A stretch of 64,000 nt of DNA from Amycolatopsis thermophila (GTDB lineage Bacteria; Actinomycetota; Actinomycetes; Mycobacteriales; Pseudonocardiaceae), in contig NZ_JAUSUT010000001.1 of NCBI RefSeq assembly GCF_030814215.1, forward strand, positions 806,001-870,000. Direction: 5' to 3'. Made by a program: the position numbers and the translations under genes. Positions 1 through 64,000 of this stretch are shown in pieces. The notes under the pieces are model-generated. The model had not been told where the DNA came from. It saw only the letters and a program-made list of their open reading frames with translations, and did no database searches. Each line of letters begins with the position of its first letter. Within the stretch, counting starts at the first letter, position 1.

Positions 1-45
1 CCCGGCTCCGCGCCGGGTGCGAATCCCTTGCTGAGCAGGGAATTC
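1..45 (-). terminator. tandem hairpins after leuD
   Basis: Two hairpins follow the leuD stop on the minus strand. One (21-45) pairs GAAT-CCC-TGCT with AGCA-GGG-ATTC, with single-base bulges. The other (1-17) is CCCGGC, loop TCCGC, GCCGGG. No clear U run is visible before the window edge, so transcription termination is inferred from position and stem strength. Confidence 0.55.
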
Positions 46-48
46 GTG

Positions 49-651
49 TTACCCGGCGGTCACCGGGGTGGTCACCGGCTTCCAGCTGGGACGCTGCGAC
101 TCGAACCGGTCGATCGCCTCGGCGTGTCGCAGGGTGAGAGCGATGTCATCGAGCCCCTCCAGCAGCCGCCAGCGGGTGTAGTCGTCGATCGAGAAGGTCG
201 TCTGGAAGTCCTTGGCCCGCACGGTCTTCTCCTCGAGGTCGACCGTGACCTCCGTGCCGGGGTCGTTCTCGAGGATCTTCCACAGCTGCTCGACGTCCGA
301 CTGCTCGCACTGGGCCGCGACCAGACCCTGCTTCCCGGAGTTGCCGCGGAAGATGTCGGCGAAGCGGGAGGAGATGACGACCCGGAAGCCGTAGTTCATC
401 AATGCCCAGACAGCGTGTTCGCGCGAAGACCCGGTACCGAAGTCCGGGCCGGCGACCAGCACGCTGCCGGCCTTGAACGGCTCCTGGTTGAGGATGAAGC
501 TCTCGTCGGCCCGCCAGGCCGCGAACAGCCCGTCCTCGAAACCGGTGCGGCTGACCCGCTTCAGGTAGACGGCCGGGATGATCTGGTCAGTGTCCACGTT
601 GGACCTGCGCAGGGGCACTCCGATGCCGGTGTGCGTCTTGAACGGCTCCAT
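49..651 (-). CDS. leuD: 3-isopropylmalate dehydratase small subunit
   Basis: LeuD, 200 aa, is the swivel-domain subunit that with LeuC isomerises 2-isopropylmalate to 3-isopropylmalate in leucine synthesis in the cytoplasm. The N-terminus carries the family motif NVDTDQIIP (residues 18-26), and GSSREHA (74-80) is the conserved substrate-contacting loop. Length is normal for the bacterial subunit. The ATG at 651 is chosen because the protein then begins at the family's usual MEPF position and GAAGGAG lies just upstream. It starts 14 nt after the leuC stop, so the two genes form one transcription unit. An in-frame extension upstream would run into leuC and is rejected. Confidence 0.97.
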
Positions 652-665
652 GGTGGTGGGCTCCT

Positions 666-2081
666 TCAGTTCAGGTCGTCGGGGCTGGACAGCGTGCCGC
701 GGACGGCCGTCGCGGCCGCGACGAGCGGCGAGACGAGGTGGGTGCGCCCACCCTTGCCCTGCCGGCCCTCGAAGTTGCGGTTGGAGGTCGACGCGCTCCG
801 CTCGCCGGGCGCCAGCTGGTCCGGGTTCATGCCCAGGCACATCGAGCAGCCCGCCTGGCGCCACTCGGCACCGGCGTCGAGGAAGACCTTGTCCAGCCCC
901 TCGGCCTCGGCGGCCTGCCGCACCCGCATCGAGCCGGGGACCACGAGCATCCGGACCCCCTCGGCCACCCTGCGGCCCTGCAGCACCTCCGCGGCGGCCC
1001 GCAGGTCCTCGATCCGTCCGTTGGTGCACGAACCGAGGAACACGGTGTCGACCTTGATCTCGCGCAGCGGGGTGCCCGGCTTGAGGTCCATATAGGACAG
1101 GGCCTTCTCGGCCGCGAAGCGCTCGTTCTCGTCGGCGATCTGCTCGGGGTCCGGCACGGACTCGCCCAGCGGCAGGCCCTGGCCGGGGTTGGTGCCCCAG
1201 GTCACGAACGGGGTGAGGGAGTCGGCGTCGAGGTGGACCTCGGCGTCGAACTCGGCGCCCTCGTCGGTGCGCAGCGACTTCCAGTTCTCCACCGCGGCGT
1301 CCCAGTCGGCGCCCTTCGGGGCGTGCGGGCGGCCCTTGAGGTAGGCGAACGTGGTCTCGTCCGGCGCGATCATGCCGGCGCGGGCGCCCGCCTCGATCGA
1401 CATGTTGCAGATCGTCATGCGGGCTTCCATCGACAGCGCCTCGATCGCGCTGCCCCGGTACTCCAGGACGTAGCCCTGCCCGCCGCCGGTGCCGATCTTG
1501 GCGATGACGGCGAGGATGACGTCCTTCGCGGTGACGCCCGGGCGGAGCCGGCCGTCCACGTTGATCGCCATCGTCTTGAACGGCTTCAGCGGCAGGGTCT
1601 GGGTGGCCAGCACGTGCTCCACCTCGGAGGTGCCGATGCCGAACGCCATCGCGCCGAAGGCGCCGTGGGTGGAGGTGTGGCTGTCACCGCAGACGACCGT
1701 CATGCCGGGCTGGGTCAGGCCCAGCTGCGGGCCGATGACGTGCACGATGCCCTGCTCGGCGTCGCCCATCGGGTGCAGCCGGACGCCGAACTCCTTGCAG
1801 TTCTTCCGAAGCGTCTCGACCTGGGTGCGCGACACCGGGTCGGCGATCGGGAGTTCGATGTCGACGGTCGGGACGTTGTGGTCCTCGGTCGCGATGGTCA
1901 GGTCCGGGCGCCGCACCTTGCGCCCCGCCAGGCGGAGGCCGTCGAAGGCCTGCGGGCTGGTGACTTCGTGCACCAGGTGCAGGTCGATGTAGAGCAGGTC
2001 GGGCTCGGCTCCTTCACCGCGGCGCACGGTGTGCGCCTCCCACACCTTCTCGGCCAGGGTCCGTGGCCGCGTGGTGGTCAT
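666..2081 (-). CDS. leuC: 3-isopropylmalate dehydratase large subunit
   Basis: LeuC, 471 aa, is the aconitase-fold 4Fe-4S subunit of isopropylmalate isomerase, partner of LeuD encoded immediately downstream. The cluster-binding cysteines are visible in GSCTNGR (around residue 350) and GCSMCLG (around 410), together with [14 protein letters not shown] near residue 130. The start at 2081 (MTTTRPRTL) is preceded by GGAGGAG at ideal distance; a longer in-frame start at 2114 lacks this. The gene is divergent from an IclR-family regulator, the arrangement known for ndgR in Streptomyces, and the shared 131-bp gap contains three inverted repeats. Leucine-responsive control through that regulator is likely but inferred. 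Confidence 0.97.
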
Positions 2082-2130
2082 CTGTGCTCCTCCCACGAGG
2101 TTGATTGGGAGCAAAGGAACCCGAGAGCGA

Positions 2131-2145
2131 CGCCGTATGACGGCG
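2131..2145. promoter_or_regulatory. inverted repeat in leuC leader
   Basis: CGCCGT and ACGGCG arms are separated by ATG, a perfect 6-bp inverted repeat about 50 bases upstream of leuC. It could be a small leader hairpin or an operator half. No U run or leader peptide accompanies it, so attenuation is not indicated here. Confidence 0.35.
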
Positions 2146-2168
2146 CCCGTGTCTCCGGTTCGATTTTC

Positions 2169-2206
2169 CCAGATTCTGGACTTCCCAAATGACGGGAAGC
2201 TAGTAT
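2169..2206 (+). promoter_or_regulatory. ndgR promoter with two palindromes
   Basis: A promoter for the IclR gene reads TGGACT (2177-2182), 18-nt spacer, TAGTAT (2201-2206); the GTG start is 7 nt further on, so the mRNA is probably leaderless. CCAGA-T-TCTGG (2169-2179) overlaps the -35 element. CTTCCC-N7-GGGAAG (2181-2199) fills the spacer. Both are perfect inverted repeats and sit where a regulator shared by leuC and its own gene would bind. Binding itself is inferred. Confidence 0.6.
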
Positions 2207-2212
2207 CGCGTC

Positions 2213-2932
2213 GTGGGACAGCATAGCTCTTCTGACCAGCAGAGCGGTATCGGCGTTCTGGACAAAGCCGTGGCCGTGCTGCAGGCCGTCGCCGAGGATC
2301 CGTGCGGGCTCGCCGAACTGTGCAGCCGGACCGGACTGCCGCGCGCGACCGCGCACCGGCTCGCCGTCGGGCTGGAGGTGCACCGCCTGCTGCGGCGCGG
2401 GCCGGACGGGCGGTGGCGCCCGGGTTCGGCCCTGGCCGAACTCGCCGGCGGGACCGCGGACCCGTTGCTGGACGCGGCGAGTTCGATCCTGCCGAAGCTC
2501 CGCGACATCACCGGGGAGAGCGTGCAGTTGTACCGGCGCGACGGCGTGCAGCGCGTGTGCGTGGCGACCGCCGAGCCGATGAGCGGTCTGCGCGACACGG
2601 TTCCGATCGGCACGCGGCTGTCCATGACGGCCGGTTCGGGCGCGAAGGTTCTCGCCGCGTGGTCGGATCCGCACACGCAGCGCACGATCCTGGCGGACGC
2701 GGTGTTCGGGGAACGGACGCTGCTGGAGGTGCGGCGGCGCGGCTGGGCGCAGAGCGTGGCCGAGCGCGAGCCCGGTGTGGCGAGCGTTTCCGCGCCGGTG
2801 CGGGATTCCGGCGGCAACGTCATCGCCGCGGTCTCGGTTTCCGGTCCGGTCGAACGGATCGGGCGCAAGCCCGGCGCGCGATGGGCGGCGGATCTGCTCG
2901 CGGCGGCGGAGGCGTTGCAGGAACGGTTGTAG
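2213..2932 (+). CDS. ndgR: IclR-family regulator, NdgR type
   Basis: A 239-aa IclR-family transcription factor: winged helix-turn-helix in residues about 12-65 ([19 protein letters not shown]), then the IclR effector domain, with [14 protein letters not shown] near residue 140. Divergence from leuCD is the hallmark of NdgR/LtbR proteins, which regulate leucine and branched-chain amino acid genes in Streptomyces and Corynebacterium; assignment rests on family plus context. The GTG at 2213 lies 7 nt after a good -10 element, implying leaderless translation. Palindromes in the promoter suggest autoregulation and coupled control of leuCD. The effector cannot be read from sequence. Confidence 0.88.
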
Positions 2933-3015
2933 CCGCCCGCTTCGGCGCCTCTCCCGCGCACGCGACCGCCGATATGAACATCGCACACGTGTTCGATTCG
3001 GTGTAGGGTGTCGTC

Positions 3016-3642
3016 ATGACCGCGGGGCTGCAGGGTTCGCTGTTCGGTCAGGCCGAGGAATGCTCGCTCGGATCCCTGGCCGAGGCGCGGCGGACGGAAC
3101 TGGGCGACGGCGCGTGGATCGATCTGCGCCCGGGCTGGCTGACGGGCGCGGACCTGTTGTTCGAGCGCCTGGCGTCGGACGTGCCGTGGCACGCGGAGCG
3201 GCGCCGGATGTACGACAGGGTCGTCGACGTGCCCCGGCTGTTGTGCTTCTACGGCGAGGACGAGCCGCTGCCGGACCCGGTGCTGGACGAGGCGCGGGAG
3301 GCGTTGAGCCGGCACTACGCCGGCGAGCTGGGCGAGCCGTTCCGCACGGCCGGGCTGTGCTTCTACCGCGACGGCCGGGACAGCGTGGCGTGGCACGGTG
3401 ACACGATCGGCCGCGGTTCACGCGAGGACACCATGGTGGCGATCGTGTCGGTCGGCGCGCCGCGGAGCCTGGTGCTGCGCCCGCGCGGCGGCGGGACCAC
3501 CGTGCGGCAACTGCTGGGCCCCGGGGATCTGATCGTGATGGGCGGCTCGTGCCAGCGCACGTGGGAGCACGCGGTGCCGAAGACGAGCAAACCGGTCGGG
3601 CCGCGGATCAGCATCCAGTTCCGGCCGCGCGGGGTGCGTTGA
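3016..3642 (+). CDS. AlkB-like 2-oxoglutarate/Fe(II) dioxygenase
   Basis: A 208-aa protein of the AlkB family, which oxidatively removes alkyl groups from nucleic acid bases using Fe(II) and 2-oxoglutarate. Iron ligands are H127 and D129 (WHGDT) and H185 (WEHAV). R197 in RISIQFR fits the 2-oxoglutarate contact and R203 the second conserved arginine. The N-terminal GLQGSLFGQ segment is common in actinobacterial homologues. ATG 3016 follows a TAGGGT -10 element (3004-3009) by 6 nt, so it is probably leaderless. It stands alone between ndgR and a convergent gene. Whether it repairs DNA, RNA or modifies something else cannot be told from sequence. Confidence 0.9.
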   Translation: MTAGLQGSLFGQAEECSLGSLAEARRTELGDGAWIDLRPGWLTGADLLFERLASDVPWHAERRRMYDRVVDVPRLLCFYGEDEPLPDPVLDEAREALSRHYAGELGEPFRTAGLCFYRDGRDSVAWHGDTIGRGSREDTMVAIVSVGAPRSLVLRPRGGGTTVRQLLGPGDLIVMGGSCQRTWEHAVPKTSKPVGPRISIQFRPRGVR

Positions 3643-3854
3643 AGTCCACCCGCGGCTTCGGCGGATCACTTGAACCGGCACGGCGGCCCGAGCCGGTCCG
3701 CGGGTGAATTCGCCGCCGAGGCAACCTTCGACTTGACGAAAGGACAGCAGGGTCTTCCCCAGTATCGTCCACCCGGTCGGTGGACGGGAGAACGCCGCGG
3801 GGGCACCCGGCGCCGGATGCCCTCAGCGACGTGTCGTCACCCCAGTGAAGAGGG

Positions 3855-4448
3855 TCAGTAACGCGCCCAGCGGTCGCCTAGCGTGGCCCATTCGCTTTCC
3901 CACCGCGCGGCACGCCTGCGGTCCAGCACGAAGCGCGTCACCCAGTACGCGGCGATCAGCACGAGAGCCGCCACGAGCCACGCGAAGATCCCCGCCAGTA
4001 CACCGGTCGTGGCCGCGTCGGTGGAGCTGATCGGCGCCGGCGCGGGATCGCCGGCCTCGTTCAGCCACACCGGGACCTTCGAACCGGCGGTCGCGCCCGG
4101 ATCGGCCGCCACGACGCCCGTCTTCGGCTCCCCACCGTTGTAGGTCCACTCCGCACGCACCCCGGCCGAGCCGCTCGTCGAGAACGCGCCCTCGGTCGCC
4201 GGCACCGGCGTCGGCGCGTCTTCGACCAGCGTCGCGGTCACCAGGTGCCGCGAAGCCTGTTGCTGCTCGGACACCGCCAGCTGGCCCCCGTACGTCCGGG
4301 AACCTGTGAACATCGCGAGCGGAATCGCGATGAGGAGACCCAGCACCACCACCAACAGCAGTGCGGCCTCGACCCGGTCGGACGTTCTGGCCAACGGGTT
4401 GCGACCGATGTGCAGGCGTCGCCAGAAACGCCCGATTGGTCCGGTCAC
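3855..4448 (-). CDS. Rv1733c-like two-TM membrane protein
   Basis: A 197-aa membrane protein with the layout of actinobacterial Rv1733c-family proteins: a cytoplasmic N-terminus (GPIGRFWRRLHIGRNPLAR), a first membrane segment (about 35-55), a roughly 90-residue extracytoplasmic domain containing AEWTYNGGEP and VPVWLNEAGDP, a second membrane segment (about 150-172) and a basic cytoplasmic tail. Function is unknown. The GTG at 4448 is preferred because AAGGGGG lies 9-10 nt upstream; starts further out have poor coding character. It is monocistronic, and a strong palindrome (4547-4570) lies about 100 bases upstream. In M. tuberculosis the namesake is a dormancy-regulon antigen, but no such control is visible here. 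Confidence 0.8.
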   Translation of the reverse strand: MTGPIGRFWRRLHIGRNPLARTSDRVEAALLLVVVLGLLIAIPLAMFTGSRTYGGQLAVSEQQQASRHLVTATLVEDAPTPVPATEGAFSTSGSAGVRAEWTYNGGEPKTGVVAADPGATAGSKVPVWLNEAGDPAPAPISSTDAATTGVLAGIFAWLVAALVLIAAYWVTRFVLDRRRAARWESEWATLGDRWARY

Positions 4449-4546
4449 GGTCGAATCCCCCTTTCGTCTGCTCCCTCGGCAAGCACAATCGCAATACCCA
4501 CTGTGCCGCGCCCGTACCCGAATTGGCACTAAAACGAGACCAAGAC

Positions 4547-4570
4547 CGCTGTGAGGGGCCCCTCACAGCG
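4547..4570. repeat. perfect 24-bp palindrome
   Basis: CGCTGTGAGGGG (4547-4558) is followed directly by its exact reverse complement CCCCTCACAGCG (4559-4570). It lies about 100 bp upstream of the Rv1733c-like gene, too far for a core promoter element. It could be an operator, a dispersed palindromic intergenic repeat or a terminator stem. No second copy was seen in this window. Confidence 0.7.
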
Positions 4571-4756
4571 CACCAAGATCGGGATGTATCCATGCTGGCA
4601 CCGGTGAACGGTTCACAACATCGACCGAAAGGGCTTTCCGTGACCACCGGGAGACACGCAGCGTGACCGCCTGGACCTGGCCCAACCGCCGCGCGCGGGC
4701 CGGCGCGGACTGGTCACGGCAACACGGCGCTGTTATCGTCCCTTGATGGGGAGCAG

Positions 4757-4775
4757 TTGCGCGTTAATCGCGCAA
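4757..4775. repeat. 7-bp inverted repeat
   Basis: TTGCGCG, loop TTAAT, CGCGCAA is a perfect inverted repeat in an AT-richer stretch downstream of aac(2'). The form resembles a regulator site or a small RNA hairpin; there is no U run next to it. Confidence 0.5.
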
Positions 4776-4877
4776 TACCACTTCGGTGTTACACATTTGC
4801 CAGACAATTCCCGTCACATTTCTCGGAAACCCGCTGCGCCGAAAGAGTGACGACGAAAGCAGTGAAACAACGGGGCG

Positions 4878-5417
4878 TCACCAGACGTCGCCGTCGCGCC
4901 AATCGCACGTCAGCTCGGCGTCGGGCGTCAGCCCGTAGGGCAGCCCGAGGACGAGGACCCCGCCGGCCTCCTCCGGCGTCGCCCGGAGCCCGGACGGCGT
5001 GAGCGCCGACAGCGGACCGCGCCAGCACGCCCAGCCGCGCCCGCGGTAGAACGGGATCGCCTCGTCCGTCGCAGCGAGCGCACCGAACTCGTAGGCCTCA
5101 TGGACAACGCGCTCCAGCGGCTCCATCACCGCGGCCCCGTAGCCGCGCCGACGGCGGTCCGCCCGTACCCCGACTGCCTCCACGTATCCGGCTCGCCACG
5201 CCCGCCCGTCACAGAGCAGCCTCCGCTGCACCACCGACCCGTGGGCGACCGGTTCTCCGCCCTCCCACAGCAGGGCGTGCACGCCGCCGAGGGCGTGCTC
5301 CCAGTCGTGCTCGGTGATGTCGCCTTCGAAAACGTCGTACAACAGGTCGCGGGCCGCGGCGAGGGCCCGGGCGCCGAGATCGGCGGTGTGGGCGACCTGC
5401 AGGGTGACCTCGGCCAT
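4878..5417 (-). CDS. aac(2'): aminoglycoside 2'-N-acetyltransferase, AAC(2')-I type
   Basis: A 179-aa GNAT enzyme that closely resembles the chromosomal AAC(2')-I enzymes of mycobacteria, which acetylate the 2'-amine of aminoglycosides with acetyl-CoA. Family signatures seen are EGDITEHDWEHALGGVHAL (31-49), YVEAVGVRADRRRRGYG (78-94; the acetyl-CoA loop) and the C-terminal CDWRDGDVW (171-179), matching the mycobacterial enzymes in order and spacing. Length is right for the family. It is not linked to an antibiotic cluster or mobile element, so it looks intrinsic. Natural substrates in mycobacteria are debated; resistance conferred by this copy is inference. Confidence 0.9.
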   Translation of the reverse strand: MAEVTLQVAHTADLGARALAAARDLLYDVFEGDITEHDWEHALGGVHALLWEGGEPVAHGSVVQRRLLCDGRAWRAGYVEAVGVRADRRRRGYGAAVMEPLERVVHEAYEFGALAATDEAIPFYRGRGWACWRGPLSALTPSGLRATPEEAGGVLVLGLPYGLTPDAELTCDWRDGDVW

Positions 5418-5475
5418 ACTCGAGACTAGGACGGCGCGTCCCGGGTGGACAACGCGATTTCCTTGCCGGGCAACG

Positions 5476-5506
5476 AAAAAGACCGCCAGCCTGGTGGCTG
5501 ACGGTC
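5476..5506 (-). terminator. tRNA-Gln/tRNA-Glu terminator
   Basis: Read on the minus strand, GACCG and CAGCC arms pair with GGCTG and CGGTC across a four-base loop with one internal mismatch (5481-5506), followed directly by TTTTT (5476-5480). It stands just past tRNA-Glu and would end a tRNA-Gln/tRNA-Glu transcript. Confidence 0.9.
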
Positions 5507-5514
5507 CTTCTGCG

Positions 5515-5587
5515 TACCCCCGATGGGATTCGAACCCACGCTACCGGCGTGAGAGGCCGGCGTCCTAGGCCGCTAGACGACGGGGGC
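5515..5587 (-). tRNA. tRNA-Glu (CTC)
   Basis: The minus strand folds as a 73-nt cloverleaf. Acceptor arms are GCCCCCG and CGGGGGT, the anticodon loop reads CTCTCAC with anticodon CTC, and the T-loop is GGTTCGAATCC. CCA is not encoded; the bases after the discriminator read CG. It lies 55 nt after tRNA-Gln in the same orientation. Confidence 0.97.
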
Positions 5588-5642
5588 TAGGTCTTCCGTG
5601 TTGCGAGAGGAAACTTACCAGAGTGGTTTTTCCCTCTTGCAG

Positions 5643-5714
5643 CTGGGGTACCAGGACTCGAACCTAGACTAACAGAGCCAGAATCTGTCGTGCTGCCAAT
5701 TACACCATACCCCA
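5643..5714 (-). tRNA. tRNA-Gln (CTG)
   Basis: A 72-nt cloverleaf on the minus strand. Acceptor arms TGGGGTA and TACCCCA pair perfectly, the anticodon stem is ACAGA/TCTGT with anticodon CTG, and the T-loop is GGTTCGAGTCC. CCA is not encoded. Together with tRNA-Glu and the shared terminator it forms a short tRNA operon a little over 1 kb downstream of gltX, all in the same direction. Confidence 0.97.
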
Positions 5715-5829
5715 ACGGGTTTGCCCCTCCGATTCGCGACTCGGAGCAGCTCCGCTGGGAAGAAATATAGCCTAGGCCCGCCACCCCTGCGTCACCGGGG
5801 GTCGGGTCCAGCGCCGCGCGGGCGCCGCT

Positions 5830-6621
5830 CTAGCGCTGCGCGGGGACGCCGATCCGGGCGAACTCGCTGACCAGCAGCTGCGGCAGCTCGTCGAGGCCGC
5901 CGATGACGTGCACGCCCTCGGGCGCGCTCACCTCGCTGCCGGTCCGGTCGAGCCACACGCCCTCCAGACCCGCGTCACGGGCGCCCACGGCGTCGGTGTG
6001 CAGCTTGTCCCCGACGTGGGCGGCCTCACTCGGATCGCAGTCGAGCACCGCGCACACGGAGTGGAACATCACCGGATCGGGTTTGGCGGCGCCGACCTCG
6101 CCGGCGATGGCGACGTGGTCGAAGAAGCGGGTGAGGCCCAGATCGGCCAGTTTGGCCCGCTGGTGGGCGCCCGAGGCGTTGGTCACAGCGGCGATGAGGA
6201 CGTCCGCGGCGCGCAGCCACTCCAGACACGGCAGGACGTCGTCGAACAGGCGCCACGAACTGCGCAGCACCTCCTTGCGGCGGCACTCGAACCGGGCCAC
6301 GTCCTCCGGTTCCACCACGACGCCCAGCTCGGCGAGGAAGCACTGGGTGCGGCGCTGGTGCATGGACCCGTAGTCGATCTCACCGGCGACCACGCGCGCG
6401 ACGTGCCAGTCGGTGATCCGCTCCCACAGCGGCCACATGTCGGCGCGGCCGATGAGCAGCGCCAGCGCGCGCTTGCCCGCGGAGGTGAAGTCGATCAACG
6501 TGTCGTCGATGTCCAGGCACACCAGCCGGAGGCTCGACGGTCTCCACGGATCGGCCGGATCCCCCAGACCAGGCTCGGGGACACGGACGCGGGTAGGTGT
6601 GCCGGGACGCGCGAAATCCAC
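5830..6621 (-). CDS. HAD-superfamily hydrolase
   Basis: A 263-aa haloacid dehalogenase-like phosphatase. Motif I is LDIDDTLIDF (nucleophile D37, acid D39), motif II AAVTNASG, motif III AAKPDP and motif IV GDKLHTD, all in order and with catalytic residues intact. The cap region between motifs I and II is helical, as in class I (subfamily IA) enzymes. The first about 30 residues are proline-rich and not part of the fold, so a later start remains possible. It lies between the tRNAs and gltX on the same strand, without overlap. The substrate cannot be predicted. Confidence 0.88.
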   Translation of the reverse strand: MDFARPGTPTRVRVPEPGLGDPADPWRPSSLRLVCLDIDDTLIDFTSAGKRALALLIGRADMWPLWERITDWHVARVVAGEIDYGSMHQRRTQCFLAELGVVVEPEDVARFECRRKEVLRSSWRLFDDVLPCLEWLRAADVLIAAVTNASGAHQRAKLADLGLTRFFDHVAIAGEVGAAKPDPVMFHSVCAVLDCDPSEAAHVGDKLHTDAVGARDAGLEGVWLDRTGSEVSAPEGVHVIGGLDELPQLLVSEFARIGVPAQR

Positions 6622-6701
6622 CCAGCGAGGCTAGGCGAAGACTACGCTCAGCGGTTCGGCCGACAAGGTGATTCAGCGCGACGTTTCGAGCGCGGTCCGT
6701 T

Positions 6702-8183
6702 CTACTGAGGGTTGCCGGGCAGGGCGTTACGCAGACGTCCGAGTGAAACCTCGCGCCCCAGCAGCTCCATCGATTCGTACAACGGCGGCGACACGGTGCG
6801 ACCGGTGATCGCGACGCGAACCGGGGCGAAAGCCTTGCGCGGCTTGAGCCCCAGGCCCTCGACCAGCGCGTCCTTGAGCGCCTGCTCGATCGCCGCGGTC
6901 TCCCACGACGGCAGCGCTTCGAGCGCCTCGATCGACGCGCGCAGCACGGGCTCGGCGTCCGGCTTGAGGTTCTTGGCCGCGGCGTCCTCCTCGGGCGCGA
7001 ACTCCTCCTCGGGCACGAACAGGAAGCGCACCAGCGGGGCGGCGTCGGCCAGCACGGTGACGCGCTCCTGCACCAGCGGTGCGATGGTGCGCCAGCGCGC
7101 GAGCTGGTCCTCCGACGGCTCGGCGGGCAGGACCCCCGCCGTCTGCAGGTAGGGCACCACGCGCTGCACGAAGTCCTCGGCGTCGAGCGCGCGGACGTGC
7201 ACGCCGTTGATCGCCTCGGCCTTCTTGACGTCGAACCGCGCCGGGTTGGCGCTCACCTTCGAGATCTCGAAGGCCCGCACCAGCTCGTCGACCGTGAACG
7301 TGTCGCGGTCGTCGGCGATCGACCAGCCCAGCAGCGCCAGGTAGTTCAGCAGGCCCTCGCGGATGAAACCGCGGTCACGGTAGTTGAACAGGTTCGACTG
7401 GGGGTCGCGTTTGGACAGTTTCCGGTTGCCCTCGCCCATCACGTACGGCAGGTGGCCGAACTGCGGGGTGAACCCGGCCACGCCGATGCGTTCGAGGGCC
7501 CGGTACAGCGCGATCTGCCGCGGCGTCGACGGGAGCAGGTCCTCCCCGCGCAGGACGTGGGTGATCCGCATCAGCGCGTCGTCGACCGGGTTGGTCAGCG
7601 TGTACAGCGGATCGCCGTTGGCGCGCACCAGGACCGGGTCCGGGATCGAGCCGGCGGGGAACCTGATCTCGCCGCGCACCAGGTCGTTCCACGCCAGGTC
7701 CTCGTCCGGCATGCGCAGCCGCAGCACCGGGACCCGCCCCTCGGCGCGGTAGGCCTCGCGCTGCTGCGGGGTGAGGTCGCGGTCGAAGTTGTCGTAACCG
7801 AGTTGGGGGTCCTGGCCCGCCGCCTTGCGACGTTCCGCGACCTCCTCGTTGGTCGAGAACGCCTCGTACAGCTCGCCGGCCTCGAGCAGGCGGCGCGCGA
7901 CGTCGGCGTAGATGTCGCGGCGCTCGCTCTGCCGGTACGGGCCGTACTCGCCGCCGATGTCGGGGCCCTCGTCCCAGTCCAGACCGAGCCAGCGCAACGC
8001 CTCCAGCAGCTGCTGGTACGACTCCTCGCTGTCGCGGGCGGCGTCGGTGTCCTCGATGCGGAACACCAGGCTGCCGCCGTGGTGCCGGGCGAAGGCCCAG
8101 TTGAACAGCGCCGTGCGGATGAGCCCCACGTGCGGGGTTCCGGTCGGCGACGGGCAGAAGCGGGCGCGGACTGTCTCAGTCAT
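6702..8183 (-). CDS. gltX: glutamyl-tRNA synthetase
   Basis: GltX, 493 aa, a class I aminoacyl-tRNA synthetase that charges tRNA-Glu and, in organisms using GatCAB, also misacylates tRNA-Gln. The HIGH-type motif is HVGL (18-21) after FCPSPTGTP, and the KMSKS-type motif is KLSKR near residue 255. The C-terminal anticodon-binding domain is complete. This fits the window: tRNA-Gln and tRNA-Glu lie just downstream, gatCAB is 24-26 kb away, and no glutaminyl-tRNA synthetase is seen here. The gene is divergent from a flavin monooxygenase. Confidence 0.97.
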
Positions 8184-8273
8184 AACCTGTTCAGCCTATC
8201 CCGCTTGACGAGGCCACCGGAGAGCGCCATCCTGGTCTTATTCAACACGGGATGAATTAAGGGGATGGCGACC

Positions 8274-9488
8274 ATGAGCGAGCGCACGACCTGCCTCGTG
8301 GCCGGTGGCGGACCGGCCGGAATGGTGCTCGGGCTGCTGCTCGCGCGGGCCGGGGTCGAGGTGACGGTGCTGGAGAAGCACGCCGATTTCCTGCGGGATT
8401 TCCGCGGCGACACGGTGCACCCGTCCACGTTGCAGCTGCTGGACGAGCTCGGGCTGGGCGAGCGGTTCGCGAAGCTCCCGCAGAGCAGGCTGGAGACCGT
8501 TTCGCTGCCCGGGCCGCCGGCTTTGACGATCGCCGATTTCCGGCAGCTGAAGGTGCCGCACCCCTACGTCGCGATGGTGCCGCAGTGGGACCTCCTCGAC
8601 CTGCTGGCCGAGGCGGGTCAGGCGGAGCCGGACTTCCACCTGCGGATGAACACCGAGGTCACCGAGCTGGTGCGGGAGCGGGGCCGCGTCGCCGGGGTGC
8701 GCTACACGACGGCCGACGGTCATCGCGGCGAGATCCGCGCGGACCTGGTCGTCGGTTGTGACGGTCGGTGGTCCGCGGTGCGGCGCGGCGCCGGTCTGCG
8801 TCCCCGTGAATTCCCGGTGCCGATCGACACGTGGTGGTTCCGGCTGCCGCGCGAGGCGGGCGAGAACCCCGCGCTGATGCCGGAAATGCATCACGGCCAG
8901 TTCGCGGTGCTCATCCCGCGGGAGGACTATTTCCAGATCGCCTACCTGGCCCCGAAAGGATTCGACGCGCGATTGCGGGCCGAGGGCGTCGACGCGTTCC
9001 GGGAGCGGGTCCGCACGGTGGTCCCCGCCCTGGCCGGCAAGGTCGACGCGATCGAGTCGATGGACGACGTGAAGCACCTCGACGTCCGGCTGAACCTGTT
9101 GCCGCGCTGGCACCGCGAAGGCGTGTTGTGCATCGGCGACGCGGCGCACGCCATGTCGCCCATCGGTGGGGTGGGGATCAACCTGGCGGTGCAGGACGCG
9201 GTCGCGACGGCGCGGTTGCTGGCGGAGCCGCTACGGCGGGGCCGGGTGACCGGGCGGGAACTGGCGCGAGTGCGGCGGCGCCGGCTGGTGCCGACGCTGG
9301 TGGTGCAGGCGATCCAGCGGGTGATGCACCGGGCGGTGATCCGGCCGGTGATCGAGGGCCGGCGTGAGGGAGCGCCGAAGTCACTGGTGAGGCTGATGAA
9401 CGCCCTCCCGGCGGCGCGTCGGGTGCCGGCGTACGTGATCGGAGTGGGCCTGCTGCCCGAGCACGCGCCGAACTGGGCCCGGCGGTGA
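8274..9488 (+). CDS. FAD-dependent aromatic monooxygenase-like oxidoreductase
   Basis: A 404-aa group A flavoprotein monooxygenase related to PHBH/UbiH enzymes. The FAD Rossmann motif is VAGGGPAGMVLG (9-20), a DG-type motif VVGCDGRWSAVR lies near residue 160, and GDAAHAMSPIGGVGINLAVQDA-type residues near 290 bind the flavin ribityl and pyrophosphate. ATG 8274 is preferred over 8265 because AAGGGG (8259-8264) touches the first ATG but is 9 nt from the second. Such enzymes hydroxylate aromatic or polyketide substrates. There is no accompanying pathway here, so the substrate is unknown. The gene is followed by a long repeat-rich gap. Confidence 0.88.
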   Translation: MSERTTCLVAGGGPAGMVLGLLLARAGVEVTVLEKHADFLRDFRGDTVHPSTLQLLDELGLGERFAKLPQSRLETVSLPGPPALTIADFRQLKVPHPYVAMVPQWDLLDLLAEAGQAEPDFHLRMNTEVTELVRERGRVAGVRYTTADGHRGEIRADLVVGCDGRWSAVRRGAGLRPREFPVPIDTWWFRLPREAGENPALMPEMHHGQFAVLIPREDYFQIAYLAPKGFDARLRAEGVDAFRERVRTVVPALAGKVDAIESMDDVKHLDVRLNLLPRWHREGVLCIGDAAHAMSPIGGVGINLAVQDAVATARLLAEPLRRGRVTGRELARVRRRRLVPTLVVQAIQRVMHRAVIRPVIEGRREGAPKSLVRLMNALPAARRVPAYVIGVGLLPEHAPNWARR

Positions 9489-9648
9489 CTTTCGGCGGGG
9501 ACGGGGGCCTTTTCGGGGCGGGTGGGGGGTGGGGTAACGGAGCCGCCGCTACCCCACCCGCAAACCGATAGCCGGGGCACGGAATGTCCGGGGCCAACGC
9601 GACCGCTGGCTCATCCGGGGCCCTCGGTCCCACCCGGAAAACCCGCGG

Positions 9649-9899
9649 CCCGGCAACGCCAGGCGAGGCACGACGTCACCAGACCTCCCGGCAGCCGGCA
9701 ATGCAAGCCGACGAGAACCTTCCCAGACCTTCCCCGCACCCCCAGACACCCGGCAACGCTCGGGCAAGCACAGGCCTCACAAGACCTCCCGGCGGCCCGC
9801 AACGCCAGGCGAGGCGCGACCTCACCAGACCTCCCCCACACCCCCAGACACCCGGCAACGCGAGGCGAGCCGCGACGTCACCAGACCTCCCCCGCCCCC
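9649..9899. repeat. five-unit imperfect tandem repeat
   Basis: Units begin at 9649, 9695, 9749, 9796 and 9851 (46, 54, 47, 55 and about 49 nt). Each starts with (C)CCGGCAACG or a near variant and carries a degenerate core ending in CACCAGACCTCCC. Units 2 and 4 share an extra tail CACCCCCAGACA, so the array alternates long and short forms. There are no unique spacers, so it is not a CRISPR. Composition is C-rich on the plus strand. Confidence 0.8.
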
Positions 9900-9917
9900 G
9901 ATCCCCAGCCGTCTTTT

Positions 9918-9977
9918 GGTCGCCGATCAGGCGTGTCAAGGTACTCTTTCCCGCCTTGACACGCCTGCTCGGCGACC
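9918..9977. repeat. inverted repeat, 24-nt arms
   Basis: The left arm (9918-9941, beginning GGTCGCCGATCAGG) and the right arm (9954-9977, ending CTCGGCGACC) are complementary over 24 nt with one mismatch, around a 12-nt loop. TTTT precedes and GAAAA follows. Such a structure could form a stable RNA stem on either strand. Confidence 0.85.
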
Positions 9978-10031
9978 GAAAACACTTCACCCGGAGGGGG
10001 CGGGGGAGGTCGGCACCCAAGGTGACCGTTC

Positions 10032-10086
10032 GGCGCCGTGAGGCGCCTTCTTTTGAGCGCGTGAGCGCGGCTTTAAAGATCAAAAG
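10032..10086 (+). terminator. terminator-like hairpins
   Basis: GGCGCC, loop GTGA, GGCGCC is followed at once by TTCTTTT (10032-10054), a classic intrinsic terminator on the plus strand. A second small GCGC-GTGA-GCGC hairpin follows, and the pair is flanked by CTTTTGA (10050-10056) and TCAAAAG (10080-10086). It lies about 550 bases after the monooxygenase, so it may serve a noncoding transcript instead. Confidence 0.55.
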
Positions 10087-10156
10087 ATGTCCTCGCCGGA
10101 CGGGCAGGCTCCGGAATGACCGGGGAGCGTTGTCGGCTCGCCTTGAGTGGGTGGTC

Positions 10157-10303
10157 GCTGGGTGGTCATCCCGTCGCCTGATTGAGGCCTATCACTGTGA
10201 GCCAGGCCCGCACGCTTTGGTCTTTCGGCTCGCGACCCGGCGCAGGGTGCGGGCCTGGCTCACAGTGATGTGACGGCCTCAGGCGACGGGATGACCACCC
10301 AGC
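10157..10303. repeat. long inverted repeat, 57-nt arms
   Basis: The left arm (10157-10213) and right arm (10247-10303) are complementary along their whole length. The outer 25 nt and inner 23 nt match perfectly, separated by a short unpaired bulge. The loop is 33 nt (10214-10246). The element stops 23 nt from the stop codon of the minus-strand FAH-family gene. It could be a very strong terminator, a MITE-like insertion or a structured RNA. Confidence 0.9.
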
Positions 10304-10325
10304 TCTCTTTAGGGCACAAGCGTCG

Positions 10326-11084
10326 CTAGGCGTTGTGGACCGGGTTGGTCAGCGTGCCGATTCCCTCGATGGTGATCGAGACCGTCTGGCCATCGGTGAT
10401 CTGGCCGACGCCCGCGGGCGTGCCGGTGAGGATCACGTCCCCGGGGAGGAGCGTCATCACCCCGGACACGAACTCCACCAGGTCGGGGATCTTGTGGATC
10501 AGCAGCGACGTCCGGGAGTCCTGCTTGACCTCACCGTCGACCTCGGTGCGGATCGCCAGGTCGGACGCGTCCACCGACGTCTCGATCCACGGGCCGAGCG
10601 GGCAGAACGTGTCGAACCCCTTGGCACGACCCCACTGGCCGTCCGCCTTCTGCAGGTCCCGCGCGCTCACGTCGTTGGCGATCGTGTAACCCAGGATCGC
10701 CGCGGGGGCCTGGGCGGCCTTCACGTTGCGGATCGGCTGGCCGATCACCACCGCGAGCTCGCCTTCGAAGTCGACGCGTTCGGACGCGGCCGGCAGGCGG
10801 ATGGCCGCGTTCGGGCCGATGACGCTCGTCGACGGCTTCAGGAACATCATCGGCGACTTCGGCACCTCGTTGCCGAACTCGGCCGCGTGCTCCGCGTAGT
10901 TGCGGCCGATCGCGATGACCTTCGACGGCAGGATCGGCGCGAGCAACCGCACGTCGGCCAGCGAGAACCGCTTGCCGGTGTAGTTCGGCCGGCCGAACGG
11001 GTGGTCGGCGATCTCCAGGAGCTCGTCGCCGTCCACGGACGCGAACGCGACTCCACCGGAATGAGCAACTCGAGCTAGACGCAC
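10326..11084 (-). CDS. fumarylacetoacetate hydrolase family protein
   Basis: A 252-aa FAH-superfamily enzyme. The acidic metal-binding motif appears as DFEGELAVVIG, with the Glu-Gly-Glu pattern (about 102-112), after KVIAIGRNYAEHA (about 55-67); LTGTPAGVG near the C-terminus is the other conserved loop. Members are fumarylpyruvate or acylpyruvate hydrolases, oxaloacetate decarboxylases or related isomerases. The substrate is undetermined. GTG 11084 gives the MRLARVAHSG start typical of actinobacterial homologues. It lies just after cimA on the same strand (82 nt), and the same neighbour is found near gltX in mycobacteria (Rv2993c, from memory). Confidence 0.88.
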   Translation of the reverse strand: MRLARVAHSGGVAFASVDGDELLEIADHPFGRPNYTGKRFSLADVRLLAPILPSKVIAIGRNYAEHAAEFGNEVPKSPMMFLKPSTSVIGPNAAIRLPAASERVDFEGELAVVIGQPIRNVKAAQAPAAILGYTIANDVSARDLQKADGQWGRAKGFDTFCPLGPWIETSVDASDLAIRTEVDGEVKQDSRTSLLIHKIPDLVEFVSGVMTLLPGDVILTGTPAGVGQITDGQTVSITIEGIGTLTNPVHNA

Positions 11085-11166
11085 GCCCCCAAGCCTAGTC
11101 AGCGCCCCCCACCCGGTCACGCGGGTGGTCGGTGACAGCGGACCGGCCGCAGGAGGCGTGCCCGGT

Positions 11167-12774
11167 TCAGCCGCGCAGGCTCTTGTGCACCAGGGCGTCG
11201 CACAACGCGAGCCAGCTGGCCTCCACGATGCTGCCGTGCACGCCCACCGTCGTCCATTCCCGGTCGCCGTCGCTGGAGTTCAGCAACACGCGGGTGACCG
11301 CGTCGGTCCCCGGGTGGCTGGGCAGGATGCGGACCTTGTAGTCGGCCAGCTCGACAGTGTCCAACCAGGACAGCAACGGCGACAGCGCCTTGCGCAGGGC
11401 GGCGTCCAGCGCGTGCACGGGGCCGTTGCCCTCGGCGGTGGCGATCACCCGTTCACCCTTCACGTGCACCTTCACCGTCGCCTCGGAGATCACCTCGCCG
11501 TCGCTGCGGTGGTCCAGCACGACCCGGTAGGACTCGAGCGTGAACGGCGGCTCGGCCGGGCCGTCGACCTCCTGGCGCAGCAGCAGTTCCAGCGAGGCGT
11601 CGGCGGCTTCGAACGACCAGCCCTCCGCCTCCAGCCGCTTGACCTTCGTCACCGCGTTGGTGACCGCGTCAGGCCGGCCGGCAAGGTCCACCCCGAGCTC
11701 ACGTCCCTTGAGCTCGAGACTGGCCCTGCCGGCCATCTCGGTGACCAGGACCCGCATGTCGTTGCCGACGGAGGTTGGATCGATGTGGTTGTACAACAAC
11801 GGATCCACCTTGATCGCACTCGCGTGCAGCCCCGCCTTGTGGGCGAAGGCCGAAGCCCCGACGTAGGCCTGGTGGGTGTCGGGGGCGATGTTCGCGATTT
11901 CGGCAAGGGCATGGGAGACGCGGGTCAGCTCGGCCTCGGCCCCGGTCGGGAGCACGTCCATGCCGAGCTTGGTCACGAGGTTTCCCGTCACGGCGAACAG
12001 ATCGGCGTTGCCGGCCCGTTCCCCGTACCCGTTCGCGGTGCACTGCACGTGCGTCGCGCCGGCCTGGACCGCCGCGATGCTGTTGGCCACCGCGCAGGAC
12101 GTGTCGTCCTGGCAGTGGATGCCGAGCCGGAACCCGGTGCGGCCGGCTACCTCCCGCACCGTGTCGGCGATCCCGAGCGGCAACTGGCCGCCGTTGGTGT
12201 CGCACAACACGACGACGTCCGCACCGGCGGTCGCGGCGGCGTCGAGCACGCGCAGCGAGGTGTCCGGGTCGAAGGCGTAGCCGTCGAAGAAGTGCTCGGC
12301 GTCGAGGAAGACGCGGCGGCCCTCGCCGACCAGGAAGGCGACGGTGTCGGCCACCATCGCGCAGGCCTCGTCGACGTCCACCCGCAGGGCCCGCTCGATG
12401 TGGCGCCGGTCGGACTTCGCGACCAGTGTGATCACCGGCGCCCGCGAGTCGAGCAGCGCGCGCACCTGCGCGTCCTCGGCCGCGGTCGTCCCGGCCTTGC
12501 GGGTCGAGCCGAACGCCACCAGCGCCGCGTGCTTCAGCGTCAGCTCACCCGCCGCCGCGCGGGCGAAGAACTCGGTGTCCTTCGGCAACGCGCCCGGCCA
12601 GCCGCCCTCGATGAAACCCACCCCCAGCTCGTCGAGCAGCCGCGCGACCGCGAGCTTGTCCGCCACCGAGTAGGAAACGCCCTCGCGCTGAGCACCGTCC
12701 CGCAACGTGGTGTCGTACAGGTGGAAGTCGTCACCGAGCGGCAGTCCGGCGGGTTCCGTGCGGGTCACGGTCAT
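11167..12774 (-). CDS. cimA: citramalate synthase
   Basis: CimA, 535 aa, condenses pyruvate and acetyl-CoA to (R)-citramalate, the threonine-independent entry to isoleucine synthesis. LeuCD and LeuB, encoded nearby, would carry out the next steps. The N-terminal HMGL-like TIM barrel has YDTTLRDGAQREG (20-32) and the metal and substrate residues GIHCQDDTSCAVAN. The C-terminal part (about 390-530) is the LeuA-type allosteric dimer domain. Length and domain order fit CimA better than isopropylmalate synthase. Upstream lies a leader peptide with three consecutive isoleucine codons and an intrinsic terminator, strong evidence for isoleucine-responsive attenuation. Confidence 0.94.
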   Translation of the reverse strand: MTVTRTEPAGLPLGDDFHLYDTTLRDGAQREGVSYSVADKLAVARLLDELGVGFIEGGWPGALPKDTEFFARAAAGELTLKHAALVAFGSTRKAGTTAAEDAQVRALLDSRAPVITLVAKSDRRHIERALRVDVDEACAMVADTVAFLVGEGRRVFLDAEHFFDGYAFDPDTSLRVLDAAATAGADVVVLCDTNGGQLPLGIADTVREVAGRTGFRLGIHCQDDTSCAVANSIAAVQAGATHVQCTANGYGERAGNADLFAVTGNLVTKLGMDVLPTGAEAELTRVSHALAEIANIAPDTHQAYVGASAFAHKAGLHASAIKVDPLLYNHIDPTSVGNDMRVLVTEMAGRASLELKGRELGVDLAGRPDAVTNAVTKVKRLEAEGWSFEAADASLELLLRQEVDGPAEPPFTLESYRVVLDHRSDGEVISEATVKVHVKGERVIATAEGNGPVHALDAALRKALSPLLSWLDTVELADYKVRILPSHPGTDAVTRVLLNSSDGDREWTTVGVHGSIVEASWLALCDALVHKSLRG

Positions 12775-12815
12775 CTCCTATGCGGTGGTGGGAGGCTTCT
12801 CGGGCAACAAAAAAA

Positions 12816-12835
12816 CCTCCCGCGGATGCGAGAGG
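12816..12835 (-). terminator. cimA attenuator terminator
   Basis: On the minus strand CCTCTCGC pairs with GCGGGAGG (8 bp, one G-U) around ATCC, followed immediately by seven U (12809-12815). It lies 28 nt after the leader-peptide stop and about 35 nt before cimA. An upstream hairpin (GTGTCCG-CAT-CGGACAC, extended by GCGCGCC/GGCGCGC) forms the alternative fold expected of an attenuator. Confidence 0.88.
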
Positions 12836-12863
12836 TCTGCGCGCCAGGTGTCCGATGCGGACA

Positions 12864-12908
12864 CTACCCGGCGCGCCTGCCGATAATGATCACGGCGAAA
12901 GAAGCCAT
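12864..12908 (-). CDS. cimA leader peptide (attenuator)
   Basis: A 14-codon reading frame encodes MASFAVIIIGRRAG. The run Val-Ile-Ile-Ile (GTG ATC ATT ATC) is what a branched-chain amino acid leader needs to stall ribosomes when charged tRNA-Ile is scarce. It is followed by a nested hairpin and a terminator with a U7 tract before cimA. A promoter reading TTGCCC, 18-nt spacer, CATGAT ends 6 nt before the ATG, so the leader is probably translated from a leaderless message. An overlapping frame (MMRLWLLSP, starting 15 nt upstream) also exists. The isoleucine-rich frame fits the biology better. No experimental evidence is available here. Confidence 0.82.
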   Translation of the reverse strand: MASFAVIIIGRRAG

Positions 12909-12948
12909 AGCCGCATCATGCCACACCGCCGCCCGGCGGGGCAAAAAT

Positions 12949-12990
12949 GCGGTGAAGGCCACCCCCGGGACCGGGGATGGCCTTCACCGC
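12949..12990 (-). terminator. leuB terminator
   Basis: GCGGTGAAGGCCA and TGGCCTTCACCGC arms (13 bp) plus four further C-G pairs form a long hairpin after the leuB stop. On the minus strand it is followed by ATTTTT. It separates leuB from the cimA promoter, whose -35 element starts just beyond. Confidence 0.88.
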
Positions 12991-13001
12991 GGGGAAAACG
13001 A

Positions 13002-14045
13002 TCAGCCGACGGCCCGCGTGTTCGACGACACCAGCGCCGCCAGGCGGTCGCCGATCGCCTGGGTGGTGCCCGGGTTCGCCTGGTCGCGGGTGGCCAGGTC
13101 GAACGCGACGGACGCCTCGATCCGGCGGGCCGCCTCGCGCTGGCCCAGGTGGTCCAGCAGCAGCGACACCGACAGCACGGCGGCGGTCGGGTCGGCGATG
13201 CCCTGCCCGGCGATGTCCGGCGCGCTGCCGTGCACCGGCTCGAACATGCTCGGGTTGCGGCGGGTGATGTCCAGGTTGCCGCTGGCCGCCAGGCCGATGC
13301 CACCGGTCACCGCGGCCGCCAGGTCGGTGATGATGTCGCCGAACAGGTTGTCGGTGACGATCACGTCGAAGCGGGACGGGTCGGTGACCATGTGGATCGT
13401 CGCGGCGTCGACGTGCGAGTAGGAGACCGTGACCTCCGGGTGCTCGAGCGACACCTCCTCCACGATCCGCGACCACAACGAGCCGGCGTGCAGCAGCACG
13501 TTGGTCTTGTGCACCAGCGTGAGGTGCTTGCGCGGCCGCTCCTCGGCCCGCTTGAACGCGTCGGACACCACGCGGCGGATGCCGAACGCGGTGTTGACGC
13601 TCACCTCGGTGGCGATCTCGTGCTCGGTGTCCTTGCGCAGCAGACCACCGTTGCCCGCGTACGGGCCTTCGGTGCCCTCCCGCACGACGACCATGTCGAT
13701 CTCGGCGTTCGAGTCGGCCAGCGGGCCGCGCACGCCCGGGTACAGCTTGGCCGGGCGCAGGTTCACGTGGTGGTCCAGCTCGAACCGCAGGCGGAGCAGC
13801 AGGCCCCGCTCGAGGATGCCGCTGGGCACGGTCGGGTCGCCGACCGCGCCCAGCAGGATCGCGTCGTGCTGCCGGAGCTCGCCCAGGACCGACTCGGGCA
13901 GCAGCTCGCCGGTGGCGTGCCAGCGGGCCGCGCCGAGGTCGTAGTTCGTGTACTCCACGGTCGGGGCGACCTCGCCGAGTACCTTCAGGGCCTCGGTGAT
14001 CACTTCGGGACCGATCCCATCACCTGGGATCACCGCGAGCCGCAT
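13002..14045 (-). CDS. leuB: 3-isopropylmalate dehydrogenase
   Basis: LeuB, 347 aa, oxidatively decarboxylates 3-isopropylmalate with NAD; in the citramalate route it also acts on the methylmalate intermediate. Visible motifs are the N-terminal [11 protein letters not shown] (5-15), [13 protein letters not shown] around 132-144, the metal site in [18 protein letters not shown] and the NAD site in [18 protein letters not shown]. Start ATG 14045 has GGAGGTG upstream and gives the family's [10 protein letters not shown] start; a longer frame beginning at 14135 adds 30 residues of non-family sequence. It is upstream of cimA but separated from it by a terminator and promoter. Confidence 0.97.
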
Positions 14046-14213
14046 CAGACACCTCCGTCGATCAGGGCCACGGGGCTCGTTGCGCACCCGTTTGCCCACA
14101 TACTCCAGCGACGGCAGGTTACCGGCTGTCGCCAACGGACCGAAGCGGCACCACCCTTATGACGGAATCTCCCGACAAGTGAGACACCCGGATGGCGGAT
14201 TGAGCCCGGATGT

Positions 14214-17200
14214 TCAGGGGCGGCTACCCCCGTTCACCCGGATCACGCTCACCCGGTCGCCGTTGCCGTTGTGGTGCTCCAGCGCCAGCAACCCGAGCAC
14301 GGTATCGGTCTGCGCCGTCTGCGGGTTGCGCGTCACCGTCAGCGCCGTGCCGGGCTTCGCCGAGTACACCAGTGCGGCCCCGTTGGCGCCCGAGACCGAG
14401 TAGCCCGGGGCGAGCGCGTCGAACGTCATCGCCGTGTCGATCGAGTCGATGAGCCCGTTCGTGCTGCCCGGCGCCACGTAGTACCCGGCGGTGCCGACGG
14501 CGTAGCTGATTTTGTGCGAGGCTGCGTTCGGGTCGATCCCCAGCGCGGCGATGCTGACCGGCAGCAGCACGACGTTGGTGTCGAACACGTTGGTGTCCAC
14601 GTCGCCGAGCTGTCCGTTGACCGCCTGCACGTCCACGGTCGGGAAGCCCTGGGCGTTGAGGTCGACGGTGTTGACCAGCCACACGTCGGTGCCGCTGGGC
14701 TTGGTCACGTAGGACTCGAAGTCCGGCTTGCCGTCCCCGCTGGTGTCGATGTCGACGAACGGGATCGTGTTGCTGCCCAGGTTCGCCCAGTTGCCCCAGG
14801 TCGAGATCCCGAACGCCAGCAGCGCCTGGTCCGCGTGCCCCTCCTGGCGGGCCTGCGCGATGTTCGACGCCGCGCCGACGTACTGCAGGTCACCGCCCTT
14901 GGCCGTGTCGTTGATGGTGCAGCCCTCGGTCACCCGGCCGCGGCACTCCGGCAGCTTCGGCGACTGGCCCTGCAGCTCCAGGACGCTGATCAGCGACTCG
15001 TAGCGCTGGCTGCCGGTGCCCTGGTCGACTCCCCGGCCGGTCAGCGAGAAGCGCGCCGTGTCCGCCTGGAAGTCCAGCGTCTTCGGCGCCCCGATCGCCG
15101 AGACCGGCTTGGGCGCCGAGTACACCGGCACGCGCAACGCGGTGCCGAACCCACCGAGCGGCGTGAGCACGACCCGCCCCGACGCGTCGGCGACGAACTG
15201 CCGCGCCAGCCCGGCCTGCTCGGTCGCGACCGTCGGGTCGATGACCTTGCGCAGCGCGGTGGGATCGGTGATCCGCAGCGTGACGCGGACCGTCGCGGTG
15301 CCGTGCGGCGCCACCGTCACCGAACGGTCCGACAGCTGGTACTGCACGCCGGGCAGGTTGGTGATGCCCTCGTACGCCACGTTGTAGCGGGCCCAGCTGT
15401 CGCCCTTGTTGACCACCTGGATCGTCTTCGTCAGCGTGACCGGCTTGCTCACCTCGACCGTGCCGAAGGTGACGCTCACCGCGCCCCGGTCGTCCCGCGA
15501 GTAGGCCAGCACCTGGTCGTTGAGCGCGGCCTGGGTGTCCAGCCGTCCGGCGCCGACCCGCTGCGGCGCGTACGTCTTGCCGTCGGCGACGATGTCGTGC
15601 CCGGCGGTGTTCATCACCAGGGCCTTGATCTCCTCGACCGACCACTCCGGGTGCGCCTGCCGCAGCAGCGCGGTGACGCCGGAGGTCAGCGGCGTGGCCA
15701 TCGACGTGCCGGACAGGACGGTGCGGTCGTTGCCGCTGCCGCGCAGCGCCGACGAGATCGTGTCACCGGGCGCGGACACGTCCGGCTTCACCGCCGGGCC
15801 GCGGACGCCGCGCGAGGTGAACGAGCTCGGGGTGTCCACGATCGCCGGGTCGTAGGTCTGCAGGCTCGCACGGCCGGCGCCGTAGAGGCGCACGGCCAGC
15901 GTGCCGGCGTTCAGCGCCGGGCGGATCTGGCCGGTGGCCGAGGCGGTGAACTGGAACATCGGGATGGCCGAGTTGCCCGCGATGCCCGCGGCGAAGTGCT
16001 CCAGGCTCGACGAGAGCAGGACGCCCTTGGCGCCGGCGGCCTGCGCGTTGTTGGCCCGCGCGGCCGAACCACAGACGCGGGTGGCGTCGTTGTCGTCCCA
16101 CTCCAGCCAGGCGAACCTGCCCGCGACGGCGGCCTTGTCGGCGTCGGAGAACGGCGCGCAGCCGTCGGCGTTGGCCGCGGACAGCTTCACCGCCGGTGCG
16201 GTCGTGTCCAGGGTGTCGTAGCCGGCGTAGCTCTGGCTGTACTGGCCGCCCTTCGGGCCCGCCACGTCGCCGGGCGCGGTCACGTCGGCCGCGTCGCGCA
16301 GCACCGAGATGTCCCGGCTGGACGCCACGGTCAGCGCCTCCGGGGTGTTGCCCGGCGAGCCGCCGACGTCGTAGAGGTCGCCGCCGTTGCCCTCAGCGAT
16401 GACCGACAGCACGTTGTTCGCGGCGAGCTTGCGCACGAACAGCGAGTCCGGGTCGTCCGGCGCGCCGAAGTCGCTGCCCAGCGACAGGTTGACGATGTCG
16501 AGGTGGTCGTCGAAGTCACCGTCGCCGTTGGGGTCCAGCGCCCAGTCCAGGGCCTGTGAGGTGACGTTGGTCGAGCCCGCGCACCCGAACACCTTGATCG
16601 CGTACAGCGAGGCCTTGGGTGCCATGCCCGGGCCGATCTTCATCGCGTTGAGGGAGTCCGCGGTCAGCTTCGAATAGTCGCCGGTGAAGGTGCTGCCGTC
16701 GGCGTTGACGCCGTAACCCGCGACGGTGCCGGCCACGTGGGTGCCGTGCTCGCCGCACGCGATCGGGTTCGGGTCCGGCTTCGGCGTGTCCGCGCCGTCG
16801 GTGGCCGCGTCGTACCCGTCGCCGACCAGGTCGGTGCCGCCGACCACCTTGGCGTTGGGGAACAGCGGTGTGGGGGCGGCGCGGTCGACCGAGTCGTAGG
16901 CCGCCTTCGTGCCGGGGCCGCCGAAGTCGGCGTGCGTGTAGTCGATGCCGTCGTCGATGACACCGACCCGGACGCCGTCGCCGAGCCGTCCGGTCTGCTG
17001 CCACGCGTTGAGGGTGTTGGTCAGCTGCGCGGTGCTGTTGTTGCTGCGGGTCTTCGGCACGACCGTGCGGATCGACGCGACGTCCGGGCGCGCGGCCAGT
17101 TCGCGGATCTTCGCGGCGTCGGCGGTCACCACCACACCGGACACCGCGTTCGCGGTCGAGTACAGGACTTCGGTGCCCGCGTCGGCCGAACGCAACTGGC

Positions 17201-17525
17201 CCACGACGGAGTTCACCACGCCGGCCACCGCGTCGCGGGCGTTGTTCGCCGCCTGCTTGGCGCGGTCCTTGCCCGCACCGCGCTCGGCGTTGAACGCGTC
17301 CACCGCGGGCTGCTGGGTGAGCTCGACGAAGGCGGTGGTGCGGCCCCGGCTCGCCGCCAGCCGCGGCGACAACTTGCCCTGCAGCCCGTCGGCGGAGACC
17401 TTCGCCGTGGGCAGGCCGGGCGCCGGCGGCTCGTCCTGGGCCGCCGCGCTGCCCGTCGCGAAACCGGTGGTGGCCAGCGCGGCGGTGAAGACGGCCGCGA
17501 GCGACCGCCGGGTCCTGTTTCTCAT
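14214..17525 (-). CDS. secreted S8 subtilisin-like serine protease
   Basis: A 1103-aa secreted protease. It has a basic N-terminus (MRNRTRRSL), a hydrophobic signal segment ending in AAAQD, an inhibitor_I9-like propeptide (about 60-155), then the S8 catalytic domain with triad D191 (GVIDDGIDYTH), H263 (HGTHVAG) and S608 (SGTSMAT). A protease-associated-type insert occupies about 430-570 between His and Ser. The 430-residue C-terminal region is beta-rich and probably Fn3-like. No LPXTG or membrane anchor is seen, so release outside the cell is likely. ATG 17525 is chosen over an in-frame start at 17552. The presumed ribosome site lies in a 12-bp inverted repeat, listed separately. Confidence 0.92.
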   Translation of the reverse strand: MRNRTRRSLAAVFTAALATTGFATGSAAAQDEPPAPGLPTAKVSADGLQGKLSPRLAASRGRTTAFVELTQQPAVDAFNAERGAGKDRAKQAANNARDAVAGVVNSVVGQLRSADAGTEVLYSTANAVSGVVVTADAAKIRELAARPDVASIRTVVPKTRSNNSTAQLTNTLNAWQQTGRLGDGVRVGVIDDGIDYTHADFGGPGTKAAYDSVDRAAPTPLFPNAKVVGGTDLVGDGYDAATDGADTPKPDPNPIACGEHGTHVAGTVAGYGVNADGSTFTGDYSKLTADSLNAMKIGPGMAPKASLYAIKVFGCAGSTNVTSQALDWALDPNGDGDFDDHLDIVNLSLGSDFGAPDDPDSLFVRKLAANNVLSVIAEGNGGDLYDVGGSPGNTPEALTVASSRDISVLRDAADVTAPGDVAGPKGGQYSQSYAGYDTLDTTAPAVKLSAANADGCAPFSDADKAAVAGRFAWLEWDDNDATRVCGSAARANNAQAAGAKGVLLSSSLEHFAAGIAGNSAIPMFQFTASATGQIRPALNAGTLAVRLYGAGRASLQTYDPAIVDTPSSFTSRGVRGPAVKPDVSAPGDTISSALRGSGNDRTVLSGTSMATPLTSGVTALLRQAHPEWSVEEIKALVMNTAGHDIVADGKTYAPQRVGAGRLDTQAALNDQVLAYSRDDRGAVSVTFGTVEVSKPVTLTKTIQVVNKGDSWARYNVAYEGITNLPGVQYQLSDRSVTVAPHGTATVRVTLRITDPTALRKVIDPTVATEQAGLARQFVADASGRVVLTPLGGFGTALRVPVYSAPKPVSAIGAPKTLDFQADTARFSLTGRGVDQGTGSQRYESLISVLELQGQSPKLPECRGRVTEGCTINDTAKGGDLQYVGAASNIAQARQEGHADQALLAFGISTWGNWANLGSNTIPFVDIDTSGDGKPDFESYVTKPSGTDVWLVNTVDLNAQGFPTVDVQAVNGQLGDVDTNVFDTNVVLLPVSIAALGIDPNAASHKISYAVGTAGYYVAPGSTNGLIDSIDTAMTFDALAPGYSVSGANGAALVYSAKPGTALTVTRNPQTAQTDTVLGLLALEHHNGNGDRVSVIRVNGGSRP

Positions 17526-17529
17526 GCTT

Positions 17530-17567
17530 GTTCGCACCCTCACTCCGATCAAGGCGAGGGTGCGAAC
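17530..17567 (-). promoter_or_regulatory. inverted repeat covering protease RBS
   Basis: GTTCGCACCCTC (17530-17541) and GAGGGTGCGAAC (17556-17567) are exact 12-bp complements around a 14-nt loop. In the minus-strand mRNA the arm nearest the start contains GAGGG, the best Shine-Dalgarno match, 5-10 nt before the ATG at 17525. If the stem forms, it would hide the ribosome site; alternatively the repeat is an operator. Confidence 0.6.
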
Positions 17568-17584
17568 TTAGCTGGTCATCCGGT

Positions 17585-17603
17585 GATGCGCCTAGAGCGC
17601 ATC
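17585..17603. repeat. 7-bp inverted repeat between serA and protease
   Basis: GATGCGC, loop CTAGA, GCGCATC is a perfect inverted repeat 31 nt before the serA stop on the plus coordinate and 60 nt upstream of the protease start. It may be part of the serA terminator or of the protease promoter. Confidence 0.5.
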
Positions 17604-17634
17604 GGAGTAATCCGACTTTGGAAGGTAGTCCGCG

Positions 17635-19233
17635 TTATGCGAACGTGACGGCGCGGATCGTGCGCGCGCCGACGGTCGCCGCGATCGGCTCCAGCAGGTG
17701 GGAGTCCACCTCGCGGTCGACGCGCAGGATCATCACCGCGTCCGAGCGGTCGGTGGTCTGGCTGATCTGCGCGGCCTCGATGTTGACCGACGCCTCCCCC
17801 AGCAGGGTGCCCACGCGGCCCATGATGCCCGGGCGGTCCGGGTACTCCAGGAGCAGCATGTGGCCCTCGGCGCGCAGGTCGAAGTGACGGCCGTTGACCT
17901 CGACCAGCTTCTCCACCTGGTTGTTGCCGGTGACCGAACCCGACACCGACAGCACGCTGCCGTCCTCGTGCACCGCGCGCACGGTGACCAGGCTGCGCCA
18001 GTTCGGGCTCTCCGGCTCGGTGACGATCTCGGTGCGCACGCCGAACTCCTCGGCCAGGCGCGGCGCGTTGACGAACGTGACCTGGTCCTCCACCACGCCG
18101 GAGAACACGCCGCGCAGGGCGGCCAGCGACAGCACGCTGACGTCCTCCGACGACAGCTCGCCGCGCACCTCGACGGTGACGGCCGACGGCGCCTTCTGGC
18201 TCAGGGCGGCGAGCACGGTGCCCAGCTTCTGGGTCAGCGGCAGGTACGGGCGGACCTCCTCGCCCACCACGCCACCGCTGGCGACGTTGACCGCGTCCGG
18301 CACGAAGTCGCCACGCAGCGCCAGCAGCACCGAACGCGCGACATCGGTGCCCGCGCGGTCCTGCGCCTCGGCGGTGGAAGCGCCCAGGTGCGGGGTGACG
18401 ACGACGTTGGGCAGGCCGAACAGCGGGCTCTCGGTGGTCGGCTCGGTGACGAACACGTCGATGCCGGCACCGCCCACGTGGCCGCTGCGGATCGCCTCGG
18501 CCAGCGCCTCCTCGTCGACCAGGCCACCGCGCGCGGCGTTGACGATGATCACGCCGGGCTTGGTCTTCTTGAGCGCCTCGGCGTCGATGAGGCCCTTGGT
18601 CTCCGGGGTCTTCGGGAGGTGGATCGAGATCATGTCGGCGCGGGCGAGCAGCTCGTCGAGGCTGAGCATCTCGACACCGAGCTGCGCGGCGCGGGCGGCC
18701 GGCACGTACGGGTCGTAGGCGACGATCTTGGTGTCGAACGCGGCGAGGCGCTGCGCGAACAGCTGACCGATCTTGCCGAAGCCGACGACCCCGATGGTCT
18801 TGCCGTTGAGCTCGACGCCGGTGAACTGGCTGCGCTTCCAGGCGCCGCCCTGCAGGCTCTGGTCGGCGGCCGGCACCCGGCGGGCCACGGCGAGCAGCAG
18901 CGCGACGGCGTGCTCGGCGGCCGAGACGATGTTCGAGGTCGGCGCGTTCACCACGAGCACACCGCGCTCGGTCGCGGCCGGGACCTCGACGTTGTCCAGG
19001 CCGACACCCGCGCGGGCGACGACCTTCAGGCGCGTGGTGGCGGCCAGCACCTCGGCGTCCACCTTGGTCGCGGAGCGGACCAGCAGCGCGTCGGCGCCCT
19101 TCACCGCCTCCAGCAGGGCGGGGCGGTCGGTGCCGTCCACGTGCCGGACCTCCACCTCGTCGCCGAACACGGCCAGCGTGGAGGGGGCGAGTTTTTCGGC
19201 GATGAGGACGACCGGCTTGCTGGGGTTGGTCAC
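17635..19233 (-). CDS. serA: D-3-phosphoglycerate dehydrogenase
   Basis: SerA, 532 aa, oxidises 3-phosphoglycerate to 3-phosphohydroxypyruvate with NAD, the first step of serine synthesis. It is the long actinobacterial form: substrate domain, Rossmann domain with GVVGFGKIG (148-156), NAARGG with the catalytic arginine, HLGAST with the catalytic histidine, then an intervening domain and a C-terminal ACT domain (about 455-530, MLLLEYPDRPGIMGRVG). Serine feedback through ACT/ASB domains is known for the mycobacterial enzyme. The GTG at 19233 has GGGAG upstream. It is single-standing between the protease and a divergent SnoaL-like gene. Confidence 0.96.
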   Translation of the reverse strand: MTNPSKPVVLIAEKLAPSTLAVFGDEVEVRHVDGTDRPALLEAVKGADALLVRSATKVDAEVLAATTRLKVVARAGVGLDNVEVPAATERGVLVVNAPTSNIVSAAEHAVALLLAVARRVPAADQSLQGGAWKRSQFTGVELNGKTIGVVGFGKIGQLFAQRLAAFDTKIVAYDPYVPAARAAQLGVEMLSLDELLARADMISIHLPKTPETKGLIDAEALKKTKPGVIIVNAARGGLVDEEALAEAIRSGHVGGAGIDVFVTEPTTESPLFGLPNVVVTPHLGASTAEAQDRAGTDVARSVLLALRGDFVPDAVNVASGGVVGEEVRPYLPLTQKLGTVLAALSQKAPSAVTVEVRGELSSEDVSVLSLAALRGVFSGVVEDQVTFVNAPRLAEEFGVRTEIVTEPESPNWRSLVTVRAVHEDGSVLSVSGSVTGNNQVEKLVEVNGRHFDLRAEGHMLLLEYPDRPGIMGRVGTLLGEASVNIEAAQISQTTDRSDAVMILRVDREVDSHLLEPIAATVGARTIRAVTFA

Positions 19234-19395
19234 GATTGGGCTCCCGTGGACGCAGCTGGGTCAAACGACGCCGACGAGTCTAGTCGCGCTGCTCACCGGG
19301 GCTGTTAACGGGAGCGCAAGCCGACTCGCCAGAAGCGCCTGTCGCGGCCCGGGGTCTCGTCGTCGAGGGCGCCGGCCGTCGCGTCGGCCGCACAA

Positions 19396-19425
19396 TGGAC
19401 AAACGGAGTAAGCACTCCGTATTCT
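19396..19425 (+). promoter_or_regulatory. promoter with operator-like palindrome
   Basis: TGGACA (19396-19401), an 18-nt spacer and TATTCT (19420-19425) place the start point at or next to the ATG at 19433, so the transcript is leaderless. The spacer is filled by a perfect inverted repeat ACGGAGT-AAGC-ACTCCGT (19403-19420), the position and shape of a TetR- or MarR-type repressor site. Confidence 0.65.
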
Positions 19426-19432
19426 CGGCGGC

Positions 19433-20368
19433 ATGCCGCACTCCCCCGCCGACGTGGTCGGCACCCTCATCGAGCGCATCAGCGCGGGCCGGTGGACCGG
19501 GTTGGCGTCCCACTACGCGGAAGACACCGTCGTGGAGCACCCGCTCCAGCGTTCGCGCCTCACCGGACGCCAGGCCCTCGCGGACCACTTCGCCCGGGCC
19601 GCCGCGGCGGGTGTCCGGCTCGAAGCCTCCGACGTCGTCCTGCACGAGACCACCGACCCGGAGGTCGTCGTCACCGCCTACATCTACCGCGGCGCAGGCT
19701 TCGCGTCGGCGAACGTGCAGGTCGTGCGGGTGCGCGACGGGCTGATCAGGCACTCCCGCGACTACCACGACCCCCTGCGGATGGCCGCTGCCCGCGGCGA
19801 CTTCACCGGCATCGCGGAACCAGCCGCTCCCGCGCCGGCCGGGCCGCGACCCGAGGTGCCGGACGGCTCGCCGAGCGCGCTCGTGCTCCACGCCCTCACC
19901 GGACCGCCGGCCACGCGCGCGGACCTCTACGCCGAAGACGCGCAGGTCACGCTCCCCTTCCACCCCGCCGCGCCGGTGCTCAGGGGCCGGGAGGCACTAC
20001 GCGAGCACTTCGCGACCGGGGCGAGATTCGAGCCGCGCACCGTCGTCTTCCACCAGTGCGCCGATCCGAACCTGATCGTCACCGAAGTCGAGTGCGCGGT
20101 CGGCGGAACAGCCGCCGCGGCGAACGTCCTCATCACCCGGGTGCGGGACGGCCGGATCGCCGAATCCCACGACTACCTCGACCACGTCGCGGTCGCCGCC
20201 GCCACCGGAACCCTGCCGGAACTGTTCGCGGCCGCTCAGTCCCCGCTCAGCCCAGCGAGGTCGTGGAACTCGCCGTCCCGGGCACCCGCGACGAACGCGT
20301 CCCATTCGGACGGGGTGAAGACCAGGACCGTCCCGTCCGGATCGGTCGCCTTCCGCAGGGCCGTGTAG
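19433..20368 (+). CDS. tandem SnoaL-like (NTF2-fold) protein
   Basis: A 311-aa protein with two repeats of a SnoaL/NTF2-like fold. Residues about 5-115 and 145-265 each end in an R-V-R-D-G-x-I pattern followed by S-(R/H)-D-Y motifs (VRVRDGLIRHSRDYHD and ITRVRDGRIAESHDYLDH), clear evidence of internal duplication. Such folds serve as ketosteroid isomerases, polyketide cyclases or ligand-binding proteins; no catalytic assignment is made. The last about 43 residues lie outside the fold and are encoded antisense to the DUF397 gene, a 133-bp tail-to-tail overlap. Its promoter carries a palindrome in the spacer, so it is probably controlled by a repressor. Confidence 0.75.
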   Translation: MPHSPADVVGTLIERISAGRWTGLASHYAEDTVVEHPLQRSRLTGRQALADHFARAAAAGVRLEASDVVLHETTDPEVVVTAYIYRGAGFASANVQVVRVRDGLIRHSRDYHDPLRMAAARGDFTGIAEPAAPAPAGPRPEVPDGSPSALVLHALTGPPATRADLYAEDAQVTLPFHPAAPVLRGREALREHFATGARFEPRTVVFHQCADPNLIVTEVECAVGGTAAAANVLITRVRDGRIAESHDYLDHVAVAAATGTLPELFAAAQSPLSPARSWNSPSRAPATNASHSDGVKTRTVPSGSVAFRRAV

Positions 20369-20478
20369 ACCCGCCCGTCCACGTGCTCGACGTGGGCGAA
20401 CTCCAGCTCGCCGCCGGTGGCCTGCCACCGCGCCCCGCTGAGGTCGAGTTCGACGCGAACCCGCTCCTTCTCGTCCAC
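20236..20478 (-). CDS. DUF397 domain protein
   Basis: An 80-aa protein with the DUF397 pattern: LSGARWQATGGE near the N-terminus, then DPDGTVLVFTPSEWDAFVAG (about 47-66) and GEF. DUF397 proteins are abundant in Pseudonocardiaceae and Streptomyces and often sit next to XRE regulators as possible antitoxin-like or regulatory partners; here no such partner is adjacent. The GTG at 20478 gives the usual length; ribosome site weak. Its 3' end overlaps the end of the convergent SnoaL-like gene by 133 bp. Confidence 0.78.
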   Translation of the reverse strand: MDEKERVRVELDLSGARWQATGGELEFAHVEHVDGRVYTALRKATDPDGTVLVFTPSEWDAFVAGARDGEFHDLAGLSGD

Positions 20479-20503
20479 GCGCTCACGGTAACTCCGCACA
20501 CGG

Positions 20504-20541
20504 AAAAGGACCTCTCCGGGGCGCGCCCCGGAGAGGTCCTT
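20504..20541 (-). terminator. ilvBNC terminator
   Basis: A perfect 36-bp palindrome (two 18-nt arms, AAGGACCTCTCCGGGGCG and its complement, 20506-20541) lies 15 nt after the ilvC stop. On the minus strand it runs into TTTT. It would end the ilvBNC transcript before the DUF397 gene. Confidence 0.92.
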
Positions 20542-20555
20542 CGCGTCGCAGCGGA

Positions 20556-21599
<1,044 letters not shown>

Positions 21600-22106
21600 T
21601 TAGCGAGGCGCGGAGGCGGTGATCGACCGGGGACCCCGGCCGACCGCGACCATGCCGGACTGCACGATCTCACGCACGCCATACGGCTCCAGCATGCGCA
21701 GGAGGGCACTGAGCTTGTCACCGGTGCCGGTGGCCTCGATCGTGAGCGCCTCGGGCGACACGTCGACCACCTTCGCGCGGAACAGCTGGACGGTCTCGAG
21801 GACCTGGCTGCGCACGGTGGCATCGGCCCGCACCTTGACCAGCAGCAGTTCGCGCTGCACGGAGGCGGCGGGCTCGAGCTCCACGATCTTGATGACGTTG
21901 ACCAGCTTGTTGAGCTGTTTGGTCACCTGTTCGAGCGGTAGCTCCTCAACGGCGACCACGATCGTCATCCGGGACACCTCGGGGTTTTCCGTGGACCCGA
22001 CGGCGAGGGACTCGATGTTGAAACCGCGGCGGGAGAACAACCCGGCGACCCTGGCGAGCACCCCGGGGACATTCTCCACCAACACGGAGAGGGTATGCGT
22101 CGTCAC
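21600..22106 (-). CDS. ilvN: acetolactate synthase small subunit
   Basis: IlvN, 168 aa, is the regulatory subunit of acetohydroxyacid synthase; valine binding at its ACT domain inhibits IlvB in known systems. Residues about 4-78 form the ACT domain ([29 protein letters not shown] spans 6-34), and the rest is the ALS_ss_C domain ending in the conserved GMVAVGRGP. The GTG at 22106 overlaps the ilvB stop by 4 nt (GTGA), indicating translational coupling. A much longer open frame reading back across ilvB is antisense-like shadow sequence and is rejected. Confidence 0.96.
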
Positions 22107-23965
22107 TGCGAAACCTCGTCGTCTTCGAACAGCGGGCGGATGCCGCGTGCGGCCATGATCTCGTCGTTGCCGGTGCCCGCGGCCACCATGGGCCACACCT
22201 GGGCGTCCTTGCCGACCACGAAGTCGATCACGACGGGCCGGTCGTTGATCTCCATCGCGCGGCGGATGACGTCGTCGACCTCGTCCTTGGTCTCGCAGCG
22301 CAGCCCCGCGCAGCCCAGCGCCTCGGCCAGCAAGGTGAAGTCCGGGATGCGGTGCTTGTGCGTACCCAGGTCGGTGTTGGAGTACCGCTCGGCGTAGAAG
22401 AGGTTCTGCCACTGCCGGACCATGCCGAGGTTGCCGTTGTTGATGACGGCGACCTTGATCGGGGCGCCCTCGATGGCGCAGGTGGCCAGCTCCTGGTTGG
22501 TCATCTGGAAACAGCCGTCGCCGTCGATGGCCCACACCTGCTTGTCCGGCACGCCGAACTTGGCGCCCATCGCGGCCGGGACGGCGTAGCCCATGGTGCC
22601 CAGGCCGCCGGAGTTGAGCCAGGTGCGCGGGTTCTCGTACTTGATGAACTGCGCGGCCCACATCTGGTGCTGGCCCACGCCCGCGGCGTAGACGGCGTCC
22701 GGGCCGACGATCTGGCCGATGCGCTCGATGACGTACTGCGGCGACAGCGTGCCGTCGGTGGGCCACTCGTAACCGGCCGGGAAGGTCTGGCGCCACGAGT
22801 CGACCTGCGTCCACCACGGCTTGAGGTCGGGCTCGCCGATGCGGTCGGTCTCGGCCTTCACCGCGTCGATCAGCTCGGTGATGATCTCGGCGCAGTCCCC
22901 CACGATCGGCACGTCGGCCTTGCGGTTCTTGGAGATCTCGGCCGGGTCGATGTCGGCGTGGACGACCTTGGCCTCGGGCGCGAACGACGACAGCTGGCCG
23001 GTGACCCGGTCGTCGAAGCGAGCGCCCAGTGCCACCAGCAGATCGGCGCGCTGCATCGCGGCGACCGCGGCGACCGACCCGTGCATGCCCGGCATGCCCA
23101 GGTGCTGGGGGTGGGAATCGGGGAACGCGCCGCGGGCCATCAGCGTGGTGACCACCGGGATGCCGGTCAGCTCGGCCAGTTCCTTCAGCTGCGCCGACGC
23201 CTGGGCCTTGATCACGCCACCACCGACGTAGAGGACCGGGCGGCGGGCCTGGGCGATCAGCCGCGCAGCCTCCCGGACCTGCTTGCCGTGCGGGCGCAGC
23301 GTCGGCCGGTAGCCCGGCAGGTGCATCTCCGGCGGCCAGGAGAACGAGGTCTGCTCCTGCAGCACGTCCTTCGGGATGTCGACCAGGACCGGGCCGGGAC
23401 GGCCGGTGGAGGCCAGGTGGAACGCCTCGGCGATCGTGCGCGGGATGTCCGCCGGATCCGTGACGAGGAAGTTGTGCTTCGTGATCGGCATGGTGATGCC
23501 GCAGATGTCGGCTTCCTGGAAGGCGTCCGTGCCGATCAGCGGACGGGTCTGCTGCCCGGTGATCGCGACGACCGGCACCGAGTCCATGTTCGCGTCCGCC
23601 AGCGGCGTGACCAGGTTCGTCGCGCCGGGGCCCGAGGTCGCCATGCAGACCCCGACCTTGCCGGTGGCCTGCGCGTACCCGGTGGCGGCGTGCCCGGCGC
23701 CCTGCTCGTGCCGGACCAGCACGTGCCGCACCTTCGTCGAGTCCAGAAGCGGGTCGTACGCCGGAAGGATCGTGCCGCCCGGGATGCCGAAGACCACCTC
23801 GACGCCCATCGCCTCGAGCGACCGCACCAGCGACTGCGCCCCGGTCACCCGGACCGGCGTGCCGGCGGGCGGGGCGGGCTTGGGGCGGTTGCCGAGCTGG
23901 GCGGGCGACGCGGCGGCCGGAGTTCCTCCGGGTTTCGTGTCCGATCGCGACGTGGCGCTTGTCAT
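22103..23965 (-). CDS. ilvB: acetolactate synthase large subunit
   Basis: IlvB, 620 aa, is the thiamine-diphosphate-dependent catalytic subunit that makes acetolactate or acetohydroxybutyrate. After an N-terminal tail rich in Pro and Ala (about 38 residues, usual in actinobacteria) come the pyrimidine-binding domain with the catalytic glutamate in [14 protein letters not shown], the central FAD-binding domain, and the pyrophosphate site [12 protein letters not shown] with downstream NNGN. ATG 23965 is chosen; the frame stays open 60 codons further but crosses the attenuator. It heads the ilvBNC operon. Confidence 0.96.
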
Positions 23966-24044
23966 CAGTTCTGCCTCGTGGGTCTCGTCGGGGCTGCTCG
24001 TCGGGTGGTCTGGTTCGGGTCGGCAAGGCGTGGGCAACAAAAAA

Positions 24045-24075
24045 CCCCCGCCGACCTTTCCAGGTCGCACGAGGG
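24045..24075 (-). terminator. ilvBNC attenuator terminator
   Basis: A roughly 13-bp stem on the minus strand, with CGACCT-GGAA-AGGTCG at its tip and a GC-rich base, ends in GGGGG followed by T6 (24039-24044). It lies 73 nt before ilvB. An alternative upstream stem pairs 24077-24088 with 24116-24127 over 12 perfect bases. The second of these arms covers the last codons of the leader peptide. Confidence 0.9.
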
Positions 24076-24110
24076 TCGCGCGTCGACGCAGGTTGGGAAC
24101 GCTGGAATCC

Positions 24111-24158
24111 CTACGCGTCGACGCGCGGGAAAAGTACGAGGCCAATCTGCGGTGTCAC
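24111..24158 (-). CDS. ilvBNC leader peptide (attenuator)
   Basis: A 15-codon frame from GTG encodes [15 protein letters not shown], rich in Ile, Leu and Val codons (ATT, CTC, GTA, CTT, GTC). The GTG is 7 nt after a TAACGT -10 element, so it should be leaderless. The codons overlap one arm of a 12-bp hairpin, and a U6 terminator follows. Attenuation by branched-chain leader peptides upstream of ilvB is established in actinobacteria; this copy fits that plan. Ribosome stalling when charged tRNAs are limiting would favour read-through into ilvBNC. This is inferred from sequence alone. Confidence 0.88.
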
Positions 24159-24165
24159 GGCGCTG

Positions 24166-24195
24166 ACGTTAACGGGTCGCCGCTGATGGTGTCAA
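24166..24195 (-). promoter_or_regulatory. ilvBNC promoter
   Basis: On the minus strand a consensus -35 TTGACA (24190-24195) and -10 TAACGT (24166-24171) are separated by 18 nt. The predicted start point coincides with the GTG of the leader peptide at 24158. It is the best vegetative promoter seen in the window. Confidence 0.82.
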
Positions 24196-24272
24196 CTCTG
24201 CGGGATGGTGATCCCGGATACTGGGCAACACCCGCCGGAGCCGTCCCATCTGGCGGAAGGCACCATGGTTGC

Positions 24273-24779
24273 GTGGCCGAAAACCAGCAGGAGGGCCGGA
24301 AGGCGATCTTCCGCGTCCCGCTGATCACCTTGCTCTTCGTCGTGTTCCTGGCGGTGTGCATGATCCCCGCCGCCTTCGCCGACGTGCCCGGGCTGTGGGT
24401 CATGTACGTCATCCCGATCGGGATGGCCGTCTACGTCCTGCGCACCCGCACGATCGCCTCCACGCGGGGGCTGAGCGTGCGCACGGTGTTCGGCCACCGC
24501 GAGATGCCGTGGTCGTCGCTGAAGGGGCTGACGATCAGCAAGAAGGCCAAGGTCTCGGCCGTGCTGGCCGACGGCAGCGAGGTCGCGCTGCCGACCGTCC
24601 GCACCCGGCACCTGCCGGTGATCTCCCTGGTGAGCGAGGGCCGCATGGAGGACCCGAGCGGCCTGACCGACGACATGGACGCCGACGGTGGGGACAGCGC
24701 GGGGGAAGCACCGGCGAAGCCCGGCCCCGCGGACGCGGGCGACCCCGGTCCGGCGAAGCCCGGCGAAGACGCGAACTGA
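24273..24779 (+). CDS. PH-domain membrane protein (Cfp6-like)
   Basis: A 168-aa protein with two adjacent membrane segments near the N-terminus (about 13-31 and 36-53), then a bacterial PH-like domain (about 60-130) with RGLSVRTVFGHREMPWSSLKGL and a charged, Pro/Ala-rich tail. The type corresponds to Cfp6 (Rv3004), which in mycobacteria also sits divergent from ilvB; that comparison is from memory. GTG 24273 is chosen because GGAAGG lies 12 nt upstream and the family begins near this point. Function is unknown. It is divergent from ilvBNC across the attenuator. Confidence 0.82.
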   Translation: MAENQQEGRKAIFRVPLITLLFVVFLAVCMIPAAFADVPGLWVMYVIPIGMAVYVLRTRTIASTRGLSVRTVFGHREMPWSSLKGLTISKKAKVSAVLADGSEVALPTVRTRHLPVISLVSEGRMEDPSGLTDDMDADGGDSAGEAPAKPGPADAGDPGPAKPGEDAN

Positions 24780-24781
24780 GG

Positions 24782-24850
24782 TCAGCGGGACCAGTCCTCG
24801 ATGCGGGCGCCGGCGCGGAACCACAGGCCGGAGGTGTAGCGGCCTCCGAC
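24782..24850 (-). pseudogene. orphan C-terminal coding fragment
   Basis: The minus strand reads GRYTSGLWFRAGARIEDWSR then a stop, a coherent protein end with no matching upstream frame. It may be the tail of a deleted gene that once followed the regulator remnant. Identity unknown. Confidence 0.35.
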
Positions 24851-24964
24851 ACCGCGTGGACGGCGTCCAGCTACGCGCGCTGGGCCGCGTAGGCCGGGGC
24901 GTTGGCGGCCCAGCGCGCTCGTCGCTCGCGGCCAGTCCGGCCGGTGACGGTCCGGGTCGTGCTT

Positions 24965-25326
24965 CGCTCCCGGGGAGTCGCATGCCGCGCGAGACGAACC
25001 GGAACCGGTCGGCGCGGGCGTGGATGAAGGCGAGGTCGAACAGCCGGCCCGCGGGGTCGGCGATGGTCTCCTCGGAGACCAGGACGGGCGCGCCGGGCGT
25101 GACGCCGAGGACGACGGCGGTCAGCGGGTCGGCCGGTTCGGCACCGATGATGAACTCGGACTGTTCGAACCCGACACCGGCGTCGGTCATGAGGGCGTAC
25201 CAGTCGGTGGCGAACGGGCAGTCCCGCAGCCGCGCGGAAGAGCGCGTCGTTGGTGGCGAGCCACATCGGCTCCCCCTCGTACAGCGCGATGTACTCCAGG
25301 CGCAGGCACGGCGTTCGGGCCGCCAC
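24965..25326 (-). pseudogene. GntR-family regulator remnant (UTRA domain)
   Basis: Two minus-strand frames together spell a UTRA effector domain. The first half includes [19 protein letters not shown]; the second includes [18 protein letters not shown] and continues through GAPVLVSEETIADPAGR to ARADRFRF. They join only across a frameshift near 25225-25240. The DNA-binding N-terminus expected of a GntR/HutC protein is not found upstream. The sequence is therefore called a decayed regulator. A sequencing error could explain the frameshift but not the missing helix-turn-helix. Confidence 0.62.
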
Positions 25327-25743
25327 CGGCCGCGCCGGCCCGGTGCGGGAGCACGGTCATCCCGGCGGGCGGGACGTCGCCGGCTGCGTCATGTGGTGCC
25401 CGGCGCCCGGCGCGGTGGCCCTGCCCAGCGCGAGCCCGATCGGCGCGATCCACACCGGCCGAGCCCAGGCTTGGAACCGGACGCTGAAGGTCGTCCCGTA
25501 CCGGGTCGGCGGGATCATCACCGGCGACCTTCCCTTTCCGGGTGCCGGCGAGGCCCCTGTGCGATCCCTTGTCCGAGCGAAAGCCAGGAATGGCGAATTC
25601 CCGCGGTGTATCGGGAGCCGGTGCCCGCGGATCTCATTCCGTGGGCACCGCCCTGACCTGCGATTTCACCCAGACGCGTGGGGGCTGCGCCGTTTTCGGT
25701 GTGGGATGGGCCGCCGGTTGATCGGCACCGGGCCGCCCGGGCG

Positions 25744-25749
25744 TAATCT
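25744..25749 (+). promoter_or_regulatory. ilvD -10 element, leaderless start
   Basis: TAATCT at 25744-25749 matches TANNNT and ends 7 nt before the ATG at 25757. A possible -35, TTGATC, lies at 25718-25723 with a long 20-nt spacer. No leader peptide or terminator is seen, so ilvD seems outside the attenuation system. Confidence 0.55.
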
Positions 25750-25756
25750 GGCTGAC

Positions 25757-27601
25757 ATGCCTGCTCTGCGCTCCCGAACAACCACCCATGGCCGCAACGC
25801 CGCGGGTGCCCGGTCCCTCTGGCGGGCCACCGGGCTGACCGACGGCGACTTCGGCAAGCCGATCGTCGCGATCGCCAACTCCTACACCCAGTTCGTGCCC
25901 GGGCACGTACACCTCAAGGACCTCGGCGACATCGTGGCCCAGGCGATCCGCGAGGCCGGTGGCGTGGCGCGCGAGTTCCACACGATCGCGGTGGACGACG
26001 GCATCGCCATGGGGCACAGCGGCATGCTCTACTCGCTGCCGTCGCGCGAGATCATCGCCGACTCGGTCGAGTACATGGTCAACGCGCACCAGGCCGACGC
26101 GCTCGTGTGCATCTCCAACTGCGACAAGATCACGCCGGGCATGCTCAACGCCGCGATGCGGCTGAACATCCCGGTGGTGTTCGTCTCCGGCGGACCGATG
26201 GAGGCCGGCAAGGCGGTCGTCGTCGACGGCGTCGCGCACGCCCCGACCGACCTGATCACCACGATCTCGGCGTCGGCGAACGCGGCCGTCGACGAGGACG
26301 GCTTGTCCATTGTGGAGCGCTCCGCGTGCCCCACGTGCGGGTCGTGCTCGGGCATGTTCACCGCGAACTCGATGAACTGCCTCACCGAGGCGCTGGGCCT
26401 GTCGCTGCCGGGCAACGGCTCCACGCTGGCCACGCACGCCGCGCGCCGGAAGCTGTTCTCCGACGCCGGCCGCACCGTGATGGAGCTGTGCCGGCGCTGG
26501 TACGGCGAGGACGACGACAGCGTGCTGCCGCGCTCGATCGCCAACCGCAAGGCGTTCGAGAACGCGATGGCGCTGGACATGGCGATGGGCGGCTCGACCA
26601 ACACGGTGCTGCACATCCTCGCCGCGGCGCAGGAGGGCGAGATCGACTTCACGATCTCCGACATCGACGCCATCGGCCGCCGCGTGCCGTGCCTGTCGAA
26701 GGTCGCGCCGAACTCCGACTACCACATGGAGGACGTGCACCGCGCCGGCGGCATCCCCGCGATCCTCGGCGAGCTGAACCGGGCCGGGCTGCTCAACACC
26801 GACGTGCGCGCGGTGCACTCGCCCTCGCTCGAGGAGTGGCTGTCCACGTGGGACATCCGCGGCGGTTCGGCGTCGGCCGAGGCGATCGAGCTGTTCCACG
26901 CCGCGCCCGGCGGGGTCCGCACCACGGAGGCGTTCTCGACGTCGAACCGGTGGAGCTCGCTCGACACGGACGCGGCGGGTGGCTGCATCCGCGACCTCGA
27001 GCACGCCTACACCAAGGACGGCGGGCTCGCGGTGCTGCGCGGCAACCTGGCCGAGAACGGTGCCGTGATCAAGTCCGCGGGCGTGGAGGAGGCGCTGTGG
27101 CGGTTCCAGGGTCCGGCGCGCGTGGTCGAGAGCCAGGAGGAGGCCGTGTCGGTCATCCTCGGCAAGAAGATCCAGCCCGGTGAGGTGCTCGTGGTGCGCT
27201 ACGAGGGTCCGGCCGGCGGACCGGGCATGCAGGAGATGCTGCACCCGACGGCGTTCCTGAAGGGCGCCGGACTGGGCAAGAAGTGCGCGCTGATCACCGA
27301 CGGCCGGTTCTCCGGCGGGTCGTCGGGCATCTCGGTCGGGCACATCTCGCCGGAAGCGGCGTCAGGCGGCACGATCGGCCTGGTGCACGACGGCGACCAG
27401 ATCCTGATCGACGTGCACGAGCGCAAGCTGGAGCTGCTGGTGGACGCCGACGTGCTGGCCGAGCGCCGCGCCAAGATGGACGCCTCGGAACGCCCGTGGC
27501 AGCCGGCCGAGCGGCAGCGACCGGTCACCGCCGCGCTGCGGGCCTACGCCCGGATGGCCACCTCGGCCGACACGGGCGCGGTGCGCGACCCGAACAAGTA
27601 A
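25757..27601 (+). CDS. ilvD: dihydroxy-acid dehydratase
   Basis: IlvD, 614 aa, dehydrates 2,3-dihydroxy-acids to the 2-keto acids of valine and isoleucine. Iron-sulfur ligands are visible as C122 ([10 protein letters not shown]) and C194 or neighbours in [11 protein letters not shown] (191-201). The substrate and metal residues of the IlvD/Edd family are intact, as is the C-terminal [22 protein letters not shown] 25757 is the family start and has a -10 element 7 nt upstream. The open frame extends about 170 codons further but lacks homology. It is not part of ilvBNC and lies on the opposite strand. A strong hairpin follows. Confidence 0.96.
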
Positions 27602-27612
27602 GCCACACGCGA

Positions 27613-27641
27613 AGGGCCCCGGCTGCCGCAGCCGGGGCCCT
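27613..27641. terminator. bidirectional terminator ilvD/DoxX
   Basis: AGGGCCCCGGCTGC (27613-27626) and GCAGCCGGGGCCCT (27628-27641) are perfect 14-nt arms between the convergent ilvD and DoxX genes. No real U run follows on either strand, but position and stability support termination. Confidence 0.75.
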
Positions 27642-27654
27642 CATCGTTGCCGCC

Positions 27655-28278
27655 TCAGCGGGCCAGCACGATCACCACCACCGCGGCCGCGGCGGCGATC
27701 AGTAGGAAGAAGAACCCGAACGGCACCGGACGGCGTCGCCAGGGGGTGTTGACGTCCAGGGCGATCCGGCCGGACCCGGTGAACAGCAGGGTGAACGCCA
27801 CGGCCGCCAGCAGCAGCTCGAACTCGAAGCCGTGCGGTTCGAACAACCCGCCGCCCCACTGGACGTACACCGCGTTCGCGGTGACGCCGAGCAGCGCGGC
27901 GGCCCCGATCTGGGTGAACAGCCCCAGCACGATCAGCACGGCGCCGATCAGTTCGCTCAGTCCGGTGATCCACGCGAGCAGCGTCGGCTGGGCGGTGTAG
28001 CCCATCGACTCCAGCATCCGCGCCGTGCCGTCGATCCCGGGACCGTGGAACAGCCCGAACACCTTCTGCAGCCCGTGCGCGCCCATGATCGCCCCGAGCA
28101 CGAGCCGCAGCACGAGCAGGCCGAAGTCGAGCCCGCCGTGGTACCGGTTCACCGGCGGCGACGGCCGGTCCTCGACGTCGGAGAGCATGCTGGTGCTGCC
28201 ACCGGTGTCGGTCGGCTGGTAGTAGGCGGACTCCGTGAACAGGTTCTGCGTCGGCGAATCGTCCTGAGGGCTGGCCAC
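27655..28278 (-). CDS. DoxX-family membrane protein
   Basis: A 207-aa protein with a soluble N-terminus (about 50 residues, ending PPVNRYHGGLDFGLL) and a DoxX domain with four membrane segments (about 50-70, 98-118, 123-143, 150-165), then a further C-terminal hydrophobic segment. GAIMGAHGLQKVFG is the family's conserved first-helix motif. DoxX-type proteins are linked to quinone or thiol redox chemistry in mycobacteria; nothing specific is shown here. In M. tuberculosis a DoxX-like gene (Rv3005c) also neighbours the cfp6 and lppZ homologues, matching this neighbourhood. Confidence 0.86.
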   Translation of the reverse strand: MASPQDDSPTQNLFTESAYYQPTDTGGSTSMLSDVEDRPSPPVNRYHGGLDFGLLVLRLVLGAIMGAHGLQKVFGLFHGPGIDGTARMLESMGYTAQPTLLAWITGLSELIGAVLIVLGLFTQIGAAALLGVTANAVYVQWGGGLFEPHGFEFELLLAAVAFTLLFTGSGRIALDVNTPWRRRPVPFGFFFLLIAAAAAVVVIVLAR

Positions 28279-28365
28279 CCGCGCAGGTTAGGCCATCCGT
28301 GTCCGGAACGCGACCGTTTCGGCGACGCGTCGGGCGTGCCACCTCGTGGCGGCGGATCATCGGCC

Positions 28366-29280
28366 TCAGTACTCCCCGTGCACCAGGTTGTTGGGCAGCT
28401 CGCCGCCGGCGTACCGGGCGATCTCGGCCGCGACCACCGCGTAGGAGCGGCGCTTGCTGCCCGACACGGTGCCCGCCACGTGCGGCGTCAGCACCAGGTT
28501 CGGCGCCGTCCACAGTGGATGCCCGGGTGGCAGCGGTTCGGGGTCGGTGACGTCCAGCGCGGCCCGCAGCCTGCCGCTGGTCAGCTCCGCCACCAGCGCG
28601 TCCGTGTCGACCACGGGGCCGCGGGCGGCGTTGACCAGGATCGCACCGTCGGGCATGGCGGCCAGGAACTTCGCGTCCACCATGCCGCGCGTGCGGGAGG
28701 TCAGCGGCACCATCAGCGCGACGACGTCGTGCCCGCCCAGCAGGCCGGGCAGTTCGTCCACGGGGTGCACGCCGTCCCGGGCGCTCACCCCCACCATCGT
28801 CACGCGCGCGTCGAACGCGGTCAGGCGGCGCTTGAGATGCCGCCCCAGGTCGCCGGCGCCGACGACGAGCACCCGCTTGTCCTGCAGCGTGTCGGTGGCG
28901 TGCAGGTTCCAGCGGTGCGCGGACTGGTCGGCGGCGAAGCCCGGCAGTTCCCGGTAGATCGACAGCAGGACCGCCATCACCCATTCGGCCGTGCTGCCGC
29001 CGTGGGCGCCGCGGCAGGTGGACAGCAGCACGCCGTCGGGCACGGTGCCGATCCAGTTCTCCGCGCCCGCCGACAGCAGCTGGATCAGCTTCAGGTTGGG
29101 CAACGCGCCCAGCAGCGCGCCGCGTTCCTCGGGCCGGTGCGCGCCGGGGACCAGCACCTCCGCCTCGGCCGCTTCCGGCGGCAGCGGCTCGCGCCAGCTG
29201 TAGCGGACGGGGCGCACACCGGCGAGCTCACCCAGCGCGAGCAGGCCGTCTTCGTCGGGAACCAGAACCGTGACGGGCAT
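28366..29280 (-). CDS. D-isomer 2-hydroxyacid dehydrogenase
   Basis: A 304-aa NAD(P)-dependent dehydrogenase of the D-2-hydroxyacid family. The Rossmann motif is VLVVGAGDLGRHL (about 137-149), the catalytic arginine lies in NAARGPVVD, and the histidine in LTPHVAGT. Compared with SerA it is short and lacks an ACT domain. The substrate is uncertain: a glyoxylate or hydroxypyruvate reductase-like role is possible. ATG 29280 (MPVTVLVPDEDG) is preferred; an in-frame start 13 codons upstream lacks family residues. It is divergent from the lipoprotein gene, with 53 nt between starts, so the promoters must overlap. Confidence 0.87.
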   Translation of the reverse strand: MPVTVLVPDEDGLLALGELAGVRPVRYSWREPLPPEAAEAEVLVPGAHRPEERGALLGALPNLKLIQLLSAGAENWIGTVPDGVLLSTCRGAHGGSTAEWVMAVLLSIYRELPGFAADQSAHRWNLHATDTLQDKRVLVVGAGDLGRHLKRRLTAFDARVTMVGVSARDGVHPVDELPGLLGGHDVVALMVPLTSRTRGMVDAKFLAAMPDGAILVNAARGPVVDTDALVAELTSGRLRAALDVTDPEPLPPGHPLWTAPNLVLTPHVAGTVSGSKRRSYAVVAAEIARYAGGELPNNLVHGEY

Positions 29281-29333
29281 GATCGCCACGGTACTTACCC
29301 CTCGTTCACCCGCCGCCACCTAGGCTGGGAGGC

Positions 29334-30533
29334 GTGCGTGTCGGGAAGGGGAAGGCGCCGCGGCGGCCGCTGTGGCTGCTCGCCGCGTGCGGGTTGCTGC
29401 TGACCGGCTGCGCGCAGTTCGACGACCGGGCCGCGAACCAGACGTTCGAACCGGCGCCCGAGCTGACCGCCCCGGCCGGGCCGCAGCCCGAACTGCCCGA
29501 GGTCGACGGCGACGAGGGCAAGTCGCGCACCAGCGCGCCCCAGACGTCGATCCCGCCGCCGCGGGGCTGCACCGACTACGACCAGTCGGTGATCGCGACG
29601 TGCCTCGACACCGTGTCCGCGGTCGCCGCGCTGCCGAACTCCGGGGCCGCGCCGAGCGGGCTCGCCGCCGAGCGCCGCACGGGTCGGGTCGTGCAGGTCG
29701 CCGCCGGTTCCGCGCCGTCCGAGGTCACCCGGCTCGACGTGAGCCCGGCCGGTGACGGCGGCCTGACCGGTCTCGCCCTGTCCCCGACGTTCGCCGAGGA
29801 CCAGCTGATGTTCGCGTACGTCACCACGGCGACGGACAACCGCGTCGTCCGGTTCACGCGCGGCCAGCCGGCGAAGGCGATCCTGACGGGCATCCCGAAG
29901 GGCGCGACGGGCAACCGCGGCGCCATCATGACCGACGGGCGGGGCGCCCTGCTGGTCGCGACGGGCGACGCGGGCGACCCGTCGGCGGCGGCGGACCCGG
30001 GCTCGCTCGCCGGGAAGGTCCTGCGCATCGACACGGCCGGCAACCCCGCCGCTGGAAACCCGACGCCCGGTTCGCGGGTGTACGCGAGCGGGGTGCACTC
30101 CCCCGGCGGTCTCTGCAAGGCGACGGACGGTTCGCGCACGTGGATCACCGACCGCGGCCCGGCGGTCGATGCGCTGTACTCCATCGCCCCCGGCGCGTCA
30201 TTGGCCGTGCCGACGTGGACGTGGCCGGACAAGCCTGCGGTGGCGGGCTGCGCGGACAGCGGCACGGCGGTCGTCATCGCCACCTCGGTGGGCGCCAGCC
30301 TGCAGGAGCTGCCCATCACGCTGGACGGTTCGGTCGGCGGCAAGCCGAAGGCGCTGATGGACGGCAAGAACGGCACCGCGTACGGCCGCTACGGTGGCCT
30401 CGACCAGATCGACGCCCAGTTCGCGCTCGTGGGCACCGTCAACAAGGACGGCGGACAACCCATCTCCAGCGACGATCGGGTCGTGCTGATCTCACTGCAG
30501 GCCACCCCCAACGGCGGCAGCGGCAAGGACTGA
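29334..30533 (+). CDS. sugar dehydrogenase-like lipoprotein (LppZ type)
   Basis: A 399-aa predicted lipoprotein. A basic start and hydrophobic stretch end in the lipobox LLTGC (C26), then comes a Pro/Glu-rich linker (40-75) and a beta-propeller resembling PQQ-dependent glucose/sorbosone dehydrogenases (about 80-395; ALSPTFAEDQLMF, RGAIMTDGRGALLVATGD, YASGVHSPGGL). Several PQQ and catalytic residues of true dehydrogenases are hard to confirm, so enzyme activity is doubtful. M. tuberculosis LppZ (Rv3006) has the same plan and position. The protein should sit on the outer face of the membrane. Confidence 0.84.
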   Translation: MRVGKGKAPRRPLWLLAACGLLLTGCAQFDDRAANQTFEPAPELTAPAGPQPELPEVDGDEGKSRTSAPQTSIPPPRGCTDYDQSVIATCLDTVSAVAALPNSGAAPSGLAAERRTGRVVQVAAGSAPSEVTRLDVSPAGDGGLTGLALSPTFAEDQLMFAYVTTATDNRVVRFTRGQPAKAILTGIPKGATGNRGAIMTDGRGALLVATGDAGDPSAAADPGSLAGKVLRIDTAGNPAAGNPTPGSRVYASGVHSPGGLCKATDGSRTWITDRGPAVDALYSIAPGASLAVPTWTWPDKPAVAGCADSGTAVVIATSVGASLQELPITLDGSVGGKPKALMDGKNGTAYGRYGGLDQIDAQFALVGTVNKDGGQPISSDDRVVLISLQATPNGGSGKD

Positions 30534-30558
30534 GCGCGGCACTCGCGGGACGTTGCGG

Positions 30559-31080
30559 TCAGCGCCGGCGCAAAGCCCGCACGTCCAGCACGGCCGCGAC
30601 GAGCGACGCCACCGCCCCCAGCATCCCCAGGTACCGCCCCGGCCCCGCGTACAGGCCGACGCCACCGGCGTCGAGCAGCCCGCGGGTGTCCTCGTCGAAC
30701 TGCCACCCCATCGCGAACCACCCGAGCACCATCAGCAGCACGGCCACCGCGGCGCAGATCAGCCACAGGTGCGGCAACCCGGCGACCCGCACCTTCCGGA
30801 ACTGCCCGAAAGCCACCACGACGATCCCGGCGAGCAGCACCAGCAGTGGCCCGCACCAGGCCAGGAACCCGGTGGTCCACGCGTCCCGCGCCACGTCCGA
30901 ACGCGGCAGCTCCCGCAGCGCCTCCTCGACGATCTGCTGCGTCGCCGAGAGGTTGGTCCACGGCAGGAACAGGGCGAGCGTGGCCACCACGCCCGCCCCC
31001 AGTCCGACCCACTCGCGCCGGCTGACGCGCTTGACCGAGAACCGCGTGGGCTCCGCCGACACCTTCTTCGGCGAAGGCAT
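30559..31080 (-). CDS. four-TM membrane protein downstream of gatB
   Basis: A 173-aa protein with a lysine-rich N-terminus (MPSPKKVSAEPTRFSVKR), then four membrane segments (about 25-43, 72-93, 103-122, 145-165) and a basic C-terminus. No recognised domain. The ATG at 31080 is 2 nt after the gatB stop, so it is very likely the last gene of gatC-gatA-gatB, although its role need not relate to tRNA amidation. In mycobacteria pfkA occurs inside this operon; here it is absent. Confidence 0.8.
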   Translation of the reverse strand: MPSPKKVSAEPTRFSVKRVSRREWVGLGAGVVATLALFLPWTNLSATQQIVEEALRELPRSDVARDAWTTGFLAWCGPLLVLLAGIVVVAFGQFRKVRVAGLPHLWLICAAVAVLLMVLGWFAMGWQFDEDTRGLLDAGGVGLYAGPGRYLGMLGAVASLVAAVLDVRALRRR

Positions 31081-31082
31081 CC

Positions 31083-32588
31083 CTAGGCGCCCACCCGCTC
31101 GATGATCAGCTCGCGCACGCGCTTGGCGTCGGCCTGGCCCTTGGTCGCCTTCATGACCGCGCCGACGATCGCGCCCGCGGCCTGGACCTTCCCGCCACGG
31201 ATCTTGTCCGCGATGTCCGGCTGCGCGGCCAGCGCCTCGTCCACCGCGGCGAGCAGCGCGGAGTCGTCCGACACGACCTTCAGGCCGCGCTTCTCGACGA
31301 CCTCGTCCGGCTCGCCCTCGCCGGCCAGCACGCCCTTGACCACCTCGCGCGCGAGCTTGTTGGTCAGCTCGCCCGACTCGACCAGGGCGGCCACCCGCGC
31401 GACCTGCGCCGGGGTGATCGGGAGCGCGGTCAGCTCGACCTCGCGCGCGTTGGCCTCCTGGGCCAGGAAGTTGACCCACCAGCTGCGTGCCTCGTTCGGC
31501 TTCGCGCCCTCGGCCACGGTCGCCTCGACCAGCTCGACCGCGCCGGAGTTGAACAGGTCGCGCAGCTCCTCGGCGGAGAGGTTCCACTCGGTCTGGATGC
31601 GCTTGCGGCGCGCGGCCGGCATCTCCGGCAGCGTCCCGCGCAGCTCCTCCACCCACTCGCGCGACGGCGCGATCGGGACCAGGTCGGGTTCCGGGAAGTA
31701 CCGGTAGTCCTCCGCGGTCTCCTTGGTGCGGCCGGACGACGTGGTGCCGTCGGCCTCCTGGAAGTGCCGCGTCTCCTGCACCACGGTGCCGCCGGACACC
31801 AGCACCGCGGCCTGCCGCGTCATCTCGTACCGCACGGCGCGCTCGACGCTGCGGAAGGAGTTGACGTTCTTCGTCTCGGTGCGGGTGCCGAACTCGCTCG
31901 CGCCCTTGGGCATCAGCGACACGTTGGCGTCGCACCGCAGCGAGCCCTGGTCCATCCGCACGTCGGACACGTCCAGCGCGCGCAGCAGGTCGCGCAGCGC
32001 CGTCACGTACGCACGCGCCACCTCCGGCGCCCGCTCCCCCATGCCGGCGATCGGCTTGGTGACGATCTCGATCAGCGGCACGCCCGCGCGGTTGTAGTCG
32101 AGCAGCGAGTGCTCGGCGCCGTGGATCCGCCCGGTCGCGCCGCCCACGTGCAGCGACTTGCCGGTGTCCTCCTCCATGTGCGCGCGCTCGATCTCCACGC
32201 GCACGACCTCGCCGTCGTCCAGCGTCACGTCGAGGTAGCCGTTGAACGCGATCGGCTCGTCGTACTGGGAGGTCTGGAAGTTCTTCGGCATGTCCGGGTA
32301 GAAGTAGTTCTTCCGGGCGAACCGGCACCACTCGGCGATCTCGCAGTTCAGCGCCAGGCCGATGCGGATCGCGCCCTCGACGGCCTTGCCGTTGAGCACC
32401 GGCAGCGCGCCGGGCAGGCCCAGGCACGTCGGGCACACGTGGGTGTTGGGCTCGCCGCCGAACTCGTTCGCGCAGCCGCAGAACATCTTCGTCCTGGTGT
32501 TGAGCTCGACGTGGACCTCGAGCCCGAGCACCGGGTCGAACCGCTCGACGACCTCGGCGTAGTCCATCACTTCGGCAACGGCGGTCAC
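31083..32588 (-). CDS. gatB: Asp/Glu-tRNA amidotransferase subunit B
   Basis: GatB, 501 aa, binds the misacylated tRNA and activates the side-chain carboxylate in the GatCAB complex that makes Gln-tRNA(Gln) and/or Asn-tRNA(Asn). Seen are [19 protein letters not shown] (22-40) with CPTCLGLPG, the catalytic-domain motifs [16 protein letters not shown] and [12 protein letters not shown]-like residues, and the C-terminal GatB/Yqey tail domain ending [16 protein letters not shown]. The GTG at 32588 overlaps the gatA stop by 4 nt, so translation is coupled. Consistent with gltX and tRNA-Gln in the window. Confidence 0.97.
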
Positions 32589-34090
32589 GCCGAGACTCCC
32601 TTCAGCTCCGGAACCCGGTCGATGATCGAGCCGCGCGCGACCTCGTAGGCGGCGCCGACCCGGTAGAGCCGGTCGTCGGCCAGCGCCGGTGCCATGATCT
32701 GCAGGCCGACCGGCAGACCGTCCTCATCGGACAGTCCACTGGGCACGCTCATCGCGGCGTTGCCCGCCAGGTTCGCCGGGATCGTGCACAGGTCGGCGAG
32801 GTACATGGCCATCGGGTCGTCGACCCGCTCGCCGATCTTGAACGCCGTGGTCGGGGTGGTCGGCGAGACCAGCACGTCGACCTGCGCGAACGCGGCCTCG
32901 AAGTCACGCGTGATCAGGGTCCGCACCTTCTGCGCCGAGCCGTAGTAGGCGTCGTAGTAACCCGACGACAGCGCATACGTGCCGAGCATGATGCGGCGCT
33001 TGACCTCGGGCCCGAAGCCCGCCTCGCGGGTCAGCGACATGACCTCTTCGGCGCTGTGCGTGCCGTCGTCGGCGACCCGCAGCCCGTAGCGCATCGCGTC
33101 GAAGCGGGCCAGGTTCGAGGACGCCTCGCTCGGCGCGATCAGGTAGTACGCCGGCAGGGCGTAGACGAAGTTCGGGCAGGACACCTCGACGACCTCGGCG
33201 CCCAGCGCGCGCAGCTGGTCGACCGCCGCTTCGAACGAGCGCTGCACGCCGGCCTGGTAGCCCTCGCCGCTGAACTCCGTGACGACGCCGACCTTGACGC
33301 CCGTGAGGTCACCGCGCAGGCCCTCGCGCGCCGCGGCGACCACCGGCGGCACCGGGGCGTCGATCGAGGTCGAGTCGAGCGGGTCGTGACCGGCGATGAC
33401 CTCGTGCAGCAGCGCCGCGTCCAGCACGGTGCGGGCGCACGGCCCGGCCTGGTCCAGCGACGACGAGAAGGCGACCAGCCCGTACCGCGACACCCCGCCG
33501 TAGGTCGGCTTCACGCCGACCGTGCCGGTGACCGCGCCGGGCTGGCGGATCGAGCCGCCGGTGTCGGTGCCGATCGCCAGCGGCGCCTCGAAGGCGGCCA
33601 GCGACGCGGACGAACCACCGCCGGAGCCCCCCGGGATGCGGGTGTGGTCCCACGGGTTGCGCGTCGGGCCGAACGCCGAGTTCTCGGTGGAGGAGCCCAT
33701 CGCGAACTCGTCCATGTTGGTCTTGCCCAGGATCGGCACGCCCGCCTCGCGCAGCTTGCGCGTCACCGTCGCGTCGTACGGCGGAACCCAGTTCTCCAGG
33801 GTCTTCGACCCGCACGTGGTGGCCAGGCCCTTGGTGGCGAGCACGTCCTTGAGCGCGAGCGGCACACCGGCGATCGGCGAGGCCGGGGCCTGCCCCCCGG
33901 CCAGGGCGGTGTCGACCGCGCGGGCCGCGGCCAGCGCGCCCTCGGCGTCGACGTTGAGGAAGGCGTGCACGGCCCCGTCGACCTCGCCGATGCGGTCCAG
34001 GTGGGCCTGCGTGACCTCCTCCGACGACACCTCGCGGGCGTGGATCTTGTCCGCGAGCTCGGCGGCGGACAGGCGTGTTAGGTCGGTCAC
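32585..34090 (-). CDS. gatA: Asp/Glu-tRNA amidotransferase subunit A
   Basis: GatA, 501 aa, is the amidase-signature subunit that releases ammonia from glutamine or asparagine for GatB. The Ser-cisSer-Lys triad is complete: K81 ([11 protein letters not shown]), S156 ([10 protein letters not shown]) and S180 ([12 protein letters not shown]). Length and the C-terminal [17 protein letters not shown] motif are as in the family. ATG 34090 overlaps the gatC stop by 4 nt (ATGA), and the 3' end overlaps gatB likewise: a tightly coupled operon. Confidence 0.97.
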
Positions 34091-34386
34091 TGTTCCTCCC
34101 CCAGGATCCGCGGCACCCGGAAGCGGCCCTCCTCGGCGGCCGGCGCACCGGCCAGCGCCTGCTGCTGGGTCAGCCCGGGCCGGACCACGTCCTCGCGGAA
34201 GACGTTCGTGAGCGGCACGGCGTGCGAGGTCGGCGGTACGTCGTCGGCGGCGACCGCGCTGACCTTGGCCACCGCGTCCAGGATCTGGTCGAGCTGACCT
34301 GCGAAAACGTTCAGCTCCTCGTCGGTGACGGCGAGCCTGGCGAGCTTGGCCAGGTGCGCGACCTCGTCGCGGGAAATGTTGGGCAC
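34087..34386 (-). CDS. gatC: Asp/Glu-tRNA amidotransferase subunit C
   Basis: GatC, 99 aa, is the small subunit that wraps GatA and GatB together. The N-terminal [21 protein letters not shown] (4-24) and the C-terminal [10 protein letters not shown] with [11 protein letters not shown] are hallmark segments. The GTG at 34386 gives the family's MPNISRDEV start and has GGGAG upstream; a longer frame to 34488 is not supported. First gene of gatCAB, divergent from an ACT-domain gene. Confidence 0.95.
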
Positions 34387-34601
34387 GCGGGTGACTCCCG
34401 GGGTGTGCGGATCGGTGTTTCGGTAAGTCACAAGTCTATGGCGGCGGGCCCTGCGACCTCGACCGGGTTGTGTACGGCGGGCGCGCAATCCGGTCTCGGT
34501 AGGCAGACGATGGCTCCCCGTAACGGCCTTCGTCTGTCACAATCAGCGGCCGGTTGCGCTCCCCGGCGAGGCGGGAGCGCCGGACCCGAGAGGGGTTCAC
34601 G

Positions 34602-35255
34602 TTGTCCTTCCTGATCCGGGTGCAGCTCCCGGACACGCCAGGAACCCTCGGAGCGGTCGCGACGGCTCTCGGCATGATCGGGGCGGACATCCTCTCGGTG
34701 GACGTGGTCGAGCGCGGCGGCGGCGTCGCGATCGACGACATGGTCGTCGAGCTGCCCTCCGGGCGGCTGCCGGACGCGGTGATCACCGCGGCGGAGAGCG
34801 TCGAAGGTGTCGAGGTCGACGCGGTGCGGCCGTACGCCGGCGTCCTGGACACCCACCGCGAGCTGGAGCTCGTCGAGGAGATCGCCGAGCAGCCCGCGTC
34901 CGGGCTGGCCGTGCTGGTCGAGGGCGTGCCGCGGATCATCCGCGCGGGCTGGGCGATCGTGGTGTCGGTGAGCGAGCCCGGTGTCGACCGGCTGGCCTCC
35001 TCCAGCGCCGCACCCGAGGCGCCGATCACCGACCTGCCGTGGCTGCCCCTGGAGCGCGCCACGATCCTGGACTCCGAGGACACCTGGGTGCCCGAGACCT
35101 GGCAGGAGCTGGGCACCGAACTGGCCGCGACCCCGCTGGGCAAGCCGGACAAGGCGCTGCTGGTCGGCCGCCCCGGCGGCCCGATGTTCCGGGCCGCCGA
35201 GGTCGCGCGGCTGGCCCACCTGGCCGGGATCGTCGCCGTCGTGCTCGACGGCTGA
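34602..35255 (+). CDS. ACT-domain amino-acid-binding protein
   Basis: A 217-aa protein beginning with an ACT domain (about 3-75: IRVQLPDTPGTLGAVATALG, 5-24), followed by a helical and beta region with a second weakly ACT-like part. No enzyme domain is attached, so it probably senses an amino acid. The TTG at 34602 is chosen: AGGGG stands 6 nt upstream and the ACT fold starts at once. An ATG at 34554 in frame would add 16 arginine-rich residues. Divergent from gatCAB; in mycobacteria an ACT protein (Rv3013) keeps this same place, suggesting a link with amino acid sensing. Confidence 0.82.
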   Translation: MSFLIRVQLPDTPGTLGAVATALGMIGADILSVDVVERGGGVAIDDMVVELPSGRLPDAVITAAESVEGVEVDAVRPYAGVLDTHRELELVEEIAEQPASGLAVLVEGVPRIIRAGWAIVVSVSEPGVDRLASSSAAPEAPITDLPWLPLERATILDSEDTWVPETWQELGTELAATPLGKPDKALLVGRPGGPMFRAAEVARLAHLAGIVAVVLDG

Positions 35256-35256
35256 G

Positions 35257-37275
35257 CTACGGGACCTTCGAGGGCCACCAGATCCGCCTGCCGACGTCCA
35301 GCGTCAGCGCCGGCACCAGCAGCGAGCGCACCACCAGCGTGTCAAGCAGGACGCCGAAGGCGACGATGAACGCGATCTGCGCCAGGAACAGGATCGGGAT
35401 GACCGACAGCGCCGCGAAGGTCGCCGCGAGCACCACCCCGGCCGAGGTGATCACGCCGCCGGTGAGCGTGAGCCCGCGCAGGGTGCCCTCGCGGGTGGTC
35501 GAGCGGACGGCCTCCTCGCGCACGCGCGTCATCAGGAAGATGTTGTAGTCGATCCCGAGCGCGACCAGGAAGACGAACCCGAACAGCGGCACCGCCGGGT
35601 CCGCGCCGGGGAAGTCCAGCAGGTGGTTGAACACCAGCGCGGACACACCCATGGTCGCGGCGAAGGACAGCACCACGGTGGCGATCAGCAGCAGCGGCGC
35701 GAGCAGGGCGCGGAGCAGGAGCGCGAGCACCGCGAAGATCACCACCAGCACGATCGGGATGATCAGCGCGCGGTCGCGCTCGGACGTCGCCTGCGTGTCG
35801 AGCTGGGTGGCGGTGGTGCCGCCGACCAGGGCGTTCGCGCCGGGCACCGCGTGGACGGCCTGCCGGACGCGGCCGACGGTGTCCAGGGCGGCCTCGGAAT
35901 CGGGCGCGTCGGTGAGGACCGCGATGATCTGGACGCGGCCGTCGACGACGTTCGGCGCCGCGGCGACGTGCGCGACACCGTCCACCTGGGCCGCCCGCGC
36001 GACGTCCTCGGCCCGGCCGGCGTCGGCGATGATCACGGTCGGCGAGCCCGAGCCGCCCGGGAAGTGCCGGACCAGGGCCTCCTGCCCGGCCACCGACTCG
36101 ACCGGGGTGAGGAACAGGTCGGTCTGGGCGACGCCGCCGGCCTTGAGCTGCGGGACGAAGGCCGCGCCGGCCAGCAGGAGGACCGTCGTGCCGATCCAGA
36201 TCGCGCGCGGTTTGGCGGCGACCGCCCCGGCGATGCGGCCCCAGATGCCGCTCGACTCCGGGTGCGGTGAGCCGAGCTTCGGGCGGATCGGCCAGAACGC
36301 GGCACGCCCCAGTAGGGCGAGCGCGGCGGGCAGGAACGTGACGGAGGCTCCGAACGCGGCGGCGATGCCGATCGCGGCGACCGGGCCGAGGCCCCGGTTG
36401 GACTGCAGGTCGGAGAACAGCAGGCAGAGCACGCCGAGCACGACGGTCCCGGCCGACGCGGCGATCGGGGGCAGGGTGGCGCGCCAGGCGAGCATGACGG
36501 CTTCGTAGCGGCTTTCGGTGTCGCGCAACTGTTCGCGGAAGCGCGAGACGAGCAGGAGCGCGTAGTCGGTGGCGGCGCCGAAGACGAGGATGAACAGGAT
36601 GCCCTGACTCTGGCCGTTGAGGGTGAGGACGTCGTGGTCGGCGAGGACGTAGACGACGAGGCTGGCGAGCCCGAGCGCGAAGACGGCGGACAGCAGGACG
36701 ATCAGCGGCAGCAGTGGACTGCGGTAGACCACGACGAGGATCAGGGCGACGACCAGCCCCGCGACCAGCAGGAGGAGGCCGTCGAGGCCGCCGAAGGCGG
36801 TGACCAGGTCGGCGATCTGCGCGGCCGGGCCGGCGACGAGGACGGTGAGGCCGGGCGGGGCGTTCTCGAGTTCGGTGCGGATCTTCTCGACGACCTCGCC
36901 GGGTTCGCCGCCGGTCGCGACGGGGACGGTGAGTTCGAGGGCGTCGCCGTCCCGCTGGGAGAGTTCCGGCCCGGTGGCGCCGGTGACGCCCGGAATGGCC
37001 TTGAGGCGCTCGGCCGTCTCGGTGAGGAACGCGGCGTCCTGCGGGGTGATGCCGCCCGCCCGCTCCGCGACGACGATCGCCGGGAGGGTCTGGTTCGCGG
37101 AGAAGGCCTTCTGCTCGTCCAGGGCGCGGGTGGACTCGGCGGAGGCGGGCAGGAACGACGAGTTGTCGTTGGTCGAGACGTCACTGAGCTTGCCGGTGTA
37201 CGAGCCGCCGAACCCGCCCAGGGCGAGCCAGCCGATCACGAGCAGAGCGGGGACGAGCCAGCGGGCGGTCCTCAT
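35257..37275 (-). CDS. MmpL/RND-family transporter
   Basis: A 672-aa MMPL-domain membrane protein with the two-fold RND topology: TM1, an extracytoplasmic loop (about 30-170), five TM segments (about 170-330), then TM7, a second loop and another cluster of TM segments (about 505-660). FGAATDYALLLVSRFREQL and VALGIDYNIFLMTRVREEA are the paired TM4/TM10-type motifs with conserved Asp-Tyr. Substrates of such single-component actinobacterial proteins are lipids or drugs; unknown here. It is divergent from a MarR gene, and a perfect 18-bp palindrome overlaps its likely -35, so MarR repression is probable. Its 3' end meets the ACT gene with no gap. Confidence 0.92.
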   Translation of the reverse strand: MRTARWLVPALLVIGWLALGGFGGSYTGKLSDVSTNDNSSFLPASAESTRALDEQKAFSANQTLPAIVVAERAGGITPQDAAFLTETAERLKAIPGVTGATGPELSQRDGDALELTVPVATGGEPGEVVEKIRTELENAPPGLTVLVAGPAAQIADLVTAFGGLDGLLLLVAGLVVALILVVVYRSPLLPLIVLLSAVFALGLASLVVYVLADHDVLTLNGQSQGILFILVFGAATDYALLLVSRFREQLRDTESRYEAVMLAWRATLPPIAASAGTVVLGVLCLLFSDLQSNRGLGPVAAIGIAAAFGASVTFLPAALALLGRAAFWPIRPKLGSPHPESSGIWGRIAGAVAAKPRAIWIGTTVLLLAGAAFVPQLKAGGVAQTDLFLTPVESVAGQEALVRHFPGGSGSPTVIIADAGRAEDVARAAQVDGVAHVAAAPNVVDGRVQIIAVLTDAPDSEAALDTVGRVRQAVHAVPGANALVGGTTATQLDTQATSERDRALIIPIVLVVIFAVLALLLRALLAPLLLIATVVLSFAATMGVSALVFNHLLDFPGADPAVPLFGFVFLVALGIDYNIFLMTRVREEAVRSTTREGTLRGLTLTGGVITSAGVVLAATFAALSVIPILFLAQIAFIVAFGVLLDTLVVRSLLVPALTLDVGRRIWWPSKVP

Positions 37276-37304
37276 GGGCTAATACAGTCCTGGTGTCGAC
37301 GATT

Positions 37305-37322
37305 TGTTCAGCGGGCTGAACA
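37305..37322. promoter_or_regulatory. MarR-type operator palindrome
   Basis: TGTTCAGC-GG-GCTGAACA is an 18-bp inverted repeat between the divergent transporter and MarR genes. On the minus strand it overlaps TGAACA, which stands 18 nt before TGTATT, a plausible promoter for the transporter. The size and symmetry fit a MarR dimer site. Confidence 0.7.
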
Positions 37323-37500
37323 TTACCGGGAGGCGTGGTTGGCCGCAGAGGAAGACCCGGCAAAGCGGACATCGCGCCGCTCGGACCCGGCGCTGGAAGG
37401 TGTCCCGCCGGCACGCCCGCCCGGGCCGGGCAGCCGATCCGCTCCACCGGCCGGTGCTCCGGCGGCACCCTCCGGCGGCCGGCCGCCCGGGGACGAGGGC

Positions 37501-37914
37501 GTGGCGTCCTGGCCGACGGGGCGGCTGCTGTCGGCGGCGGCACGGCTGGTCGAGCAGCGCTGGAACGCGCGGCTGGAGGCGCTCGGGCTGTCGCACGCGG
37601 GCCTGATCGCGCTGCACACCTTGCGCGCGGGGCCGTTGTCGCAACGGGAGCTGGCCCGCCAGTGCCAGGTGACGGACCAGACGATGAGCCGCACCCTCGA
37701 GCGCCTGTCGCGGTCGGGGTTCGTCACGCGGGTCCCCGACCCCCTCGACGGGCGCCGCTCCTTGGCGAGCCTCACGCCCGCGGGCGTGGCGACGCTGGAC
37801 GAGGCGGAGCAGATCGCGCGGGACGACACCTCGGTGATCGGCGCACTGGGCGACGACGTCGCGTTCCGGCGCCAGCTGATCCACCTCATCGGGCACCTCA
37901 CCGAAGGGTCATGA
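37501..37914 (+). CDS. MarR-family regulator
   Basis: A winged-helix regulator of 137 aa from GTG 37501. It has SHAGLIALHTLRAGPLSQRELARQ, the recognition helix region TDQTMSRTLERLSRSGFVTR and wing DPLDGRRSLASLTPAG. The frame is open further upstream, and a TTG at 37339 with GGGAGG 5 nt before it would add 54 residues. That stretch is Pro/Ala/Arg-rich, with weaker GC bias at third positions, so the short form is preferred but not certain. Divergent from the MmpL-type transporter and probably its local repressor. A palindrome at its stop codon may control the next gene. Confidence 0.8.
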   Translation: MASWPTGRLLSAAARLVEQRWNARLEALGLSHAGLIALHTLRAGPLSQRELARQCQVTDQTMSRTLERLSRSGFVTRVPDPLDGRRSLASLTPAGVATLDEAEQIARDDTSVIGALGDDVAFRRQLIHLIGHLTEGS

Positions 37915-37940
37915 CAAGTGTCATAACCACGCGCTAGTGT
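37911..37940 (+). promoter_or_regulatory. promoter and palindrome upstream of 37947 gene
   Basis: ATGACA (37911-37916), 18-nt spacer and TAGTGT (37935-37940) precede the ATG at 37947 by 6 nt, a leaderless arrangement. ATGACA-AG-TGTCAT (37911-37924) is a 6-bp-arm inverted repeat over the -35 that also contains the MarR stop codon. It could be an operator. Confidence 0.6.
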
Positions 37941-37946
37941 GGGTCC

Positions 37947-38840
37947 ATGCAGGTGGGTTTCGTCGGGCTGGGCGTCATGGGCACGCCGATGGCGTTGAAC
38001 CTCGTCCGCGCGGGCACGCCGCTCGTGGTGTGGAACCGGACGCCGGCCAAGGCCGAGGTGCTGCGGGCGGCGGGCGCGGAGGTGGCGGCGAGCGCGGCCG
38101 AGGTGTGCCGGCGGTCGGACGTCGTGTTCCTGATGCTGGCCGACGGGCCCGCGGTCGACGCGGTCCTGGGGCGCGGGGGAGGCGAGTTCGCGGCGAACGT
38201 GGGCGGGCGGACGGTCGTGCACATGGGCACCACGTCGCCGGAGTACTCGCAGGGGCTCGCGGCGGAGGTCGCGGCGGCGGGTGGCTCGTACGTCGAGGCG
38301 CCGGTGTCGGGGTCGCGCAAGCCGGCCGAGGCGGGTCAGCTGGTGGGCATGCTGGCCGGTCACCCCGCGGCGACGCGCGAGGTGGCGCCGTTGCTGCGGC
38401 CGATGTGCCACCAGGTGGTGGAGTGCGGGCCGGTGCCGAACGCGTTGCTGATGAAGCTGGCGGTGAACCTGTACCTGATCACCATGGTGACGGGCCTGGC
38501 CGAGGCGGTGCACTTCGCGCAGCGGCGGGGCCTCGACCTCGGGCGGTTCGTGGAGGTGCTGGATGCCGGTCCGATGGCCAGCAGCGTGTCCCGGGTGAAG
38601 GCGGCGAAGCTCGTGACCGGCGATTTCGAGGTGCAGGCGTCGATCGCGAACGTGCTGGAGAACAACCGGCTGGTCGCGGAGGCCGCCCGCGCGGCCGGCG
38701 TGGCGTCGCCGCTGCTGGACGTGTGCCACGCGCTGTACGGCGAGACGGTGAGGCTCGGGTACGGCGACGAGGACATGGCCGCGGTCGTGCGAGCGATCGA
38801 GTCCCGCACCGACGGCACACCCCTGCCCACGGCGACGTGA
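37947..38840 (+). CDS. NAD-dependent beta-hydroxyacid dehydrogenase
   Basis: A 297-aa protein of the 3-hydroxyisobutyrate/tartronate semialdehyde dehydrogenase family. The N-terminal NAD motif is [17 protein letters not shown] (3-19), with the substrate motif [17 protein letters not shown] (about 116-132) and the catalytic lysine in [10 protein letters not shown] (about 171-180). The C-terminal all-helical domain is complete. Exact substrate unknown; succinic or glyoxylate semialdehyde reductases also belong here. It starts 33 nt after the MarR gene in the same direction but has its own leaderless promoter. Confidence 0.87.
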
Positions 38841-38896
38841 CCGTCCCGTGTGGACGACAAGGTCCCGGCGCGGCGTAGCAGCGACCGCCCCCGCGA

Positions 38897-38968
38897 GTAA
38901 CGCGCGCGGCGGCGCAACGTGGTAACGCGCGCGGCGAAACGTGGTGACGCGCGCGGCAGCGCAACGTG
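38897..38968. repeat. three 22-25-nt tandem repeats
   Basis: Units start at 38897, 38922 and 38944. Each begins GTAACGCGCGCGGC or GTGACGCGCGCGGC and ends AACGTG; the middle unit lacks three bases. Head-to-tail with no spacers. Purpose unknown; they could be simple slippage products or a binding array. Confidence 0.8.
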
Positions 38969-39057
38969 GTGGCTCCCGCGGGCCCGGCCGGCGCGTCCTT
39001 CCCAGGGGTGATCAGCGCGGGAGGCGGTGGAACCGCCCGGCAGCTCGGCGGAACCGC

Positions 39058-39130
39058 GGACGACTCAAGCACCAACCGGAGGCGCGCAGCCACAGGCCCG
39101 GCAGCGGTCCCGTCCCACGCCGGAATGCGG
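39058..39130 (-). pseudogene. degenerate duplicate of GNAT gene 3' end
   Basis: About 70 bases at 39058-39130 resemble 39159-39235, the last codons of the GNAT gene and its flank. Shared stretches include GGACGACTCA, CACCAACCGGA, AGCCACAGGCCCGGCAG and ATGCGG. The copy lies about 101-105 bp away in the same orientation and is frameshifted relative to the gene. It is the trace of a local tandem duplication. Confidence 0.6.
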
Positions 39131-39165
39131 GTCCATCGGGAGACCGCCGAGAACTCCCGGACGAC

Positions 39166-41776
<2,611 letters not shown>

Positions 41777-41781
41777 TCAGC

Positions 41782-42486
41782 TTAGTCAGCACCACCGACA
41801 CTTTCCGGACGTTCCTGGTCCAGACCCCGGACCAGGTCACGCAGTTCGAGCAGCGTGATGGCGCCGTCCGGCTCGGTCCCGGCCGTCTCCACCCTGCGCA
41901 ACCGCTCGGCCGCGAGGCGTTCGCCGAGGGTGGCGTCCAGCGGCAGGAAGGTCATCGCCGACCGCGCGGCGTCGTCGAGTTCACCCAGCAGCGGGTGGTG
42001 CACCGCGACGTCGACCACCCCTTCGGCCTCGTCCACCTGAGCGGCGACGCGCACGTCGGCGAGCGCGACCGACCGCGTCCCCAGGTTCACCGTCACGCCG
42101 GACGGGTCGGGCACCGGCGGGACCGAGTCGTGGTACTCCCAGATCGCGTCCTCGGGCGGCGCCGCCGCCTTCCACGCATCGGTGAAGGGCCGCAGCGCGG
42201 GGTCCTCCTGCCCGCTCACCACGAGGGCGTAAATCGCGCGTTGCCCTCGTTCGAGTGACACGTGCAGGTTCGGGTGCAGTTCGGCGACGGCGTCGGCCAG
42301 CTCGACCTCGACCCGCTGCGGCTCCCGGTCACCGAGCGCGGCGCTGATCTCCGGCAGCATCTCGGACCAGCGGCGCCAGAACCGCCGCGCGGCCGCCACC
42401 GGGTCGTCCGGCACCGCCTGTTCGGGCCACGCGGTGCGCGGGTCGGGCAGCTGGTCCTCCGCGCGCTGTCGTCGGAACCATCGCAT
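41782..42486 (-). CDS. conserved hypothetical protein
   Basis: A 234-aa soluble protein beginning MRWFRRQRAEDQ, with a helical N-terminal part (about 28-60) and an alpha/beta middle containing ALVVSGQEDPALRPFTDAWKAAAPPEDAIWEYHDSVPP-like segments. No membrane segment and no signal peptide. The pattern resembles actinobacterial proteins of unknown function found beside ligA, but I do not recognise a named family with confidence. It lies 11 nt upstream of ligA on the same strand and 9 nt downstream of the MetE-like gene, so the three probably form one operon. Confidence 0.75.
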   Translation of the reverse strand: MRWFRRQRAEDQLPDPRTAWPEQAVPDDPVAAARRFWRRWSEMLPEISAALGDREPQRVEVELADAVAELHPNLHVSLERGQRAIYALVVSGQEDPALRPFTDAWKAAAPPEDAIWEYHDSVPPVPDPSGVTVNLGTRSVALADVRVAAQVDEAEGVVDVAVHHPLLGELDDAARSAMTFLPLDATLGERLAAERLRRVETAGTEPDGAITLLELRDLVRGLDQERPESVGGAD

Positions 42487-42495
42487 CGTGCGTTC

Positions 42496-43518
42496 CTACC
42501 AGCCTTCCGGTGGCTCCACGAACGCCTTGCCCAGATCGGTCGCCAGCTTCAGCGCGCGGCGCACCCAGTCGCCGGTCGCGCCGGCGAACCCGCAGGTGGG
42601 CGTGGGCACCGCGCGGTCGGCCAGGGTCGACCGGTTGAACCCGAGCCGGTCGGCCAGTGCCAGCGCGGGCTGCGCCAGCTCGCGCAGCGACGGCCGGCGC
42701 GCCGGTTCCAGCGCCGGCACCAGGCCCAGGAACAGGACCGTGCCGCTGTCCCACGCCTCACCGATCTCGTCGAGCAGGGTCGACGGCGCGCCGGCGAGGA
42801 GGGTGGCGTCGATCGCGAGTGCGCCCGCGCCCGCCGCGCGCAGGAGGCCGACCGGCGGCCGCGCGGCGCAGCAGTGCACGACCACCGGCTGACCGGTCAG
42901 CTCGCCGGCCCGCTCGATGACGTGACCCAGCAGCTCCCGGGCCTCCGGTTCGGGGACGGCGGGGACGTTGCCGTACCCGGACGGGGTGGGCAGGGCGCCG
43001 GCGAGGACGTCGGGCAGCGTCGGCTCGTCCAACTGGACGACGACCTCGGCGCCGGTGCGCGCCTTCAGCTCGGCGACGTGCGCGGCGAGCCCCTCGAGCG
43101 CCGATTCGGCGAACTCCCGGACGGCGCCGCGGTCGGTCAGCACGCGGTGCCCGCGCGGCAGCTCGATGCCCGCGGCGAGCGTCCACGGCCCGGCCAGCTG
43201 CGTCTTGATCACCGGCGCGCCGCCGGCCTCGGTGACCGCGTCCAGGTCCCACCGCAGGAGGTCGACCGCGCGCCGGTGGTCGCGCCCCGGCCGCGCCGCG
43301 ACGCGGTAGCCGCTGGGCACGACCTCGACCGCGAGGTCGACCAGCATCGCGGCGGTCCGCCCGATCAGGTCCGCGCCGACGCCGCGCGCGGGCAGCTCCG
43401 GCAGGTGCGGGAAATCGGGCAGCTCGCCGAAGACGACGGCGGCCGCTTCCGCGGGTTCGGTACCGGGCATCGACCCGATCGCGGTGGCCGCGCCGGGGGG
43501 CCAGACGTGTTCGCTCAC
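42496..43518 (-). CDS. MetE-like C-terminal domain protein
   Basis: A 340-aa protein resembling the catalytic (C-terminal) half of cobalamin-independent methionine synthase. TAIGSMPGTEPAEAA (about 12-26) starts the barrel, VVVQLDEPTLPDV carries the substrate acid, and VVHCCAARPP holds the zinc-type His-Cys site; a further cysteine lies in PTCGFAG. The N-terminal half of true MetE is absent. Homologues next to ligA in mycobacteria (Rv3015c) are of unproven function. The GTG at 43518 has GGAG about 8 nt upstream. Methyl transfer is plausible but substrate and role are unknown. Confidence 0.83.
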   Translation of the reverse strand: MSEHVWPPGAATAIGSMPGTEPAEAAAVVFGELPDFPHLPELPARGVGADLIGRTAAMLVDLAVEVVPSGYRVAARPGRDHRRAVDLLRWDLDAVTEAGGAPVIKTQLAGPWTLAAGIELPRGHRVLTDRGAVREFAESALEGLAAHVAELKARTGAEVVVQLDEPTLPDVLAGALPTPSGYGNVPAVPEPEARELLGHVIERAGELTGQPVVVHCCAARPPVGLLRAAGAGALAIDATLLAGAPSTLLDEIGEAWDSGTVLFLGLVPALEPARRPSLRELAQPALALADRLGFNRSTLADRAVPTPTCGFAGATGDWVRRALKLATDLGKAFVEPPEGW

Positions 43519-43699
43519 ACCCCGATTCTCCAAGCCGGACGCGCCGGTCGCGTCCCGGGCCTCGGGTCGGGCCCGGGAAAGGCGCCGGGAGGATTAACGG
43601 AAAGGCACCCGGATTGGCGAATCGGGCCAAGCCGGACATTTCCGTGCAATTCACCGGTCGTCTCCCGTTCTTGATTTTCCCTGGCTAACCTTGGCGTGC

Positions 43700-44290
43700 A
43701 TGACGAGCAGTTCGCGGCACGCGGGCGGTGGCACCCTGTTCACCGAGCCCTTCCTGGTGGTCAGCCAGCGTGCCCGGCTGGCCGAGGTGGCGAACGGGTT
43801 CGCGGTGCGGGACCAGTACGGGCGGCCGCTGGGGGCGGTGGTGGAAGCCGACCGGAGCGCGTTCCGGAAAGCGCTGCGCGTGCTGACGAATTCCGACCGG
43901 TTTCGCCCGCACTGTTTCGACGTGCGCGACTCCGGCGGAAGTGTCGTGCTGAAAGTGCGGGTGCACGACTCGCGATTCCTGGTGACCCGCGCGGACGGCA
44001 CCCCGATCGGGGAGATCGCGCGGGCGGGCCGGACCCGGTTCACCTTTTCGGCGCACGGCCGGGCGGTCGGCACCCTGGCGGGCCGGGGCGCCTGGGACTT
44101 CGTGCTCACCGACGCCGGCGGCACCGAGGTCGCGCGGGCGACCAAGACGTTCGACGACGTGCTCGGCGAGACCTTCAGCAGCGCCGACCACTACGTGGTG
44201 GAGGTGTTGGCGCAGCTCACCGATCCGCTGGCGAGCCTGGTGATCGCCGCCGCGCTGACCCTGGACACCGCGTTGCGGCACGGTGGGTGA
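43700..44290 (+). CDS. LURP-one/scramblase-like protein
   Basis: A 196-aa soluble protein with a LURP-one-related/Tubby-like beta barrel. It has the pattern LVVSQRARLAEVANGFAVRDQYG, DVRDSGGSVVLKVRV and GTPIGEIARAG, and the predicted buried C-terminal helix (DPLASLVIAAALTLDTAL) typical of the scramblase fold. Biological role in bacteria is unknown; lipid binding is possible. The ATG at 43700 stands 8 nt after TAACCT, so it is probably leaderless. It precedes, in the same direction, a metallo-beta-lactamase gene; an inverted repeat in the gap may separate them. Confidence 0.78.
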   Translation: MTSSSRHAGGGTLFTEPFLVVSQRARLAEVANGFAVRDQYGRPLGAVVEADRSAFRKALRVLTNSDRFRPHCFDVRDSGGSVVLKVRVHDSRFLVTRADGTPIGEIARAGRTRFTFSAHGRAVGTLAGRGAWDFVLTDAGGTEVARATKTFDDVLGETFSSADHYVVEVLAQLTDPLASLVIAAALTLDTALRHGG

Positions 44291-44318
44291 CGCGGGTCTC
44301 AACCGCGTCCGGTAGACA

Positions 44319-44360
44319 TTCCACCCGGGAAGTTCCAAAGTGAAATATCCCGGGTTGGAA
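44319..44360. promoter_or_regulatory. inverted repeat upstream of MBL gene
   Basis: TTCCA-CCCGGGA (44319-44330) pairs with TCCCGGGTTGGAA (44348-44360) apart from one bulged base, with 17 nt between. It lies 16 nt before the GTG of the metallo-beta-lactamase gene. It could be an operator or the terminator of the LURP-one-like gene. Confidence 0.5.
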
Positions 44361-44376
44361 AGGACGATGAGGTCTC

Positions 44377-45417
44377 GTGGAAGCACTCCCCGAAGGCAGC
44401 GCCGAATGGAGCGAACCGGGCCTGTACGCCGTCGCGCCGGGTGTGCACCGGATCCCGTTGCCGCTGCCGAACGACGGGCTCAAGGCCGTCAACGTCTACG
44501 CCCTCACCGAGGGCTCCGACCTGGTGCTCATCGACTCCGGCTGGGCGCTGGCCGAGGCCCGCGAGCAGCTGGCCGCCGCGCTCAAGGGACTGGGCGCCGA
44601 ACTCGGTGACGTGAGCCAGTTCCTGGTCACGCACGTGCACCGCGACCACTACACGCAGGCCGTCGCGCTGCGGCGCGAGTTCGGCGGGCGGATCGCGCTG
44701 GGCTCGCTGGAGGAACCGTCGCTGCGCGTGACGGCCGATCCGGATGCCGTGCCGCTGATCGGGCAGATCCGGTCGCTGCGGATGTGCGGCGCGGACCCGG
44801 TGGCCGACGAGCTGGTGCGGGTGTTCGAGATCCACGGGCGCAACACCGAGGCGTCGATCTGGGAGCTGCCCGACGAGTGGCTCACGCCGGGCCGCCGCAC
44901 CGTGCTGCCCGGCCGCGCGCTCGACGTCGTGCACACGCCGGGGCACACGGCCGGGCACGTCGTGTTCGACGACGGCGCCGCCGGGCTGATGTTCACCGGC
45001 GACCACGTGCTGCCGCACATCACGCCGTCGATCGGTTTCCAGCCCGCCGTCGCCGAGATGCCGCTGCGCGACTTCCTCGACTCGCTGCGCCTGGTGCGCG
45101 GCATGCCGGACCGCCGGATGCTGCCCGCGCACGGCCCGGTGACCGACAGCGTGCACGCCCGCGTCGACGCGCTGCTGGACCACCACGCCCAGCGGCTCGA
45201 TGTCATCGCCACGACCATTGTGGACGGTGCGCGGACGGCGTACGAGTCCGCGCTGCGGATTGGCTGGACGCGGCGGCAGCGCAAGCTCGGCGAGCTGGAC
45301 GTGTTCAACCAGATGCTGGCCGTCCTGGAGACCGCGGCCCACCTGGACCTGCTGGTCCACCAGGGCAAGCTGGCACTCCTGGTCGAGGACGGGGTGCGCC
45401 GGTACTCGGTGGCGTAG
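44377..45417 (+). CDS. metallo-beta-lactamase fold hydrolase
   Basis: A 346-aa MBL-fold protein. Zinc ligands are THVHRDH (H86, H88, D90, H91), a later histidine in HTPGHTAGHVVF (about 188-199), an Asp in MFTGDHVLP and a His in LPAHGPV. The C-terminal about 80 residues form a winged-helix-like domain (RLDVIATTIVDGARTAYE to KLALLVEDGVRRYSVA), as in LACTB2-type or lactonase-like proteins. Glyoxalase II, lactonase or thioester hydrolase are possible activities; none is proved. Good start at GTG 44377. Neighbouring acyl-CoA synthetase on the other strand is only suggestive of acyl metabolism. Confidence 0.86.
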   Translation: MEALPEGSAEWSEPGLYAVAPGVHRIPLPLPNDGLKAVNVYALTEGSDLVLIDSGWALAEAREQLAAALKGLGAELGDVSQFLVTHVHRDHYTQAVALRREFGGRIALGSLEEPSLRVTADPDAVPLIGQIRSLRMCGADPVADELVRVFEIHGRNTEASIWELPDEWLTPGRRTVLPGRALDVVHTPGHTAGHVVFDDGAAGLMFTGDHVLPHITPSIGFQPAVAEMPLRDFLDSLRLVRGMPDRRMLPAHGPVTDSVHARVDALLDHHAQRLDVIATTIVDGARTAYESALRIGWTRRQRKLGELDVFNQMLAVLETAAHLDLLVHQGKLALLVEDGVRRYSVA

Positions 45418-45540
45418 CCGATCGCGTAGGCTGGGGGCAACGGGCAGGTCCGATCGCCGTTCGTGCCGGTTGCGAGATGCACCGGAGCGGCTCGCGTCAT
45501 CGAAGGATGCCGTCGGCCCCCGTCTCCCGAGGAGTTCCGC

Positions 45541-45693
45541 ATGACCCAAGCTCACCCTGCGCAGGACGCGCACGCCGTCCGCTTCAGCCACCCCGACACG
45601 CCCGAGCCCGTGGCGGCCCCGGCCGCGACCCAGGCCGCCCGCGAGGTCCGGTTCTCCGGGCGGCAGGCCGCGCCGGCGCGGCCGCGGCGCTGA
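45541..45693 (+). CDS. 50-aa small protein with VRFS repeats
   Basis: A 50-residue reading frame starting MTQAHPAQDAHAVRFSHPD, with CGAGGAG 9-14 nt upstream of ATG 45541. The motif VRFS occurs twice (AHAVRFSHPDTPEP and AREVRFSGRQAAP), separated by an Ala/Pro-rich linker, and the end is basic (ARPRR). No membrane segment or cysteine. It stops two bases before the convergent acyl-CoA synthetase gene. Good ribosome site and internal repeat favour a real gene; function unknown. It could be an unstructured regulatory or RNA-binding peptide; that is speculation. Confidence 0.6.
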   Translation: MTQAHPAQDAHAVRFSHPDTPEPVAAPAATQAAREVRFSGRQAAPARPRR

Positions 45694-45695
45694 GA

Positions 45696-47186
45696 TCAGG
45701 AGAACTGGTCCCGCAGCTCGCGCTTGAGGATCTTGCCCGAGGCGTTCCGCGGCAGGTCGGACACGAAGCGGATCGCCTTGGGCACCTTGAACGCGGACAG
45801 CCGCGAGCGCACGTGGGCGATCAGCGCCTCCGCGTCGACGTCTTCTTTGGACACCACCACCGCGGTGATCGCTTCGATCCACTTCTCGTCCGGGACGCCG
45901 ATGACGGCCGCTTCGGCGACGGCGGGATGCGTGTAGAGCGCGTCCTCGACCTCGCGTGACGCCACGAGCACCCCGCCGGTGTTGATGACGTCCTTGATGC
46001 GGTCGACGACGTAGATGTAGCCCTCCTCGTCGATCCGCACCAGGTCGCCCGAGTGGAACCAGCCGTCCCGGAACGCCTCTGCCGTCTCCTCCGGCTTGTC
46101 CCAGTACCCCTCGCACAGCTGCGGGCTGCGGTACACGCACTCGCCCGACTCGCCCGGTGCGACGTCGTTGCCCTCGGCGTCCACCACCCGCAACTCCACG
46201 AACAGCGCCGGCCGCCCGGCCGAATCGGGCCGCGTCGCGTGGTCCCCGGGCCGCAGGATCGTCGCCAGCGGGCCGATCTCCGACTGCCCGAAGCAGTTGT
46301 AGAAACCCAGCTCCGGCATGGCTTCCCGGAGCCGCTCGAGCACCGGGCCCGGCATGATCGACGCGCCGTAGTACGCCTTCCGCAGCGCGCTCAGGTCCTT
46401 CGACCCGAAGTCGGGGTGGTTGGCCAGCGCGACCCACAGCGTCGGCGCGGCGAAGAACGCGCCGTGCCGGTCCTCGGCCAGGCGGCGCAGCACGTCCGTC
46501 GGGTCGGGCGTCTCGAGAAGCGTGTTCGTCGCGCCCACCGCGAGCCACGGCACGAGGAACACGTGCATCTGCGCCGAGTGGTAGAGCGGCATGACGTGCA
46601 GCGGGTCGTCGTCCGCCGTCAGGTCCAGGCCGGTGATGCAGGAGAGGTACTCGTGCACCAGCGCCCGGTGGGTCATCATCGCGCCCTTGGGACGCGAAGT
46701 GGTGCCGGACGTGTACAGCAGCTGCACGAGGTCGCCGTCGGCCACCTCGACGTCCAGCGCGGGCACCTCACCGGACAACGCCACCAGTGCGCCGTCGGCG
46801 TCGCGCAGCGGCACCACCTGCTCCAGCGGCGGCAGGTTGCCGGCCAGGGCCGGGTCGGCGAGCGCGACGCGGCTGCCGGACTGTTCGACCAGGTAGGCCA
46901 GCTCGCCGCCGGTGAGGTTGTAGTTGATCGGCACGTGCACGAGCCCGGCGCGGGCGCACGCGAGGAAGCCGATCAGGTAGGCGTCGGAGTTCTTGCCGTA
47001 GGCGGCCACCCGGTCGCCCTTGTCCAGGCCGAGCCCGAGCAGGTGCGCGGCGGCGCGGGTGACGGCGTCGTCGAGCTCGGCGTAGGTCCACGTGCGGTCG
47101 GCGAAGCGCAGGGCCACGCGCGAGGGCCAGCGCGCGGCGCTGCGCCGGAGGATGTCCGCGACGGTACTGGAGCGGAGCGTGGTCAA
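45696..47186 (-). CDS. fatty-acyl-CoA synthetase family protein
   Basis: A 496-aa adenylate-forming enzyme of the AMP-dependent synthetase/ligase superfamily. The P-loop motif is LLYTSGTTSRPKG, the A5-type motif FGQSEIG, A7 motif HSGDLVRIDEEGYIYVVDR and the C-terminal catalytic lysine in ASGKILKRELR. Long- or medium-chain fatty acid or an aromatic acid may be the substrate. The TTG at 47186 is chosen because AGGAGGAG stands 8 nt upstream; an in-frame start 10 codons earlier includes that ribosome site. It is divergent from a GNAT gene whose start lies 41 nt away. Confidence 0.9.
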   Translation of the reverse strand: MTTLRSSTVADILRRSAARWPSRVALRFADRTWTYAELDDAVTRAAAHLLGLGLDKGDRVAAYGKNSDAYLIGFLACARAGLVHVPINYNLTGGELAYLVEQSGSRVALADPALAGNLPPLEQVVPLRDADGALVALSGEVPALDVEVADGDLVQLLYTSGTTSRPKGAMMTHRALVHEYLSCITGLDLTADDDPLHVMPLYHSAQMHVFLVPWLAVGATNTLLETPDPTDVLRRLAEDRHGAFFAAPTLWVALANHPDFGSKDLSALRKAYYGASIMPGPVLERLREAMPELGFYNCFGQSEIGPLATILRPGDHATRPDSAGRPALFVELRVVDAEGNDVAPGESGECVYRSPQLCEGYWDKPEETAEAFRDGWFHSGDLVRIDEEGYIYVVDRIKDVINTGGVLVASREVEDALYTHPAVAEAAVIGVPDEKWIEAITAVVVSKEDVDAEALIAHVRSRLSAFKVPKAIRFVSDLPRNASGKILKRELRDQFS

Positions 47187-47227
47187 GGGGAACTCCTCCT
47201 TCGGCGCCGGTGCCATACTCGGGGGTC

Positions 47228-47680
47228 GTGAGTGAGATCCACATTAGACGAGCCCGGCGCGCGGATGTCGAGGCGATCGTCGCGATGCTCGCCGACGACC
47301 CCCTCGGCGCCCAGCGGGAGACGCCCGGCGACCCGTCGCCCTACCTGCGGGCGTTCGAGGCCATCGACGCCGACGCGAACCAGCTGCTCGTCGTCGCGGA
47401 ACGGGACGGCGAGGTGGCCGGCACGCTGCAGCTGACGTTCATCCCCGGCCTGTCCCGCCGCGGCGCGACGCGGGCGCTGGTCGAGGGCGTTCGCGTGCGC
47501 TCCGGCCTGCGCGGCGGCGGACTCGGGGCCCACCTGATGAAGTGGGCCGTCGACGAGGCGCGGCGCCGTGGGTGCGCGCTGGTCCAGTTCACCTCCGACG
47601 CCTCTCGCACCCGCGCGCACGCCTTCTACGAGCGGCTCGGCTTCGAGGCGACCCACCTGGGGTTCAAGCTCATGCTCTGA
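47228..47680 (+). CDS. GNAT acetyltransferase
   Basis: A 150-aa GNAT protein. The first strand is IHIRRARRADVEAIVAML (4-21), the acetyl-CoA loop VRVRSGLRGGGLGAHLMKWAV (about 85-105), and the terminal region SRTRAHAFYERLGFEATHLGFKLML. Complete and of typical length. Substrate unknown. The GTG at 47228 lies 8 nt after CATACT, so a leaderless start is possible; an in-frame GTG six codons upstream is less likely. Its 3' end touches the IS5-type transposase remnant that begins downstream on the other strand, but the fold looks undamaged. Confidence 0.84.
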   Translation: MSEIHIRRARRADVEAIVAMLADDPLGAQRETPGDPSPYLRAFEAIDADANQLLVVAERDGEVAGTLQLTFIPGLSRRGATRALVEGVRVRSGLRGGGLGAHLMKWAVDEARRRGCALVQFTSDASRTRAHAFYERLGFEATHLGFKLML

Positions 47681-48190
47681 CCAGGCCGTGTCCGGTGAGC
47701 CATCGGAGCCAGAGGGTGATGGCGGCGATGGTGGGTCCGGCGCGTTTGGCGTAGCGCGTGGCGAGGTCGCGGAACTGTTTTCGCTGGTTGAAGCGGCGTT
47801 CGACGACGTTGCGCCGCTTGTAGGTTGCGCGGTCGAAGGCGGGCGGGAGCCCTTGGCGGCGGGCGATCTGGTCTGCGCGCTCCTGGCTGATGAACCGGAT
47901 TCGTCGGTCCCGCATAGCCTGCCGTGTCGAGGGCGGGGGTGCAGCCCCCTTTTTCGGGCGCCAGCCGCGTGCCGGTGCGCCCGGACCACGCTCGAATCGA
48001 CCGAGACGACCCATTCCACATCGCCGACCGAGTCGTCTTTGACGATCACCTCGTCCAGAATCGTCTGCCAGGTGCCGTCGGCGGTGCACAACCGCAACCG
48101 CCCGTGCGCGGTCTTCCACCGCCCCGTTCGCAGCTTCCACAGAATCGCGTTGCGCACCTGCCGGTGATGCGCGGTCCGTCACCTCACCCC
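47670..48190 (-). mobile_element. IS5-type transposase remnant
   Basis: Minus-strand frames carry pieces of an IS5-family transposase. The N-terminal part reads VRNAILWKLRTG, then RWKTAHGRLRLCTADGTW and VVSVDSSVVRAHRHAAGARK with the first catalytic Asp. In a shifted frame the C-terminal part reads FDRATYKRRNVVERRFNQRKQ and IAAITLWLRWLTG. The segment between the first Asp and the C-terminus is deleted, and so is part of the N-terminal helix region. The element is dead. No terminal inverted repeats were recognised. It fills the 560-bp gap between the GNAT gene and the TetR gene. Confidence 0.85.
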
Positions 48191-48240
48191 GACCCGAGAT
48201 CAAACCAGAACCCCCAGCTCGATCAATTGCAGGACATCAC

Positions 48241-48864
48241 CTAGAGCACTGCCGAGACCACGCGGCGGATGGCGTCCAGGTCGACGTCCTCCGCCAGCGT
48301 CTCCTCCGCGGGTTTGTCCGGGAACGGCTCCTCGGCGGCGAAGAGCGTGCGGAACAGCCGCGGTAGCACGGTGCGGTCGATCAGGTCCTGGGCGGCCGAC
48401 GTGCTGCGCGGGCCGTCCATCCCGAAGTGCCCGGCCAGGTGCGCGGCCAGCCGCTCGCGTGGGCCGACGAACGCGGCGTCGAAGTAGGCGCGCGCGCTGC
48501 CGGGCAGCCGCTCCGCCGCGGTGATGCTCAGCCGGCACGTCGCGAGCTGCCGGTCCCACAGCATGAGCTGCAGGAATCGCCCGCAGTAGAGCGCCACCGC
48601 CTCCGCCGGGTCCTCGGCGTAGGCGTCCGGGGTCTTGAGGGTGTCCAGGTGCAGCTCGCGCGCCAGGTCCAGCACCGCGAGGAACAGCTTGTCCTTGCTC
48701 TCGAAGTGCGCGTACAGCGAGCGCTTGGACGTGCCGGCCCGCGCCGCGACCGTGTCCATCGACGCCCGTTCGTAGCCGGTCTCGAGGAACACCTCCTTGG
48801 CCTCGAACAGGATGTGGCGCCGCAGTTCTTCGCCACGCCTCTGCGACGCACCAGCTCGGCTCAT
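48241..48864 (-). CDS. TetR-family regulator
   Basis: A 207-aa TetR-family repressor. The helix-turn-helix lies in residues about 14-60 (ILFEAKEVFLETGYERASMDTVAARAGTSKRSLYAHFESKDKLF), followed by a C-terminal ligand domain of the TetR_C type found next to reductases. It is divergent from the NmrA-like gene, and the 72-bp gap holds an AAGTAAAC-N11-GTTTACTT inverted repeat, almost certainly its operator. It would therefore control itself and the reductase. Ligand unknown. An IS remnant lies just behind its 3' end. Confidence 0.9.
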   Translation of the reverse strand: MSRAGASQRRGEELRRHILFEAKEVFLETGYERASMDTVAARAGTSKRSLYAHFESKDKLFLAVLDLARELHLDTLKTPDAYAEDPAEAVALYCGRFLQLMLWDRQLATCRLSITAAERLPGSARAYFDAAFVGPRERLAAHLAGHFGMDGPRSTSAAQDLIDRTVLPRLFRTLFAAEEPFPDKPAEETLAEDVDLDAIRRVVSAVL

Positions 48865-48882
48865 CGTTCTTGCACCCTCAAA

Positions 48883-48909
48883 AAGTAAACGGTACGGTCG
48901 AGTTTACTT
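48883..48909. promoter_or_regulatory. TetR operator
   Basis: AAGTAAAC (48883-48890) and GTTTACTT (48902-48909) are perfect 8-bp arms around an 11-nt spacer, in the gap between the divergent TetR and NmrA-like genes. The AT-rich arms contrast with the GC-rich surroundings. Confidence 0.82.
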
Positions 48910-48936
48910 ACTCCGGACGACCCGAAGAGGAACGTC

Positions 48937-49821
48937 ATGATCGTCGTCACCACCCCCACCGGACACATCGGACGCCAGGTCCTCGACCACGTGCTCGCCG
49001 CGGGACGGCCGGTTCGCGTCGTCGTGCGCGATCCGGCCGGACTGCCCGCCGAGGTGCGCGACCGGGTCGAGGTCGTCCCAGGGTCGCACGGCGATCCGGA
49101 CGTCGTCGCACGCGCCTTCGACGGCGCCGACGCCGTGTTCTGGCTGGTACCAGCCGACCGGCGCGCCGCGGGCCCCGTCGAGGCCTACCGCGAGTTCAGC
49201 CGCCCGGCGGTGGAAGCGCTGACCGGGCAGCGCGTCGTCGGCATCACCGCGCTGGGCCGCGGCACACCGCTGGCCGGTCACGCCGGGCACGTGACAGGCT
49301 CGCTGGCGATGGACGACCTGATCGCCGGCACCGGAGTGCCCTTCCGCGCGCTGGCCGCGGCCACGTTCATGGACAACGTGCTCCGGCAGGTCCGGGGCAT
49401 CAAGGAGCGGGGCATGCTGTTCGACGCCGTCTCCCCCGACCACGTCCAGCCGATGGTCGCCAGGCGCGACATCGCGGCCGTCGCCGCGCGCCTGCTGCTC
49501 GACGACACCTGGACCGGGCAGGAGGAGGTCCCGCTGCTCGGACCCGAGAACCTGTCCGGGAACGACGTGACCGCCATCATGTCCGACGTGCTCGGCTTCC
49601 CCGTGCGGTACGGGCAGGTTCCGGGCGCGGCGTTCAAGGAGCAGCTCATCGGCGCCGGTCTGTCCGAGGCCATGGCCCAGTCGATGCTCGACATGGCGAT
49701 CGCGAAGGACAAGGGCCTGGACGACGGCGTGACCCGGGCGCCGCGGCACGCGATCGACACGCCGACCACGTTCCGCCGGTGGTGCGAGGACGTCCTCAAG
49801 CCGGCGGTCGAGGCGGCCTGA
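48937..49821 (+). CDS. NmrA-like NAD(P)-binding protein
   Basis: A 294-aa atypical short-chain dehydrogenase of the NmrA/QOR2 type. The N-terminal Rossmann motif is VVTTPTGHIGRQVLDHVL (3-20), followed by VRVVVRDPAGLPAE. The usual YxxxK catalytic pair is not evident. Such proteins are NAD(P)H-dependent quinone reductases or redox sensors. The divergent TetR gene and shared operator suggest induction by a small molecule. The 3' end is convergent with the ABC exporter genes (31-bp gap). Confidence 0.87.
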   Translation: MIVVTTPTGHIGRQVLDHVLAAGRPVRVVVRDPAGLPAEVRDRVEVVPGSHGDPDVVARAFDGADAVFWLVPADRRAAGPVEAYREFSRPAVEALTGQRVVGITALGRGTPLAGHAGHVTGSLAMDDLIAGTGVPFRALAAATFMDNVLRQVRGIKERGMLFDAVSPDHVQPMVARRDIAAVAARLLLDDTWTGQEEVPLLGPENLSGNDVTAIMSDVLGFPVRYGQVPGAAFKEQLIGAGLSEAMAQSMLDMAIAKDKGLDDGVTRAPRHAIDTPTTFRRWCEDVLKPAVEAA

Positions 49822-49851
49822 CCGTGTCCTCGCCGGCACCGGCCCCCACGG

Positions 49852-51780
49852 TCAGGTCGCGGCCTCCACCGGGCTGCGGAACTGCGCCGAGTACAGCCGG
49901 TGGTACGCCCCGCCCGCGGTGATCAGCTCGTCGTGCGTGCCCTGCTCCACGATCCGCCCCGACTCCATCACCAGGATGAGGTCGGCGTCGCGGATCGTGG
50001 ACAGGCGGTGCGCGATGACGAAGCTCGTCCGGTCGGTCCGCAGCGCCGACATCGCCTGCTGGAGCAGCGCTTCCGTGCGCGTGTCCACCGAGCTGGTGGC
50101 CTCGTCGAGGATCAGCAACGACGGATCGGCCAGGAACGCCCTGGCGATCGTGATCAGCTGCTTCTCCCCCGCGCTGAGGTTCGTGCCCTCGTCGTCGATC
50201 ACCGTGTCGTAGCCGTCGGGCAGGCTGCGCACGAACCGGTCGACGAAGGTGGCCCGCGCGGCCGCCTCGACCTGCTCGGCGCTCGCCGCCGGCCGGCCGT
50301 AGGCGATGTTGTCCCGGATGGTGCCGTTGAACAGCCAGGTGTCCTGCAGCACCATGCCGGTCTGACCGCGCAGCTCGTCACGGGTCATCGCGGTGATGTC
50401 CACACCGTCGAGCGTGATGCGCCCGGCGTCCAGTTCGTAGAACCGCATGATCAGGTTCACCAGGGTGGTCTTGCCCGCCCCGGTCGGGCCCACGATCGCC
50501 ACCGTCTGGCCCGGCTCCGCGACCAGCGACAGGTCCTCGATCAGCGGTGTCGCCGGGTCGTAGGAGAACCGGACGTGCTCGAACTCGACCCGCCCGCGGC
50601 GCTCCCGGGGCAGCCGCGGCGAAGCGGTGTCCGGCTCCTGCTCCCCCGCGTCGAGCAGCTCGAACACCCGCTCCGCCGAGGCGACACCGGACTGCATCAG
50701 GTTCGCCATCGACGCGGCCTGCGTCAGCGGCTGGGTGAACTGCCGCGAGTACTGCAGGAACGCCTGCACGTCGCCGAGCGACATCGTCCCCGTCGCCACG
50801 CGCAGCCCGCCGATGACGGCGAGCACCACGTAGCTGAGGTTCGACAGGAACATCATCGCCGGCATGATGATCCCGGAGACGAACTGCGCGCCCATCGCGG
50901 CCTGGTAGAGGTTTTCGTTGCGGCGCCCGAACTCCTGCTCGACCTCCCGCTGCCTGCCGAACACCTTCACCAGCTCGTGCCCGGTGAACGCCTCCTCGAT
51001 GTGCGCGTTGAGCGAACCGGTGTGCTTCCACTGCGCCACGAACAGCTTCTGCGAGCGCTTCCCGATCGCTCCGGTCAGCACGATCGACACCGGCACCACC
51101 AGCAACGCGATCACCGCCAGCAGCGGCGACACGACGAACATCATCACCAGCACACCGACGAGCGTCAGCAGCGAGGTGAGCAGCTGGCTCAGAGTCTGCT
51201 GCAGGGTCAGGGAGATGTTGTCGATGTCGTTGGTGACGCGGGACAACAGTTCACCGCGCGGCTGCCCGTCGAAGTAGCGCAACGGCAACCGGTGCAGCTT
51301 CGCCTCGACGTCCTCGCGCAGCCGGAACACCACGCGCTGCACGGCCCCGTTGAGGAGGTAGCCCTGCAGCCACTGGAACACCGACGCGGCCACGTACAAC
51401 ACCAGCACCCACATCAGGACCGTGCCCAGCGCGCCGAAGTCGATCCCCGCACCCGGGGTGAGGTCCATGCGCGCCAGCATGTCCGCGAGGTTGTTGTTGC
51501 CCTCGGCCCGGGCCGTGGCGACGGCCTGCTCCTGGGTCAGGCCCGCGGGCAGGCGGGCGGAGATGAAACCGCCGAAGATGATGTCCGTCGCGTGCCCGAG
51601 GATCTTCGGCCCCACCACGGACAAGGCGACACTGGCCACGCCGAGCGCGACGACGAACACGAGCGTGACGCGTTCCGGCCGCAGCCGTCCCATCAGCCGG
51701 CGCGCGGAGGCCCCGAAGCTTTTCGGCTTCTGGCCGGGCGCACCGGCCGGCGCGCCGGGGAAACCACCTGGTCTGGTCAC
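49852..51780 (-). CDS. ABC exporter subunit, canonical NBD
   Basis: A 642-aa half-transporter of the MDR type: six membrane segments (about 35-370) then a nucleotide-binding domain with Walker A GPTGAGKTT, signature LSAGEKQ and Walker B LLILDEATSSVD with the catalytic glutamate intact, and H-loop IAHRLST. The N-terminal tail (about 25 residues) is Pro/Gly-rich. GTG 51780 overlaps the stop of the other half-transporter by 4 nt (GTGA), so the two form a heterodimer made together. The partner NBD is degenerate in Walker B. Substrate unknown; the adjacent TetR suggests drug-type efflux. Confidence 0.93.
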   Translation of the reverse strand: MTRPGGFPGAPAGAPGQKPKSFGASARRLMGRLRPERVTLVFVVALGVASVALSVVGPKILGHATDIIFGGFISARLPAGLTQEQAVATARAEGNNNLADMLARMDLTPGAGIDFGALGTVLMWVLVLYVAASVFQWLQGYLLNGAVQRVVFRLREDVEAKLHRLPLRYFDGQPRGELLSRVTNDIDNISLTLQQTLSQLLTSLLTLVGVLVMMFVVSPLLAVIALLVVPVSIVLTGAIGKRSQKLFVAQWKHTGSLNAHIEEAFTGHELVKVFGRQREVEQEFGRRNENLYQAAMGAQFVSGIIMPAMMFLSNLSYVVLAVIGGLRVATGTMSLGDVQAFLQYSRQFTQPLTQAASMANLMQSGVASAERVFELLDAGEQEPDTASPRLPRERRGRVEFEHVRFSYDPATPLIEDLSLVAEPGQTVAIVGPTGAGKTTLVNLIMRFYELDAGRITLDGVDITAMTRDELRGQTGMVLQDTWLFNGTIRDNIAYGRPAASAEQVEAAARATFVDRFVRSLPDGYDTVIDDEGTNLSAGEKQLITIARAFLADPSLLILDEATSSVDTRTEALLQQAMSALRTDRTSFVIAHRLSTIRDADLILVMESGRIVEQGTHDELITAGGAYHRLYSAQFRSPVEAAT

Positions 51781-53510
51781 GCCGCTTCCTCCGCCGTCAT
51801 CTGGGACTCCACGATCTCCTGGTAGGTCGGGCAGTCGCGCAGCAGCTCGTGGTGCCTGCCCAGGCCGACGATCTCCCCGTTCTCCAGCACCACGATCTGG
51901 TCGGCTTGCACGATCGTGGACACCCGTTGCGCGACGACGATCACCGCGGCCCGGGCGGTGTGCGGCGCCAGCGCGGCCCGCAGGCGCGCGTCGGTGGCCA
52001 GGTCCAGCGCGGAGAACGAGTCGTCGAACAGGTAGACCTCCGGCTTGCGCACCAGGGCACGGGCGATGGCGATCCGCTGCCGCTGGCCGCCGGATACGTT
52101 CGTGCCGCCCTGCGCGATCGGCGCTTCCAGGCCGCCGGGCATCTCCGACACGAAATCGCGCGCCTGCGCGATCTCCAGCGCCTCCCACAGTTCCTCGTCG
52201 GTGGCGTCCGGGTTGCCGTAGCGCAGGTTGCTCGCGACGGTGCCGGTGAACAGGTACGGCCGCTGGGGCACCAGGCCGATGCGGTTCCACAGCACGTCCG
52301 GGTCGAGGTCGCACACGTCGACGCCGTCGACCAGCACCCGCCCGGCCGTCGCGTCGACGAGCCGCGGCACCAGCGAGAGCAACGTGGTCTTGCCCGCGCC
52401 CGTGCTGCCGATGATCGCGGTGGTCTTGCCCGCCTCGGCGCGGAACGTGATGTCCCGCAGCACCGGCTCCGCCGCACCGGGGTACCGGAACTCCGCACCC
52501 CGGAACTCGACCGCGCCGTGCTCGGTCGTCTCCCGCACCGGGCGCAGGGGCGGCACGACCGAGGGCTCGGTGTCGAGGACCTCGGCGATCCGCTCCGCGC
52601 ACACCGAGGCGCGCGGGATCATCGTGGCGATGAAGGTCGCCATCGTGACCGACATCAGGATCTGCACCAGGTAGCTCAGGAACGCCGTCAGCGCCCCGAT
52701 CTGCATCTCCCCCGACCCCACGCGGTGGGCGCCGAACCACAGCACGGCGACGCTGGAGGCGTTGAGCACCAGCATCACCGACGGGAAGATCAGCGCCTGC
52801 AGCCGTCCGACGCGCAGCGCGGTGACCGTCAGGTCGTCGTTGGCGACGGCGAAGCGGCGGACCTCGTCCCGCTCGCGCACGAACGCCCGCACCACGCGGA
52901 TGCCGGACAGCTGTTCGCGCAGCACCCGGTTGACCCGGTCGAGCAGGACCTGCATGCGCCGGAACTGCGGCACCATGCGCGACACGATCAGCCCGATCAC
53001 CGCCAGCAGCACCGGCACCGCGACCAGCAGCAGCCAGGACAGCCCCACGTCCTGCCGCAGCGCCAGCACGATGCCGCCGACGCACATGATCGGCGCGGTG
53101 ACCAGGATCGTGGCCCCCATGACCACGATCATCTGCACCTGCTGCACGTCGTTGGTGGTGCGGGTGATCAGCGACGGCGCGCCGAAGTGCGCGACCTCGC
53201 GTGCGGAGAACCCGCCCACGCGGTGGAAAACGGCCCCCCGGACGTCGCGCCCGAACCCGGCCGCGCTGCGCGCGCCGAAGTAGACCGCGGCGATCGAGCA
53301 GGCGATCTGCACCAGCGTGACGGCCAGCATCCAGCCGCCGGTCGAGAAGATGTAACCGGTGTCGCCGGTGGCGACGCCGTGATCGATGATGTCGGCGTTG
53401 AGGCTCGGCAGGTAGAGCGACGCGACGGTGCCGACGAGCTGGAGCACCATCACGCCCGTCAGCGCGCGCCAGTACGGACGCAGGAACGTCCGCAACACCC
53501 GGATGAGCAC
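51777..53510 (-). CDS. ABC exporter subunit, degenerate NBD
   Basis: A 577-aa half-transporter with six membrane segments (about 15-310) and an NBD with Walker A GSTGAGKTT and signature VSGGQRQR. Walker B reads VYLFDDSFSALD, so the usual catalytic glutamate is replaced by serine. This is the pattern of the non-hydrolysing site in heterodimeric exporters such as BmrCD or TM287/288. It is upstream of and overlaps its partner gene. Start ATG 53510 is supported by the family N-terminus LIRVLRTFLRPYW. It is divergent from a TetR gene, with two inverted repeats in the 83-bp gap. Confidence 0.93.
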   Translation of the reverse strand: MLIRVLRTFLRPYWRALTGVMVLQLVGTVASLYLPSLNADIIDHGVATGDTGYIFSTGGWMLAVTLVQIACSIAAVYFGARSAAGFGRDVRGAVFHRVGGFSAREVAHFGAPSLITRTTNDVQQVQMIVVMGATILVTAPIMCVGGIVLALRQDVGLSWLLLVAVPVLLAVIGLIVSRMVPQFRRMQVLLDRVNRVLREQLSGIRVVRAFVRERDEVRRFAVANDDLTVTALRVGRLQALIFPSVMLVLNASSVAVLWFGAHRVGSGEMQIGALTAFLSYLVQILMSVTMATFIATMIPRASVCAERIAEVLDTEPSVVPPLRPVRETTEHGAVEFRGAEFRYPGAAEPVLRDITFRAEAGKTTAIIGSTGAGKTTLLSLVPRLVDATAGRVLVDGVDVCDLDPDVLWNRIGLVPQRPYLFTGTVASNLRYGNPDATDEELWEALEIAQARDFVSEMPGGLEAPIAQGGTNVSGGQRQRIAIARALVRKPEVYLFDDSFSALDLATDARLRAALAPHTARAAVIVVAQRVSTIVQADQIVVLENGEIVGLGRHHELLRDCPTYQEIVESQMTAEEAA

Positions 53511-53535
53511 GATTCCCCCTAGGAAACGGTCGGTA

Positions 53536-53574
53536 TCTACTATGTAGACTAGCCCGATAAGAAACGCAACGTTT
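53536..53574. promoter_or_regulatory. ABC/TetR intergenic operators
   Basis: TCTAC-TAT-GTAGA (53536-53548) and AAACG-CAA-CGTTT (53562-53574) are two short perfect inverted repeats in the 83-bp gap between the exporter and the TetR gene. The gap is AT-rich relative to its flanks and must hold both promoters. One or both are probable TetR sites. Confidence 0.6.
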
Positions 53575-53593
53575 TTTAGGGGAGGCCACTCCG

Positions 53594-54172
53594 GTGCCGC
53601 GGCGACACGGTGAGGAACTCGAGTCCGCGATCCTGGAGGCGGCCTGGGCCGAGCTGGTCGAGGTCGGGTACGCGAAGCTGACCATGGAATCGGTGGCCGC
53701 GCGGGCCGGCACCAGCAAACCGGTCATCTACCGGCGCTGGCCCGGTCGACCGGAACTGGTCCTCGCCGCGTGGCGGCGGCGGGTGCCCAGGGAGGGCGAC
53801 GTGCCCGACACCGGCAGCCTCCGGTCGGACCTGCTCGCCCTGCTCCAGCGCGTGGTCAACCGCTTCGACGACACCCCCCGCGACGTCCTGGCCGGCCTGA
53901 TGACCGAAACCTTCCGCGACCCGGAGGTCTTCGCCCTGCTGCGCAAGCAGATCGCCACCACGACGCGCCGGCCCGTCATCGAGACGCTCGTGGACCGCGC
54001 GGTGCGGCGCGGTGAGATCCCGCCGGTGGAGCTGACGCCGCGGGCCGCGCGCCTCCCGCTGGACCTGATCCGGGTCGAGGCCACCTTCTACCACCGCGAA
54101 ATCACGGAGAAAACGATTACCCAGATCATCGACGACGTTTTCCTCCCCCTCCTGCGCGGCTTGGCAGACTGA
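53594..54172 (+). CDS. TetR-family regulator of ABC exporter
   Basis: A 192-aa TetR regulator with helix-turn-helix in residues about 10-55 (LEAAWAELVEVGYAKLTMESVAARAGTSKPVIYRRWPGRPEL) and a TetR_C_11/16-like ligand domain. The GTG at 53594 has GGGGAGG 9-15 nt upstream. Divergent from the two half-transporters, the standard layout for efflux control. The protein ends before a short gap leading to the STAS-HATPase gene. Ligand unknown. Confidence 0.9.
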   Translation: MPRRHGEELESAILEAAWAELVEVGYAKLTMESVAARAGTSKPVIYRRWPGRPELVLAAWRRRVPREGDVPDTGSLRSDLLALLQRVVNRFDDTPRDVLAGLMTETFRDPEVFALLRKQIATTTRRPVIETLVDRAVRRGEIPPVELTPRAARLPLDLIRVEATFYHREITEKTITQIIDDVFLPLLRGLAD

Positions 54173-54261
54173 GGAGGTCCGGCAGGAATGCTCCCGGACC
54201 CGGCTGGGTACCACACCGGCGACCGGGATCCGTTTCGAATTCGTTGGAGGCGGTGTCATCG

Positions 54262-55026
54262 ATGAGCACCGCTCAGCTGACGGTCCGCCGGCAGGACGTG
54301 GCCGGGTGCACCATCGTCGACCTGGCGGGTCGCCTCGACACGTGCACGTACGGGCACCTGCGGGACAGCCTGATCAAACTGGCCATCGACCAGCCGGACG
54401 CGCTCGTCGCCCGGGTCGACCGCCTCGAGGTGACCAGCGCGCCCGCGCTCACCGTCTTCTCCGCCGTGTGGATGCGGATCTCCGAGTGGCCGTCGGTCCC
54501 GCTGCTGCTGGTCGCGGGCGACGAGCAGCAGCGCCACCTCATCGATTCGACCGCGGTCCCGCGGTTCGTGCCCACGTTCGCGACCCTGGACGACGCGCTC
54601 GGCACGGTCCGGGACCCACCGCAGCGCCGCCGCGCCACCGCCGAGTTCCCGCCGCTGTCGTCCAGCTCGCACGCCGCCCGGCTGTTCGTGCAGGAGATCT
54701 GCCGGGAGTGGAGCGTCGGCTACCGCAGGGAGGACGCGCTGGGCGTGGCCACCGAGCTCGTCGAGAACGCGATCAGCCACGGCGGCACCCCGCTCGAGCT
54801 CCGGCTGGAGCTGCGGCCCGGGTTCCTCACGGTCGCCGTCCGGGACGCCAACCCGCAGCCCGCGGTCCTGCGGCAGCGGCCGGGTGGCCGGCTGGAGGGC
54901 TACGGCCTCCAGGTGATCGCCGCGTTGTCCCAGGCCTGGGGGTGCTCGCCGTACCCCGGCGGCGGCAAGGTGGTGTGGGCGGTCCTCAACCTGGCTCCCC
55001 GCAAGCTCAGCCCGTTCACGGTATGA
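54262..55026 (+). CDS. STAS-HATPase fusion (partner-switch regulator)
   Basis: A 254-aa fusion: an N-terminal STAS-like domain (about 3-100: TVRRQDVAGCTIVDLAGRLD, LEVTSAPALTVFS) and a C-terminal RsbW-type HATPase (about 125-245) with N-box ELVENAISHGG, G1 VAVRDANP and a GYGLQVIAA G2-type motif. The STAS half lacks a clear phospho-acceptor serine in the usual D-S-S/T-G position. Fusions of anti-anti-sigma and anti-sigma kinase domains are known in actinobacteria, but their targets are mostly unknown. ATG 54262 is preferred (GGAGG 11 nt upstream). Its 3' end overlaps the convergent CheR-PAS gene by 11 nt. Confidence 0.85.
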   Translation: MSTAQLTVRRQDVAGCTIVDLAGRLDTCTYGHLRDSLIKLAIDQPDALVARVDRLEVTSAPALTVFSAVWMRISEWPSVPLLLVAGDEQQRHLIDSTAVPRFVPTFATLDDALGTVRDPPQRRRATAEFPPLSSSSHAARLFVQEICREWSVGYRREDALGVATELVENAISHGGTPLELRLELRPGFLTVAVRDANPQPAVLRQRPGGRLEGYGLQVIAALSQAWGCSPYPGGGKVVWAVLNLAPRKLSPFTV

Positions 55027-56908
55027 GCGCGCCCGCCCCGTCCCGCGTCTCCATCACCAGGATCGCACCGGCCGGCTCGCCGCGCCGGTTCCGCATCGCA
55101 CCGCAGGCGACGGCGAGGGCGATGGTCCGGCCACGGCAGTCCACCGCGTCGAGGGTGATGCGCTCGTAGTAGGCGGGGTCGGCCAGCGCCGGGCGCACCA
55201 CCGGGCACAGGTCGGCGACCGGCAGGCCGATGTCGAGGTCGAGCAGGTGCTCGCCCTCGGCCTCGGCGCGCGGCAGCCCCCACAGGTCCTCGGCGCCCGC
55301 GTTCCACGCGACCACCCGCATCCGCCGGTCCACGACCACCACCCCCGCCCGCAGCGAGGTCAGGAGCGACTCCAGGAACTCGTTGACGTCGTCGAGCGCG
55401 CTCGTGCGGTCCCGGAGCGTGTCGTTCCTCGTCTGCAGCTCGCCGTTGGTGCTTACCAGTTCCTCGACCGTGGACTGCAGTTCCTCGTTCGTGGTCTCCA
55501 GCTCCTCGACCGTGGACTGGAGCTCCTCGTTCGCGGTCTCCCGCTCCTCGGTGGTGGACCGCAGCTCCTGGTGAGCGTTCTCCTGCTGCCGCCTGGCGGT
55601 CGCCAGCTCGGCGAGCAGCCGGTGGCTGGTGGTGATGTCGTGGAAGAGCACCGAGATGCCGGCCAGTTCGCCGGCGGGGGTGATCAGCGGGCTGATGTGC
55701 AGTTCGAGCACGAGCACCTCACCCGGCCCCCGCTGCCAGTCGACGCCCTTCGCCCGCACCGCGCGCCGCTCGCCGCGCACCTGCTCGAGGTAGCTGCGCA
55801 GCTCGACGGGCCGGTGGGAGATCTCGAGGTCCCTCAGCGGCCGCCCCACGTCGCGGTCGGTCAGGCCGAACAGCTGCTGCGCCTGCCGGTTGACCAACGC
55901 GACCACGTCGTCGACGGTGAGGACGACCTGCGCGACCGGGTTCGACGCGAACGCCAGGGCCCGCAGCTCGTCGAGCCGGCCGACCGCGGGCTGGGGTCCG
56001 GACATGAGGGCGCGGCGCCGCGACGGCGTCCCGCTCAGGCCGGCGGCGCGCCTGCGGAAGATCCGGAACCGCAGGTCGACCGGCTCGAAGATCCGGCTGT
56101 GCGACAGCAGCATCTCGGCCTTGCCCGTGAACAGCACCCCGCGCGGCACGAGCGCGAAGTGCAGCTTGCGCAGGATGTTCCGCTGCGCCTCGGCGGTGAA
56201 GTACATCAGCGTGTTGCGGCAGACGAGCAGGTCGATGCGTGCGATGGGGGCGTCCTGGACCAGGTCGTTGCGCCCGAAGATCACGGAGCGGCGCAGGTCG
56301 TCGCGGAACACGTACCGGCCGCCGGTCTGGTCGAAGTAGCGGGCGACGTAGTCCGCGGGCAGCTCCTGGACGTCCTTCGCGGTGTAGACGGCCTGGCGCG
56401 CCTGGGCGAGCGCCTCCTCGTCGACGTCGGTGGCGTAGATCTTCACGCGCCGCCGGAACTGCTCGGCGCCCAGCGCCTCCGCCAGCGCGATCGCCACGCT
56501 GTAGGCCTCCTCCCCGGACGCGCACCCCGCGCTCCAGACGCGGATCTGGTCGTCCGGCCCGCGCTCGGCGAGGAGCATCGGGATGATCTCGGACCGCAGG
56601 AAGGCCCAGGCGTCCGCGTCACGGAAGAAGTTCGTGACGTTGATCAGGATCGTGTTGAACAGCGCGCGGACCTCGTCGCTGTCGGCCTGCAGGTGGTCCA
56701 GGTAGTCGCCGTAGCCCGAGCAGCCCACCACCCTCATCCGGCGCGCGACGCGGCGCATCAGGCTGCTCCGCTGGTAGGCGGTGAAGTCCAACCCGCGGGT
56801 CTGCTCGAGGTGGCCGAGGATCGCCTGGAAACCCTCGTCCGTCTCCGGCCCGGTCTGATCGCTCGCGTCGCGGCCCCTGCCGGACACGTCGAAAGGTTGC
56901 CCGCCCAC
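55016..56908 (-). CDS. CheR-PAS-coiled coil-PAS signalling protein
   Basis: A 630-aa multidomain protein. A CheR-type methyltransferase covers about 25-285: an N-terminal helical part with VTNFFRDADAW, the SAM motif VWSAGCASGEEAYS (124-137) and LLVCRNTLMYF. A first PAS domain (about 315-425) is followed by a long coiled coil (about 430-505) built of 14-residue units such as NEELQSTVEELETT, then a second PAS domain (about 510-625, VVVVDRRMRVVAWNAGAEDLW). No CheB, receiver or kinase domain and no membrane segment. Other chemotaxis genes are absent. With the flanking STAS genes this suggests a sensory methyltransferase feeding a partner-switch pathway; inference only. Confidence 0.88.
   Translation of the reverse strand: MGGQPFDVSGRGRDASDQTGPETDEGFQAILGHLEQTRGLDFTAYQRSSLMRRVARRMRVVGCSGYGDYLDHLQADSDEVRALFNTILINVTNFFRDADAWAFLRSEIIPMLLAERGPDDQIRVWSAGCASGEEAYSVAIALAEALGAEQFRRRVKIYATDVDEEALAQARQAVYTAKDVQELPADYVARYFDQTGGRYVFRDDLRRSVIFGRNDLVQDAPIARIDLLVCRNTLMYFTAEAQRNILRKLHFALVPRGVLFTGKAEMLLSHSRIFEPVDLRFRIFRRRAAGLSGTPSRRRALMSGPQPAVGRLDELRALAFASNPVAQVVLTVDDVVALVNRQAQQLFGLTDRDVGRPLRDLEISHRPVELRSYLEQVRGERRAVRAKGVDWQRGPGEVLVLELHISPLITPAGELAGISVLFHDITTSHRLLAELATARRQQENAHQELRSTTEERETANEELQSTVEELETTNEELQSTVEELVSTNGELQTRNDTLRDRTSALDDVNEFLESLLTSLRAGVVVVDRRMRVVAWNAGAEDLWGLPRAEAEGEHLLDLDIGLPVADLCPVVRPALADPAYYERITLDAVDCRGRTIALAVACGAMRNRRGEPAGAILVMETRDGAGALIP
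55428..55560. repeat. 42-bp tandem repeat in coiled coil
   Basis: Units start at 55470 and 55512, with a partial third at 55554 and a diverged copy before the first. Each is 42 bp and encodes 14 residues, two heptads of the coiled coil of the CheR-PAS protein. Changes in unit number would alter helix length in frame. Confidence 0.75.
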
Positions 56909-56944
56909 GTGCCGACCGTAGCCCGTTCCCGGCCGGCCGGCGGA

Positions 56945-57292
56945 TCACGAACCGACGGCGTCCGCCACGGTGTCGTACCGCGCCACGGCCTCCTCCACCC
57001 CGGTCAGTTCCAGGACCCGGTGCGCCAGGCAGCTCCGCGGCAGCACGACACGGAGGTCTCGGCCGCGCCCGCGCACGTCGAGCAGCACCTGCACCCCCGC
57101 CGCGCTGAGGAACTCGACGCCGGTGAGGTCGAGCACGACCGGGCCGGCCTGCTCGCCGAGCACCCGCGCCAGCCGGGGCGCCGTGGAGAGGTCGATTTCG
57201 CCGGCCGCGCTGACCACGGGCGTCCCCCGTCGCCGCTCGACGGTCAGATCGAGCAACCGCTCGGTGAGCGGGCCACACCGCTCGTCGGACAC
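56945..57292 (-). CDS. STAS-domain anti-anti-sigma-like protein
   Basis: A 115-aa single STAS domain: VVSAAGEIDLSTAPRL (27-42), then VVLDLTGVEFLSAAGVQVLLD (52-72). In SpoIIAA-like proteins the phosphorylated serine precedes the glycine of D-S-S-G; here the aligned residues read S-A-A-G, so the acceptor seems to be alanine. It may therefore act without the usual phosphorylation switch. GTG 57292 is chosen because GAGGGGG lies 8 nt upstream. It is 36 nt upstream of the CheR-PAS gene on the same strand, so they probably form an operon. Confidence 0.85.
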   Translation of the reverse strand: MSDERCGPLTERLLDLTVERRRGTPVVSAAGEIDLSTAPRLARVLGEQAGPVVLDLTGVEFLSAAGVQVLLDVRGRGRDLRVVLPRSCLAHRVLELTGVEEAVARYDTVADAVGS

Positions 57293-57399
57293 CGGACTCG
57301 CCCCCTCGGCGCGTGGTTGTGTCACCGGCCGGAACCGGATCACGATTCTAGCCCCGGCGCGCGGTGCCGTGCACCCGCGAACACCACCGGATCGAGGGG

Positions 57400-58488
57400 T
57401 CAGGCCGCGGTCGCCGCGATCTTCGCGCTGCCCAGGACGACGTCGCCGCCGGCGTCCGGCCGGTACAGCACGACGACCTGGCCGGGCGCGACGCCGGTCA
57501 GCGGGTCGCGCAGCTGGATCCGCACCTCGTCGCCGTCCACCTCGGCGACGGCGTCGGCGACCCCGCCGTGCGCCCGCACCTGGACCACGCACTCGGTCGG
57601 GCCGTCCAGCGGAGCGGCCGGCCACACCGGGCGGCCGGCGCGGATCTCGCGGACGGTCAGCGACTCGGCCGAGCCGACCTTCACCGTGCCGGACACCGGC
57701 TCCAGGGCCAGCACGTACCGCGGCTTGCCGTCCAGCACGGACCGGTCGATGCCCAGGCCCTTGCGCTGCCCGATGGTGAAGCCGTGCACGCCGGTGTGGC
57801 GGCCGAGCACCGCGCCGGTCTCGGCGTCCACCAGGTCACCGGGCCGCTGCCCGAGGCGCTTCTCCAGGAACTTCTTGGTGTCCCCGTCCGGGATGAAGCA
57901 GATGTCGTGGCTGTCCGGCTTGCGGGCCACCGCGAGCCCGCGGCGTTCGGCTTCCGCACGGATGTCCGGCTTGCGCGTGTCGCCGACCGGGAACATCGAG
58001 TGGCGCAGCTGCTCGGGCGTGAGCGAGGCCAGGACGTAGGACTGGTCCTTGTCCGGGTCGACGGCGCGGCGCAGCTCCGGCACACCGTCCACAACGGACA
58101 GGCGGGCGTAGTGCCCGGTGGCGACGGCGTCGAAACCCAGCGCCATCGCCTTGTCCAGCAGCGCCTCGAACTTGATCTTCTCGTTGCAGGTCACGCACGG
58201 GTTGGGGGTGCGGCCCGCGGCGTACTCGCCGACGAAGGTCTCGATGACCTCCTCGGTGAACCGCTCGGCGAAGTCCCAGACGTAGAACGGGATGCCGAGG
58301 ATGTCCGCGGCCCGGCGCGCGTCGTGCGAGTCCTCGATCGTGCAGCACCCGCGCGAACCGGTGCGCAGCGTGCCGGGCTTGGCCGACAGCGCCAGGTGCA
58401 CGCCGACCACGTCGTGACCGGCCTCCACCGCGCGGGCCGCCGCCACGGCCGAGTCCACTCCCCCGCTCATCGCGGCCAGTACCCGCAT
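57400..58488 (-). CDS. mnmA: tRNA-specific 2-thiouridylase
   Basis: MnmA (TrmU), 362 aa, thiolates U34 of tRNA-Glu, -Gln and -Lys with ATP and persulfide sulfur. The PP-loop is [13 protein letters not shown] (5-17), catalytic cysteines lie in [12 protein letters not shown] and [11 protein letters not shown], and [12 protein letters not shown] marks the central domain; the C-terminal beta barrel is complete. The ATG at 58488 overlaps the stop of the cysteine desulfurase gene by one base (TGATG) and has GGAGG upstream. The desulfurase probably supplies its sulfur. Longer frames across the upstream gene are rejected. Confidence 0.96.
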
Positions 58489-59684
58489 CACACCTCCTGC
58501 TTGTTCTTGCGCATCCCGGACAGGCCCGCCTGCCGGGCCCGCGCCACCACGCCACCGATCTCGCGCGCCACCGCGTCCACATCGTCCTGTGTGGACGTGT
58601 GGCCGAGCGAGAACCGCAGCGAGCCGCGGGCCGACGCGGCGTCGGCGCCCATCGCCAGCAGCACGTGACTGGGCTGCGCGACACCGGCGGTGCAGGCCGA
58701 ACCGGTCGAGCACTCGATGCCCTTGGCGTCCAGCAGCATCAGCAGGCTGTCGCCCGCGCAGCCGGGGAAGGTCAGGTGCGCGATGCCGGGCAGCCGTCCG
58801 TCGCCGGAGGGCATGCCGTTGAGGACGACGTCGGGCACCTCGCGCCGCACGGCTTCGATGAGGGCGTCGCGCAGCCGGCTCACGCGCTCGGCGTAGGCGG
58901 GCTGCTCGCGCACCGCCTCCTCGACCGCCGTCGCGAACGCGCGGATCGCCGGTACGTCGAGCGTGCCCGAGCGGACGTCGCGCTCCTGCCCGCCGCCGTG
59001 CAACAGCGGCACGCACTGGGTGTCGCGCGACAGCAGGAGGGCGCCGACGCCGTACGGGCCGCCGAGCTTGTGCCCGGTCAGGGTCAGCGCGCTGACGCCG
59101 CTGCCGGCGAAGTCGACCGGGACGGCACCGGCCGCCTGGACGGCATCGGTGTGCAGCGGGATCCCGTGCTCGGCGCAGATCCCGGCGAGCTCGGCCATCG
59201 GGTTGATGGTGCCGACCTCGTTGTTCGCCCACATGACCGTGGCCAGCGCCACGTCCGACGGGTCGCTCTCGATGGCCTTGCGCAGCGTTTCGGGCAGCAC
59301 CCGGCCGTGCTCGTCGACGTCAAGCCAGGTGACCTCGGCCTGCGCGTGGTCGGCCAGCCACTGCACGGCGTCCAGGACCGCGTGGTGCTCGACCGCGCCG
59401 GCCAGCACGCGGCGGCGATGCGGGTCGGCGCCCTGACGCGCCCAGAAGATGCCCTTGACGGCGAGGTTGTCGCTTTCCGTGCCGCCCGCGGTGAAGATCA
59501 CCTCGGACGGGCGGGCGCCCAGGGCCTCGCCGATGACCTCGCGCGCCTCCTCGACGGCGCGCCGCGCGCGGCGGCCGGAGGAATGCAGCGAGGAGGCGTT
59601 GCCCACCGTGGACAGCGCCTCGCTCATCGCCGCAATGGCGGACGGCGACATCGGGGTGGTCGCCGCGTGGTCGAGATAGGTCAT
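58488..59684 (-). CDS. iscS: cysteine desulfurase
   Basis: A 398-aa PLP-dependent IscS/NifS-type cysteine desulfurase that makes persulfide from cysteine. The PLP lysine is in [10 protein letters not shown] (around 199-208), HHAVL and the STGSACTAG loop with the catalytic cysteine (around 325) are intact. The start [11 protein letters not shown] is standard. It is directly upstream of and overlapping mnmA, so a role in tRNA thiolation is clear from context. No Fe-S assembly genes are adjacent, as for mycobacterial iscS (Rv3025c) beside trmU. Confidence 0.94.
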
Positions 59685-59711
59685 CGCACTACCAGAGTAG
59701 ACCGTGCGGTA

Positions 59712-61064
59712 TCACTCGCGCGTGGGCCACCGCCGGGTGATGACGACGCCCACCACGGCGAGCGCGGCCAGGGTGAGCGCGAGCACACCGAGGGCGGGCG
59801 CGGGCTCTCGCGCCGAGGCGAGCAGACCGAGCAGGACCCCGCCGAAACCGACGGTCAGTGCCGAGGAGACCCAGTCGCCCAGCTGCATGGCGGAGGTGTT
59901 GAACCCGCGCTCGTGCTCGGGGGAGAACCGCAGCAACAGCAGGGAGATCGACGGGTAGGCGATGCCCATGCCGGCCCCGCCGAGCAGGCACGCGGCGAAC
60001 GCGAGCCAGCCGGGGAACCAGGGCTGCGCGACGAACCCGAACAGCAGCACGCTGACGGCGACCATGCCGAAGCCCGCGCGCAGGAGGGTCTCGCGGGGCC
60101 AGTCCGGGCGGCGGCCCTGGACGGCGGAGGCGGCCGACCAGGTCAGGGCGGTCGCGGTCAGCGGGAGGCCGGCCATCGCCGGGCTGTAGCCGTGCACGGT
60201 GGTCATGGCCAGCGGCAGGTACGCCTCCATCCCGGCGAAGGCGCCGCCGAGCAGAGCCCGGGAGGCGACGACCGTGGGCAGGCCGGGCCGGGCGGTGACC
60301 GTGCCGGGCGGGACGAGGCGGCGGACCGCGAGGGCCAGTGCCACGAGACCGGCGGCGCCGTAGCCGAGCGCGGCGGGGCTGGGGTGCTGGGCGGCCCAGG
60401 TCAGGGCGGCGACCCCGAACGCGGCCCCGAGGGCGACGACGACGCCGGCGCGTTTCCGGTGTTCTCCGGGAACGTGGGTGAGGCGGCGGGCGACCGGGAC
60501 GAGCATCAGGAGGCCGGTGACCGCGAGCGGGGCGAGGCCGAGGAACACCCACCGCCAGCCGAGGTGCTCGGTGACCAGCCCGGCGACGGTCGGCCCCACC
60601 ACGGCGGGCAGCACCCAGGCCGCGGCGTTGGCCGCGTACATCACGGGCCGCTCCCGGTCGGTGTAGACGAGCGCGATCAGGAGCGACACGGCGACGAGGA
60701 CCGTGCCCGAGCCGAGCCCCTGGAGCACTCGCCCGGCGAGCAGGAGCGCCATGTCCCCAGCGGTGCCGGCGACGAGCAACCCGGCGAGGAACAGGGCCGG
60801 CCCGGCGAGCATGGGTGCCGCCGGGCCGCGCCGGTCGCAGACCCGCCCGGACAGCACGGTGGCGACGACGCTCGCGACGAGGAACGCCGTGAACGGCCAG
60901 GAGTAGAGACGCTGTCCCGCCAGCTGCGCGACCATGGTGGGCATCGCGGTGGCCACACCCATGTTCTCGAACGCGATGAGGGTGACGACGAGCAGGCTGG
61001 CCACGGTGGTCGTCCGGTGCTCCGCCGTCCACAGCACCCCACGCGGCCCGCTCGCGACGATCAT
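59712..61064 (-). CDS. MFS transporter
   Basis: A 450-aa major facilitator protein with 12-14 predicted membrane segments. The loop 2-3 motif appears as GRVCDRRGPAAPMLAGPAL and GRVLQGLGSGTVLVA is the TM4/5 region, both typical of DHA-type drug:proton antiporters. Substrate unknown. Start ATG 61064. It lies upstream of iscS-mnmA on the same strand (27 nt), but MFS genes are not part of that module elsewhere, so co-transcription may be incidental. The gap before it to the acyltransferase is 43 nt. Confidence 0.9.
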   Translation of the reverse strand: MIVASGPRGVLWTAEHRTTTVASLLVVTLIAFENMGVATAMPTMVAQLAGQRLYSWPFTAFLVASVVATVLSGRVCDRRGPAAPMLAGPALFLAGLLVAGTAGDMALLLAGRVLQGLGSGTVLVAVSLLIALVYTDRERPVMYAANAAAWVLPAVVGPTVAGLVTEHLGWRWVFLGLAPLAVTGLLMLVPVARRLTHVPGEHRKRAGVVVALGAAFGVAALTWAAQHPSPAALGYGAAGLVALALAVRRLVPPGTVTARPGLPTVVASRALLGGAFAGMEAYLPLAMTTVHGYSPAMAGLPLTATALTWSAASAVQGRRPDWPRETLLRAGFGMVAVSVLLFGFVAQPWFPGWLAFAACLLGGAGMGIAYPSISLLLLRFSPEHERGFNTSAMQLGDWVSSALTVGFGGVLLGLLASAREPAPALGVLALTLAALAVVGVVITRRWPTRE

Positions 61065-61107
61065 GGTGTTCAGGCTGACACCTCCAGCGCGGTGGAGGTC
61101 AAGCCGA

Positions 61108-61968
61108 TCACGCGCGTTGCAGGCCCGCTGGTTCGGCAGCCCGCCGCCGCCGCTGGGCGGGCACCGTCACGTTGCCCAGTGCCGCCTGCACCGCGGCCTC
61201 CGCCATCGCGGCCAGCTCCCGCCGGTCCGCGGCGCGACCGGGCGCGATCTCCCCGCACACGGTCACCTCGAGCACCAAGCCGCGCAGCGCCGCGACCCGC
61301 CGCAGGGAGTCGATCAGCGGCTCGGGCCCGATGAACGCCGGCTGGGTGGTCTCGCGTCCACCGGCCATGCGGTAGCGCAACGCCAGTGGCCGCACCGGCA
61401 CACCGGCGTCGATCGCCGCCTGGAAGGTCGCCGGGCGGAACCGGCCGGACGCCAGGCCGCACCAGGTCGTGCCCTCCGGCGTCACGTTCACCAGAGAACC
61501 CCCGCGCAGGGCCGCGGCCAGGTCGGCGACCGTGGACGGCAGCGTCGACAACCGTTCCCGGTCCAGGAAGATGCTCCCGCCGCGGGCCACGAGCGGGCCG
61601 AGCACCGGCCAGCCCGCGATCTCCTTCTTGGCCAGCGCGCGCATCGGCCGCACCGCGTTGACCGCCACGATGTCCAGCCACGAGATGTGGTTGTTCACCA
61701 CCAGCGCGCCACGCCCGCCGCCGTCGAGCGGTTCGCCGCGCACCACCAGCCGCACCCCGAACGCGCGCAGCACGCCGCGGAACACCAGGCGCGCCAGCGG
61801 GTCCCGGAACCGCCGCACGAACAGCGCCGGCACCACCCCGAACGCCAGCAGCACCACCGAAACGGCGCCGGCGAACCGCACGGCGCGGCGCACCCGCCCG
61901 ACCACCGGCGCACCGGCGGTCAGGCACCCGTCGCCGCACGGCGAGGCCGGCATCCAGGGGTGGCTCAC
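61108..61968 (-). CDS. lysophospholipid acyltransferase (PlsC/OlsA-like)
   Basis: A 286-aa 1-acylglycerol-3-phosphate acyltransferase-like protein. A membrane segment (about 27-50) is followed by the H-x4-D motif in NNHISWLD (about 93-100), GGSIFLDRERLS, and the TPEGTTW motif. The GTG at 61968 overlaps the stop of the GNAT gene by 4 nt. A GNAT acyltransferase plus PlsC-type pair is the composition of ornithine-lipid synthesis (OlsB/OlsA), and mycobacterial Rv3026c/Rv3027c are similar. Ornithine lipid synthesis is plausible; other N-acyl lipids are possible. Confidence 0.86.
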   Translation of the reverse strand: MSHPWMPASPCGDGCLTAGAPVVGRVRRAVRFAGAVSVVLLAFGVVPALFVRRFRDPLARLVFRGVLRAFGVRLVVRGEPLDGGGRGALVVNNHISWLDIVAVNAVRPMRALAKKEIAGWPVLGPLVARGGSIFLDRERLSTLPSTVADLAAALRGGSLVNVTPEGTTWCGLASGRFRPATFQAAIDAGVPVRPLALRYRMAGGRETTQPAFIGPEPLIDSLRRVAALRGLVLEVTVCGEIAPGRAADRRELAAMAEAAVQAALGNVTVPAQRRRRAAEPAGLQRA

Positions 61969-62744
61969 GCCTGGTTCCCGAGGAAGAACTTCAGGTACCG
62001 CTCGTCGACGTGCTGCAGGTCGAGCAGGGTGAAGAAGTCGGCGACGGCGAAGTCCGGGTCGTGCGCGGGCGGGCCGCAGACCTTCGCGCCGAGCCGCGTG
62101 TAGCCCTTGATCAGCGGCGGCAGCATCGACCGGGACGGACGGGCGATGTCCGCGTCCCCCCACGGGTTCAGCGGCGTGACGCGCTGCGATTCGGGCGCGT
62201 AGTGCTTGGCGCGGATGACGTCCCACACCCCGGCCGCGTACGCGCCGCCGTCGGTCAGCGGGACCGACGCGCACCCGCCGAGGTAGCGGTGCCCGGACAG
62301 CAGCATGTACCGCCCGATCCCGGCCCACACCAGGCTCACCACGGCGCCGGTGCGGTGGTCGGGGTGCACGCAGGACCGGCCGGTCTCGACCAGGGACCCG
62401 CGCAGCCCGGCCAGGTTGGTCAGGTCGAACTCGGTTTCGGAGTACAGCCCGCCGGCGGCGGCCGCGCGGCCGGGCGGCAGCATCCGGTAGGTGCCGACGA
62501 TCTCGCCGGTGTTGTCGTCGCGGACCACGAGGTGGTCGCAGAACTCGTCGAACCGGTCGGCGTCCAGGCCGGGCGCGGAGTGCAGCCTGGCACCCATCTC
62601 CTCGGCGAACACCTGGTAGCGAAGTCGCTGGGCCGCAACGACTTCCTCGTTGTCGTAGGCGACCAGGAGCGAGTAGCGGGCAGCGCCCTCGGGCAGCTGG
62701 CCGTCCTGGTTGTCGGTGCTGACGAGCAACTGGGACCGCGTCAT
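61965..62744 (-). CDS. GNAT N-acyltransferase (OlsB-like)
   Basis: A 259-aa protein of the OlsB/hemolysin-type acyltransferase family. Recognisable are LRYQVFAEEMGARL (about 41-54), FDEFCDHLVVRDDNTGEIVGTYRML (about 65-89), VETGRSCVHPDHRTG (about 119-133) and GCASVPLTDGG. OlsB moves a 3-hydroxyacyl chain from acyl carrier protein to ornithine. The coupled PlsC-type gene supports such a two-step acylation. Without biochemical data the acceptor amine is uncertain. First gene of the pair; its leader contains an 8-bp inverted repeat. Confidence 0.86.
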   Translation of the reverse strand: MTRSQLLVSTDNQDGQLPEGAARYSLLVAYDNEEVVAAQRLRYQVFAEEMGARLHSAPGLDADRFDEFCDHLVVRDDNTGEIVGTYRMLPPGRAAAAGGLYSETEFDLTNLAGLRGSLVETGRSCVHPDHRTGAVVSLVWAGIGRYMLLSGHRYLGGCASVPLTDGGAYAAGVWDVIRAKHYAPESQRVTPLNPWGDADIARPSRSMLPPLIKGYTRLGAKVCGPPAHDPDFAVADFFTLLDLQHVDERYLKFFLGNQA

Positions 62745-62781
62745 GCCTGTAGGTGTACCGGCGGGAAGGAAACCGCCAGGA

Positions 62782-62820
62782 GGTTCATCGCGTGACCACC
62801 TCGTGCACGTTGGATGAACC
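62782..62820. promoter_or_regulatory. inverted repeat upstream of OlsB-like gene
   Basis: GGTTCATC (62782-62789) and GATGAACC (62813-62820) are perfect 8-bp arms 23 nt apart, 38-76 bases before the start at 62744. They could form an RNA stem or bind a regulator. The centre contains CGTGCACG, itself palindromic (62803-62810). Confidence 0.4.
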
Positions 62821-62965
62821 CGGGGTTCTCAGGGTTCTCTCAGCAACCGCGTCCGACCGGAAGTGAGCGTGATGTCGGGCAGCTGGTGTCCGATCCTGGT
62901 GGCGCTCGGTGCGGCGGCTGGGCGGCGGGCGGCCCTGCTGGGCGAGCTCGCCGAGCACTCGAAGC

Positions 62966-63003
62966 GACGGGCCACCGCCGGGGAGTCCCAGCGGTGGCCC
63001 GTC
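62966..63003 (-). terminator. etfA terminator-like hairpin
   Basis: GACGGGCCACCGC and GCGGTGGCCCGTC are perfect 13-nt arms around a 12-nt loop, starting 16 nt after the etfA stop on the minus strand. The U run is poor (GCTTCG), so this may be a GC-rich, U-poor terminator. Confidence 0.75.
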
Positions 63004-63019
63004 GTGGTGAGGGCGAGCG

Positions 63020-63976
63020 TCAGCTCTTGCGCTTGGTGACCTCTTCGGTCAGCTGCGGCGCGACGTTGAACAGGTCGCCCACCACGCCGAAGTCGGCGAT
63101 CTCGAAGATCGGCGCCTCGGGGTCCTTGTTGACCGCGACGATCGTCTTCGAGGTCTGCATGCCGGCGCGGTGCTGGATCGCACCGGAGATGCCCAGCGCG
63201 ACGTACAGCTGCGGCGAGACCGTCTTACCGGTCTGGCCCACCTGGAACTGCGCCGGGTAGTAGCCCGAGTCGACCGCGGCACGCGAGGCGCCGACGGCCG
63301 CGCCGAGCGAGTCGGCCAGCTTCTCCACGACCTCGAACTTCTCGGCCGAACCGACACCGCGGCCACCGGAGACCACGATCGTGGCCTCGGTCAGCTCGGG
63401 GCGGTCACCGCCGACGACCGGCTCGACACCGGTGATCTTCGCGGACTTCGCGGCGTCCACCGCGGGCAGTTCGACGGCCTCCTCGGCCGCCGCGCCCTCG
63501 GCCTGCGACGCCTCGACCGCACCCGGGCGCACCGAGATGATCGGCAGGCCCTGGGCCTTGGACTTCACCGAGTACGCGCCACCGAAGATGGACTGCTCCA
63601 CGGTGCCGTCGGAGTTGACGCCCACGGCGTCGTAGAGCAGGCCGCCGCCGACGCGGATCGCGAGACGGCCGGCGACCTCCTTGCCCTCGGCGGACGCGGT
63701 GACGATCACCGCCGCCGGGGAGGCCTGCTCGACGAGCTTGGCCAGCGCGTCGACCTTGGGAGTCACCAGGTAGTTCGCGGCGTCCTCGGACTCGGCCACG
63801 TAGACCTTCTGGGCACCGTAGGCACCCAGCTGCTCCTTGAACTTGCCCGCGGTGCCCGGGGCGCCGACGACGACGGCCGACGGCTCGCCCAGCTCGCGGG
63901 CGGCGGTCAGGGCCTCGAACGTGGTCTTCTTCAGCTCGCCGTTGAGGTGGTCGACGAGAACCAGAACTTCAGCCAT
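63020..63976 (-). CDS. etfA: electron transfer flavoprotein alpha subunit
   Basis: EtfA (FixB), 318 aa, binds FAD and passes electrons from acyl-CoA dehydrogenases to the membrane quinone pool. The C-terminal FAD domain has [45 protein letters not shown] and [22 protein letters not shown], all intact. The N-terminal domain begins [17 protein letters not shown]. In mycobacteria etfB (fixA) precedes it, and here it would lie just outside the window. A hairpin ends the transcript. Confidence 0.96.
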
Positions 63977-64000
63977 TGCTCCGTTGCTCCTGCCTCAGAT

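Follow-up and report, generated by a model that had tools for sequence, protein, structure and literature searches.

Leader attenuators of branched-chain genes in actinobacteria

The closest described systems are the C. glutamicum ilvBNC attenuator, with its leader peptide IlvL (MTIIRLVVVTARRLP), and the Corynebacterium ilvB-II motif; both, as at cimA, have a leader with branched-chain codons (PMC11857589, PMC10272879). In the sections of these papers covered here, the ilvBNC upstream ORF runs over a first hairpin, a second hairpin followed by a U run serves as terminator, and starvation lifts termination (PMC11857589, PMC10272879), while transcription of ilvB starts one nucleotide from the leader start codon (PMC11857589). 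The element described below shares this arrangement of uORF, first hairpin and terminator, but in C. glutamicum the target is ilvB and the control codons are those for valine and leucine, whereas here the target is cimA and the codons are for isoleucine only (PMC11857589). Lying upstream of cimA and not of ilvB, it would function like an ilvB-II/ilvBNC attenuator without being filed as one.

Short leaderless leaders with hairpins and a U-rich stretch, again as predicted for cimA, are described for S. lividans ilvL (MRTRILVLGKRVG), leuL and trpL, and Table 4 of that work, in the portion covered here, holds eight leaders (alaS, ilvBHC, thrS, trpS, leuS, leuA, trpE and metNIQ), none of them before cimA (PMC8079986). 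In a survey of 20 actinobacterial genomes, Seliverstov and others place leaders at trp, cys, ilvB, leuA, trpS and leuS and find T-boxes upstream of ileS; the portion covered here describes the other amino-acid pathways as lacking conserved structures (PMC1262725). It also reports that substitution of the regulatory codons in the S. coelicolor ilvB leader left regulation unaffected (PMC1262725), a result that, by analogy, may serve as a warning for leaders of the cimA build. The covered portions of these two actinobacterial surveys list no cimA leader (PMC1262725, PMC8079986). An attenuator before a citramalate synthase gene was not known to the original prediction, and we likewise found none described in the open-licence full texts searched; where citramalate was mentioned in these texts together with a leader peptide, an attenuator or a uORF, the contexts were unrelated. 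The kind of attenuator is known, and its cimA target and its reach appear to be new.

The cimA leader and its hairpins

In the 64-kb window (the whole stretch of DNA analysed), cimA occupies 11167..12774 on the minus strand, as do all features given below, and encodes a citramalate synthase of 535 aa (NCBIfam TIGR00977, 577.6 bits against a cut-off of 450); a candidate Shine-Dalgarno sequence, AGGAG, picked out by eye at 12775..12779, abuts its ATG. The cimA product provides a threonine-independent entry route into isoleucine synthesis. Since an IlvA-type threonine dehydratase is encoded in the same genome as well (TIGR01127, 426.8 bits against a cut-off of 378.75), the two routes to 2-ketobutyrate, cimA and IlvA-type, could be distinguished by their regulation. 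The gene upstream of cimA is leuB, for 3-isopropylmalate dehydrogenase (13002..14135, bounds from a mechanical ORF list; NCBIfam NF002898, 581 bits against a cut-off of 393). Between leuB and the cimA promoter lies a leuB terminator with a 19-pair stem and T5 (12949..12990); because leuB is thus closed off by a strong terminator of its own, cimA probably has its own start and forms a separate transcription unit, in keeping with the proposal that its control is separate from that of leuB.

We read positions 12908-12809 as a ribosome-mediated attenuator of cimA transcription that would sense charged tRNA-Ile, to which we assign a probability of roughly 0.87; on this evidence from sequence comparison and folding, cimA is very probably switched on when isoleucine is short. 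A 14-codon leader with three consecutive isoleucine codons had been predicted and is found at 12864..12908, as the ORF MASFAVIIIGRRAG. Its isoleucine trio, ATC ATT ATC, lies at 12882..12890, and the 64-kb window contains a single copy of ATCATTATC, against an expectation of 0.01. Hairpin 1 (1:2; 12839..12876), a nested hairpin in the original prediction, pairs strand 1 (GCGCGCCGGGT, 12876-12866) with strand 2 (ACCTGGCGCGC, 12849-12839) and contains the end of the leader together with its stop codon. The terminator hairpin (3:4; 12813..12838), in which GACCTCTCGC at 12837-12828 pairs with GCGGGAGGTT at 12823-12814, abuts hairpin 1, and the base pairs of the two do not overlap. In a compact reading the terminator has the predicted stem of 8 bp (11 pairs when the basal G-U and A-U are counted) and the predicted U7 run (12809..12815), but it does not stand directly before cimA, whose start at 12774 lies 34 nt past the U run. 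The 104-nt segment has a folding energy of -53.4 kcal/mol; 200 dinucleotide shuffles average -35.2 (sd 3.2), none of them being as good, which gives a z of -5.6. Three terminator-like matches, the cimA terminator among them, occur in 12700-13050, where 0.3 (sd 0.5) are expected.

The conservation of these parts was followed in the best 80 of the 573 stretches confirmed as cimA in one scan, mainly from Amycolatopsis, Prauserella, Saccharomonospora, Kibdelosporangium, Actinophytocola, Actinokineospora, Lentzea and related genera, a sample skewed to close relatives. The comparison that the original prediction called for shows, across these Pseudonocardiaceae, that the isoleucine codons, the two stems and the U run have been conserved, and that the stems covary. 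A counterpart of the leader, with at least two consecutive isoleucine codons and followed by a terminator of the same type, is present in 80 of these best 80 loci. Isoleucine stands at codons 1, 2 and 3 in 70, 80 and 79 of them, respectively, so that codon 1 is the least conserved of the three, being replaced by valine in 6, leucine in 3 and arginine in 1. On a quick tree of cimA proteins, with states for 54 of 55 rows (the remaining row had a near-empty translation), codon 3 switches 11 times between ATC and ATT through its third base; its first base changes once and its second base never, and the codon undergoes a single replacement by a non-isoleucine codon. Conserved DNA around unconserved codons had been named in advance as the pattern that would speak against an attenuator; the reverse was observed, with codon 3 changing synonymously and staying isoleucine. 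ATT makes up 111 of the 229 leader isoleucine codons, against 32 of 1072 (~3%) in the cimA genes, and in the same best 80 loci it occupies codon 2 in 78; a Fisher p-value for this enrichment was set aside, since it takes related loci to be independent. A rare codon at a control position would be compatible with slow decoding, and the covered sections of the C. glutamicum ilvBNC paper likewise emphasise conserved CUU and GUA control codons (PMC11857589). Because codon changes are synonymous, and because changes in leader length preserve the reading frame in the alignment of the named loci, we infer that the leader is probably translated.

The codons at the end of the leader appear to be held by the hairpin. 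Where RVG replaces RAG before the stop codon, strand 1 becomes GCGCGTCGG opposite CCGACGCGC, and where RAE does so it becomes GCGCGCCGAG opposite CTCGGCGCGC. Since the leaders of other lineages end immediately past the isoleucine codons (VIIIT or LIIIS, then stop) and the position of the hairpin is nevertheless unchanged, the RAG ending looks like a constraint on the RNA. The ending RVG of S. lividans ilvL, in the covered part of its description, resembles the RAG or RVG of the cimA leaders, where these residues are encoded by strand 1 (PMC8079986).

Both hairpins are maintained by paired changes. For 1:2 and 3:4 together, 99.3% of alignment cells are paired, as compared with 41-58% when the arms are slid against each other, and there are 23 double-change cells against 4.8 after shuffling, a number that none of 500 shuffles reached; these shuffles ignore the relatedness of the loci. 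Changes on both sides are seen in 7 of the 19 pairs of 1:2 and 3:4, and in 4 of the 9 consensus pairs of hairpin 1. Of five covariation measures, the number of further pair types (15 against 13.1) is the one that shuffles attain, in 45 of 500. A spacing of 5 nt separates strand 1 from the last isoleucine codon in 77 of the best 80 of 573 loci and in 25 of 31 loci from the class; the remaining 3 of the 80 have a spacing of 2 nt and a fourth isoleucine codon. In two U columns the 5′ arm of the terminator has undergone 0-1 changes on the tree and its 3′ partner 7-8. Because the 5′ arm is nearly frozen while the partner varies, this pattern suggests that the 5′ arm has a second pairing partner.

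Upstream of the leader, a candidate -10 hexamer, CATGAT, preceded by TGTGG, lies at 12915..12920, 6 nt from the leader start codon, and a weak candidate -35, TTGCCC, lies at 12939..12944 with an 18-nt spacer. Among 55 aligned named loci, the -35 candidate is absent from 13, the hexamer, which follows TGTGG, is in most cases CATGAT or a different hexamer of the CA type, with TTTCAT or TTTGAT in 5, and the leader starts with ATG in 37 and GTG in 18. Counted by pattern, the distance from hexamer to leader start is 6 nt in 28 of these loci, 7 in 23, 8 in 3 and 14 in 1, the 14 and some of the 8s being misregistrations of the pattern. The usual spacing between a -10 element and the start of transcription puts the latter at the leader start codon. 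With the hexamer 6-8 nt from the start codon in 54 of the 55 loci, a leaderless transcript is predicted, and the leader peptide is thus probably read from a leaderless mRNA. The predicted arrangement resembles that at C. glutamicum ilvB, with its start one nucleotide from the leader start codon (PMC11857589), and that of several S. lividans leaders (PMC8079986). Ten of the 31 class loci have a distance of 10 nt and two have none, and a few additional 5′ bases may be present on the transcripts of these loci. A scan for promoters of the E. coli type did not recover the proposed promoter, and its sole match was on the opposite strand. The probably leaderless leader, the weakness of codon 1, the class-wide reach of the element and the presence of an ilvB leader in the same window, both taken up below, go beyond what was originally predicted.

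A proposed switch and its alternatives

Attenuators of the enterobacterial trp and his type follow a three-hairpin logic of 1:2, 2:3 and 3:4 pairing. Set against these, the cimA leader looks leaderless and its hairpins abut; its stop codon stands at the edge of strand 1, and strand 2 lies beyond a ribosome at the stop codon. We propose that transcription would begin at the leader start codon or beside it and that a ribosome would load on the 5′ end of the RNA. When Ile-tRNA is plentiful, the ribosome would complete the leader and leave, 1:2 would fold, and the abutting 3:4 hairpin would terminate transcription before cimA. When it is scarce, the ribosome would stall with its A site on isoleucine codon 2 or 3, and its leading edge would mask strand 1, the start of which is 5 nt past the last isoleucine codon. 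Strand 2, thus released, would pair with the 5′ arm of the terminator in a proposed antiterminator (2:3; 12825..12845, with 7 pairs, a bulge, an internal mismatch and the loop ACCU at 12836-12833), and RNA polymerase would continue into cimA. Such a system is compact and conserved, and the position of the codons, the ribosome footprint and the register of the hairpins are all directly testable.

Folding computations place the switch at the isoleucine codons. RNA extending to the terminator loop was folded for 79 family loci, with the leader withheld up to the edge of a moving ribosome. The mean probability of 1:2 is 1.00 up to an edge 14 nt from the first isoleucine codon and falls to 0.24 at +19, 0.06 at +20 and 0.02 at +21, and in these folds strand 2, once free, pairs with the 3′ portion of the 5′ arm of the terminator. 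The first edge at which 2:3 rises above a probability of 0.5 is +17 or +18 for 63 of the 79 loci and 16, 19, 21 or 22 for another 8; the last 8 loci do not rise above it at any edge. With any single edge from +18 on, 62-84% of the family loci are above 0.5. The ribosome footprint extends ~15-16 nt from the P-site codon. An edge at +16 to +19 therefore corresponds to an A site occupied by isoleucine codon 2 or 3. These two codons are almost invariant, and the drifting codon 1 is the one at which hairpin 1 would remain intact. With the 3′ arm withheld and the edge at +12, the terminator 5′ arm pairs with other partners at a mean of at most 0.12 per base; at one base the alternatives reach 0.38 (edge 0) and 0.32 (edge +9), and some loci have minor upstream partners. 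A longer hairpin 1 that reaches into the 5′ arm of the terminator, on the pattern of the C. glutamicum boundary-trinucleotide model, was considered and set aside: a GG/CC pairing is present in the window and looked unconserved by eye.

The 2:3 pairing is much weaker than 3:4 and must therefore win kinetically. In this model, moreover, a ribosome that lingered on the stop codon would leave strand 2 exposed as well, so that termination in isoleucine excess requires fast release. In the alignment, 93% of 2:3 cells are paired as compared with 23-66% when slid, and among the aligned family loci 2:3 shows no covariation in excess of shuffles. In other families, 13-16 of 28 loci exceed a probability of 0.5 for 2:3 with edges inside strand 1, depending on the edge; the 28 were drawn from the 31 class loci after omission of three near duplicates, and in one (L158) the terminator was misplaced by the pattern. 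On this modelling we regard the 2:3 switch, as drawn, as moderately probable.

The strongest rival keeps a leader that senses Ile-tRNA and changes the read-out, which would depend on polymerase pausing, on partial displacement of the terminator in the manner of C. glutamicum ilvBNC, or on a factor. The absence of base pairs shared by hairpin 1 and the terminator would fit such a scheme, as would the moderate support for 2:3 outside the family. In C. glutamicum, moreover, the antiterminator is drawn otherwise, overlapping the terminator by a few bases, and in the covered sections of the ilvBNC paper the two share just a boundary trinucleotide (PMC11857589). On the other hand, 2:3 by itself, with no further factor, accounts for the sharp computed switch at isoleucine codons 2-3 and for a terminator in which conservation is one-sided and favours the 5′ arm, and although we take a different read-out seriously, we rather doubt it.

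An RNA bound by a protein or metabolite, with the leader untranslated (a LEU element of the leuA type, a T-box or a riboswitch), would accommodate the codon mutations in S. coelicolor ilvB/leuA that, in the covered portion of the survey, conflict with classical attenuation (PMC1262725). We consider it very unlikely, since synonymous codon changes are tolerated and a search of the 64-kb window at Rfam gathering scores returned two tRNAs only and no T-box, the sub-threshold matches at the site being unrelated. Less probable still is a plain terminator and hairpin that lower or insulate cimA expression downstream of a chance ORF, for although terminator-like hairpins are common between genes and one lies just after leuB, chance would have to account for isoleucine codons with synonymous change in 80 of the best 80 of 573 loci, the fixed 5-nt spacing from these codons to the hairpin, and the in-frame changes in leader length.

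Distribution of the element and similar leaders elsewhere

The attenuator reading is joined by a close linkage of the element to cimA. A covariance model of the element, R1, was searched in samples of family and class genomes. It matches 140 of 150 sampled Pseudonocardiaceae genomes, and the same 140 hold cimA by protein search (E <= 1e-100), the other 10 lacking both. In a class sample of 394 genomes R1 is found in 232 and cimA in 310: both in 224, cimA alone in 86, R1 alone in 8 and neither in 76. Among the matches listed for which cimA was also listed, 93 of 94 lie directly upstream of cimA on the same strand, at 2-213 nt (median 54), and the exception is at a contig end, where the adjoining gene resembles ilvE by eye. 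All 30 family loci and all 31 class loci that were fetched and checked by tblastn have cimA as the neighbour of the element. Twenty cimA upstream regions without a listed R1 match were inspected: 8 hold an isoleucine leader (II, III or IVI) with a GCGC-type hairpin, and 12 do not. A weaker R1 match is present in three of these 8 (G150, G196 and G361), and the 17 regions without any R1 match divide into 5 with an isoleucine leader and 12 without. The R1 count is thus an underestimate of the distribution, and true absences seem to exist as well.

Two records call for separate mention. A family genome (G096) has two cimA-like genes (81% and 72% identity) and one R1 match. A locus titled Rhodococcus rhodnii NRRL B-16535 (L057) has a cimA leader that is nearly Kibdelosporangium-like, and the record may be mislabelled.

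If the attenuator reading is true, the route to isoleucine that enters through citramalate and goes around threonine has an Ile-tRNA sensor of its own, apart from the ilvB attenuator, and such a sensor is present in a large share of Actinomycetes. The cimA leader would also be a possible handle for isoleucine production.

The same build recurs in the window before ilvB (22151-23845), which has its own leader at 24158-24111. There a promoter-like TTGACA-18-TAACGT-7-GTG would place the start of transcription at the leader codon, and the stop codon lies inside a hairpin that is abutted by a terminator with U6; in contrast to the cimA leader, the codons are mixed Ile, Leu and Val. At E 0.01, R1 does not match this ilvB leader and has one match in the genome.

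Elsewhere, weaker R1 matches precede other branched-chain genes, named by NCBIfam and Pfam, with fitting leaders. Before ilvB these end in RDLVIP (L178) or read PVVVVLIQRVA (L185) and LVVVRLRAA (L186), and at a fourth ilvB locus (L183) a Val-rich leader begins upstream of the start of the R1 model. Leaders before leuS, with a hairpin-terminator build like that of cimA, end in GFLLLIGPC (L189) and QLLLIEPR (L196), and further short Leu leaders before leuS read FLLLTKPC and LLLT; the L187 leader was read by eye, and L190 is named leuS by its resemblance to L189 only. A leuA leader ends in HLLLIESARH (L194). As a wider reading, which we hold tentatively, the cimA leader could be an old, class-wide isoleucine sensor in Actinomycetes that shows a 'footprint ruler' on a leaderless mRNA at its clearest; only the last two isoleucine codons would count, since from these alone would the ribosome edge reach strand 1, held at 5 nt, the design having been codon-swapped for ilvB, leuA, leuS and, in some lineages, a Leu/Val-dehydrogenase-like gene. 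If so, each branched-chain step would get its own tRNA sensor.

In a few family genomes a second element is present, with the leader MVFGLIIMCGAG or MSLGLIIIDGAG. At three loci (L191; L193, with a leader ending in GLIIMCGAG; and L195) the adjoining gene belongs to the Glu/Leu/Phe/Val dehydrogenase family, which one would not expect an isoleucine sensor to control, and the element at L192 was also grouped with those at L191 and L193.
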